Position numbers and translations under genes: made by a program | DNA from: Chloroflexota bacterium | GTDB taxonomy: Bacteria > Chloroflexota > Anaerolineae > JAAEKA01 | Length of the DNA: 35,453 nucleotides | Direction: 5' to 3' | Assembly: GCA_034717495.1 (NCBI GenBank) | Contig: JAYELL010000065.1 | Location: 1-35,453, forward strand | Part shown: in pieces, positions 1 to 35,453 of the stretch | How the letters are laid out: each line of letters starts with the position of its first letter | Numbering within the stretch: the first letter of the stretch is position 1 | The notes under the pieces: generated by a model | The model's input: only the letters and a program-made list of their open reading frames with translations | Database searches by the model: none | Told to the model about the DNA's origin: nothing

Positions 1-117
1 TGTTTCCCTGTTTCCCTGTCTACTTGTTTCCCTGTCTACTTGTTTCCCTGTCTACTTGTTTCCCTGTTTCCCTGTTTCCCTGTCTACTTGTTTCCTTGTT
101 TCCTTGCCTACTCGCCC
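1..117. repeat. 8-bp-period tandem repeat at the icd 3' end
   Basis: The stretch is built from octamers, mainly TGTTTCCC and TGTCTACT, with late variants TGTTTCCT and TGCCTACT. The period is exactly 8 bases for about 14 units. The last units run into the 3' end of icd, and the icd stop codon (minus-strand TAG, 108-110) lies inside a TGCCTACT unit. The array continues off the left edge, so its full length is unknown. It resembles the simple-sequence spacers at the far end of the window. Confidence 0.9.
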
Positions 118-1379
118 ACCATATTATCGATCAATGCCTGGCCAAATTCGCTGCACTTCACCTTGGTAGCATCTTCCATCAGCCGCGCAAAGTCGTAGGT
201 CACCACCTTCTCTCCAATGGTCTTTTCCACCGCGTTGATGATCAGATCGGCGGCCTCGGTCCAGCCCATATGGCGCAGCATCATCTCGCCGCTCAGAATC
301 ACCGATGAGGGGTTGACCTTGTCCTGGCCCGCGTACTTGGGCGCGGTGCCATGGGTAGCTTCGAAGATAGAACGTCCCGTCTCGTAGTTGATGTTGGCGC
401 CAGGAGCAATGCCAATACCGCCAACCTGGGCTGCCAGCGCGTCGCTGATGAAGTCACCATTCAGGTTCATGGTGGCAATCACCTCATACTCGGCCGGGCG
501 GGTCAGTATCTGCTGCAGGAAGGCATCGGCAATCACGTCCTTGATGACGATCTCGCGGCCGTCGTCGGTCTTGAGCAGGTGCCACGGACCACCATCCCAC
601 AGCTCCGCGCCGAATTCATCGGCGGCCACCTGGTAACCCCAATTGCGGAAGGCGCCCTCGGTGAACTTCATGATATTGCCCTTGTGAACCAGGGTCACGC
701 TCTTTTTTCCGTTCTCCAGGGCGTAGTTGATGGCGGCCCGAACCAGCCGGGCGGTTCCCTCCTGGCTGATCGGTTTGATGCCAATCCCCGCGCTGTCGGG
801 AAACCGTATCTTGGCATAGCTCTCCGGGAAGGCCTCCTCGAACAATGCCTTGAAGCGTTCCATCTCGTCGGTGCCTTCCTCGAATTCGATGCCGGCGTAG
901 ATGTCTTCCGTATTCTCACGGTAAATGATCATGTCGATCAGCTCAGGCCGCTTGACCGGGCTGGGCACACCGTTGAAGTATTGAACCGGTCGCACGCAAG
1001 CATACAGATCCAGCAGCTGGCGCAAGGCCACGTTGATGCTGCGAATGCCGCCGCCCACCGGTGTGGTCAACGGGCCCTTGATTGCGACGATGTACTCGTC
1101 GATGGCGTCCACAGTTTCCTGGGGCAACCAGATCGTCTCCCCATAGACATCGTTGGCCTTATCGCCCGCATAAACCTCCATCCAGGCAATCTTGCGGCTG
1201 CCACCATAGGCCTCTTCTACAGCGGCATCGAACACCGGCTGGCTGGCAGCCCAGATGTCAGGTCCGGTGCCATCACCCTCGATGAAAGCGATAATCGGAT
1301 TGTCGGGTACATGCAGTTGGCCATCCTGCAATGTGATTTTTTCCCCCTCCTGGGGAACGATGATCTTTTCAAATGCCAT
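108..1379 (-). CDS. icd: NADP-dependent isocitrate dehydrogenase
   Basis: A 423-residue protein of the size and layout of bacterial homodimeric ICDH. It oxidatively decarboxylates isocitrate to 2-oxoglutarate in the cytoplasmic TCA cycle. Visible family signatures are the phosphorylatable-serine loop [13 protein letters not shown], the substrate/metal segment [18 protein letters not shown], and the cofactor loop [15 protein letters not shown]. In the E. coli enzyme the Lys-Tyr of that cofactor loop confers NADP rather than NAD preference. The ATG at 1379 is preceded by GAGGAGA at good spacing. The gene lies downstream of the 60-residue protein gene ending at 1465 and of aconitase, so two consecutive TCA steps are neighbours on the same strand. 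The stop codon is embedded in an octamer repeat. Confidence 0.97.
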
Positions 1380-1464
1380 TGGTTATCTCCTCATAAGTAA
1401 GGGCTGAATGGCGGCACTACAAGCTCCCACTTGACCTGGAACATGATCGCCGCCATTCATGTCC

Positions 1465-1647
1465 CTATGTTTCGTCTGACTCGCTTCGACGCTGCAAGAG
1501 ATCCAACTCACCGCGCAGGAAGAGCAACTCAGTGTGCAGCGCTTCGATCTCCTTCTCGAGTTTGGCAAATCGATCATTGAGGCTCGCCAGGACCAGCCCG
1601 ACTCCAATCACCCCCAGAATCAGCAAAAGCGGAAGGAAAATTTGCAT
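1465..1647 (-). CDS. Small membrane-anchored coiled-coil protein
   Basis: A 60-residue predicted protein. Residues 3-22 are a continuous hydrophobic helix. Residues 24-53 have a heptad-like pattern of Leu and charged residues (KLEKEIEAL, LRGELDLLQ), suggesting a short cytoplasmic coiled coil after one membrane anchor. The open frame extends to 1728, but ATG 1647 is preferred: AAGGAGC lies just upstream and the residues before it look like noncoding translation. The gap to icd is 85 bp, so cotranscription with icd is possible. No specific family is recognised. It could be a shock-protein-like or divisome-type small anchor, but nothing in the sequence decides this. Confidence 0.6.
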   Translation of the reverse strand: MQIFLPLLLILGVIGVGLVLASLNDRFAKLEKEIEALHTELLFLRGELDLLQRRSESDET

Positions 1648-1867
1648 CTTGGGCTCCTTATCGAACACCGGACCAAGACATTGTATGTGTCGCCCCACCC
1701 CCCTGTCAAATCTCGGTTGGCACTGCACCGGCCGTCAACAGGAGGCCAATCAACTTCACCATTTGGGCCAGGCAGGTATAATCTCTTCCGGCATACAGAG
1801 TCCTGTTTGAAGCACAGCCCCTGGACTGCCTCTCGGAGTGGAACTTATTTTCACAGGGCCTCACGAA

Positions 1868-1937
1868 AATCGAGATTCGGTATCCGGTGATCCGATTCCC
1901 GTCTCGCGTCAACACCCATCGGGTTACCGTTTACTGA
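1868..1937. repeat. Solitary copy of the ~90-bp repeat
   Basis: This segment contains the same core as the array at 2350-2880 (GGTGATCCGATTCCCGTCTC, then CGTCAACACCCATCGGGTTA, then CCGTTTACTGATCAC). It abuts the stop codon of the four-helix-bundle gene, so that gene has repeat sequence on both sides. The rest of 1648-1867 shows no gene or clear signal. Confidence 0.85.
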
Positions 1938-2327
1938 TCACTGGCTGACACAGAATCGATCAGCCTTCTCAATCATGCCGGCCAAAAGTCGGCCGATTCG
2001 TTGGCACCGATCAGTCAGTTCCTTAAGTTCATCATCGGTCAGGTATCCACAGTCACCGGCTACTGTCAGCCAGTGTTGCGTCTCCTGTTGCTCAGCGTCG
2101 GCGTCGATGAGCTTGCTGATAAAACTCCGTTTGTAACGTCGCTTTCCCCAGGCTTCGGCGATCTGTGCCCCAATCGATCGCGACGAACGCCGAATCTGGT
2201 CGGTTAAGGCATATATCTCCTCACGAGGAAACCGTTTGGAGACCTCAAAGATTTCCCTGGACAACTGCCTGGCCAGTTGATACGCCAGAAGATCACGGAA
2301 ACCCTTTGCATAGGGTAATTCACTCAT
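1938..2327 (-). CDS. Four-helix bundle protein, S23/IVP family
   Basis: A 129-residue helical protein of the four-helix-bundle family first known from 23S rRNA intervening-sequence proteins. Family marks are the opening FRDLLAYQLARQLSREIFEV, the FPREEIYALTDQIRRSS segment, the SIGAQIAEAWGKR motif, and the late amphipathic helix ELTDRCQRIGRLLAGMIEK. Length is normal for the family (about 115-130). The cellular role of stand-alone members is not established; the family is structurally related to the Avd accessory proteins of diversity-generating retroelements. The ATG at 2327 is preceded by a G9 tract acting as an extreme Shine-Dalgarno, itself preceded by A9. ~90-bp repeats flank it at 1868-1937 and 2350-2880. 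It interrupts the acn-icd neighbourhood, suggesting it arrived as part of the repeat locus. Confidence 0.88.
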   Translation of the reverse strand: MSELPYAKGFRDLLAYQLARQLSREIFEVSKRFPREEIYALTDQIRRSSRSIGAQIAEAWGKRRYKRSFISKLIDADAEQQETQHWLTVAGDCGYLTDDELKELTDRCQRIGRLLAGMIEKADRFCVSQ

Positions 2328-2331
2328 TCTT

Positions 2332-2349
2332 CCCCCCCCCTTTTTTTTT
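2332..2349 (-). promoter_or_regulatory. A9-G9 homopolymer tract at the ribosome binding site
   Basis: Read on the minus strand the sequence is nine A then nine G followed by AAGAATG, where ATG is the start of the four-helix-bundle gene. The G tract replaces a normal Shine-Dalgarno sequence. Adjacent 9-nt mononucleotide runs are slippage-prone, so expression could vary by tract length. This is an inference from sequence only. Confidence 0.6.
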
Positions 2350-2880
2350 GGTGTCCGATTACGGATTCAGGCTTCCCGTCACGACCAATCGGATCACGGA
2401 GTACGGACCTGGTAATCAGTATTCGGTATTCGGTGATCCGATTTCCATCTCGCGTCAACACCCATCGGAATACCGATCACGGATTACGGATTACGGACCT
2501 GGTAATCAGTATTCGGTATTCGGATCCTGGTCTCGCGTCAACACCCATCGGGTTACCGTTTACCGATCACGGATTACGGACCTGGTAATCAGTATTCGGT
2601 ATTCGGTGATCCGATTTCCATCTCGCGTCAACACCCATCGGAATACCGATTACGGATTACGGATTACGGACCTGGTAATCAGTATTCGGTATCCGGTGAT
2701 CCGATTCCCGTCTCGCGTCAACACCCATCGGGTTACCGTTTACCGATCACGGATTACGGACCTGGTAATCAGTATTCGGTATTCGGTGATCCGATTCCCG
2801 TCTCGCGTCAACACCCATCGGAATACCGATTACGGATTACCGATTACCGGTTACCGGCCTGCTAATCAGTATTCGGCAAT
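2350..2880. repeat. Tandem ~90-bp repeat array between acn and the four-helix-bundle gene
   Basis: About five and a half units begin at CCTGGTAATCAGTATTCGGT near 2409, 2499, 2582, 2672, 2762 and, degenerate, 2859. Each unit has TATTCGGTGATCCGATT, the invariant TCTCGCGTCAACACCCATCG, then either GAATACCGATTACGGATTAC or GGTTACCGTTTACCGATCAC. Unit length varies from about 83 to 97 bp, mostly through gain or loss of the heptamer CGGATTA. Units contain TCGGTATTCGG and CGGAATACCGA, which can pair. No spacers of unique sequence separate the units, so this is not a CRISPR. An open frame across it on the plus strand is a by-product of the repeat. Confidence 0.93.
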
Positions 2881-2885
2881 ACGCG

Positions 2886-5162
2886 CTACCCGCGCATCTG
2901 GCGGATCAGGTTCAGCGCCGAGCCGGCCTTGAACCACTCTATCTGGTTAGGCGACAGGGTATGGGAAAGGGTGCCCTCATCGATGCTGCCGTCGGGATGG
3001 CTGATCACCAGGCGCAGTTTACTGCCCGGCTCCAGGTCGGCCAGACCCAGAATACTGATGCGGTCCTCTTCGACGATCCTGTCGTAGTCGCCAGGATCGT
3101 CGAAAGTCAGCGGCAGCACGCCTTGCTTCTTGAGATTGGTCTCCGCAATGCGGGCAAAGGACCGGGCAATCACAGCAAGGCCACCCAAATGGCGGGGCTC
3201 CATGGCCGCGTGCTCGCGGCTGCTGCCCTCGCCATAGTTATCATCGCCAACAGCTACCCAGCCCAATCCGCGGGACTTGTAATCGCGGGCGATTTGGTTG
3301 TAATCAACATCCTGCTCACCGGAAAGAACGTTTTTTCCCTTGCCGGCCGGGTGATCATAAGCGCTGACCACACCGATAAACATGTTGTTGCTGATGTTGT
3401 CCAGATGGCCGCGATAGCGCAACCAGGGACCAGCCGGCGAAATATGGTCGGTCGTGGTCTTGCCCTGAGATTTCAGAAGCACAGGCAAATCCACGAAATC
3501 CTGCCCGCTCCAGGCAGGGAAGGGCTCCAGCAACTCCAGGCGCTCGCTGAGCGGATCGATGACCACCTCCAGACCTTCACGTTCTTCGGCAGCCAGCGGC
3601 GCCACGAAACCCTCTTCGCCCTCGACAAAACCGTTCTTCGGTAATTCATCGCCGCTGGGCGGATCGAGCCGCACTGCCTCGCCAGCCTCGTTGAGCAGCG
3701 AATCAGTCAGCGGGTTGAATGCCAGCGTGCCGGCCAGCGCCAATGCCGTCACGATTTCCGCCGAGGCTATGAAGCTATGGGTAGCAGGGTTCCCATCGTT
3801 TCGCCCGGAGAAGTTTCGGTTGAATGAGTTGATGATCGAATTTTCCTCACCGTGGTCCACATCCACGTCGGTTCGCCGCCACTGGCCGATGCAGGCACCG
3901 CAGGCGTTAGCAAGGATCGTCGCGCCAATCGCCTCCAGCGCGCCCAGTTGGCCATCCCGTTCGACAGTGGCCCGAATCTGCTCGGAACCCGGATTGATCA
4001 GAAACTGAACCCTGGCACCAAGCCCCTTGACAGCGGCCTGGCGAGCCACGTCGGCTGCCCGGCTCAGATCCTCGTACGATGAATTGGTGCAGCTTCCTAC
4101 CAGGGCCGCCGTCAATTCGACGGGATATCCCTTCGCCTTGACCTCCGCGGCCAGCGCCGAAATGGGCCGGTCCAGGTCAGGCGAATAGGGGCCCACCACG
4201 TGCGGCTCCAGCTCGCTCAGGTTGATCTCGATGACCCGATCGTAGTAGCTTTCAGGGCTCGCCAACACCTCAGCGTCGGGCCGCAGGCAATCGGCAACTT
4301 GCTCCGCAAGGGCGGCTACATCATCCCGACCGGTGGCCCGAAGATAGGCGGCCATGCGACCGTCGAAGGGGAAAATGGAGGTGGTGGCACCCAGCTCGGC
4401 GCCCATATTGGTGATGGTCGCCTTGCCGGTAGCGCTGATGGACTCGCTGCCGGGACCGAAGTACTCGACGATATGTCCGGTCCCCCCTTTGACACTCAGA
4501 ATCCCCGCGACCTTCAGAATCACATCCTTGGGTGCGGTCCAGCCGTTCAGCTCGCCTGTCAACCTCACGCCGATAATTCCCGGCCAACGCAATTCCCATG
4601 GCACACCCACCATGACATCCACCCCATCCGCACCGCCCACGCCAATAGCAATCATTCCCAACCCACCCGCGTTGGGCGTGTGGCTGTCGGCGCCAATCAT
4701 CATGCCGCCGGGGAAGGCGTAGTTCTCAAGAACGACCTGGTGAATGATCCCGGCCCCAGGTTGCCAGAATCCCATGCCATATTTCTTCGAAGCGCTCAGC
4801 AGAAAATCGTAGACCTCGGAGTTTTCCCGGTTGGCGATCTCCAGATCGGTTTCGGCGCCATACTGGGCCCGAATCAGATGGTCCGCGTGGACCGTCGTTG
4901 GTACCGCTGTATCGGGCCGCTGGGCAAGCATGAACTGCAGAATGGCCATCTGCGCGGTGGCATCCTGCATGGCCACACGATCAGGGTTGAAGTTCACGTA
5001 GCTTTCGCGACGCTCTGGCGCTTCCGTCGGCCACGAATCCACATGGGCCAACAGGATTTTTTCCGTCAGGGTTAACGGACGCCCCATTAACGTGCGTCCC
5101 TTCTCCTGTCGCTCTCGAAGGCCACTGTATACGCCCGCCATCATATCAAAATCCATCGTCAT
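2886..5162 (-). CDS. acn: Aconitate hydratase, mitochondrial-type
   Basis: A 758-residue aconitase interconverting citrate and isocitrate via cis-aconitate. Length and motifs fit the ~750-residue mitochondrial-type family rather than the ~890-residue AcnA or the AcnB architecture. The [4Fe-4S] ligands are visible in [12 protein letters not shown] and in [10 protein letters not shown]. The substrate-binding [15 protein letters not shown] segment and [12 protein letters not shown] are present, and the swivel domain carries [15 protein letters not shown]. The C-terminus is complete. The ATG at 5162 follows AGGAGACGTATT. The product feeds icd on the same strand, but the repeat locus and two small genes lie between them, so a single transcript is uncertain. 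Confidence 0.96.
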
Positions 5163-5473
5163 AATACGTCTCCTGACATCTCAACCCGGATGAACCAGCA
5201 CAGGTACTTCGGCCTTGCTCAGCTCGAGTCTGCGGTTTATTTCCGCCCTTTCCTCGAGACAGGGCAGAGGAACGCTGATCACGCAGACCTCCGGCGCAGA
5301 TTGCCGCTGATCTTTTTTTGGATCGATCAACGACCACCCTTCGGCTACGCTCAGCACAGGCCTGCGGTTCATTCAGATTCTGCAGTTGTATTTCTAAGGA
5401 GAACCACAGGGAGGGCTCGTTTGGCTGGCCTCAGATTATACAGCCCCACTGGTTGACTGTCAAAGATTCCGGG
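5163..5473. other. Intergenic region with dispersed-repeat-like fragments
   Basis: No gene is supported here. The stretch holds fragments that look like dispersed intergenic repeats: ACGCTGATCACGCAGACC, GCGCAGATTGCCGCTGATC and CCCTTCGGCTACGCTCAGC. It presumably contains the acn promoter and the end of the glycosyltransferase transcript. No convincing -35/-10 pair or terminator hairpin was found. Confidence 0.5.
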
Positions 5474-8400
5474 CTACGGACTTACTTCGAACACCACAAC
5501 CTGGCAGCCCTGGCTGTCTGCCACGACCACCAGATCGCTGCCCCCTTCAGCGACCGGCACTGCCGCGATTCCTACCGGTTTGATCAACCCATCGCCAGCG
5601 CCGAACTGCCCTGACGGCGTGCCATCCGGGTTGAAAAGCAGGATCCGCCGGCCTTCCGGGTCGGTGCAATAAAGGCCGCCGGCCGGCCGCAGAGCCAGGT
5701 GCGGTCCCTCAATCGTGCTGGACGGGACCGGTCCACCCCACTTCTGAACCATGCCTCCGGCGGTCACCTGGGTAATCAAACCATTCTCCGCTTCGACAAA
5801 ATAGAGATCACCCCCGGACGAAGCAACGGCGTCCGTAGGTTGCCGGCTGGCGATCTCACTTTCCGGTCCACCAACTTGATTCAGCCTCTCTCCGGAAGCA
5901 TCCAGGCCAACAATACGCAAGCCGCCCGTGTCAGCAACCTCCAGTTGGCCCGCCAGATCGATGCCAACTCCCCTGGGCCGGTAGAATGCCTGCTCGGCAC
6001 CAAACGTTTCAACAAATTCCCCTCCGGGATCAAAGCGCAGAAGCCGCTGCCCAACCGCATCGAGGACAAGGATGCTGCCCGCCGGCTCAACAACCAGATC
6101 GACCGGTTCCTGAAACTGATCGACCCCTTCGCCCTGCCCGCCCCAGACCTTCTCAATCACACCTTGCTCACCAAGCACGACTATGCGAAAATTCCCGGTG
6201 TCGGCAACATAAACGCTGCCGTTGCTCAGGTCGACCGCCACACCCCGTGGCGATGAAAACTGGTTTTCACCGCTGCCACAGGAGCCGATACGCCACCGAA
6301 CCTTTGCCTCAAGCTGCGGCAAATCATTGGCCACCGGTCCAGCCACGACTCCAGTATCAGGTCGCGACGGTGCAATCTCCGTCACAGCGCCGGCGTCCGG
6401 TTCCAGCCCACCACCAGATCGTTCCACCGCTGGCAAGGGCGGCATGACCAGACCCTCGGGAATAGCCTCCGCCTCCAGCGGTATCAGGTATTCGGGAGTT
6501 ACCATGGCCTGCCCCTGCCCCGGTGGCTGCCACCAGAACTGCATTTCCCGGCTCCCTCCAACATCGTTGTAGCGTACCTCCAGATCATGAAACCCTTTAT
6601 CCAGGTGGATGCTACCCTGTCGTCCCTCGGCCCCATGAATGCCGCCATTGTCCACCACCAGCTGTCCATCGATGAAGACGAAGGAGCCGTCGTCCGACCG
6701 GGTGCCGAAGACATAGGTGCCGGTCTCGGGAATGGCGATCTTGCCATGCCACGCGATGCTGAAGGGCTCAGGCAAGGCATTGTTGGCCAGCACCAGTCGA
6801 TCGTTGCGCACCAGAACAGGTTGGCCCTGCCAATCGGCGTTCGCATAGTAGTAGCCGATCAGGCCATTGCCCCCCAATTCAAAGGTAAATAGCTGCCGGT
6901 CCGACAGGACCATAGCTTCAAATCCCGGACCTGTCCATGTCAACGCCAGTCTTCCAGGCTGCTCCCCGGAAGCCACTTCCAGCCGAATGGGATGGAATCC
7001 GGCCGGCAAGGTCACCGAAAGACTGCCGCTTCCACCTTCGGGCATCTCAAGGCGGGAGGAATTTCCAATCTGAAGACTGGCGGAATCGCCCTCAGACAGC
7101 AGGTCAAAAGTGTATTCGCCGTACTCAGGCACCAGCAAGGTGCCGCTCAAAACAGTGAAATAGGGGGGCTCGACCAGGGCATCGCCCATGTCGACGTCCA
7201 GGGTCGGCATGGTCTGGCGTACAATCGGGGCCTGGCTCGGTGGATAACCTGGGTAATAGCTGGCCATTATCCCCCTGGCAGCCACCAGATCAGCCCTGGG
7301 TACTCTGAAGCTTAGAAAAAGGGAATAGCCGTTTGGGCCCGCATGATGCTCTGGCCGGCCACCGGGATAGATCTGTTTCAGCAACTCCAGAGTTGGTTCG
7401 TCGATTGGGTCGAGGATGTAGACCAGATCCCCGCCAGAATCCTTCAGGAAGGGCACGTCGACAGTCGCATCCAGTCCCCGGTAGGGATGATCCCGCCCGA
7501 TGAACCTGACGGCGGAGTGATGCTCGTACTGTGGCGTAATCAAGACTGTAGTATCGGGCGACAAGGTCGTCAGATACCGGCCGATTGCCGATTCGTTGGG
7601 ACTGTACGCGGCAAGCACGTCAGGATTCAATGCCTGCGCGCTGAAGAAACTGCCGATGTTGAGAATCGAGACCAGGACCACCACCATGGCTGTAGCTCCC
7701 ATAAGTACTCGTTCTCCCAGCCCTTTCCACGTTTGCTGCCAACTGATAAAAAACTGATCCGTGACCAGGGCAACCTGAAGGAAGACCAGAGGAATCAGTC
7801 CGATGGTGCGACGGGCCGTGGGCGCTTCGTGAGATACAGACAACACGCCCAGGCTGGCAATGGCAATGAACCAGAGCATGAAAAGCACGGACACTGGCCG
7901 GCCCCGCAATGCATACCAGAGACTGTAGCCAAGCCCCAGCACGAACAAGACAGCCACCAGAGCGCCCAACATGGCAGCGCCAGGCAGGTTATTGAGCGGC
8001 GCTGGATCACCCTGCCAGTTGAACATGGTTAGCGTCTTGCGCAGATTCTCGAAAACCGGCTGAAAACTGCCCCGTTGTCCCACCTCAGACATGATGCTGA
8101 CGTGCTGAATGCGCCCGACGAAGACCTGCCAATTCTGCAGGATGTAAACCATCAACGGCAGCCCGGCAAGAACCGCGCCGCCACCCATGATTGCTATCCC
8201 CTGGACATCGGCAGCGACCCGTTGGCGCTCGCGAATCCAGCTTCGCACCAGCCAATACAGGAAGAACAGCGCCAAAAGGATGGGAACAACCCGGAAGGCC
8301 GTATAGGTGTTCATGCCGGCGGCCAGGCTGACGCCTGCCAGCGCCCAATCGCGACGGCGGCCACTGCGCAACCCGCGTAACATGAAAAAGACGATCAGTA

Positions 8401-9250
8401 TCATGAACAGGGGCTGCATGATCAACTCGTAGACGATACGGCTGAAGGTAACGTGCCAGCGGCTGGTTGCCAGCAAGGCGGCAGCGACCAGGGCCGCCTT
8501 TGGCCCATAAAGATCCCTTGCCAAAAAGTAGAGGGCCAAAACCGTCAGGACACCCACCGCCGCAGACACAAAACGCATCTGAGTCATGCCGACGCCAAAG
8601 ACCTGGAAGCTCAGAGCGATCAGATAGGTGAAAAAAGTAGCCTGCCCCTCATTGGTTTCGGCATAGGGAAGGTACGGGGAGCCGCTCATCCAACGTAATG
8701 CATCCAGTCCATTGTTGCATTCATCGGACTGGCAACCACTGGGGTGGAGGTCAAGCTGGTAGAGGCGCACGGCAGCGGCGAGCATCAGGATCAGTATCAG
8801 CAGAATCGCTTCCCAGTGCCGGCCTATCCAGGCCCCGAACCCAGTTTCCTGCTCACTTTCTCCGTCTTCTTCCTCCTGGTTGCCGCCCCCTTGCTCTCGA
8901 TCTTCTGCTTCTTCAAAAAAAGTCCCGGCAACAAATAGTATCGTCGCCACCGGCCACAGAAGCAGACCGGCCCTGCTTCCCAGGTCGAGCCAGAGCAATA
9001 ACAGCGAAATAATCCCAAGCCCAAGCCCAACCAGGCTGAGGAGCCAACCCTGGCGACGCCAGGGAAGCCGGCGCCAGGTCAGGCTCGTGCGAAAAGGTCT
9101 GGGAGCCTGGGCGTTCCAGACGAATAACACGAGCGCCCCGATGAAGAGAATCAGCGCGTCCCGCGGGATGCCAGGATTATCCCCGGTGAGGGTAAATTGG
9201 GCCCACAGACCGAGACCCAATGCCAGGAAAAGCCCCAGTAAACGGTTCAT
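5474..9250 (-). CDS. GT39-like membrane glycosyltransferase with two PA14 domains and a C-terminal NHL propeller
   Basis: A 1258-residue protein. Residues 1 to about 560 are rich in hydrophobic helices. An acidic pair sits in a periplasmic-loop position typical of dolichyl-phosphate-mannose/ArnT-type GT39 enzymes (QSDECNNGLDALRW, near residue 175). Such enzymes transfer a sugar from a polyprenyl-phosphate donor outside the membrane. Residues ~660-790 form a PA14-like module (LLVPEYGEYTFDLLSEGDSA). Residues ~795-910 form a second, canonical one (DDGSFVFIDGQLVVDNGG, then FWWQPPG). After a low-complexity linker, residues ~985-1258 hold NHL-type blades (FSSPRGVAVDLSNGSVYVAD, FYRPRGVGIDLAGQLEVAD). 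PA14 and NHL modules commonly bind glycans or proteins, so the tail may hold the acceptor; this is inference. The gene overlaps its upstream paralogue by ATGA, so translation is probably coupled. Donor and acceptor are unknown. Confidence 0.85.
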   Translation of the reverse strand: MNRLLGLFLALGLGLWAQFTLTGDNPGIPRDALILFIGALVLFVWNAQAPRPFRTSLTWRRLPWRRQGWLLSLVGLGLGIISLLLLWLDLGSRAGLLLWPVATILFVAGTFFEEAEDREQGGGNQEEEDGESEQETGFGAWIGRHWEAILLILILMLAAAVRLYQLDLHPSGCQSDECNNGLDALRWMSGSPYLPYAETNEGQATFFTYLIALSFQVFGVGMTQMRFVSAAVGVLTVLALYFLARDLYGPKAALVAAALLATSRWHVTFSRIVYELIMQPLFMILIVFFMLRGLRSGRRRDWALAGVSLAAGMNTYTAFRVVPILLALFFLYWLVRSWIRERQRVAADVQGIAIMGGGAVLAGLPLMVYILQNWQVFVGRIQHVSIMSEVGQRGSFQPVFENLRKTLTMFNWQGDPAPLNNLPGAAMLGALVAVLFVLGLGYSLWYALRGRPVSVLFMLWFIAIASLGVLSVSHEAPTARRTIGLIPLVFLQVALVTDQFFISWQQTWKGLGERVLMGATAMVVVLVSILNIGSFFSAQALNPDVLAAYSPNESAIGRYLTTLSPDTTVLITPQYEHHSAVRFIGRDHPYRGLDATVDVPFLKDSGGDLVYILDPIDEPTLELLKQIYPGGRPEHHAGPNGYSLFLSFRVPRADLVAARGIMASYYPGYPPSQAPIVRQTMPTLDVDMGDALVEPPYFTVLSGTLLVPEYGEYTFDLLSEGDSASLQIGNSSRLEMPEGGSGSLSVTLPAGFHPIRLEVASGEQPGRLALTWTGPGFEAMVLSDRQLFTFELGGNGLIGYYYANADWQGQPVLVRNDRLVLANNALPEPFSIAWHGKIAIPETGTYVFGTRSDDGSFVFIDGQLVVDNGGIHGAEGRQGSIHLDKGFHDLEVRYNDVGGSREMQFWWQPPGQGQAMVTPEYLIPLEAEAIPEGLVMPPLPAVERSGGGLEPDAGAVTEIAPSRPDTGVVAGPVANDLPQLEAKVRWRIGSCGSGENQFSSPRGVAVDLSNGSVYVADTGNFRIVVLGEQGVIEKVWGGQGEGVDQFQEPVDLVVEPAGSILVLDAVGQRLLRFDPGGEFVETFGAEQAFYRPRGVGIDLAGQLEVADTGGLRIVGLDASGERLNQVGGPESEIASRQPTDAVASSGGDLYFVEAENGLITQVTAGGMVQKWGGPVPSSTIEGPHLALRPAGGLYCTDPEGRRILLFNPDGTPSGQFGAGDGLIKPVGIAAVPVAEGGSDLVVVADSQGCQVVVFEVSP

Positions 9251-12210
9251 TGTTGTGCGGGTACCATGGCCCCGGGCGGCACCGGTTTGAGCGCTTCACC
9301 GGGAGGTTGCCACCAGAACTCCAATGCCTTGCCTCCCCCCCGCTGGAAGTAGTCGATGCGAATTGCATGGGGGCCAGCCGTCAAGGGCACAGCCACGTCG
9401 ATCATGTTGACGGTGTCGGGTGTCACTCCCTCAGCCACGATTTTTTCGTCCAGCCAGAGACGCACGCCGTCATCTGCGCGCAGTTGCAGGCGATAGCTTC
9501 CCTCCTGCGTTGCTATGAGTGTGCCCTGCCAACGCACGGAAAATGGCGCGTTCCATGGTTCATCCTCCGGCCAGGCAAACAACAGGACTGGATCAACCCG
9601 GCTGAAGACAGGCTCTCCCTCCCACAACTCGCCGCGATAGGTGCTCGACTGCAAGCCCTGCTCAGGGGGCACAGCCCGGAAAAAGAGATTGGGTGGTACC
9701 GGTCCCGACCCCTGTTTTGGCGCCGTCCAGCTAAGGAGAATATCGATGTCGCTGCCAGGTTCAATCTGCCGGATCTCTATACTGTGCAGCCCCTTGCCCA
9801 GGAAACGAGGTTCGGACCAGAGCTGGCCATCGAGAAACAGCAGGCCCGGACCGCTGATCTGGAAAGCATATCCCCCATAATCGGGAATCTTCAACGAACC
9901 GGACCAGGAAGCTGTGGCAGAAGCCGTCGCCTGCCCGGCCAGATCAGCCGGCCAGCGAAACTGCGGAGCGCCCTGGTAGGGTCCCGTCACGGGCGATTGA
10001 TCGCTGTCCAGCGTATACGCCGCCTGCAGGCCTTGCAGGGCCAAAATCTCGTCGCCGGGCACGGTAACGCTCAGATACAGGGGCTGCCCGCCCGGCCCCT
10101 CGACCAGTTCGAATCGGGCGCCAGGATAGGTGGCTCGAAACAACTCGGGCACATCCCGATAATAGGTATCGAGCAGGAAGAGCGCATCTTGCCCGAAGGG
10201 ATCGCTCAGCGGCAGATCGATGGCTGGCTCAGCAAGTTGGTAGGCCGGTTCCCGCAAGCCGCCGCCACCCCGGTCCGGGGACCGGTAGCTAAGAAACTGC
10301 AGTGGCGAGAAGTTATACAGCCGTGGAGACAGGTACAGGCTATGGTCATCCATCTTGCCGGCAACTTCGGCCGCCACGGCGGTTTCGACCGGAGAAAAGG
10401 CCTGCCACACCCTGCCGTCGCTGGCTTGCACGCTGAAAAACAAACGGGCGTTTACGACTCCTGCCCAGAGCAGCAGCGCGCCCATCAACACAGCAGGCAC
10501 TGCGCGGGCCCAGCGAGACCAGGAGGAGCCCACCATGCTCCGCAGACCCCAGCCAAAAACATCGACGCTGCGAACTGCGGCCACCGCTGCCAGGAGCACG
10601 ACCGCGCCAACAACCGGAAGCGTTCGATAGGCCTGAGGGGCTTCGTCCAGACGGGTCAGGATGCCACCGAGCAGGGGAACGAAGAGCCATAGAATCAGCA
10701 GGGTGTAGCGGTGACCACCGCTGATTCCCGGCACTGCAGTCCGCTTTTCAGCGTCACTGACAGGGCAGGGTCGAAAAACCTGATAGGCAGCGAAACCCAA
10801 TCCAAGGATCATCAATGCCCCCGTAACTGGATCCAACATAGGCTCGCCCGGCAGATTGTGGCGGGGATTGAGATCACCTGAAACGTGGAACATTTCCAGG
10901 TGACGGAAGAGACTTTCCTGCAGCGGTTGCAGGCTGATCTCCCTGGGAAAGCCAAAGACACTTAACACGGTTGCTGCAGCGCCCGGCGTCGGGCCGCCCT
11001 GCTCCTGGAAAAACGTCGTCATGTCGTGCAGGATGCTCACCTGCTGGCTGCGGTTATTGAAGGTAAACGGGTCCTGGACATAGGTCATGAGCAAGGGACC
11101 AAAGGCAACCAGATATAGAATCGCAGACAGGGCCAGACCTCGCCAATTGCGCCGCAGGAAATCCCGCTCAAACAACGCGCGGTAGATCAGATACAGGACC
11201 AGGACCAAGACCACCAGGCGGGATGCCAGGTAGGTATAGTGCCCCAGTCCCAGGATGAGACCCGCCAGCGCGTAATCGCTGGCTCGTCGATCGCGAACCG
11301 CTCTCAAGAGAAAAAAGAGCGCAGCGATCATAAACAGTAACGGCGCGACCTCGTTCCACCCCCAGCGGCTCATAGTCATATGCCAGCGGTTGGTTGCCAG
11401 CAGGAAGGTTGCCGCAAAAGCAGCAGGGATACCGAACATGAGCCGCGCCAGGGGATATAGGGCTGCCACGCTAAGAACCGACGGGATGACCGACGCTGCC
11501 TTGAGCGCGACCAGACTGGTTCCCAGAACCCTGAACAGGGCAACCAGGTAGTAGGCATACATGGTCGGGGTTTCGAACCAGCCGGTACCAAAGGGACTAT
11601 CCTGCCGGCCCTCCATGATCTGAAGCGCGTCCAGCGCAGCATTGGTTTCATCGATGAAGATACCGGGCGGCATATCGTTGAGCCGGTAGATCCGCAGGAT
11701 GAGGGCAAGAGCCACCAGCAACAGCAACCCACCCACTTCCAGCCAGTTGATCTTTCGGTCTGCCGGCGCCTTCGCGCGCCATGGCGCCAGCGTGCCAGAT
11801 CCGAGCGCGCCAAACAGAAAGCTGCCACCCAGCAACAGCGCCAGGGCCAGCAGCCACGTCCACCGGAAAAGCTGGTGATTGCCGGTTGTGGACAGACCGA
11901 TCATCGTTGCCAGCGCCATAACTATCCCGGCGCCGACCAGAACCAGAGCCCAGCCAACACGCCGCGCTGGTTGAAAGCAGGCCGGACGGGCCGCGGGAAG
12001 CACTTCCCCCTCACGCCGCTGGAATCCAGCGAAGGCAAAGGCCGCTGTAATGGCCGCAAGCAGAAACCATAGCCAACCGCTGCTATTGTGGCCGGGCGGA
12101 TAGAGCAGGTTAGCGCCTCGTATGGCCAGGATGAACGCGGCCAGAAGGGCAATGGCCGCTGTAAGTGGCTGGGGTAGGCCTTTCGAAGAAGACCGCGTCG
12201 GCTCGCTCAT
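9247..12210 (-). CDS. GT39-like membrane glycosyltransferase with two PA14 domains
   Basis: A 987-residue paralogue of the downstream gene. N-terminal hydrophobic helices cover about residues 20-620, with the GT39-like acidic loop IFIDETNAALDALQIMEG near residue 187. Two C-terminal PA14-like modules follow: ~727-835 (LKIPDYGGYAFQISGPGLLF) and ~852-970 (GSYRLQLRADDGVRLWLDEK, then FWWQPPG). It lacks the NHL propeller of its partner. It is first in a two-gene operon; its TGA overlaps the next ATG by four bases. The start at 12210 has no Shine-Dalgarno, and a good promoter -10 lies only seven bases upstream, so the message is probably leaderless. A polyprenyl-phosphate sugar transferase role at the outer face of the membrane is inferred from the family; the substrate cannot be told. 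Confidence 0.86.
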   Translation of the reverse strand: MSEPTRSSSKGLPQPLTAAIALLAAFILAIRGANLLYPPGHNSSGWLWFLLAAITAAFAFAGFQRREGEVLPAARPACFQPARRVGWALVLVGAGIVMALATMIGLSTTGNHQLFRWTWLLALALLLGGSFLFGALGSGTLAPWRAKAPADRKINWLEVGGLLLLVALALILRIYRLNDMPPGIFIDETNAALDALQIMEGRQDSPFGTGWFETPTMYAYYLVALFRVLGTSLVALKAASVIPSVLSVAALYPLARLMFGIPAAFAATFLLATNRWHMTMSRWGWNEVAPLLFMIAALFFLLRAVRDRRASDYALAGLILGLGHYTYLASRLVVLVLVLYLIYRALFERDFLRRNWRGLALSAILYLVAFGPLLMTYVQDPFTFNNRSQQVSILHDMTTFFQEQGGPTPGAAATVLSVFGFPREISLQPLQESLFRHLEMFHVSGDLNPRHNLPGEPMLDPVTGALMILGLGFAAYQVFRPCPVSDAEKRTAVPGISGGHRYTLLILWLFVPLLGGILTRLDEAPQAYRTLPVVGAVVLLAAVAAVRSVDVFGWGLRSMVGSSWSRWARAVPAVLMGALLLWAGVVNARLFFSVQASDGRVWQAFSPVETAVAAEVAGKMDDHSLYLSPRLYNFSPLQFLSYRSPDRGGGGLREPAYQLAEPAIDLPLSDPFGQDALFLLDTYYRDVPELFRATYPGARFELVEGPGGQPLYLSVTVPGDEILALQGLQAAYTLDSDQSPVTGPYQGAPQFRWPADLAGQATASATASWSGSLKIPDYGGYAFQISGPGLLFLDGQLWSEPRFLGKGLHSIEIRQIEPGSDIDILLSWTAPKQGSGPVPPNLFFRAVPPEQGLQSSTYRGELWEGEPVFSRVDPVLLFAWPEDEPWNAPFSVRWQGTLIATQEGSYRLQLRADDGVRLWLDEKIVAEGVTPDTVNMIDVAVPLTAGPHAIRIDYFQRGGGKALEFWWQPPGEALKPVPPGAMVPAQQ

Positions 12211-12217
12211 GAGCGCT

Positions 12218-12247
12218 ATTTTACCCTTGACCTACCGAGTGCGACAA
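12218..12247 (-). promoter_or_regulatory. Promoter of the GT39 operon, predicted leaderless
   Basis: On the minus strand a -35 TTGTCG (12242-12247) is followed after 18 bases by a -10 TAAAAT (12218-12223). The ATG at 12210 begins seven bases past the -10, where transcription should start, leaving no room for a leader. Confidence 0.55.
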
Positions 12248-12274
12248 ATGCCACACCGATTCGTGCAACTCGAA

Positions 12275-12304
12275 TTGACAAACCCTTAACAGGTGGGTGA
12301 TAAT
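12275..12304 (+). promoter_or_regulatory. Promoter of lutAB
   Basis: A perfect -35 TTGACA (12275-12280) is followed after 18 bases by GATAAT (12299-12304), five of six matches to the sigma-70 -10. The expected start is near 12311, giving a leader of about 34 nt. The in-frame GTG at 12297 falls inside this promoter and cannot be the start codon. Confidence 0.7.
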
Positions 12305-12344
12305 TATACCCTATTTGGTCCCACATTCCAGCGGAGAAGACACT

Positions 12345-13094
12345 TTGACCGATTCAAAACGTGTTGCCCTGTTTGTAACCTGCCTTGTCGATCAGATCCT
12401 GCCCGAAGTGGGTGTTTCAGCCGTGAATCTGATTCGCCAGGCCGGCTATGAGGTAGTATTCCCTGAAGCACAGACCTGCTGCGGCCAACCCTTTTTCAAC
12501 AGTGGCTTTCAGGACGAAGCTCGCAGGCTGGCCCAGCGGATGATCGCCATCTTTGAACCCTACGAACTGGTGGTTGCGCCCAGTGGCTCCTGTGCCGCCT
12601 TTGTTCGGGCCGAATACCCTCAGCTCTTCCAGGATGATCCCGAATTGCTGCGCCGGGCGCGTGCATTGGCGGCCAAAACCTACGAGTTGAGCGAGTTTCT
12701 GATTCACGTTGCCGGCTGGCAACCAGAGCCAAAGGATCGCCAGGGGGTACCGGTAACCTACCACGATTCCTGTCACATGAACCGTATGCTTCATATTCGA
12801 CAGGAACCCAGGGCCTTGCTGACAGCGGCAGGCTACACCATCGATGAAATGAGTGAGTCCGATCGCTGCTGTGGTTTCGGTGGAATCTTCAGCGTTCACA
12901 TGCCAGAAATATCCAACGCTATGACAGAAGATAAACTCCACCAGGCTGAAGCTACCAGTGCCCCCCTTCTGGTGACCTCTGATCCCGGCTGTCTGATGCA
13001 AATGCGCGGGCTGACCGACGGCAAAATCCGCATTCAACACCTGGCTACCCTGCTGGATGAAAGTGTGGTAGCCGGCGACACGGAGACATCCTGA
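12345..13094 (+). CDS. lutA: LutA/YkgE-type (Fe-S)-binding subunit of L-lactate utilization complex
   Basis: A 249-residue protein with two cysteine-rich CCG domains, seen as CCGQPFFNSGF and CCGFGGIFSVHM; these hold Fe-S or heterodisulfide-reductase-like centres. With LutB and LutC it oxidises L-lactate to pyruvate in the cytoplasm. The frame extends upstream to GTG 12297, but that codon lies in the promoter. TTG 12345 is preferred because GGAGA stands about eight bases before it and the family N-terminus (KRVALFVTCLVDQI) follows at once. Nine bases separate it from lutB. lutC is not in the operon; a candidate lies at 28505. Confidence 0.93.
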   Translation: MTDSKRVALFVTCLVDQILPEVGVSAVNLIRQAGYEVVFPEAQTCCGQPFFNSGFQDEARRLAQRMIAIFEPYELVVAPSGSCAAFVRAEYPQLFQDDPELLRRARALAAKTYELSEFLIHVAGWQPEPKDRQGVPVTYHDSCHMNRMLHIRQEPRALLTAAGYTIDEMSESDRCCGFGGIFSVHMPEISNAMTEDKLHQAEATSAPLLVTSDPGCLMQMRGLTDGKIRIQHLATLLDESVVAGDTETS

Positions 13095-13103
13095 CATAAT
13101 AAC

Positions 13104-14516
13104 ATGACCGCCCACATAAACGAATTCAGACAACGAGCCAAGACCTCCATCGCAGACGCCCGTCTACAGGGTGCTCTTGAGGGCGCTACCGGACACCTGC
13201 GGCAAGCGCGTGCCGAATCATTGGCCGATCTGCCCGATGTAGAGGCCTTACGGGATCATTTCAAGGAAGTTCGATCGGCAACGCTGGCGCGGCTGGCCCA
13301 CCACCTTGAGACCTTCGAACGCAATGCTTTGGCGGCCGGAGCCCACGTGCACTGGGCGGGAAATGCTGAGACAGCTTGCCAGATTGTCATCGACATTGCC
13401 CGGCAGCAGGGCGTTACCATGGCGACCAAGAGCAAATCCATGGCCACAGAGGAGATCCGCCTCAATCCGGCTCTCCAGGCAGCCGGCATCCAGCCTGTCG
13501 AAACAGACCTGGGAGAATGGATCGTCCAGTTAGCTGATGAGCCCCCTTCCCATATCGTAGCGCCTGCCTTCCACATGACCAGGGCCCAGGTTGCTGAACT
13601 GTTCAGCAAGGAGGCGGGCAAAGACTTGCCTCCTGACGATATCCCACTGTTGACCTCGGAGGCCCGGGCGATCCTGAGGCAGAAGTTTTTGGCCTCAGAC
13701 ATGGGGATCAGCGGGGGAAACATCGCGGTGGCCGAGACCGGCAGTGTTGTTCTGGTCACCAACGAGGGCAATGGTCGTATGGTGACCAGCTTGCCCAAAG
13801 TACATGTCGCGGTGGTCGGCATCGAAAAGATAGCCCCTACCTGGGACGATGCGGCCGTCTGGCTGTCGCTGTTGGGTCGCAGTTCGACAGGACAGCATTT
13901 GACCGCCTACACCACCGCGGTGACCGGCCCGGCTCGTCCTGGAGATCCCGATGGACCGCAGGAGGTTCACATTGTTTTGCTGGACAACAGGCGGAGTCAC
14001 CAGCTGGGAACGCCCTACGAGGAGGCCCTTCAATGCATACGCTGTGGCGCCTGCCTCAATATCTGCCCCGTCTACCGGGAAGTAGGCGGCCATGCCTACG
14101 GCAACCCCTACAGCGGCCCCATTGGTGCCGTCATCGCACCCCTGCTCTTTGGCCTTGAAGCCTACGAAGCGCTGCCCCACGCCAGTTCCCTCTGCGTCGC
14201 CTGCCTGGAGGTCTGCCCGGCACGGATTGATCTGCCCCGCATGTTGCTGCAGCTGCGGGCCGACGAAGTGGACAGACGGATCATCCCCTGGTACGAGCGC
14301 GCGGCGGAACGGGGACTCGCCTGGGCCTTCACCCATCCCAGGCTATACGATCGGGGCGCAAACGCCGCCCGATTCCTGGGACGCCCCCTTTTCAAAGATG
14401 GCCACTCCGCCGTGCCCAGGAAATTGAACCCGGCCCAGCAGCGCCGTCTCCCCGCCCTGGCCCCCCGCTCCTTCCGCCAACGATGGGCCAGCGGTGAGTT
14501 GGAGGAGGAGCGCTAA
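13104..14516 (+). CDS. lutB: LutB/YkgF-type iron-sulfur protein with LUD domain
   Basis: A 470-residue protein. Residues ~60-300 are the LUD domain (GVTMATKSKSMATEEIRLNP; ISGGNIAVAETGSVVLVTNE). Two [4Fe-4S] ferredoxin motifs follow: CIRCGACLNICP near residue 310 and CVACLEVCP near 362. The C-terminal basic tail ends in a family-typical QRRLPALAPRSFRQRWAS segment. Electron transfer in the lactate-oxidising Lut complex is the established role. It starts nine bases after the lutA stop with a poor Shine-Dalgarno, suggesting translational coupling. The 3' end overlaps a minus-strand gene fragment. Confidence 0.95.
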   Translation: MTAHINEFRQRAKTSIADARLQGALEGATGHLRQARAESLADLPDVEALRDHFKEVRSATLARLAHHLETFERNALAAGAHVHWAGNAETACQIVIDIARQQGVTMATKSKSMATEEIRLNPALQAAGIQPVETDLGEWIVQLADEPPSHIVAPAFHMTRAQVAELFSKEAGKDLPPDDIPLLTSEARAILRQKFLASDMGISGGNIAVAETGSVVLVTNEGNGRMVTSLPKVHVAVVGIEKIAPTWDDAAVWLSLLGRSSTGQHLTAYTTAVTGPARPGDPDGPQEVHIVLLDNRRSHQLGTPYEEALQCIRCGACLNICPVYREVGGHAYGNPYSGPIGAVIAPLLFGLEAYEALPHASSLCVACLEVCPARIDLPRMLLQLRADEVDRRIIPWYERAAERGLAWAFTHPRLYDRGANAARFLGRPLFKDGHSAVPRKLNPAQQRRLPALAPRSFRQRWASGELEEER

Positions 14517-14692
14517 GCAAAACTGGGACGCAACCCGAAACCACCCGGCCGAGGGAAGAAAGAACCGCCCGGAACCGCCTGGTCGTCAAGCGCAACCCGG
14601 CGCAATTCCACCCAGTCCCGGCGCTTCCCGCGCGCGATCACATCGTCAATTGCCGCAAGCGTGAACTGTTGGTGAGTGAGATGGCGGTGTAA
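14513..14692 (-). pseudogene. Possible fragment of a small conserved protein
   Basis: A frame reading MLHRHLTHQQFTLAAIDDVI followed by ARGKRRDWVELRRVAL looks like a genuine protein N-terminus with regular helices. After about 45 residues it degrades into proline/glycine-rich sequence and overlaps the lutB stop. It resembles the short helical proteins often encoded beside nucleotidyltransferase-type toxin genes, but no partner follows, so it is probably a truncated remnant. The sequence on to 14877 holds only GC-rich palindromes such as GGCGGCGAGGCCGCC. Confidence 0.35.
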
Positions 14693-14877
14693 CATAGTCA
14701 GAATTATGGCATGTTCAAACCGGCCGGTCAAAGCGAATCTTACCACACATCAACTCGTTCGCGACGCCTCCGTCGGCGACAGGCGCGCCGCACGCACGGC
14801 AGGGCAGAGGCCGGCAGGGCCGACAATGAGCAGCGCGGCGGCGAGGCCGCCCAGGGAAATCGAATCTGGGACGTCAC

Positions 14878-16095
14878 TTACTCCATCGTCACGACTCGCA
14901 CCCGGTGGTTAAGCCTGTCGGCCACCAATAACCGCCCATCCGGCAAGAATTCAAGATCGCTGGGATACCAGAAACTGGCCTGGTGCCCCGGGCCATCGTT
15001 GAACCCGGACTCTCCACTGCCGGCCAGCGTGGTCACCATGCCACCGGTGCCGATGCGGCGAATGACATGATTGCCGGAGTCGGCAACATAGATGACGCCA
15101 TCGGCCGTGACGGCGACGCCGTTGGGTATGTTGAACAACGCCCGATGGGCCGGCCCGTCGCGATAACCTCGCTCCCCAGTGCCCGCCAGGGTGCTGACCG
15201 TGCCATCCATGCTGATCTGGCGAATGCGGTGCCCGCCGCCACCGTAGAATCCAGCCCCCTCGGACACGATGATGCGCCCATCCGGCGCCAGATCCAGGCG
15301 GTTGGGCGTGCTGAACCCCGCCCCCGCGCCCTGTCCATCCGAATCGCCTGGCTGGCCCGATCCAGCTCGTGTTAGCACACCACCTGTCGGTGCCACAACA
15401 CGGATAGCGTGATTGTTGAAGTCGGCCACCAGGAGATTGCCCTCACCGTCGAGGATCACATCCATGGGCCAGCGGAAGAACGCCGTTTCCACCTTGCCAT
15501 CCGCGTAGCCGCCCAGGAAACCAGGATCGCCATTTCCCGCCACCGTCGTCACCTGGCCTGCCGGTGTAACCTTACGGATCCGGTGATTGCGGCTGTCGGC
15601 CACGTAGATGTTGCCAGCATCATCCACGGCCAGCCCCTCGGGGCCGTTGAAGCGAGCTTCGATGCCTGCCCCGTCCCGGTAGTTTCCCCACGGGCCTGGA
15701 TCGCCGCCGCCGGCCAGGGTGGTCACCCCGGCATCCGGTGAGATCAGGCGGATGCGATGGTTTACCCAATCGCTGACCACGACCGTGCCACCGGGCCAGA
15801 CGGCTATCCCGGCTGGCTCGTGGAACATGGCCGCATCAACGGCCCCATCCCGGTAACCGCCTCCCAACGGGCCGGTCTTGCCACGGCCTGCCAGTGTGGT
15901 GACAATCACCGAACCCTGTTCGCGAAATACCGCGCCCTGAACCAAGGACGCGTTGGTGAACGGTGTGGCAACCAGGCAGATCGTCCTCTCCCCCGGAGAA
16001 TCGCGTCCGCTGTTTTCAATGATCAAAGGTGGGCCCTGGCAGGCGGCTACTATCCCCAATAGGATCAATAGCCCCAGGACCCTGCGTTTCAGCAT
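14878..16095 (-). CDS. NHL-repeat beta-propeller lipoprotein
   Basis: A 405-residue protein. Residues 1-19 are a lipoprotein signal with lipobox ending IVAAC, so Cys19 would be lipidated after cleavage. Six NHL-type repeats follow, each with a pattern like FNGPEGLAVDDAGNIYVAD, NHRIRKVTPAGQVTTVAG and a G-Y-R-D-G loop; they should form one six-bladed propeller. It would sit on the outer face of the membrane and probably binds a partner. It begins 12 bases after nadB on the same strand, so it is the likely last gene of the nad operon, although nothing in its sequence ties it to NAD metabolism. No enzyme motif is visible. Confidence 0.85.
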   Translation of the reverse strand: MLKRRVLGLLILLGIVAACQGPPLIIENSGRDSPGERTICLVATPFTNASLVQGAVFREQGSVIVTTLAGRGKTGPLGGGYRDGAVDAAMFHEPAGIAVWPGGTVVVSDWVNHRIRLISPDAGVTTLAGGGDPGPWGNYRDGAGIEARFNGPEGLAVDDAGNIYVADSRNHRIRKVTPAGQVTTVAGNGDPGFLGGYADGKVETAFFRWPMDVILDGEGNLLVADFNNHAIRVVAPTGGVLTRAGSGQPGDSDGQGAGAGFSTPNRLDLAPDGRIIVSEGAGFYGGGGHRIRQISMDGTVSTLAGTGERGYRDGPAHRALFNIPNGVAVTADGVIYVADSGNHVIRRIGTGGMVTTLAGSGESGFNDGPGHQASFWYPSDLEFLPDGRLLVADRLNHRVRVVTME

Positions 16096-16107
16096 CGCAG
16101 TCCAACC

Positions 16108-17676
16108 CTACTCCCGGTAATGCGTCCCCATGCTCTCCCGGTTGGCCCAGGCTGCCAGCGTCACGATATTGGCCGAGCGCACCGCGTTGCGCAACCCAAT
16201 CAATCCATCGCAGAGCTTCGTGCGGTGATAAAAACGCTCGATCTCCGTCTCCAGATGGCGTAGCTCCCGAATGGCCCGGCTGAGCCTGGCCGTGGTGCGG
16301 GCCAACCCTACATAGTTCCACATGATATGTTTGATCACGCTCATATCCTGGTTGATCAGCACGGGGTCTGGCGTCACCAAACCCTCGTCGCGCCACTCGG
16401 GGATTTCATCGGGATCTGAGCCCAGTTCCGCCGATAGGTTCTCAGCCACGAATCCGGCAACGCGGTAGCCCCAGACCACCCCTTCCAGCAACGACGTACT
16501 GGCAAGCCGGTTGGCGCCGTGCACACCGGTGCAGCTCACCTCGCCCACCGCAAACAGCTTCTCGATGGTCGAACGTCCCCACTCGTCGACCCAAACACCG
16601 CCACAGAAATAGTGAGCGGCCGGCACGATCGGTACAAGGTCTTTTGTTATGTCGACACCATAGGCCTGGCAACTCTCGTAGATCGTCGGGAAATGTCCCA
16701 GGATCTCTTCCTGAGACACGTAAGAACGCAGGTCCAGATAGACATGGGTGACGTCCCGCTCAATCATTTCCTCCCGAATGCTTCGGGCAACCACATCGCG
16801 CGGGGCCAAGTCCTTCCACTCCGGCGCATAACGCTGCATAAAGGGCTGCCCATCGGCCGTCACCAGCCGCGCGCCGGAGCCGCGGACAGCCTCGGAGATC
16901 AGGAAGTTTGGCGCGGACTCGTGATGGAAGGTAGTGGGGTGGAACTGGACAAACTCATTGTTGATCACCCGCGCTCCCGCCCGATAGGCCATGGCCAAAC
17001 CATCGCCCCGTGCGCCAGCCGGGTTGCTGGTGCGCAGATAGATCTGCCCAAGACCGCCGGTTGCCAGGATTGTGCAGCGAGCCAGGCAACGTTTCACCCG
17101 CTGCTGCTCCTGATCGAACAGGTAAGCGCCGATGCAACGACGCCGATCGTAGACCGACAGCCGGTTGCGTGAATGGTGCGAAGGAGTCAACAGATCGACG
17201 GCCGTATGGCCGCTCAGAATGCTCACATTCGGGTGCATCTCCAGCGCCTGGATCAAGGCCCCTTCGATCGCTTTTCCGGAATAATCGGCCACATGCAGGA
17301 TACGGGCCACCGAGTGACCACCTTCCCGCACCAGGGAGAGTTCACCCTCATCCGTTCGATCAAACTCGACCTGGACACGGTCAAGCAGGACCCGTTCCAG
17401 CAGCGCTGGTCCCTGCCTGGAGAGCATCTCGACCGCCGGCGGGTTACTGTGGCCGGCGCCTGCCCGAATGATATCCTCGGCCAGCAGTTCAGGGGAATCG
17501 TCGACGCCCCGGTAGACGATTCCTCCCTGGGCATAATAGGTGTTGCTCTCCTCTGGCTTTTTTGCCCGGGTCGCCATCGTGACCGACACACCTTTGTCGG
17601 CCAGTTCCAGGGCAGCCGTCGCGCCGGCAATGCCACTTCCAATGATGAGAACTTCAGCTTCGATCAGGTCAGTCAT
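16108..17676 (-). CDS. nadB: L-aspartate oxidase
   Basis: A 522-residue flavoprotein oxidising L-aspartate to iminoaspartate, the first step of de novo NAD synthesis. The FAD dinucleotide-binding motif is GSGIAGATAALEL from residue 13. The NTYYAQGGI and NNEFVQFHPTTFH motifs of the succinate dehydrogenase/NadB family and the conserved RLASTSLLEGVVWG are present. The helical C-terminal domain (RTTARLSRAIRELRHLETEI) is complete. The ATG at 17676 lies five bases after the nadC-nadA stop, consistent with one operon making quinolinate through NadB and NadA. Confidence 0.95.
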   Translation of the reverse strand: MTDLIEAEVLIIGSGIAGATAALELADKGVSVTMATRAKKPEESNTYYAQGGIVYRGVDDSPELLAEDIIRAGAGHSNPPAVEMLSRQGPALLERVLLDRVQVEFDRTDEGELSLVREGGHSVARILHVADYSGKAIEGALIQALEMHPNVSILSGHTAVDLLTPSHHSRNRLSVYDRRRCIGAYLFDQEQQRVKRCLARCTILATGGLGQIYLRTSNPAGARGDGLAMAYRAGARVINNEFVQFHPTTFHHESAPNFLISEAVRGSGARLVTADGQPFMQRYAPEWKDLAPRDVVARSIREEMIERDVTHVYLDLRSYVSQEEILGHFPTIYESCQAYGVDITKDLVPIVPAAHYFCGGVWVDEWGRSTIEKLFAVGEVSCTGVHGANRLASTSLLEGVVWGYRVAGFVAENLSAELGSDPDEIPEWRDEGLVTPDPVLINQDMSVIKHIMWNYVGLARTTARLSRAIRELRHLETEIERFYHRTKLCDGLIGLRNAVRSANIVTLAAWANRESMGTHYRE

Positions 17677-17681
17677 GAGCC

Positions 17682-19646
17682 CTATCCGATGGCCAGCATG
17701 CGGTCAACCGCGGTGAAGGCCCTGGCCCGAATCTCCTCCGGCACGATAGTCTCATACTGCATGTACTTCAGCGCGTCCCGGGTCATCTCCAGGGTAATCT
17801 GGTTCATGTGAGGGCAACGCACACTGCAGAGCCGAACCATCTCCTTGGCCGGATTGGCAGCAGCGATATTGTCCCCCATGGAACACTCTGTCAGCAACAG
17901 GTAGCGTGAAGCATCCACCTGCTCCACGTAACGGATCAAGGCGTTGGTGCTGCCGCTGAAATCGGATGCCTCGACCACCTCAGGAGAACATTCCGGATGG
18001 GCCAGCACAACCACATCGGGGAACTGCGAGCGTACCATCTCGACATCCGCCACGGTGAACTGCTCGTGTACCTCGCAGCGAGCTGTCCAGCCGATCATTT
18101 GATAGTCAAGCTCAGTATCCAGGGCCATCATGCCGCTGGGCAGTTTTTTCGGGAAGACGATCTGCTTGCCCGTGTCCCGGGCCACGTTGCGGGCCAGGTA
18201 CTCGTCGGGCAGGAAAATGACCATGTCGCCGCCCAGGGAGTCCACCACGGCAGCCGCGTTGCTGGAGGTGCAGCAGATATCGCACTCCGCCTTGACGTCA
18301 GCATAGGTGTTGACGTAGGTCACCACAGGCACACCCGGAAAGCGGGCCTTGAGAGCACGAACATCCTCGGCCGTGATGCCTTCGGCCAGAGAACAGCCAG
18401 CCTTCAGGGAAGGAATCAACACCGTGCGTGTCGGGTTGAGAATCTTGGCCGTCTCAGCCATGAACTTGACGCCGCAGAAGAGGATCACATCCTTATCGGT
18501 CATGGCAGCCTTGCGACTTAGATCCAGCGAGTCGCCCACGAAATCGGGAACCGAGTGGAACAGGGCAGGTTCCATGTAGTTGTGCCCCAGGATCACTGCA
18601 TTGCGCTCAACCTTGAGTTGATTGATCTCAAAGGCCAGTTCCGCCGCGACCTGCAATTCGAAATCGGGTGTGTATTCCCCGATCCGCTCCTGTAATTCCT
18701 CGTAGATTTCCTCAACGCTCATATCTGTGCGATCACGAGCAGTAAGTGTCGATGACATAGATCCGCTCCCTTTTTGAGAATCACTCACCTTAATCGTTTC
18801 CTCGATCTCCAGGCTTATGTCGAGTGCCTTCACCGAATGGGTGAGGGCTCCCGAGGAAATATAGTCAACACCGGTCCGGGCGATCGCCGCCACCGTGTCC
18901 AGGTTGACGTTTCCCGATGCTTCCAACGGCACCCGGCCACCGGCCATGGCTACTGCCTGCCGCATCTGTGCCAGGCTCATGTTATCGACCAGAATGCGAT
19001 CGACGTCCAGATCCAGGACCTGCTGCAACTGCTCCAGGGTCGTGACCTCGACCTCGATCGCCCGCCCGCGATCGTCGGTTTCCCGGACGCGCCGCACTGC
19101 TTCGGCCACACTCCCGACCGCGGCGATGTGGTTGTCCTTGATCATCGCCATGTCGTAGAGACCGAAACGATGATTCTCACCACCGCCCAGGCGAACCGCC
19201 CACTTATCGAAAACTCGTAGCCCTGGCGCTGTCTTGCGCGTATCCAGAATGATTGCATGGCTGCCTTCGACGGCGTCCACAAAACGGCGGGTCATCGTCG
19301 CAATGCCCGACATGCGTTGCAGATAGTTCAAAGCAAGCCGCTCGCCGGCCAATATGGCGCGCCCGGGACCTACGATGGACGCGATCACCTGCCGGTCGGC
19401 CACCCGGTCGCCATCCTGCATATGCCGCGTCACCGTCACCCGCGGATCGAGCTGGCGGAAGACCTCCTCCACCACATCCAGGCCGGCGACGATTCCTGCC
19501 TGCTTGGCAAGCAACTCCCCGGACAGGACCAGATCCTCCGGGATAGTGCTCAAGGTCGTAACGTCGCCGTCGCCCATATCCTCATCGAGCGCGTACTCGA
19601 TCGCCTGTTTTGCCTCTGCCGAAACCTGGCCGTTATTACCTTTCAT
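17682..19646 (-). CDS. nadC-nadA: Bifunctional fusion: NadC quinolinate phosphoribosyltransferase - NadA quinolinate synthase
   Basis: A single 654-residue frame. Residues ~1-285 are a complete NadC (YALDEDMGDGDVTTL near the start; RMSGIATMTRRFVDAV; DTRKTAPGLR; EVEVTTLEQL; ASGNVNLDTVAAIARTGVD). Residues ~297-654 are a complete NadA (LGHNYMEPALFHSV, DFVGDSLDLSRKAA, FCGVKFMAETAKILNP, DICCTSSNA, and the C-terminal RCPHMNQITLE, with the [4Fe-4S] cysteines). The product makes quinolinate from iminoaspartate and dihydroxyacetone phosphate, then converts it with PRPP to nicotinate mononucleotide. The frame extends to 19736, but ATG 19646 follows AAAGAGGAAT. The linker is short and polar. NadA keeps its own ATG (18758) and Shine-Dalgarno, so a free NadA may also be made. 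A one-base indel at the junction, natural or a sequencing error, could have created the fusion. Confidence 0.9.
   Translation of the reverse strand: MKGNNGQVSAEAKQAIEYALDEDMGDGDVTTLSTIPEDLVLSGELLAKQAGIVAGLDVVEEVFRQLDPRVTVTRHMQDGDRVADRQVIASIVGPGRAILAGERLALNYLQRMSGIATMTRRFVDAVEGSHAIILDTRKTAPGLRVFDKWAVRLGGGENHRFGLYDMAMIKDNHIAAVGSVAEAVRRVRETDDRGRAIEVEVTTLEQLQQVLDLDVDRILVDNMSLAQMRQAVAMAGGRVPLEASGNVNLDTVAAIARTGVDYISSGALTHSVKALDISLEIEETIKVSDSQKGSGSMSSTLTARDRTDMSVEEIYEELQERIGEYTPDFELQVAAELAFEINQLKVERNAVILGHNYMEPALFHSVPDFVGDSLDLSRKAAMTDKDVILFCGVKFMAETAKILNPTRTVLIPSLKAGCSLAEGITAEDVRALKARFPGVPVVTYVNTYADVKAECDICCTSSNAAAVVDSLGGDMVIFLPDEYLARNVARDTGKQIVFPKKLPSGMMALDTELDYQMIGWTARCEVHEQFTVADVEMVRSQFPDVVVLAHPECSPEVVEASDFSGSTNALIRYVEQVDASRYLLLTECSMGDNIAAANPAKEMVRLCSVRCPHMNQITLEMTRDALKYMQYETIVPEEIRARAFTAVDRMLAIG
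18756..18775 (-). promoter_or_regulatory. Internal ribosome binding site and start of the NadA part
   Basis: Within the fused frame the minus strand reads AAAAAGGGAGCGGATCTATG. GGGAG is eight bases before an in-frame ATG (18758) that is the expected NadA start. It could give a separate ~358-residue NadA. Confidence 0.55.
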
Positions 19647-19699
19647 ATTCCTCTTTCCAGTCCACTGTAGACTCCAATCATCTTCTCCCTTCGCCCAAC

Positions 19700-20395
19700 T
19701 CAGTATGGTGGCTCTGCTGGCCCGAGATAACCACACATCCCCATCCTCGGTGAGTTCGCCAACGGCACTGGTTCCCCATACTCCTCGTGTGGGTGCTCCT
19801 TTACATGCTCATCTACATGCTCATCACACAACGTCCCCCACACGCCCGATTCGTACAGGCACTCTATGCACAACCATGACGCCGCTTGCCCACACTCGAT
19901 GCATTCTGCCTCCGGTGGATCATTCCGCGCCATCAACATGATCGGATGCACCGTCAACGGCTTGCCTTCCCGTACCTCCACCCCTTTGACCAGCGTCTCC
20001 GATGAGGTCCCAAAGTCATAGATGTGCGTCAACTCCACGCCAGGCTCAAAGACCCGCTCCACCTGCCTGCCCTTGGCCATCTCCTCGCCTCGCCAACCAC
20101 CAACGGAAAACTGGCTCAAATGCCCACAGCATTCCAGCCAGATGGCTCGCAGGTAGCGATCCAAATCCTCCAGCGCCGCCGAACCGTTCATCTCCAGGTG
20201 CAACCAGAAGTTCCCTCGCCAGGCGTCCTGCACCTGCAAATGATACAACCGTTGCTCTTTGCCAGCCTGTTGATTGGCCTTTTCAATGGCTTTTTGGCGC
20301 TCCGAGCAGGCGCGTAGATGCCTTGTCAGACCGCCTCGCGTCATTTCGCGCCCACAGAAGACGCACTTCCCGCGCGTTTGCTTTCTCCGTGCCAT
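19700..20395 (-). CDS. Zinc-finger protein with pRiA4b ORF3-like domain
   Basis: A 231-residue protein. An N-terminal zinc-finger-like motif reads CVFCGREMTRGGLTRHLRAC. Residues ~50-150 resemble the plasmid pRiA4b ORF-3-like domain (LHLEMNGSAALEDLDRYLR; HIYDFGTSSETLVKGVEV). Residues ~160-200 hold a second metal-binding cluster (CIECGQAASWLCIECL, LCDEH). The DNA-binding or RNA-binding role is unproven; the family is common in mobile and environmental genomes. The frame opens at 20650, but ATG 20395 is preferred because AAGGAGG lies about ten bases before it and upstream residues look noncoding. It ends 54 bp before nadC-nadA on the same strand. Confidence 0.72.
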   Translation of the reverse strand: MARRKQTRGKCVFCGREMTRGGLTRHLRACSERQKAIEKANQQAGKEQRLYHLQVQDAWRGNFWLHLEMNGSAALEDLDRYLRAIWLECCGHLSQFSVGGWRGEEMAKGRQVERVFEPGVELTHIYDFGTSSETLVKGVEVREGKPLTVHPIMLMARNDPPEAECIECGQAASWLCIECLYESGVWGTLCDEHVDEHVKEHPHEEYGEPVPLANSPRMGMCGYLGPAEPPY

Positions 20396-20805
20396 CTGAG
20401 CTTCGCCTCCTTCATGAATTGCTGCCGTCAGGGCAGTTCCTATTGAGACAGGATTTCGTCGATAGGCTGCTCTGTCGGCGCTTGGCCTGCTGCACCCTCT
20501 CCAGGATCGAGGTCCTCTCGACAGCGCTGAAGCAGCGGGCTGGCCTTGCAGCCAACCTCTCCTCCACAGTCCAGTGGCGTCGCCCTCCCCGACAGGGAAG
20601 CCCGCCGGGGGTACCGGTGCCTGCCACCGCACTGTGCACTCCTCGATCATGGATTATATCCCTTCTCACCTTGTCTGAGAAGCGCCCGACTGCCACTTGT
20701 TTTTCAGCCCGTTTTCTCTCACTTCCATCCAGGCAATACATCACCCCCCACGCCCCCCGGCCTTCGGCGCTTCTCAACTAACCTAAAGCACACCCAATTA
20801 AAATG
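20396..20805. other. Intergenic region without a recognised gene
   Basis: About 410 bases between the DinB-family gene and the zinc-finger gene. Open frames exist on both strands but lack family resemblance or ribosome binding sites. It presumably carries the zinc-finger gene promoter. No repeat or terminator was identified with confidence. Confidence 0.5.
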
Positions 20806-21354
20806 TTAGCGATTGAGAGTGGCTCGCATTTCAGCCAGGTGATGGAAGCTATGGCGCAAAGCATGATCCTCGATAAAAAACTGGGCAGTTAGCGGGGCGT
20901 CGGCGTTGAGCGATACTGTTGCGGCCTGGTCCAGTTCCTCGTCAGTGAACGCCCGGACTCTCTCGGCCGCCGCCCTGCTGTTTTTCCACAACAAGGCGAT
21001 TGTTTCTTGTTTTTCCACTTCTGTATGTTCCCGGGCATGCTCCGCATTCATCTGGTCAACTGCATCCCAGGTTACGCCGGTAATCGGCTTTCCCACAGCC
21101 AATTGCCGGGCCAGGTCAATCTCGACGGGGTACATGCTGGCAATGTGGTGAACCAAAACACCAATCGAGCGTTCCTCACCCGGTACGATCACCTGCCATT
21201 CAACGTCAGAAAGACCCTCGGCAAAGGCGGCCAAAGCACCGGTCCCTTGCTCAATCCGGTCGGCCAGGGCATTGGCTCGTTTACTCTTGACCGCATCCAT
21301 TATCCTGGCTCCCTGTTCAATCTGTTTTCCATAGTCATTGGTTTGAATACTCAT
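20806..21354 (-). CDS. DinB superfamily protein
   Basis: A 182-residue predicted four-helix-bundle protein of the DinB/YfiT-like superfamily, whose members often bind a metal through three histidines and act as thiol-dependent transferases or are of unknown role. Visible histidines are in VLVHHIASMYPVE in the first half and in DHALRHSFHHLAEMRATLNR at the C-terminus. The ATG at 21354 follows AAAGGAGTCAGTT. An imperfect 21-bp palindrome typical of a TetR-family operator lies 36 bases upstream. Substrate unknown. Confidence 0.82.
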   Translation of the reverse strand: MSIQTNDYGKQIEQGARIMDAVKSKRANALADRIEQGTGALAAFAEGLSDVEWQVIVPGEERSIGVLVHHIASMYPVEIDLARQLAVGKPITGVTWDAVDQMNAEHAREHTEVEKQETIALLWKNSRAAAERVRAFTDEELDQAATVSLNADAPLTAQFFIEDHALRHSFHHLAEMRATLNR

Positions 21355-21389
21355 AACTGACTCCTTTACTATTATTGTGTTAGATGTAT

Positions 21390-21410
21390 TGTTGAACGAT
21401 CGTTAGAACA
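21390..21410. promoter_or_regulatory. Palindromic operator, TetR-family-like
   Basis: The plus strand contains the perfect 10-bp palindrome AACGATCGTT flanked by TGTT and AACA, giving a 21-bp dyad with two mismatches per arm. AACGATCGTT-type palindromes are common TetR/AcrR operators. It overlaps the region where the DinB-gene promoter should lie (AATAAT follows on the minus strand). No TetR gene is in the window. Confidence 0.5.
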
Positions 21411-21444
21411 AAATCGAGCGATTTCACAACGGCTATTTGCGGTA

Positions 21445-21894
21445 CTACACCTCCTTCAGTTCGGCGAGATGCCGATTCACGGCAAACTCAAAAACATCAG
21501 GCCGAGCGTAATGTCCAGCAACGTCAAACATCCGTTTCGAGGCAGTGATCAAATCAAGGTCGATGTCCGCATAGATGATTTCTTCCCTGTTTTCTACAGG
21601 CCCCGCTATTATATTCCCTTGCGGGTCAATTACACAACTGCGTCCCGAATTAATCCATCCGGCATCTTCCGGATAGAGCTTCTTGAACTCGAATCGATCC
21701 GGAATATCCTCCGGAACAAGCCAGACCCAGTCCGGATAGGCCGGAATGAATGCTTCCGGAAACACGACCAGCTTTGCCCCATTTTGTCCGGCCTCGGCTA
21801 TAATGTCGCAAGCTTTTTCCAACGTCGCCTGCCGATCCAGGAATATTGGCGTTACCTGGGCCACGGCAACTGTAAAGTTTTTCTCACTACTCAT
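21445..21894 (-). pseudogene. Nitrilase with in-frame internal deletion of the catalytic core
   Basis: A 149-residue frame with both ends of a carbon-nitrogen hydrolase (nitrilase branch, normally ~310 residues). The N-terminus is intact through the catalytic glutamate loop (VVFPEAFIPAYPDWVWLV, Glu47). At residues 60-63 it jumps straight to a late segment, EDIPDRFEFKKLYPEDAGW, and runs to a normal C-terminus (FDVAGHYARPDVFEFAVNR). The middle, with the catalytic Lys and Cys, is absent, so it should be inactive. The reading frame is preserved across the junction (about 21705-21715). The ATG at 21894 follows GGGAG. It sits between a truncated permease and the DinB gene. An assembly collapse is an alternative to true deletion. 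Confidence 0.8.
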
Positions 21895-21912
21895 CTTAAT
21901 CTCCCTTTTGAT

Positions 21913-22167
21913 TTATACCGCCGGGTGAATGGGGGCGGTGGAGTGAGGAAAGACCGGGCCGGCAAAAACTTCCGGCACGTCCCCCTGCCGTTGCGCGGCA
22001 ATATCGGCCCCAATTTGAGCCATCGGCGCGCGCGCCGCCTGGCGATAACCGGTAGCGTACGCTTGCAAACTGACAAACAGCGCCACGCCCAGAGCCACGC
22101 TGAAAACCGCCGCCAAAGTTCGCCCTGGCCGGTGTAAGAGTTCGGTGAACAGATACGTTGGGTTCAA
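21913..22167 (-). pseudogene. Truncated ABC transporter permease (MacB/FtsX-type) N-terminus
   Basis: An 84-residue frame with TTG start 22167 and AGGAG ten bases upstream. It reads as the N-terminal membrane helix of an FtsX/MacB-type permease (LLHRPGRTLAAVFSVALGVA) followed by the start of its periplasmic domain (ARAPMAQIGADIAAQRQGDV). Such permeases have ~380 or more residues with three further helices; here the frame stops after about 70 homologous residues, directly before the damaged nitrilase. It follows a two-component system and a direct-repeat operator, so it was probably the regulated target of that system. Confidence 0.7.
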
Positions 22168-22193
22168 CTGGTAACAACTCCTGATTTTTCGGA

Positions 22194-22248
22194 AGTGTAC
22201 CAGCGTTTGCTTGGGGTTTGCTAAAGGAAAGCTAAAGACTTTCTAAAG
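22194..22248 (-). promoter_or_regulatory. Promoter with three 11-bp direct repeats, probable OmpR/PhoB-type operator
   Basis: CTAAAG occurs on the plus strand at 22221, 22232 and 22243, exactly 11 bases apart (CTTTAG on the minus strand). An extended -10, TGGTACACT, lies on the minus strand with its hexamer at 22194-22199. The nearest repeat would overlap the -35 position, the arrangement used by PhoB-type activators. The adjacent response-regulator gene has the matching winged-helix output domain. Confidence 0.65.
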
Positions 22249-22276
22249 AAATGAGGAATACACCTTGAGGCGATGT

Positions 22277-23629
22277 TTATTTTGGGGAAGCAGTCAAGGG
22301 CAGGTTCACGGTAAAAACACTCCCCTTCCCCGGCATACCTTCACTTTCAACATTGACCGTACCGCCGTGCGCCTCTACAATTGCTTCTACAATGGACAGC
22401 CCCAATCCGGCGCGACCCTCTGCGGGATTGCGGGCGCGGTCGGCGCGATAGAAACGTTCAAAAATGTGGGGCAAATCCTCGGCGGAGATGCCTGCGCCAG
22501 TGTCCCGGATGATGAGACGCAATTGTTCATCCTGACATTGGGCAGTCAATAAAATCTCGCCGTTGGCGGGGGTATGCCGCACCGCATTTTCCAGCAGGTT
22601 AAAGAGCGCTTGCCCCATCCGCTCCACATCGATGTTGAGCAACGGCAGATCAGCCGGAACTTCATAACGCAGCTGCACCTCCTGTGCCGCCGCCAATGGC
22701 ATTGCCCGCTCAACAGTTTCTGCAACCAAATCAAGGGGCGCCACGGCGCGCCGATCGAGCGGCAACACGCCCCTATCCAGAGCCGCCGCCTGGCGCAAGT
22801 CGCCCACCAGACGCAGCAAGCGAGCTACTTCGACATGCATCGCATCGAAGGCCATTTCCGCCGAGCGCCGGTCAGCGATCTGGCCGAAGCGCAATCCTTC
22901 CAGATAGCCGCGAATGACAGTCAGCGGGGTGCGGAGATCGTGCGAGACGTTGGCCACCAGTTCCCTCCGCAACTGCTCTACACTGCCCACGCTTTCTGCC
23001 ATCTGGTTAAAGGTTCGTCCCAAAGTAGCCACTTCATCTTGCCCGCGCGGCGATACCCGCGCGGTGTAATCGCCCTGCGCAAATTGGATGGCGGCTTGCT
23101 CCATTTCAGCCAGGGGACGATTGATAGAACGGGTTAACAGCACACTCAATCCCGCTGCCAGCAGCGCCACAAACACCCCGGCAACAATCAATGCACGAGT
23201 CACATCGGCCAAAAAGGTCTCATCGGCGCGTTGATGAGATACATTGTGTTGAACAAAAACCGTGCCGATGGTTGTATCGCTTCCATCAAGCACCGGAATG
23301 GTCACATTGATATTGGGAATATTCGCCGCATTCTATCCCATCAGGTCAGATTGGGTGCCGGCGATAATGCGTCCCCGCTCGTCGCCCAGTGTAATTGGCG
23401 CGCCAATCATCAATCCGGCTTCTTCGATGTCCGGCTGAACGCCCTTCCACGAGCCATTTCTGGCATAATAGCCCGTTAGCATCACCGGCAGCATTTCGCT
23501 GTGAGAAGCAGCTTGAGCGCTGAGATAGCGAGAGAACGTTTGCGCCGTGACCTGGCGAATGATAATTGTCATTAACGCCACGGTTATCCCAATCAATACC
23601 AAATAACTGAATAACAAGCGACGCGCCAT
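22277..23629 (-). pseudogene. Sensor histidine kinase interrupted by one in-frame amber codon
   Basis: The coding frame runs unbroken from ATG 23629 to the stop at 22277 except for a single TAG at 23333-23335 (codon 99). Before it are the first membrane helix (LLFSYLVLIGITVALMTIII) and part of the extracytoplasmic sensor. After it are the rest of the sensor, a second membrane helix, HAMP (SINRPLAEMEQAAIQFAQGD), the H-box VSHDLRTPLTVIRGYLEG with the phosphorylated His, the N-box NLLENAVRHTP, and the DTGAGI and GLGLSIVEA ATP-binding boxes. All kinase motifs are intact, so a new start at 23305 could give a cytosol-competent kinase lacking the first helix. The start overlaps the response-regulator stop as TAATG. 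The change may be a CAG-to-TAG mutation or a sequencing error. Confidence 0.85.
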
Positions 23630-24264
23630 TAGACTTCCTCTTGAAAAGCGTACCCTACGCCGCGCACGGTGCGAATCAACGTCGCTCCGGCGGGTTCAAG
23701 TTTTCGGCGCAGATTGCTGACGTGGGCAGTCACGGTTTCTTCTCCGGCTTCATCGTTGTATCCCCACACCTTTTCCAACAGATGGCCGCACGCAAAAGCC
23801 CAGCCGGGATTAGCCATCAAGATATGGAGGATCTCAAACTCTATCGGAGTGAGGTCTATCGGCTTTTTATCCAAAGTGACAATATGGCGGGCGGGGTCGA
23901 GCCGCAAACGGGGGCCGCCCAAAAATGCCGGTTGTGGCGGGTCGTTGTATTGATAGGCGCGTCGCAGCAGCGCTTTAACGCGGGCAATGAGTTCAATGGG
24001 GCTGAAGGGTTTAGTGAGATAGTCGTCGGCGCCAATGCCCAGCCCAATCGCTTTGTCGGTATCTTCGGCGCGGGCGGTGAGCATCAGATTGGGCGCGGCA
24101 GATTGTCGCCGAATACGACGGCACAGTTCCAGCCCGTCAATACCGGGCAGCATAATATCAAGCAAAACCAGTTGCGGCGAGTGTTGCCGAAAAGCTTGTT
24201 CACCCGATAGCCCATCTTGGGCGACGATAACCCTGAAATCTTCACGAGGTCCCGCTTCAAGATA
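23629..24264 (-). pseudogene. OmpR-family response regulator lacking its N-terminus
   Basis: The C-terminal winged-helix domain is complete (LTPIEFEILHILMANPG; VTAHVSNLRRKL; IRTVRGVGYAF). The receiver has its phosphorylatable Asp (LLDIMLPGIDG) and the conserved Lys (YLTKPFSP). Homology can be read upstream to about YLEAGPREDF (24264), but the first receiver strand with the acidic pocket (normally I-L-x-V-D-D-E) is missing and the frame runs into the stop of the cupin gene at 24280. Without that pocket Mg2+-dependent phosphorylation should fail. Only a TTG-initiated 178-residue product from 24165 is possible. It pairs with the damaged kinase and probably bound the 11-bp repeats at 22221-22248. 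Confidence 0.8.
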
Positions 24265-24279
24265 ACCCGCTCTCCTTAA

Positions 24280-24807
24280 TCATGAAGCGAAACCTCTGGG
24301 CATGCTTCTTTCGTCCTGACTACAGCCTAGCATGTTGATATCGTTAACTCTGTCGGGATAAGCATCGATAAGTTGATCACGAACACCACCCTCAAACATA
24401 TCATCGGTAAATCCGGGGGCCATCGTACACCCAAATAGCGAATATCTTCCTCCGGCCACCATGTGTCCAGCTTGCCAAACGCTCGCTGGAACAACAAATT
24501 GTACATATTGTCCCTTTAGCGGATCATCTCCCATAATCACATCTTTGCTTGACCCATCTGGATACAACAACACGAGCCGAAGTGGATCTCCTCCATAAAA
24601 GTGCCAGACCTCATCGACAGGTAGTTTATGAAAAAGTGAAACACTACGAGGTTCGTCGCAGTAGAGAGCGATCATGGCGGTGCCACAAGGCTTGCCATCA
24701 CCGGATTCTTGATCCGAGCGGTAGGTGCTTGTAAACAGGGTTTCTTCAACTGGCAATGGTTCGAGTTTGTAGTGTTCGATTAACGCTTTTGCCTCTGGCA
24801 GCATCAT
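24280..24807 (-). CDS. Cupin domain protein, DUF985 (cupin_5) family
   Basis: A 175-residue cupin. Family signatures are SLFHKLPVDEVWHFYGGDPL, DDPLKGQYVQFVVPASVWQA and GRYSLFGCTMAPGF, with the His/Glu/His pattern that can bind a metal. Members are linked to sugar-epimerase-like cupins but the reaction is not established. The ATG at 24807 (or the next one, 24804) follows GAGGTG. It begins five bases after the Gfo/Idh/MocA gene, so the two form an operon. Its stop lies at the edge of the truncated response regulator, marking a rearrangement junction. Confidence 0.87.
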   Translation of the reverse strand: MMLPEAKALIEHYKLEPLPVEETLFTSTYRSDQESGDGKPCGTAMIALYCDEPRSVSLFHKLPVDEVWHFYGGDPLRLVLLYPDGSSKDVIMGDDPLKGQYVQFVVPASVWQAGHMVAGGRYSLFGCTMAPGFTDDMFEGGVRDQLIDAYPDRVNDINMLGCSQDERSMPRGFAS

Positions 24808-24812
24808 TCACC

Positions 24813-25835
24813 TCATATTTCCGTTAGCCGATCCCCGACAGCATCAAGCAGGCCTTGTGTTTGCTCACTAGTACGCATGCTGGCTCGGGCTGCTTGACCT
24901 TCCGGATCTGCGGTCAATGCAATAAAATTCTGAATCATGTGGACAACTTGGGGCTGATGACTGGGAGTGGTGACCTCCTTGAATTCTGTTGGGTTTACAA
25001 TGCCTGAGCGCTGGATGAAACCGACCGGATACCCAGGAATGTTTATGGCAAATCCATCAGCCCAGTCAAGAACGAAATCATCGAGACTGATCATTCCCCG
25101 CTGCCCAAATATGTTGAGTTCCATAGCACAGGTACCGACATTGTAACCGACATCCCAAGTGGATGTGCAACCATCGGACAACAATAGCACCCCCGCACCG
25201 CGAATCATAGCACCGGTAACATCATCTCTCTGTGCAAAGCCGCTCGCACTGACAAGACTCGCGCCGGTCGTTGCGAACTCAGTAATTGCCCGCATTGAAT
25301 ACCAGGCCATATCACCAATTGCGCCGGTGGGCTCCTTTTCCGGATTAAACCGGATATTACTTCGATCTGTAGAAGGAAAGAAGAAGGAGGTGTAGATCGC
25401 CTGCACTTTGCCAATACGTTCTTCAAGTTCTTGCTTTAGCTGCCTGGTGCGGGGATGGTGAACGAAGTGAGTGGCATCCATAAAGGCAACGCCTTTAGCA
25501 CGACAGGCCCCCGTAATTTCTTGAAGCGAGCTGAGGTTGACGAACGGCTTTTCAGCAAGGATATGTTTATTGCTCTGCGCCGCGGCAATACAGATATCCT
25601 CCCGTGCAGAAGTTGGGGTTGCCACATACACGGCATCGAGACCAGGCCAGGCAACCAGATCATTCCAGGATTCAAAAACCTGCATTTCCCCGTGTTTATC
25701 AGCAAATGCTTTGGCGTTCTCGCGGCGTCGACTGGCAACTGCAACTAACCTGGCCTCAGTATCCTTAATGGCATTGGCGACGACGTCGGCGATAAATCCT
25801 GTACCGACAATTCCGAGCCTGATCTTGGAATTCAT
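24813..25835 (-). CDS. Gfo/Idh/MocA-family oxidoreductase
   Basis: A 340-residue protein. The N-terminal Rossmann fold begins KIRLGIVGTGFIADVVANAI, with the GxGxxA nucleotide-binding motif. The family EKP motif is in HILAEKPFVNLSSL, and its Lys normally takes part in catalysis. The C-terminal substrate domain is complete. It is expected to oxidise or reduce a sugar or related carbonyl compound with NAD(P); the substrate cannot be told. AGAGGGGATGGA precedes ATG 25835. It is operonic with the cupin gene and lies downstream of a sulfatase remnant, a pairing seen in sugar-degradation clusters. Confidence 0.9.
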   Translation of the reverse strand: MNSKIRLGIVGTGFIADVVANAIKDTEARLVAVASRRRENAKAFADKHGEMQVFESWNDLVAWPGLDAVYVATPTSAREDICIAAAQSNKHILAEKPFVNLSSLQEITGACRAKGVAFMDATHFVHHPRTRQLKQELEERIGKVQAIYTSFFFPSTDRSNIRFNPEKEPTGAIGDMAWYSMRAITEFATTGASLVSASGFAQRDDVTGAMIRGAGVLLLSDGCTSTWDVGYNVGTCAMELNIFGQRGMISLDDFVLDWADGFAINIPGYPVGFIQRSGIVNPTEFKEVTTPSHQPQVVHMIQNFIALTADPEGQAARASMRTSEQTQGLLDAVGDRLTEI

Positions 25836-25939
25836 TCCATCCCCTCTCTGGTGATTACTTTCGATGATGTTTCGGCCGCTGCGGATCAGGCGCTCTGTTG
25901 AGCATCGCCTGCATCCCGCTTGTTCGATTCTCTCTTGAG

Positions 25940-26166
25940 TCAGTCAGTTGTTATCCGGCTTCCCCACCAGTCCTCGTTCGGCCGCCAGTCCGGGTCCAAG
26001 TACTCAGCGTGCTCTGCCTCAAGCTCCGGCATCAACTCATGCTCCAACTTGCGCAGCAGAGCGTTCTCCTTCTCAGAATCGTATTCTGGATCCGGAGTGG
26101 GGAACTTCGCAGGTCACGCCAACCCAGGTCGTCGGCCAATATGAATAGAATGTTTGGGCATTTCAT
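25940..26166 (-). pseudogene. Sulfatase remnant keeping only its two ends
   Basis: ATG 26166, after GAGGAGGAAG, starts KCPNILFILADDLGWRDL, the unmistakable N-terminus of a type I sulfatase with the metal-binding Asp-Asp. After about 19 residues the homology ends and this frame stops at 26032. In another frame, from about 26096 to the TGA at 25940, a sulfatase-like C-terminus can be read (PDPEYDSEKENALLRKLEHE, then DWRPNEDWW). About 400 residues, including the Cys/Ser-x-Pro-x-Arg modification site, are gone, and the junction is out of frame. The remaining bases to 25836 show nothing recognisable. Confidence 0.75.
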
Positions 26167-26178
26167 CTTCCTCCTCGA

Positions 26179-26302
26179 ATCGAACGGCTGCGAGCTGAGC
26201 GGCCGGGGATCGCTTCTTCACGAGCCCAGAGCGAAGCGAACGCTTTGATTTTCTCTTGCATTTGCCGCCGAATCCCCGGTCCGTTCCAGCGAGTTGTTAT
26301 GC
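26179..26302 (-). repeat. attC: attC-like site 3
   Basis: The minus-strand 5' end GCATAACAACTCGCTGGAAC matches the attC simple-site consensus. The arms GGAACGGACCGGGGATTCG and, near the other end, CGATCCCCGGCCGCTCAGCT pair with single-base bulges. The 3' core is degenerate (GTTCGAT instead of GTTRRRY). It directly follows the methyltransferase stop and precedes the sulfatase remnant by 12 bases. Confidence 0.6.
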
Positions 26303-26306
26303 CGCT

Positions 26307-27170
26307 CTACTCGGATTTGTTTCCGATAGCGACGATATGCCCAGTTACACCGATAATTGACGGTTCGTCCTCCAGCCATCGAATAGCTTCAAGCATTCGG
26401 CTCCGACGCTCAGGAACACTCCATTGCTCATCTAGATCCTGCAGAAAAACGGCAGCGCCCTCAATTGCCAGCACGCTCTCAACCACGAACCCTGCTGCTT
26501 GCACTTCCTCTTCCAACTCGTTCGGATGATGGAAGAATGAAGTTGTGAAGTAGCTTGCCTTGCTTGTTGGATTTCGATGCTGACCGTCAGCAAGATCACG
26601 CTTAGCTATTTGGATAAAATCTGCATCCTCGAAATAGCCCTCAATTAATCCTTGGAATGTAGATGCAAACCTTGAGATTCCGACAGCAATCAACAGTCCG
26701 CCTTGCTTTAGAACACGAAATGCTTCCTGCAAAGCCATGACTCGATCCGAACGCTCAGTGAGGTGGTAAAGAGGGCCGAGCAGCAGTACGACATCGGCAT
26801 AACCGTCCGGATACTCGAGCTTCCGTGCATCTCCGAGAGTAATTGAGCTAACCGGGAACTCGGATTGTCGCTGGGAAGCCTGACTTGCTTGTTGCAGGTG
26901 AAGAGGAATGGGATCAGTCAGGTGAACCTCAAATCCCTCTTGAGCGAGCCAACACGCATATGCTCCGGGTCCCCCACCGACATCTAATACAACTGCAGGC
27001 GGATTAGGCAAATAGCGGCTAATGATTTCCTTCGTGCGGGCGAACTCTAACTCACCCTCAGCGCCCAAAAGGCGTTCTGCCTCAAGACCCATCTCGTAGT
27101 ACGAGGAGGTTTCTTCTGGGAGTGAAGGTTGTCGATTCTCTTTGCTTTTCATTTTCAACCAATCATCCAA
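26307..27170 (-). CDS. Class I SAM-dependent methyltransferase
   Basis: A 287-residue methyltransferase. Motif I is VVLDVGGGPGAYACWLAQEG; the acidic residue binding the SAM ribose is in VHLTDPIP; post-motif segments are SITLGDARKLEYPDGYADVV and LLLGPLYHLTERSDR. The region after FRVLKQGGLLIAVGISRFAS is a variable substrate domain. The substrate is unknown. ATG 27170 lies only four bases from the core of an attC-like site; ATG 27152 is an alternative. With an attC-like site directly on each side, the gene has the form of an integron gene cassette. Confidence 0.87.
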   Translation of the reverse strand: MDDWLKMKSKENRQPSLPEETSSYYEMGLEAERLLGAEGELEFARTKEIISRYLPNPPAVVLDVGGGPGAYACWLAQEGFEVHLTDPIPLHLQQASQASQRQSEFPVSSITLGDARKLEYPDGYADVVLLLGPLYHLTERSDRVMALQEAFRVLKQGGLLIAVGISRFASTFQGLIEGYFEDADFIQIAKRDLADGQHRNPTSKASYFTTSFFHHPNELEEEVQAAGFVVESVLAIEGAAVFLQDLDEQWSVPERRSRMLEAIRWLEDEPSIIGVTGHIVAIGNKSE

Positions 27171-27174
27171 AGCG

Positions 27175-27261
27175 GCATAACGGTGGAATTAAGCGGCGCC
27201 TGCAATCCTGTTGCGAATTACCACTGACCAGCCTGGCGCCCGCTTTAGTGATTTGTTAGGC
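27175..27261 (-). repeat. attC: attC-like site 2
   Basis: On the minus strand this 87-base element begins GCCTAACAAATCACTAAAGC (R'' core GCCTAAC) and ends GGCGCCGCTTAATTCCACC then GTTATGC. The arms CTAAAGCGGGCGCC and GGCGCCGCTTAATTC pair with one extrahelical base, as in integron attC sites. The stop codon of the SRPBCC gene lies inside GCCTAAC, a usual feature of cassettes. Confidence 0.75.
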
Positions 27262-27693
27262 ATTTGTATCCTGTATTTCCATAAGCTCTTTAAGCTTTTG
27301 TAGGTCACCCCGCACGCCCTTGCGCATTCTCTTTCCCATAAAGAACATCATGAAGCGCATGAATAAAGGTCCTGATATTCTCATCTGAACATTGACGCGG
27401 CTGCCGTTGGTTTCTGGTTCCACTTGAAAGATAGCGATCGAACCTTTCAGAGCGCCAGCTGTATGGATAAATTCAAAACTGCGGCCATCTTCAAATCTGG
27501 TAATTCCCCAATTCATAGCACCCATATCCTTATGGGTATGCTCGCCTGTTGAGCCTAGCCCATACGGCGGCTGTGAGGTCCATTCGGCTTTGGTGATGCC
27601 ATTCCGCCATTGAACATCATTGGTAACATCCATCCAATAGCTCCAAATCGATTCAGGGTTTCGTGAAATCGTTATTGTCTCGTTGATTAACAT
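27256..27693 (-). CDS. SRPBCC-family (polyketide cyclase/START-like) protein
   Basis: A 145-residue protein of the SRPBCC ligand-binding superfamily. The opening INETITISRNPESIWSYWMD and the following NDVQWRNGITKAEW are typical, with a hydrophobic-cavity fold ending in a long helix (RMRKGVRGDLQKLKELMEI). Such proteins bind or transform hydrophobic small molecules; the ligand is unknown. The TAA stop overlaps the first core of an attC-like site and another lies 66 bases upstream, so it reads as a cassette gene. The Shine-Dalgarno is weak. Confidence 0.82.
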   Translation of the reverse strand: MLINETITISRNPESIWSYWMDVTNDVQWRNGITKAEWTSQPPYGLGSTGEHTHKDMGAMNWGITRFEDGRSFEFIHTAGALKGSIAIFQVEPETNGSRVNVQMRISGPLFMRFMMFFMGKRMRKGVRGDLQKLKELMEIQDTNA

Positions 27694-27758
27694 GATTCGT
27701 GCCCTTCAAATGTATATATTGAACAGTTGTATTGCATGGTACATTTCAATTAAGAGAT

Positions 27759-27899
27759 GCCTAACGGGATAAGAGTTTCATGTGGCGCAGGGCACACAAA
27801 GCGACGACCGACATCGTTGGGTCTGCGTTAGTTGCGGCTGTAGAGCCATCGGGCCGGGAGCCGCCACATAAACTTTGGTTGAACTAAGCCGGGTTATGC
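27759..27899. repeat. attC: attC-like site 1
   Basis: The plus strand begins GCCTAAC (27759-27765) and ends GTTATGC (27893-27899). The internal arms GTTTCATGTGGCG and CGCCACATAAAC are complementary except for one extra C, the extrahelical-base pattern of attC. At 141 bases it is within the attC range. Its orientation cannot be fixed. It lies 65 bases before the SRPBCC start. Bases 27900-28005 show nothing else. Confidence 0.55.
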
Positions 27900-28005
27900 G
27901 GCTGAGAACCGCTATTTGGACCTACGGCATACGAACCCGTTGGCAGGGATCCGGTGACCCCTGGTGGCCACATTGAAGTTATTGTAGCATCTGAGATGGC
28001 CAATG

Positions 28006-28257
28006 TCAACGCAAAGTTGGCGATCCGATTGAAGTCATGAACCATGAGAGCCCTCTTTGCCAGAGGGTGTCAAGGTTACCTGTTAGAGGAGGTGATCGGC
28101 AGATAGGATGAACCACAGGGGCCTCCATGGCCAGGTCTTCGGCCTTACGAGTAAAGTGTGTGTACCGGGCAGTGGTCTTGATAGAGCTATGGCCCAACCA
28201 AATCTGGATCAGGCGCAGGTTGACTCCGGCTTCCAGCATATGAGTGGCCCAGGAACC
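28006..28257 (-). pseudogene. C-terminal remnant of a tyrosine recombinase
   Basis: The frame reads [20 protein letters not shown] then [15 protein letters not shown], the last catalytic block of phage-integrase-family recombinases with the H-x-x-x-x-x-x-x-Y tail. A TAG stop at 28258-28260 stands immediately before this block, and the catalytic Arg and the rest of the protein are missing. The last 35 residues do not resemble a recombinase end. The block is XerD-like and lacks features specific to integron IntI. It flanks the attC-like cluster and is probably the trace of an earlier mobile element. Confidence 0.7.
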
Positions 28258-28411
28258 CTAAAGGAGGTTTCGCACTGACGCAACGTGTGGACGGTGGCGT
28301 GCTGACGCGCTGCCTTGACGTGCTGATGTGCGCGGGCATGATGGTTTTATGGGTCCGGCACTCCCTTCTCTTCCATGACAGGCACCATCCCCAGGGGATG
28401 GCACCTCACAC

Positions 28412-28440
28412 TTGACAGGCAACGGACAGTAGCATATCCT
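28412..28440 (+). promoter_or_regulatory. Promoter of lutC
   Basis: A perfect -35 TTGACA (28412-28417) is followed after 17 bases by TATCCT (28435-28440). Just upstream, CCATCCCCAGGGGATGG (28387-28403) is a 17-base palindrome that could be an operator. Confidence 0.5.
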
Positions 28441-28504
28441 TGAAAGTGTCAACCCCGACCATAGCCCGGCCCCCTTGTGGGCGTTCACAAGCGAAAAGCA
28501 AACC

Positions 28505-29137
28505 ATGACCGACCGCGACGAAATCCTCAATCGACTGAAGGCGCAGGAACGGGACGCCACCCACCCACCCGCCTGGCGCTCCCGGCGACACTTCGACGAC
28601 CTGGCAGAGCGCTTTTCCACCTCGCTGACCGCGTCCGGCGGCCAGGTCCACCGGGCCGGGAGCCTGGACGCCGCGCTCGCCCAACTGGATGCGCTGCTGC
28701 CAGAACTGGCGGCTCGACAGGTCGCGGTCAATCACGAACCACCGTTCGACCAACTGGACCTGCCCGGGCGCTGGCCCAACGTTGACCTATACCTTGCCGG
28801 TCAAAGCGGCGGCGACCTGACCCTGTTCTGCGCGTCGGCCGACGTGGGACTCAGCGGCGCGAGCGCTGCGCTGGCAGAGACTGGTACCATTGTCTTGCAC
28901 AACGGGCCAGGCAGCAGCCGCCTGGTAACCCTGCTCCCCCCGATCCACATCGCGCTGGTAGCTACCTCCCAACTGACCACCGATATCTTCACGTGGACCG
29001 CCGCTCGCGATGGCCAGATTCCAGCCTCCCTCACCCTGGTCAGCGGGCCCAGCAAGACCGCCGACATCGAACAGGTGCTGGCCATCGGGGTCCATGGCCC
29101 CAAACGCCTGATCGTCTTCCTCTACGACGACGATTGA
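28505..29137 (+). CDS. lutC: LutC/YkgG-type LUD-domain protein
   Basis: A 210-residue LUD-domain protein. Family signatures are ADVGLSGASAALAETGTIV, LLPPIHIALVATSQL, and the closing SLTLVSGPSKTADIEQVLAI and GVHGPKRLIVFLYDD. It is the third subunit of the LutABC complex oxidising L-lactate to pyruvate. lutA and lutB are on the same strand 14 kb away without a lutC of their own, so this is the likely partner. ATG 28505 is chosen because family similarity begins there; the upstream GTG at 28475 is possible. The Shine-Dalgarno is poor. A promoter lies upstream and a terminator downstream, so it is transcribed alone. Confidence 0.9.
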   Translation: MTDRDEILNRLKAQERDATHPPAWRSRRHFDDLAERFSTSLTASGGQVHRAGSLDAALAQLDALLPELAARQVAVNHEPPFDQLDLPGRWPNVDLYLAGQSGGDLTLFCASADVGLSGASAALAETGTIVLHNGPGSSRLVTLLPPIHIALVATSQLTTDIFTWTAARDGQIPASLTLVSGPSKTADIEQVLAIGVHGPKRLIVFLYDDD

Positions 29138-29189
29138 CCTCCCTCACGCGGCCTTTTTGCCCAGACGTTTTTTGCCTACCTTAAAAATC

Positions 29190-29211
29190 CGCCCCAAATT
29201 GGGCGTTTTTT
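29190..29211 (+). terminator. Rho-independent terminator after lutC
   Basis: CGCCC, a 6-base loop CAAATT, GGGCG, then six T. It stands about 50 bases after the lutC stop. Confidence 0.75.
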
Positions 29212-29220
29212 GACAAGTTA

Positions 29221-29229
29221 TGGTATAAT
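29221..29229 (+). promoter_or_regulatory. Extended -10 promoter of the DUF5060 gene
   Basis: TGGTATAAT is a perfect -10 with the TGn extension. No good -35 stands at 17 bases upstream because that place is occupied by the lutC terminator stem. Transcription would start near 29236 and give a leader of about 165 nt. Confidence 0.6.
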
Positions 29230-29243
29230 AACCCTGACAGTAC

Positions 29244-29297
29244 GCCGCCAGTCCAGGTTTCAATCCTGTTGGCGGCCCTCGAGCCTTGCATCTCGAG
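29244..29297 (+). ncRNA. Two consecutive hairpins in the DUF5060-gene leader
   Basis: GCCGCCA (29244-29250) pairs with TGGCGGC (29270-29276), and an inner CAGG pairs with CCTG. A second hairpin is made by CTCGAG, an 8-base loop, and CTCGAG (29278-29297). No known riboswitch class is recognised; it may simply stabilise the mRNA. Confidence 0.4.
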
Positions 29298-29401
29298 ACA
29301 TTATTGCCAACATCGACGCCAAAAGAGAGGCAGGTATCAAGCCACCCCGCGCCCGCTTATCCCTTTGCCACTCCCACCCATAATACCTGGGAGGATTCAT
29401 C

Positions 29402-32400
29402 ATGCGCGAAATGACTCAAGCGCCATCCATTGCCAATATCGTCCTACCCCCAACGGTGAATCAGTTCGCCCGGCTGGAGATCACCCTGGACGTCACCACC
29501 CAGGCCACCGATCTCTACCTGCCGTACGACGCGTCCCCTCCTGCCGGTCAGGCCGCCGCTACCGGCATCACAGTCGATGCCATTTTCACCGATCCGGATA
29601 GCAACACCTATATCTTGCCGGCCTTCTACCACCAGTCCTTCCAGACCCAGCAGGGCCATGGCCGCGACTGGATTTACCCCCTGGACACCTATGCCTGGCA
29701 CGTGCGCTTTGCGCCTGCCCTGCCCGGCACCTGGACAATGGAACTCTCGGCTACCGACGGGGGCGGCACCGTCCAGGAAGGGCCTCTCTCCTTTGATGTC
29801 CAGCCTTCCGCCAGCCGCGGTTTCGTCCGCGAGTCTCAGACCGACCCCCGCTATTTCGAATACGGCGATGGCTCCCCCTTCAAGGGCCTGGGCTACAACT
29901 TCGACTACAAGACCCTGGATTGGAACGATCCCTCCCAGGCCACCATGGAGTGCCAGACCTTCGCCAACTTCGGCATGGACCTGGCCCGCTACTGGCTGTC
30001 GGAGCCTCCCCTGTTCGGCGGTCTGATCAACCCCCTGCGCCAGTGGGACGCTGATCACACCTATGATTCGTTCGCTGGGTTGACGGTGTCTGTAGCCGAT
30101 GCGGGTCGGGAAGTATCCTGGCGGCTCAACAGTGAGCGGGGCAGCTTCAAGACCCGTTTCCTGGCCCTGGGCGCCCTCACCGAGAGCCTGCCCGTTAAAC
30201 CAGGCACCCAGTACAGAATCAGCCTGCGCCTGCACATCCCGGAGAACTTGCTGCAGGACGATCTGGCTCAGGATTTTGGTTTCGTGGTCAAACAGGATAC
30301 CCCCATTCTCGATCCCTCCCTGGTCGTCGATCCCACCCATGGGACTCCGTTGGGCGGTTACGTTACGGGAACAGGAGCAAGCTGGATCGACTATGCAGCG
30401 GAATACACCACACCGGCCAATCAATATTTCCTTCCCTACCTCTACTTTGCCCTGGTCAACTGCGTTGCCGATGATAAGACCGCCTATTTCGACGACGTGC
30501 AGATTCACGAGCTGTCAGGCGGTGTTCCCGTTGGCCCCAACCTGCTGGACAAGGGCCTGGCCGACCAGCATCTCTACGTCAGCCAGCGGGGCGCCCATAC
30601 CGTCGACCAGTTCGTCGAGGCCGCGGAAGGAGCGGGCATCACCTTGAAGCTTGTCCTGTTGGAGAAAAACGATCCCATCTTTGGCCACATGGATCGAACC
30701 ACCGGCCTGCTGGACGCGGCATTTTCTGTGGACAATTTCTACGGCGGCGAAGACCAGAGCATCAACCGCTGCCGCTGGCTGCAGCAGGCCTGGTGGCGCT
30801 ACTGCCAGGCCCGCTGGGGCTACTCTGCCGCCGTCCATTCCTGGGAGTTGCTCAACGAGGGAGGAATCAATAACCCGCGCCATGAGAACCTGGCCCAGAT
30901 GATGGGCAGCTTCATGGCCCAGTACGAGCCCAACAGCCATCCCTGCACCACCTCCTTCTGGTCAGGCTTCGACCATGCCTTCTGGACAAATCCGGCCTTT
31001 CCCGACATGGCCTACGCCGACTGGCACAAATATATCGAGCCCACCGACTCCTATTGGGGCGACACGGCCCGGGCCCACATCGACGGAGTCGATGGCCTGC
31101 AGCCGGTGGACAAACCGGTGGTGCGGGGAGAGACCATGGTGTGGGACGACAATGATCCGCACTCCTACGAACCTCGCCTGTTGGAAGACACCGCCGGCAC
31201 CTGGCTGCGCCACTGGCTCTGGTCCCAGCTGCACAGCAAACAGCTCTACGAACTCTGGTGGTACCACCGGAATGTCATCTCGCAGACCGCTGAAGCGGGC
31301 GTCGATCAACGTCCCCACATCCTGGCCTTTTCCCGTTTCCTGGAGGGCATCCCCCTCAACAACGGGACCTATCAGGATCTGGGCGTGTCAGCTCAGGACC
31401 TCCTGGTGGTCGGCCAGTGGGACACCGCCAGCGGCGACGGCCATCTCTGGGTACGGGCCGATGGCGCGGTCCCCTACACCTGGCTCAACGTGGTCAACAG
31501 CGAGACGATAACGCCTGTCAGCGAGGATATCACCATCCCTGGCCTCTTTCCCGACCGGGCATACACGGTGCAGAACATCAGCACGGCCGATGGTGTGACC
31601 CTGCTCGATGAGGTCGGGCTTTTCAGCGATGCCCAGGGCAATCTGCTCGTCCGTGGTGCAGATTTTCCCTCGCTGCTCGCTTTGCTCGGCGATACCGCCT
31701 TCAAATTCCAGGCCCAGCCCGAGTCCCAGCTGGCGCCCATCCTGCTGCACGCTACCTTCACCGAAACGGGCGTCGCCCTTTCCGCCACCGATCTGGCCGG
31801 CAACGAACCGGTCTGTTCCCTCCGCCGCTTCTCCCGCAGCGACGGCAGCGCAACCACCCTGGCCGATGCCGCGCCAACAACCTACGATCATATCTTGAAA
31901 ACCTGGATGTACCGGATCGACAATGCAGATCTCGGACGTTTCCAGTACGTCGCCCGCTTCCATACCGATTATGCCGACGCCGACCAGGCTGATGTCTGGG
32001 CATTGGGAGCCATCTATGATGCCCCCTTGAGCGCCGTTGGTGCCCAGAGCCTCTCCACAGCCGCCCTCGCCCAGTTCGTCACCCATGACACGGGAGAAAG
32101 CTCGGCAGCCAGCGCTTCGGTGGCCGAGCTCTCCAAGGCATCGGGATTCAGCACCTTCGACCCATCGACCGAGCAAGTGATTGCCGATGTGCGCAGGATC
32201 AACGGCGATCCCATCGACGATTCGGTTTCCTATGACCAGCGGGCCATCCTTTATCTTCAGCAGCTCAAATTGGAAACTGACGCCAGCGGAGAAGGTGCCC
32301 TCGATGCCTTCAATCACAGTCCGGATGGGATGGGCATGCGCAACGAGGGCAATATCGGCATGTACAACGAGGGGGTGTCTCAAGGCCAATACAACTGGGG

Positions 32401-33421
32401 ACGCGGTACCCAGGGAGCGGGACAGTACAACCGTGGCAGTACCCAGGGGCAGATGAACGAGGCTTCCGAAGGCTACGGCCAGGAAAACCGGGGAACAGCA
32501 GCGGGACAACGCAACATTGGCAGCGCTTTCGGCCAGACCAACATCGGTACGGCTGCAGGGCAACAGAACAGCGCTTCTGCAGGGCCGGGCCAGGAAAACA
32601 GGAGCTCATCAGGCCCAGGGCAGCTCAACATCGGCACCGGTCAGGGCCTGTTGAACCAGGCCTCGGCAGGCTCAGGGCAAGTGAACCAGGGAACTGTCAA
32701 GGATGTGGATGGCTATGATCCCGACATCGTGGCCGGTTTCTGGGACCGCTTGACCAGCACCTTGACCTCGGCCGGCAGCATCGGGAAATTGCTTGCCGAC
32801 ACCCTGGACGCCACCCTCTCCAGCCGCAGCAGTCATAGCGCCGACGACGTGATCACCGGTCTGCCGACCGCCGCGGATACCGATACGCAGCTCAGCACTA
32901 CCCATGGTGCCGGTTCCTGGGAAGCAGGGACACCGCTTACCTCGGTCGGAGAGATCGATCCGGTCAGTGAGTTCTGGAAACCTTTTGACCGAACTTCCGT
33001 CGTGGTGACTGCCAAAAACACAGCTGGACTGCTGACGATCCGCCAGGCAATCAACTTCCGCGCAACACTGAATCGCCTTCAGATTCCCGCCGACTGGGAT
33101 CAACTCATATGGACGGTGTTCGCTGCCGATGGCACCAGCCCGCTGGTGCAAGCCAGCGTGAGCGAACGAGCCAAATCGTTGGATGGCCTTCAGGTGATAA
33201 CGGGAAAGGCAGCAAGCAAAGGTGGCCTGGTCACCGGCGACGGATCGCTGATCGTCGATGCCCGGGTGGGCACGGTTCGGCTGGGCCTGAGCCACAAGGC
33301 TACGGCTCTCATGCCCCAGGTCGAGGGGGTTCCCTGGACCCTTGAGGCCGTGCGCGACCAGGATGAAATCGCACGGGTCACCGAAGGTTTCTGCGACATC
33401 CTGCCGTTGGACGGTGGGTGA
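29402..33421 (+). CDS. Mosaic protein: DUF5060, glycoside-hydrolase-like barrel with CBM insert, GQ-x-N repeats and phage-structure-like C-terminus
   Basis: A 1339-residue protein; GGGAGG precedes ATG 29402. Residues ~1-135 are a DUF5060-like beta-sandwich (WIYPLDTYAWHVRFAPALPG). Residues ~140-640 look like a glycoside-hydrolase barrel (GSPFKGLGYNFDYKTLDW) with candidate acid Glu486 in SWELLNEGG and nucleophile Glu577 in VVRGETMVWDD. A CBM-like sandwich (~225-385) is inserted (ISLRLHIPENLLQDDL; TAYFDDVQIHEL). Residues ~979-1100 are about 13 short units, each with x-N-x-G/A/S and usually G-Q. Residues ~1105-1165 (SAGSIGKLLADTLDATLSSR; THGAGSWE) and the final domain resemble linker and tail modules of phage structural proteins. 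No signal peptide or membrane helix is seen. A polysaccharide-acting enzyme displayed on a fibre-like stalk is an inference; substrate and location are unknown. Confidence 0.75.
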   Translation: MREMTQAPSIANIVLPPTVNQFARLEITLDVTTQATDLYLPYDASPPAGQAAATGITVDAIFTDPDSNTYILPAFYHQSFQTQQGHGRDWIYPLDTYAWHVRFAPALPGTWTMELSATDGGGTVQEGPLSFDVQPSASRGFVRESQTDPRYFEYGDGSPFKGLGYNFDYKTLDWNDPSQATMECQTFANFGMDLARYWLSEPPLFGGLINPLRQWDADHTYDSFAGLTVSVADAGREVSWRLNSERGSFKTRFLALGALTESLPVKPGTQYRISLRLHIPENLLQDDLAQDFGFVVKQDTPILDPSLVVDPTHGTPLGGYVTGTGASWIDYAAEYTTPANQYFLPYLYFALVNCVADDKTAYFDDVQIHELSGGVPVGPNLLDKGLADQHLYVSQRGAHTVDQFVEAAEGAGITLKLVLLEKNDPIFGHMDRTTGLLDAAFSVDNFYGGEDQSINRCRWLQQAWWRYCQARWGYSAAVHSWELLNEGGINNPRHENLAQMMGSFMAQYEPNSHPCTTSFWSGFDHAFWTNPAFPDMAYADWHKYIEPTDSYWGDTARAHIDGVDGLQPVDKPVVRGETMVWDDNDPHSYEPRLLEDTAGTWLRHWLWSQLHSKQLYELWWYHRNVISQTAEAGVDQRPHILAFSRFLEGIPLNNGTYQDLGVSAQDLLVVGQWDTASGDGHLWVRADGAVPYTWLNVVNSETITPVSEDITIPGLFPDRAYTVQNISTADGVTLLDEVGLFSDAQGNLLVRGADFPSLLALLGDTAFKFQAQPESQLAPILLHATFTETGVALSATDLAGNEPVCSLRRFSRSDGSATTLADAAPTTYDHILKTWMYRIDNADLGRFQYVARFHTDYADADQADVWALGAIYDAPLSAVGAQSLSTAALAQFVTHDTGESSAASASVAELSKASGFSTFDPSTEQVIADVRRINGDPIDDSVSYDQRAILYLQQLKLETDASGEGALDAFNHSPDGMGMRNEGNIGMYNEGVSQGQYNWGRGTQGAGQYNRGSTQGQMNEASEGYGQENRGTAAGQRNIGSAFGQTNIGTAAGQQNSASAGPGQENRSSSGPGQLNIGTGQGLLNQASAGSGQVNQGTVKDVDGYDPDIVAGFWDRLTSTLTSAGSIGKLLADTLDATLSSRSSHSADDVITGLPTAADTDTQLSTTHGAGSWEAGTPLTSVGEIDPVSEFWKPFDRTSVVVTAKNTAGLLTIRQAINFRATLNRLQIPADWDQLIWTVFAADGTSPLVQASVSERAKSLDGLQVITGKAASKGGLVTGDGSLIVDARVGTVRLGLSHKATALMPQVEGVPWTLEAVRDQDEIARVTEGFCDILPLDGG

Positions 33422-33748
33422 TTGAGGGGCTTACAGCATCAACATCGACAACTTTTTGTCGATAACGCACTCATTGAAAACGCCGTACTGGTCAAATTGC
33501 CCCGCTGGGGCTTCATCTTCCGAGCGCAGTCTCGGAACGATGCATAGTACCTTTCGAGTCAGATTCTTGCCCAGTGTGCAAGAAAATTATCCGCGAACCC
33601 AACAAAGATGTACCGCAGCAATGTCCCGAGCTTGTCGAGGGGCACTATCCTGCCCACTCCGCCCACCTCGTGCATTCGTGACCCCATTCGTGGACAGCCC
33701 AGAACACCGCCGTCCCCACATTGCCAGGCTCTCATCTCTCGGTGGCCT

Positions 33749-33796
33749 TACCTAGCTAGCTCACGCACCGTCTGCTGACGTCTCGCACCGCTTGCT
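33749..33796. repeat. 48-bp direct repeat, copy 1
   Basis: Begins TACCTAGCTAGCTCACGCAC and ends CGCACCGCTTGCT. An identical copy lies at 33912-33959, 163 bases on. The sequence between and after is a degenerate mix of CGCCTGCTGGCG and GCGTCTCCGCGTC words. Confidence 0.9.
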
Positions 33797-33911
33797 GCCT
33801 CCCGGCACGCCTGCTGGCGTAGCTCACGCCACATCGGCAGACGATGCCTGCTGGCGGCGTCTCCGCGTCCCCCATTCCCCGCGTCTCCGCGTCGCCCCAT
33901 CCCCGCGTCCC

Positions 33912-33959
33912 TACCTAGCTAGCTCACGCACCGTCTGCTGACGTCTCGCACCGCTTGCT
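33912..33959. repeat. 48-bp direct repeat, copy 2
   Basis: Same 48 bases as copy 1 at 33749-33796. Followed by a diverged GCGTCACGGTACGCCTGCTG segment corresponding to the CCTCCCGGCACGCCTGCTGG after copy 1, so the true duplication is longer but decayed. Confidence 0.9.
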
Positions 33960-34023
33960 AGCGTCACGGTACGCCTGCTGGCGGCGTCGCCCCATTCCCC
34001 ACGCGTCTCCGCCCTCCTGAAAC

Positions 34024-34464
34024 CTATCTCCGTTCAAGCACACGCGTATCAAAGATCTTGTCGTGCCACGCCTCGCCGTCGTGATCGAAGGCTGCCCAGA
34101 TATAGCCGAGACCAAAGATCAACCCGCTGATCCAGTAACCGACGGTACCTCGCAATCCCGCCCGCAAAAAAGACAGCGGTTCCTCATTCCGACGCACAAC
34201 CTGAATGCCGAGGGCCTTCATCCCGAGCGATTGGCCATCTTTGCTCCAGAAATACCCGAAGTAAAGGAACTGTACCAGCCACAGAACAGCCGCCATAAGC
34301 AACGCCAGACCGCCGACCAGCAGGGCCAATAGATCGCTATCCGTGCCGGAGTATAAGCCGGTAACCAGTCCCAGCAGGCCTGCCAGAACGCCAGCAGCAA
34401 GTCCGACCCCTATCCAATCGATGAACCATGCCGAAAACCTCGATCCAAATCTTGCTGTTTCCAT
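34024..34464 (-). CDS. RDD family membrane protein (copy 2)
   Basis: A 146-residue RDD-family protein. The defining residues appear in RFSAWFIDWIGVGLAAGVLA (R and D of the first helix) and the later D of the pattern. Hydrophobic helices lie at about residues 15-40, 50-80 and 105-125. A conserved SKDGQSLGMKALGIQVVRR loop and a DGEAWHDKIFDTRVL C-terminus follow. Role unknown for most RDD proteins; some are proposed ion exchangers or transporters. ATG 34464 follows GGAGG eight bases upstream. It is a tandem paralogue of the gene ending at 34518. Confidence 0.87.
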   Translation of the reverse strand: METARFGSRFSAWFIDWIGVGLAAGVLAGLLGLVTGLYSGTDSDLLALLVGGLALLMAAVLWLVQFLYFGYFWSKDGQSLGMKALGIQVVRRNEEPLSFLRAGLRGTVGYWISGLIFGLGYIWAAFDHDGEAWHDKIFDTRVLERR

Positions 34465-34517
34465 GATACTATCCTCCTGCATAAAGATATTTTCCGCTTT
34501 CACCCTTCGACACGCCC

Positions 34518-34961
34518 TTACCCCTCCACTTGCACAACCCACGTGTCAAAGATCTTATCGTGCCAGGCTTCCCTGTTGCCATCGAAGGCTGCCCAGATAT
34601 AGCCGAGACCAAAAACCAGGCCACTGATCCAATAGCCCACGCTGCCGCGCAAACCTGCACGCACGAAGCTCAGTGGTTCACCGTCGCGGCGTACCACCCG
34701 CATATCGAATAGCTTCATGCCAATCGATCTTCCGCTCTTGCTCCAGAAAAAGCCAAAATAGAGGAACTGAAGCAGCACCAGCAGAAGCCCGGTCAACAGC
34801 GCCCCGGACCCGGTCAGGAACTCCAGCAGTCCACTCTGAGTGTTGTTGGCCACAGCCATAAGTGCCCAGAAGAGGAATCCGAGCGATATCGACACGATAC
34901 TCATGGCGATGGAATCGAACAGCCAGGCGAAAAACCGGGGAACAAATTCTGCTTTGCTCAC
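34518..34961 (-). CDS. RDD family membrane protein (copy 1)
   Basis: A 147-residue paralogue of its downstream neighbour, sharing RAGLRGSVGYWISGLVFGLG, YIWAAFDGNREAWHDKIFDT and SKSGRSIGMKLFDMRVVRR. The first helix RFFAWLFDSIAMSIVSISLG carries the RDD-type Arg and Asp. The frame opens at 35021, but GTG 34961 is preferred: GGAGAA stands about seven bases before it, and the protein then begins at the same point as copy 2. The 53-bp gap to the next gene suggests one transcript. Probably a recent tandem duplication, with the N-terminal halves already diverged. Confidence 0.86.
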   Translation of the reverse strand: MSKAEFVPRFFAWLFDSIAMSIVSISLGFLFWALMAVANNTQSGLLEFLTGSGALLTGLLLVLLQFLYFGFFWSKSGRSIGMKLFDMRVVRRDGEPLSFVRAGLRGSVGYWISGLVFGLGYIWAAFDGNREAWHDKIFDTWVVQVEG

Positions 34962-35134
34962 AAACACTTCTCCGTTCATTATGATTCGTAACTGTACAGG
35001 CCTAGCAGAAATATCTCGCACCCGTCATTGCGAACCCTGATTGACTGACAAAAGTCCATGAGGCACATCTTTCCAACAAAGGCAAGATAGCCAATACTCT
35101 ACCTCATCACTACGCCATGAGAAGGAGAGTAACG

Positions 35135-35287
35135 ATGGAAGACACGCCTCGCCTGTATGATACCTCGTTTCAAGTATTGCGGCAACATGGAAAATGGTCG
35201 GATGTGCGTCATGCCAAGGTCCTGGGCCTGGATGATTGCGGGATTGGTCCAGGCTGGAACAGCGAGTTTGACGGCTTGGATACCCTT
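35135..35287 (+). pseudogene. Transposase N-terminal fragment with frameshift
   Basis: ATG 35135, after AAGGAGAGTAACG, opens RLYDTSFQVLRQHGKWSDVR, like the N-terminus of a DDE transposase of the IS4/IS701 kind. At about 35220 the homology passes to the +1 frame (WMIAGLVQAGTASLTAWIPF), consistent with one extra G in CTGGGCCTGG. It then runs into tandem-repeat sequence after some 50 residues. No inverted repeat is visible. A decayed insertion sequence is the simplest reading. Confidence 0.6.
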
Positions 35288-35453
35288 CGCGCCTTCGTGG
35301 TCCAAACCCTCCCCGCGCCTTCGTGGTCCAAACCCTCCCTTCGTTCCCCTCGCTCTTCGCGTCCTTCGTTCCCTTCGCGCTTCGCGTCCTTCGCGACCCT
35401 TCGCGCCTTCGTGGTCCAAACCCTCCCTTCGTTCCCCTCGCTCTTCGCGTCCT
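35288..35453. repeat. Tandem and interspersed low-complexity repeat at the window end
   Basis: Repeats of CGCGCCTTCGTGGTCCAAAC start near 35289, 35316 and 35403, followed by CCTCCCTTCGTTCCCCTCGC and CTCTTCGCGTCCTTCG words. It continues off the right edge. A minus-strand open frame over it (35099-35419) is repeat-derived and not called. Confidence 0.85.

Follow-up and report, generated by a model that had tools for sequence, protein, structure and literature searches.

The locus described here raises two questions: whether a short run of genes set between imperfect palindromes in a Chloroflexota bacterium consists of integron cassettes and, if so, how such cassettes come to stand in an array with no integrase beside it. 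By the window we mean the whole stretch of DNA that was analysed, 35,453 nucleotides long. A cluster of attC sites lacking an integron integrase (IntI) is known as a CALIN, a category of IntegronFinder, and the start of a gene cassette complements the R'' box of its own attC. The window holds a real, decayed CALIN, at whose head stands an IS91-family element end, here called site E (Table 1). The CALIN itself is ordinary; the noteworthy part is the cassette-like transposon that heads such arrays.

Table 1. Features of the cassette array and of the element remnant at its head, in window coordinates.
Feature	Position	Strand	Support
Tyrosine recombinase relic of the element, C-terminal part, frameshifted	28120-28353	-	tblastn
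Outward promoter-like site (-35 TTGACA 28004-28009, 17-nt spacer, -10 TACAAT 27981-27986)	27981-28009	-	
Site E, 3' end of a decayed IS91-family element, attC-like hairpin	27759-27892	-	Model R1, 70.9 bits (copy in training set)
Cassette 1 gene, SRPBCC / Polyketide_cyc2 protein, 145 aa	27256-27693	-	Pfam PF10604, E-value 6.9e-14
attC1, end of cassette 1 (R'' GCCTAAC, R' GTTATGC)	27175-27261	-	9-nt complement with start at 27765
Cassette 2 gene, SAM-dependent methyltransferase, 287 aa	26307-27170	-	Pfam PF08241, E-value 1.8e-17
attC2, end of cassette 2 (R'' GCATAAC, R' GTTCGAT)	26179-26302	-	11-nt complement with start at 27181
Cassette 3, decayed, without intact gene	25922-26185	-	9-nt complement 26185 to 25928; frames broken
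Damaged attC3 (R'' ATCGAAC 25922-25928 and hairpin arms, R' lost)	25883-25928	-	

The cassette rule, a more telling test than folding, holds for the window cassettes. The starts of cassettes 1, 2 and 3 are exact complements of their own 3' R'' boxes over 9, 11 and 9 nt, and the three pairs are consecutive, head to tail on the minus strand. By this start/R'' rule (9 and 11 nt), the SRPBCC unit, bracketed by the pair from 27765 to 27261, and the methyltransferase unit, bracketed by the pair 27181-26302, are integron gene cassettes. The latter pair is the longest among the 1,002 GTT starts of the window (440 on the plus and 562 on the minus strand). When all complements of at least 9 nt within 1.5 kb were counted, seven pairs were found on each strand, and three of the seven on the minus strand are the consecutive window cassettes, the longest included. 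The original prediction had described three imperfect palindromes with all genes on one strand and a stop codon inside the core of the first site, and this was borne out, the SRPBCC stop lying in R'' at 27255-27261. Of its three attC-like sites, attC1 and attC2 stand, whereas the third (27759-27899) is the end of an IS91-family element and no ordinary attC; the damaged fourth site and the decayed third cassette had escaped it.

Structural comparisons gave a mixed picture. Among 2,000 random window stretches of equal length, 39 had arms that paired as well as or better than those of attC1, 7 those of attC2, 66 those of damaged attC3 and 72 those of site E. Canonical attC sites carry extrahelical bases in the L'' arm (the polarity rule), and by eye the L'' arms of attC1 and damaged attC3 have extra bases of this kind. 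Folding of the bottom strand, a check proposed with the original prediction, lent no significant support for the whole sites (z -1.25, +0.84 and -1.10), and Rfam at gathering thresholds returned 0 matches in the window. A simple palindrome scanner for attC was discarded, as it reported many false sites. Our home-made attC covariance model was trained on 10 of the 17 sites prepared for it; the remainder mostly differed in their spacer. It gave attC1 (27178-27258) 9.3 bits (E-value 2.6), under several chance matches, and damaged attC3 (25883-25916) 9.4 bits (E-value 2.4), while attC2 and site E were absent from its matches in the window. Because the same model picks up attC sites at other loci, including some on which it was not trained, the window sites are either atypical for it or degraded. 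By the start/R'' rule the window thus contains the two or more clustered attC sites of a CALIN, whereas by this model it does not. Scores below threshold at all three sites, together with identical gene content in all relatives, had been named as grounds for abandoning the original prediction; the scores were indeed low with the home-made model, whereas the gene content of relatives was not identical.

Chance palindromes in intergenic DNA, with no integron remnant at all, would account for the non-significant folding and for E-values above 2 with the home-made model. Such an origin would leave unexplained three consecutive start/R'' complements, a stop codon placed in R'', arms of attC2 that can be aligned with an attC on contig C2, which bears IntI, and the recurrence of E in other places, and we regard its probability as close to negligible.

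Several observations concern the cassettes individually. In the remnant of cassette 3 (25922-26185), one frame reads PNILFILADDLGWRDL, by eye like the start of a sulfatase, and another ends in an acidic C-terminus, as if the gene had been internally deleted (likewise by eye); the remnant had no Pfam match. The SRPBCC protein (27256-27693) weakly matches the Rv0910 toxin family (32.6 bits against a cut-off of 100). Searched against plasmids, attC1 gave only short matches, none spanning more than 32% of the query.

The cluster had been predicted to lack IntI, with a search of the rest of the genome suggested as a check. That search recovered a full IntI on contig C2 (55501-56442; 461 bits against a cut-off of 265), which has attC sites of its own. 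On the window contig, C65, no IntI is among the matches listed, so that no integron integrase lies near the cluster among them, and only a relic of another tyrosine recombinase stands beside it. Given the intact IntI on another contig, the cluster is a CALIN in an IntI-bearing genome: the predicted CALIN agrees with true cassettes that have no adjoining IntI and whose content is not common to the family, but the genome does have the enzyme. Two C-terminal pieces of IntI in the same genome (C28, 46391-46687; C21, 3-296), which break off at contig ends and at an identical position of the model, are probably further IntI copies collapsed in the assembly. IntI exceeds the cut-off in at least 14 of the 41 genomes searched, this one counted.

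Cassette content is sparsely distributed among relatives. Including the genome itself, homologues of the SRPBCC protein (E-value of 1e-10 or lower) occur in 3 of 298 genomes, the others being 26-27% identical, and those of the methyltransferase (1e-40 or lower) in 5 of 298, the others 42-53% identical. Neither gene was found in the 5 other genomes of the family, whereas the flanking LUD gene has a relative (61-64% identity) in 4 of these 5. A methyltransferase 77% identical to that of cassette 2 is encoded in a Chloroflexota MAG, where a weak E-like site precedes it (22.7 bits, E-value 0.044).

Site E is a conserved end of IS91-family elements. Its boxes in the window are R'' GTTCAAC (27878-27884) and R' GTTAGGC (27759-27765); GCATAAC at 27893-27899, taken earlier for the R'' of the third site, was dropped because other genomes conserve the GTTCAAC box. 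The segment 27759-28303 is repeated elsewhere in the genome, twice on C51 (93% and 89% identity) and once on C14 (83%), with partial copies on C106, C58 and C6, and a DNA search found pieces in 13 of 396 genomes of the class, this one counted. A covariance model of E (R1) gave at least 26 matches in at least 18 of 298 genomes, a lower bound, as the filters were strict and known copies in the present genome were missed; in 47 sources chosen mostly for having E, it gave 42 matches. The E pattern had 0 matches in viral contigs. The idea that E is an attI adjoining IntI was rejected, R1 having no match in the IntI loci L009 and L014-L028.

Aligned on their loop-free arms, the copies of E share a fixed left part, CGGCTTAGTTCAAC, and the arms GATTATGTGGCGG and CCACATGAATC, between which lies a loop of roughly 3 to 90 nt; they have a fixed end before GTT and differ in sequence after it. 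Two arm pairs of the hairpin vary on both sides, as compensatory changes do. In having R'' and R' boxes around a hairpin, E resembles an attC (79.8% of box cells and 97.9% of stem cells are paired), but its extra base is either missing or placed in the L' arm, and not in L'', where an attC has its extrahelical bases; this argues against ordinary integrase use of E.

The elements that end in E can be read in three genomes, G031, G096 and G025, in which a tyrosine recombinase gene (282-298 aa) is followed by an IS91 transposase gene, broken in G025, and then by E. The transposases belong to the IS91 family (NF033538 at 288-407 bits against a cut-off of 125) and have the zinc-binding and Y2_Tnp domains (PF04986 and PF14319). 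The recombinases score best against the integron integrase model TIGR02249 (197-215 bits), above XerC and XerD; being under 265 bits and lacking the IntI insert in the alignment, they do not qualify as IntI. The left end of the complete elements reads GTTGAACTAAGCGC, followed by a small hairpin, and in all three it complements GGCTTAGTTCAAC of E at 11 of 12 positions. The recombinase relic of the window matches the three intact recombinases at 47-58% identity (tblastn, E-values 4e-15 to 6e-13). Of the two genes, the window element retains only part of the recombinase; on C51, a recombinase relic in two frames and transposase residues 3-51 precede E. A PF04986 search of the genome returned no match, and neither did its controls. 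IS91 transposases are present in 11 of 249 genomes; at the transposase loci of G067, G183, G216 and G240 neither end motif was seen, and in G173 the left end is as in the complete elements while the arms of the right end are different. Locus L097 (1867-3121) has two E sites ahead of a recombinase/IS91 pair. The two sites enclose a cassette-like unit (11-nt pair), so that the recombinase/IS91 pair may itself sit there as a cassette.

Promoter-like sites are more frequent upstream of E than in controls. The promoter-like site of the window has one mismatch to TTGACA/TATAAT and points into the cassettes. For the survey, 41 of the 42 E sites were used and 3 with less than 150 nt upstream were left out, giving 38 copies. 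Within 200 nt upstream, 13 of these have a site with at most two mismatches, against 3.2% of 1,140 controls, and 29 have one with at most three, against 12.5% of controls. Of the 38 copies, 36 have the start of an open frame of at least 60 codons in the same orientation and no more than 400 nt away (a raw count, without controls). An upstream promoter and a conserved hairpin with two compensatory pair changes would suit a structured leader RNA with a regulatory effect on the gene behind E. This is nevertheless highly unlikely, given that the genes behind E are unrelated, that E follows the transposase gene in complete elements, that the loop length varies so widely and that Rfam offers no match.

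What follows E behaves as a cassette in a third of the copies. From the 42 matches, 4 without the expected GTT and 2 with less than 800 nt downstream were removed, leaving 36 copies. In 12 of them the next gene has a start/R'' pair of 9-13 nt, compared with 5 of 238 control GTTRRRY sites elsewhere in the same loci; permuted starts gave a mean of 0.76 and a maximum of 5 in 300 runs. The other 24 fail the 9-nt test. GTT after E is nearly constant and the base after it is rarely C; the strict form GTTRRRY follows 16 of 38 copies. Some of the R'' boxes behind E open a textbook attC (L106, L132 and L108), and the home-made model scores attC sites behind E, all outside its training set, on contig C14 of the present genome (39.9 bits) and in L132, L106 and L140, the last with a start/R'' pair of only 7 nt.

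Other mobile elements were noticed as well. Group IIC-attC introns sit just behind the R'' of an attC. L103 has Rfam matches to Group II introns at 6303-6460 (53.0 bits) and 4715-4789 (42.2 bits). One of them comes immediately after the R'' of the attC downstream of E, the other lies upstream of E, and L101 has a sequence very similar to the L103 intron match behind its own R''. An IS110-like element is present in three near-identical copies, at L090 6046-7351 and at two places in L091; two of the copies lie directly behind an R'' box (GTCTAAC and GCCGAAC), which suggests insertion into attC sites.

How, then, did E come to stand at the head of cassettes? We think it somewhat probable that these integrase-less arrays have at their head a transposon of the IS91 family with the build of an integron cassette. 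In G019 the left end of an element lies directly at the attI of IntI, CTTAATAG/TTGAACTAAGC (the slash marks the junction), on a contig that ends before E. The attI ends in G038 (CTATAG/TT) and G180 (CCATAG/TT) are backed by 12- and 10-nt pairs, and the first cassette of G180 is itself an IS91 transposase gene, of a different type, with a 10-nt pair. The G019 junction and the first-cassette transposase of G180 favour the element being a cassette. In G031, two 100% identical copies share sequence beyond the left end and have different cassettes after E, which favours IS91-type movement, and the element may be both a cassette and an IS91-type mover. Counted against a cassette-like transposon are the polarity of E's extra base, the 24 of 36 copies that fail the 9-nt test, the limited share of copies with strict GTTRRRY, the small number of E-bearing genomes with an IntI over the cut-off (only 9 of 27, the closed genome of G031 having none), the G019 contig that stops short of E, the non-significant folding and the failure of the home-made model to score the window sites.

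A serious alternative, though one that we consider unlikely, is that E amounts to no more than the replication-origin end of a transposon of the IS91 family, which prefers the GTT at the starts of cassettes as its target and inserted next to cassettes already in place. E does lie at the 3' end of the transposase gene, the GTT behind it scarcely varies, and one-ended transposition would give the pattern of G031, with a common left flank and different cassettes at the right end. IS91 elements take GTTC or CTTG as targets, which fits a preference of this kind, but C is rare after the GTT here. Moreover, by eye neither an attC half nor an attI half is visible to the left of the complete elements of G096, G025 and G031, and a mere target preference leaves the complementary start and end of the element unexplained.

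It is also conceivable, if distinctly unlikely, that the element's own IntI-like recombinase, and not IntI, captures cassettes at E, making the element a self-transposing integron-like platform. The wider proposal, of a second kind of integron in which an IS91-family transposon gathers standard cassettes at its origin end by its own recombinase and expresses them from a built-in promoter, even without IntI, we hold to be doubtful to the same degree. The affinity of the recombinases for the integrase model and the presence of cassettes behind E in G031 agree with this, but their scores and the missing insert do not, and G031 may have lost its IntI. Furthermore, the recombinase/IS91 pair also occurs in Alphaproteobacteria, where the two cases examined showed no start/end complement of this kind.

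We return to the transposon built as a cassette, for which the following course can be proposed. (i) The first member of an array would be an IS91-family rolling-circle transposon with the layout of a gene cassette, starting G/TTGAACTAAGC, which carries an IntI-like tyrosine recombinase, an IS91 transposase and an outward promoter, with E at its end, where the box GCTTAGTTCAAC is the reverse complement of the transposon start. (ii) IntI acting in trans would join ordinary cassettes to E at G/TT, so placed that they could be transcribed from E's promoter. (iii) The head would then leave the integron by IS91-type transposition, or through IntI at secondary G/TT sites, and its relocation would yield promoter-headed CALINs. 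In the window, the transposon would have decayed to the recombinase relic, the promoter and E, followed by the SRPBCC, methyltransferase and decayed third cassettes.

Known systems share parts of this arrangement. CALINs, as in PMC7923331, likewise have attC cassettes without an adjoining IntI; here, in contrast, an IS91-family element end stands at the head together with its outward promoter, and IntI is elsewhere in the genome. ISCR28 of the sul4 modules (PMC12772301, 2025) is an IS91-like element adjoining integron cassettes, with attC sites reported at its end or immediately beyond it; the present elements differ from what is described there in having a tyrosine recombinase and a complementary start and end, and in heading arrays without IntI. 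As with the outward POUT promoters of ISCR1 (PMC6218425), promoters of an IS91-like element would drive neighbouring genes, but ISCR1 is associated with the class 1 integron 3' conserved segment, whereas here the promoter lies directly before the cassettes. Elements on Herpetosiphon, Paracoccus and Dinoroseobacter plasmids also have a recombinase/integrase gene followed by a transposase gene, the transposases being 40-54% identical to that of G096, with Herpetosiphon the nearest named relative among plasmids; the three examined have no such start/end complement. Our literature search, outside which most subscription journals lay, found no description of an IS91 element with a tyrosine recombinase that is built as a cassette.

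The route by which cassettes depart from integrons and gather in clusters without an integrase is an unsettled question in the field. PMC12772301 leaves open whether ISCR28 is mobile or is shuffled as a cassette, and whether an IS91-like element next to cassettes acts as vehicle or as passenger. The loci described here form a natural series, from an element at attI, through complete elements with a cassette elsewhere and identical copies with different cassettes, to bare promoter-headed remnants such as that of the window. The E-headed arrangement recurs in other genomes of the class and may help to explain how cassettes become scattered through genomes.

Follow-up and report, generated by a model that had tools for sequence, protein, structure and literature searches.

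Gene and protein layout

The window, by which we mean the whole stretch of 35,453 nucleotides analysed, is a complete contig (G000:C65) of a 5.0 Mb Chloroflexota genome in 120 contigs. It carries a stand-alone gene for a protein of 1339 residues, the features of which are collected in Table 1. The open reading frame reported by the first-pass annotation is confirmed by reading the frame, by its ATG start codon and by the GGGAGG sequence ahead of it. An in-frame stop lies 7 codons upstream of the ATG, so that no signal peptide is hidden upstream, and no hydrophobic export segment opens the protein, in agreement with the earlier observation. The gene is equipped with a ribosome site and is flanked by hairpins. 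Residues ~1-770 make up a DUF5060 and clan GH-A-type hydrolase, and residues 774-1339 a single phage-fibre module of 566 residues, ordered as lead-in QLKLE..EGALD..N, 13 GQxNxG repeats, W-LTSxLTxxGSxGK helical motif, HGAGSW and C-terminal domain. The proposed mosaic of hydrolase, repeat and phage neck- or fibre-type modules, an enzyme fused to a fibre, is upheld by this layout.

Table 1. Positions of the features of the hydrolase-fibre gene (window coordinates) and of its paralogue
Feature	Residues	Position	Strand	Basis or remark
Shine-Dalgarno-like GGGAGG		29389..29394	+	7 nt ahead of ATG (sequence read)
Whole gene		29402..33421	+	1339 aa, stand-alone, without signal peptide
DUF5060 beta-sandwich	53-116	29558..29749	+	Pfam PF16586 5.5e-06; PDB 9gmj
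Clan GH-A type hydrolase domain	about 137-650	29810..31351	+	alignment with four secreted relatives; weak profile match 3wh9
Barrel insert	about 221-372	30062..30517	+	same position in L004, L005, L006; CBM-like by appearance only
E486, NE motif, predicted acid/base	486	30857..30859	+	invariant in 5/5 aligned
E577, RGE motif, predicted nucleophile	577	31130..31132	+	invariant in 5/5 aligned
Phage-fibre module	774-1339	31721..33418	+	common to paralogue on G000:C53, 57% identity
Domain at the place of the phage-fibre N-terminal domain	about 779-880	31736..32041	+	position only
GFSTFDPS...ADVRxING segment	915-934	32144..32203	+	similar string GYSTFDSTSDQVIV ahead of the same motif in viral L068, by eye
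Lead-in QLKLE..EGALD..N	950-971	32249..32314	+	same in viral L149, L147; looser in L150, L151
13 repeats GQxNxGxxx	978-1098	32333..32695	+	repeat also present in four different viral fibres
Helical fibre motif FWDRLTSTLTSAGSIGKLLADTLDATLSSRSSHSADDV	1108-1150	32723..32851	+	found in 136 viral contigs
DTQLSTTHGAGSW	1161-1173	32882..32920	+	motif recurs in G017, in a region of phage-like genes
C-terminal domain	1180-1339	32939..33418	+	37% between copies, most divergent; weak profile match to phage fibres L116, L150
Terminator-like hairpin 3' of gene		33499..33511	+	consensus only
P0002, 1454 residues		L003:5101-9465	-	PQQ/BamB-like propeller head and fibre module

The hydrolase head

The N-terminal 770 residues correspond to the mature portion of a hydrolase that is normally secreted, without its signal peptide. 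The Pfam score of the DUF5060 domain (27.0 bits) falls 0.2 bit under the cut-off of 27.2; PDB entry 9gmj matches the protein at 5e-10, and DUF5060 entries of the PDB reach 6e-44 with a profile that includes four relatives. The hydrolase domain is 29-39% identical to these four secreted relatives in the alignment, and the GH5-type mannanase 3wh9 gives a weak profile match to the head (E 0.001). Two glutamates of the NE and RGE kind are expected of an active clan GH-A enzyme, and E486 and E577 would be this catalytic pair, with roles predicted from knowledge of the clan. Together, the Pfam and PDB matches and the two invariant glutamates bear out the assignment to a DUF5060/glycoside hydrolase type: the domain is present, and with it a barrel bearing both putative catalytic residues.

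Matches to the protein occur in 13 of 60 related genomes, 12 of them covering parts of residues 4-736 and one (G017) the fibre motif only. The DUF5060 domain, the GH-A type barrel and the NE and RGE glutamates are common to the secreted DUF5060 glycoside hydrolases (L004-L006, L011; PDB 9gmj, 9gpc). The barrel insert, earlier described as an inserted CBM, is placed alike in L004-L006, so that its position is conserved in three relatives; it is CBM-like by appearance only, and no Pfam family recognised the segment. A second insert ahead of RGE, present in three of the four relatives, is absent here. Unlike the 1339-residue protein, all four genomic relatives have an export signal and lack the fibre module. 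A search of viral contigs for an enzyme of the DUF5060 hydrolase family found none.

The fibre module and its viral relatives

The C-terminal 566 residues are a module of phage-fibre type. Exactly 13 G[QML]xN units follow one another at spacings of 8-12 residues, as the first-pass annotation had estimated, and the stricter G[QM]xN pattern occurs 12 times against a mean of 0.5 (maximum 5) in 20000 shuffles of the same segment. Scanning viral contigs with a degenerate DNA pattern for three repeats, verified on the window, brought to light four different viral fibres with the GQxN repeat (L147, L149/L152, L150 and L151). All four carry the lead-in Q[LQV]K[LIM]...AL[DH]..N directly before the repeat, a feature absent from the search pattern. 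One further match to the pattern, L148, is a simple tandem repeat and was rejected. The lead-in and the GQxNxG units constitute a fibre repeat without a matching Pfam or PHROGs model in the proteins tested; PHROGs gave no match for either the 1339-residue protein (P0001) or its paralogue P0002.

A profile of the helical motif matched 136 viral contigs, the best segments being 50-73% identical to the window protein. The phage-like character of the C-terminal region is thereby substantiated in viral contigs for the lead-in, the repeat and the helical motif; the C-terminal domain itself gives a weak profile match. The first domain of the module (residues 779-880) displayed no significant relation to the phage fibre N-terminal domain in hhalign and hmmsearch comparisons. 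Queries with the whole module or with P0002 returned no match in viral contigs and phage records, searches of isolated phages with the helical motif gave chance-level matches only, and about 800 genomes of the class and phylum (two partly overlapping sets) contained no full-length module, only short phage-type motif matches. G085 gave a weak match, with no GQxN repeat in the ORFs inspected. AlphaFold2 monomer runs on the module alone and on the repeat with four viral rows gave mean pLDDT values of 34 and 38, too low for a usable model.

Among the uncultured tailed-phage fibres from IMG/VR, the four of GQxN type thus share the lead-in and GQxNxG repeat with the chimera, and those of the 136 contigs share the W-LTSxLTxxGSxGK motif. 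The GQxN fibres measure 443-939 residues and are not preceded by a DUF5060 hydrolase; the phage relatives seen open with an N-terminal domain of their own, ahead of which there is no enzyme. Where neighbours could be identified, the viral fibre genes lie among capsid, connector and tail genes, whereas the chimera genes stand alone. The L149 fibre adjoins a Mu-like gpT major capsid gene (7.5e-23) and a head decoration gene, and the L147 fibre lies with a head-tail connector (4.9e-93). The L149 fibre gene shares its start with an overlapping LamG gene, just as P0002 does with the LamG gene P0003. G283 encodes a relative of P0003 (E 1e-4 to 3e-3 when compared directly) about 10 nt before a motif-bearing fibre gene, near a tail-tube-like gene. 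The viral fibre L056 (L056:245-4438, 1398 residues) combines GH130 and LamG domains behind the helical motif in one protein; enzyme-like domains therefore occur on such fibres in phages. The same motif is found in L057 (1395 residues). Glycosyltransferase-like genes, recognised by eye, immediately precede the GQxN fibre, or the LamG gene that goes with it, at L150:874-2994 and L149:4532-5698, and the viral GQxN fibre at L147:7738-10554 opens with a signal-peptide-like segment, MKRQWLFLLVAAGTLALWTDAALA, which is odd for a virion protein.

A second chimera with a different head

A search of the same genome revealed one other gene with residues 774-1336 of the protein, on contig C53. Its product, P0002, begins with a PQQ/BamB-like propeller (PF13360 1.8e-13), after which comes a stretch of helical appearance, judged by eye. 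The genome thus holds a second chimera, with the same module behind another enzyme-like head; both genes are stand-alone, and both are absent at the corresponding sites of sister genomes. Comparison of the two modules gives dN of about 0.36 and dN/dS of about 0.23, with dS (about 1.57) saturating. Constraint between the copies is highest in the first domain and the helical motif and lowest in the C-terminal domain; the domain at residues 779-880 is the most conserved, with dN/dS of about 0.08 at saturated dS. Codon use of both chimera genes is host-like (GC3).

The four DUF5060 relatives inspected start with a hydrophobic export segment, and the P0002 head homologues L133 and L134 are likewise exported proteins. 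Maximum hydropathy is 2.4-3.0 in the inspected relatives of both heads versus 0.75-0.83 in the two chimeras. The start of P0002 coincides with the mature start of L133 (WTMAGANPQRTSWTP versus MTWTTAFANNQRTSYTP). Given exported relatives for both, two different enzyme-like heads have lost the export signal and gained the same tail.

Chromosomal setting

The neighbours of the 1339-residue gene (LUD, RDD, NAD synthesis, aconitase) are ordinary chromosomal genes, and those on C53 are, by eye, cytochrome c peroxidase-like, antiporter and formate dehydrogenase-like genes. TypA (named by eye) comes after the LUD gene in the sister genomes G002 and G003, with no fibre there; around the peroxidase gene, G002 and G005 have different neighbours, among them neither fibre nor LamG. 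No capsid, portal, terminase or tail genes, such as a prophage would have, were seen among the neighbours of either chimera, and a genome-wide search for two families, Phage_portal (PF04860) and Terminase_6N (PF03237), gave no match. The genome has the sequence module of a GQxN-type virion fibre, without a virion-gene neighbourhood.

Origin and possible use of the chimeras

The first-pass annotation had raised the possibility of a contractile-injection-like system, and the genome does contain a complete-looking eCIS at G000:C34:2787-27896 (L045, L046), with sheath, gp19 tube, AAA+, gp25 and baseplate J genes. A 1358-residue protein in this region, with two DUF4157-like stretches recognised by eye, is a possible cargo. 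The last gene of the locus encodes a DUF6519 fibre (PF20129 8.9e-76), and DUF6519 is the N-terminal fibre anchor eBAP5 in the catalogue of eCIS fibres (PMC12923769). The chimeras resemble eCIS tail fibres (Afp13/Pvc13, eBAP1-5) in having a phage-derived shaft encoded in a bacterial chromosome. They differ in lying on C65 and C53, outside the eCIS operon, and in lacking the eBAP5 anchor, the one of the five types compared: Pfam found no DUF6519 in P0001 or P0002, the N-terminus of which is occupied by enzyme domains. Our literature search on eCIS or phage tails in Chloroflexi found nothing. As a DUF6519 fibre already belongs to the eCIS and this anchor is missing from the chimeras, the contractile-injection proposal is not supported, and it is very unlikely that the 1339-residue protein is a tail fibre or cargo of this system. 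Still more improbable is an enzyme of the ordinary secreted or surface kind whose linker is a beta-solenoid and which has no phage link; the head is indeed of ordinary secreted type, but the linker and helical motif occur in virion-type fibre proteins and the signal peptide is missing, both of which contradict it.

We incline, at slightly better than even chances, to the view that the protein joins a host-type polysaccharide-degrading enzyme to the fibre of a phage virion in one chimera, which came in with a phage and stayed. The occurrence of the module in viral contigs, the shared LamG gene order, the enzyme-bearing fibre L056, the exported relatives of both heads, the retention of both glutamates, the dN/dS of about 0.23 and the empty sites in sister genomes argue for it. 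Against it stand the lack of virion genes nearby, the viral relatives without an enzyme in front, the failure to find an enzyme of this family in viral contigs and the non-significant first domain. The fibre might instead have been domesticated without a particle, as a multimeric, sticky polysaccharide-degrading enzyme for the bacterium's own use, released when some cells lyse or displayed. Two intact copies with different heads, purifying selection, host-like GC3, own ribosome site and flanking hairpins, and the missing phage genes (none nearby, no PF04860 or PF03237 match) would suit such a role. We nevertheless consider it unlikely, if the strongest competitor: an export signal is absent, selection may have acted while the genes were in phages, and the roughly 800 class and phylum genomes searched show no closely related module, hence there is no sign of long vertical use. 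Alternatively, the genes could be inert remnants, all that is left intact of two decayed prophages, or of a single duplicated one, without present function. Their restriction to a single lineage, with sister-genome sites lacking them, and the same want of other phage genes fit this account. We judge it improbable, since frames of 1339 and 1454 codons are stop-free, both catalytic glutamates are kept, dN/dS is about 0.23 and no decayed phage genes were recognised beside either gene.

Under the favoured chimera reading, the same phage fibre stands behind different signal-stripped enzymes, and phage parts therefore seem to have been recombined with host enzymes. The module may trimerise into a fibre shaft through the GQxN repeats, with the C-terminal domain as its variable distal end. 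The fibre would carry the hydrolase in the manner of a virion-mounted depolymerase, and the predicted activity would be directed at surface polysaccharide close to the cell that the fibre binds. Synthesised in the cytoplasm, the protein would be released through lysis or on a particle, and not through Sec. Having arrived with a phage, the genes would have been retained, whether for use or as the last intact prophage pieces. No particle is known for the chimeras, as no virion genes lie near either and Phage_portal and Terminase_6N are unmatched. Virion-associated depolymerases and tailspikes carry a polysaccharide-degrading domain on a virion fibre and have no Sec signal. The 1339-residue protein likewise joins a fibre to a predicted polysaccharide-degrading domain without a Sec signal; unlike them, it has no phage around its gene, and its enzyme is N-terminal and not part of a trimeric beta-helix. 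A bolder and rather doubtful idea is that a domesticated fibre serves as a general carrier, onto the front of which host enzymes are swapped minus their export signals, acting outside the cell after lysis as particle-free or hitch-hiking fibres.

The novelty lies in how the features combine: chimeras of fibre and enzyme in stand-alone genes, a single module with two heads, lost signal peptides and a repeat unmatched by Pfam or PHROGs in the proteins tested. One module behind two unrelated, signal-stripped, enzyme-like heads records, in the proteins themselves, an exchange between phage fibres and secreted enzymes of the host. It also supplies a natural design for attaching enzymes to fibres.

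Other features of the window

At 33750-34030 and 35025-35453 lie repeated DNA 3' of the gene (CCTACCTAGCTAGCTCACGCACCGTCTGCTGACGTCTCGCACCGC twice) and repetitive DNA at the contig end, which probably explains why the contig stops there. Two adjacent, overlapping genes on the minus strand (5474-9250 and 9247-12210) each encode a PMT_2 glycosyltransferase with PA14 toward the C-terminus, the first also with NHL repeats. At 17682-19736, on the same strand, NadC (quinolinate phosphoribosyltransferase) and NadA are fused in one ORF of 684 residues, and a match in the sister-genome locus L177 spans nearly all of the fusion.
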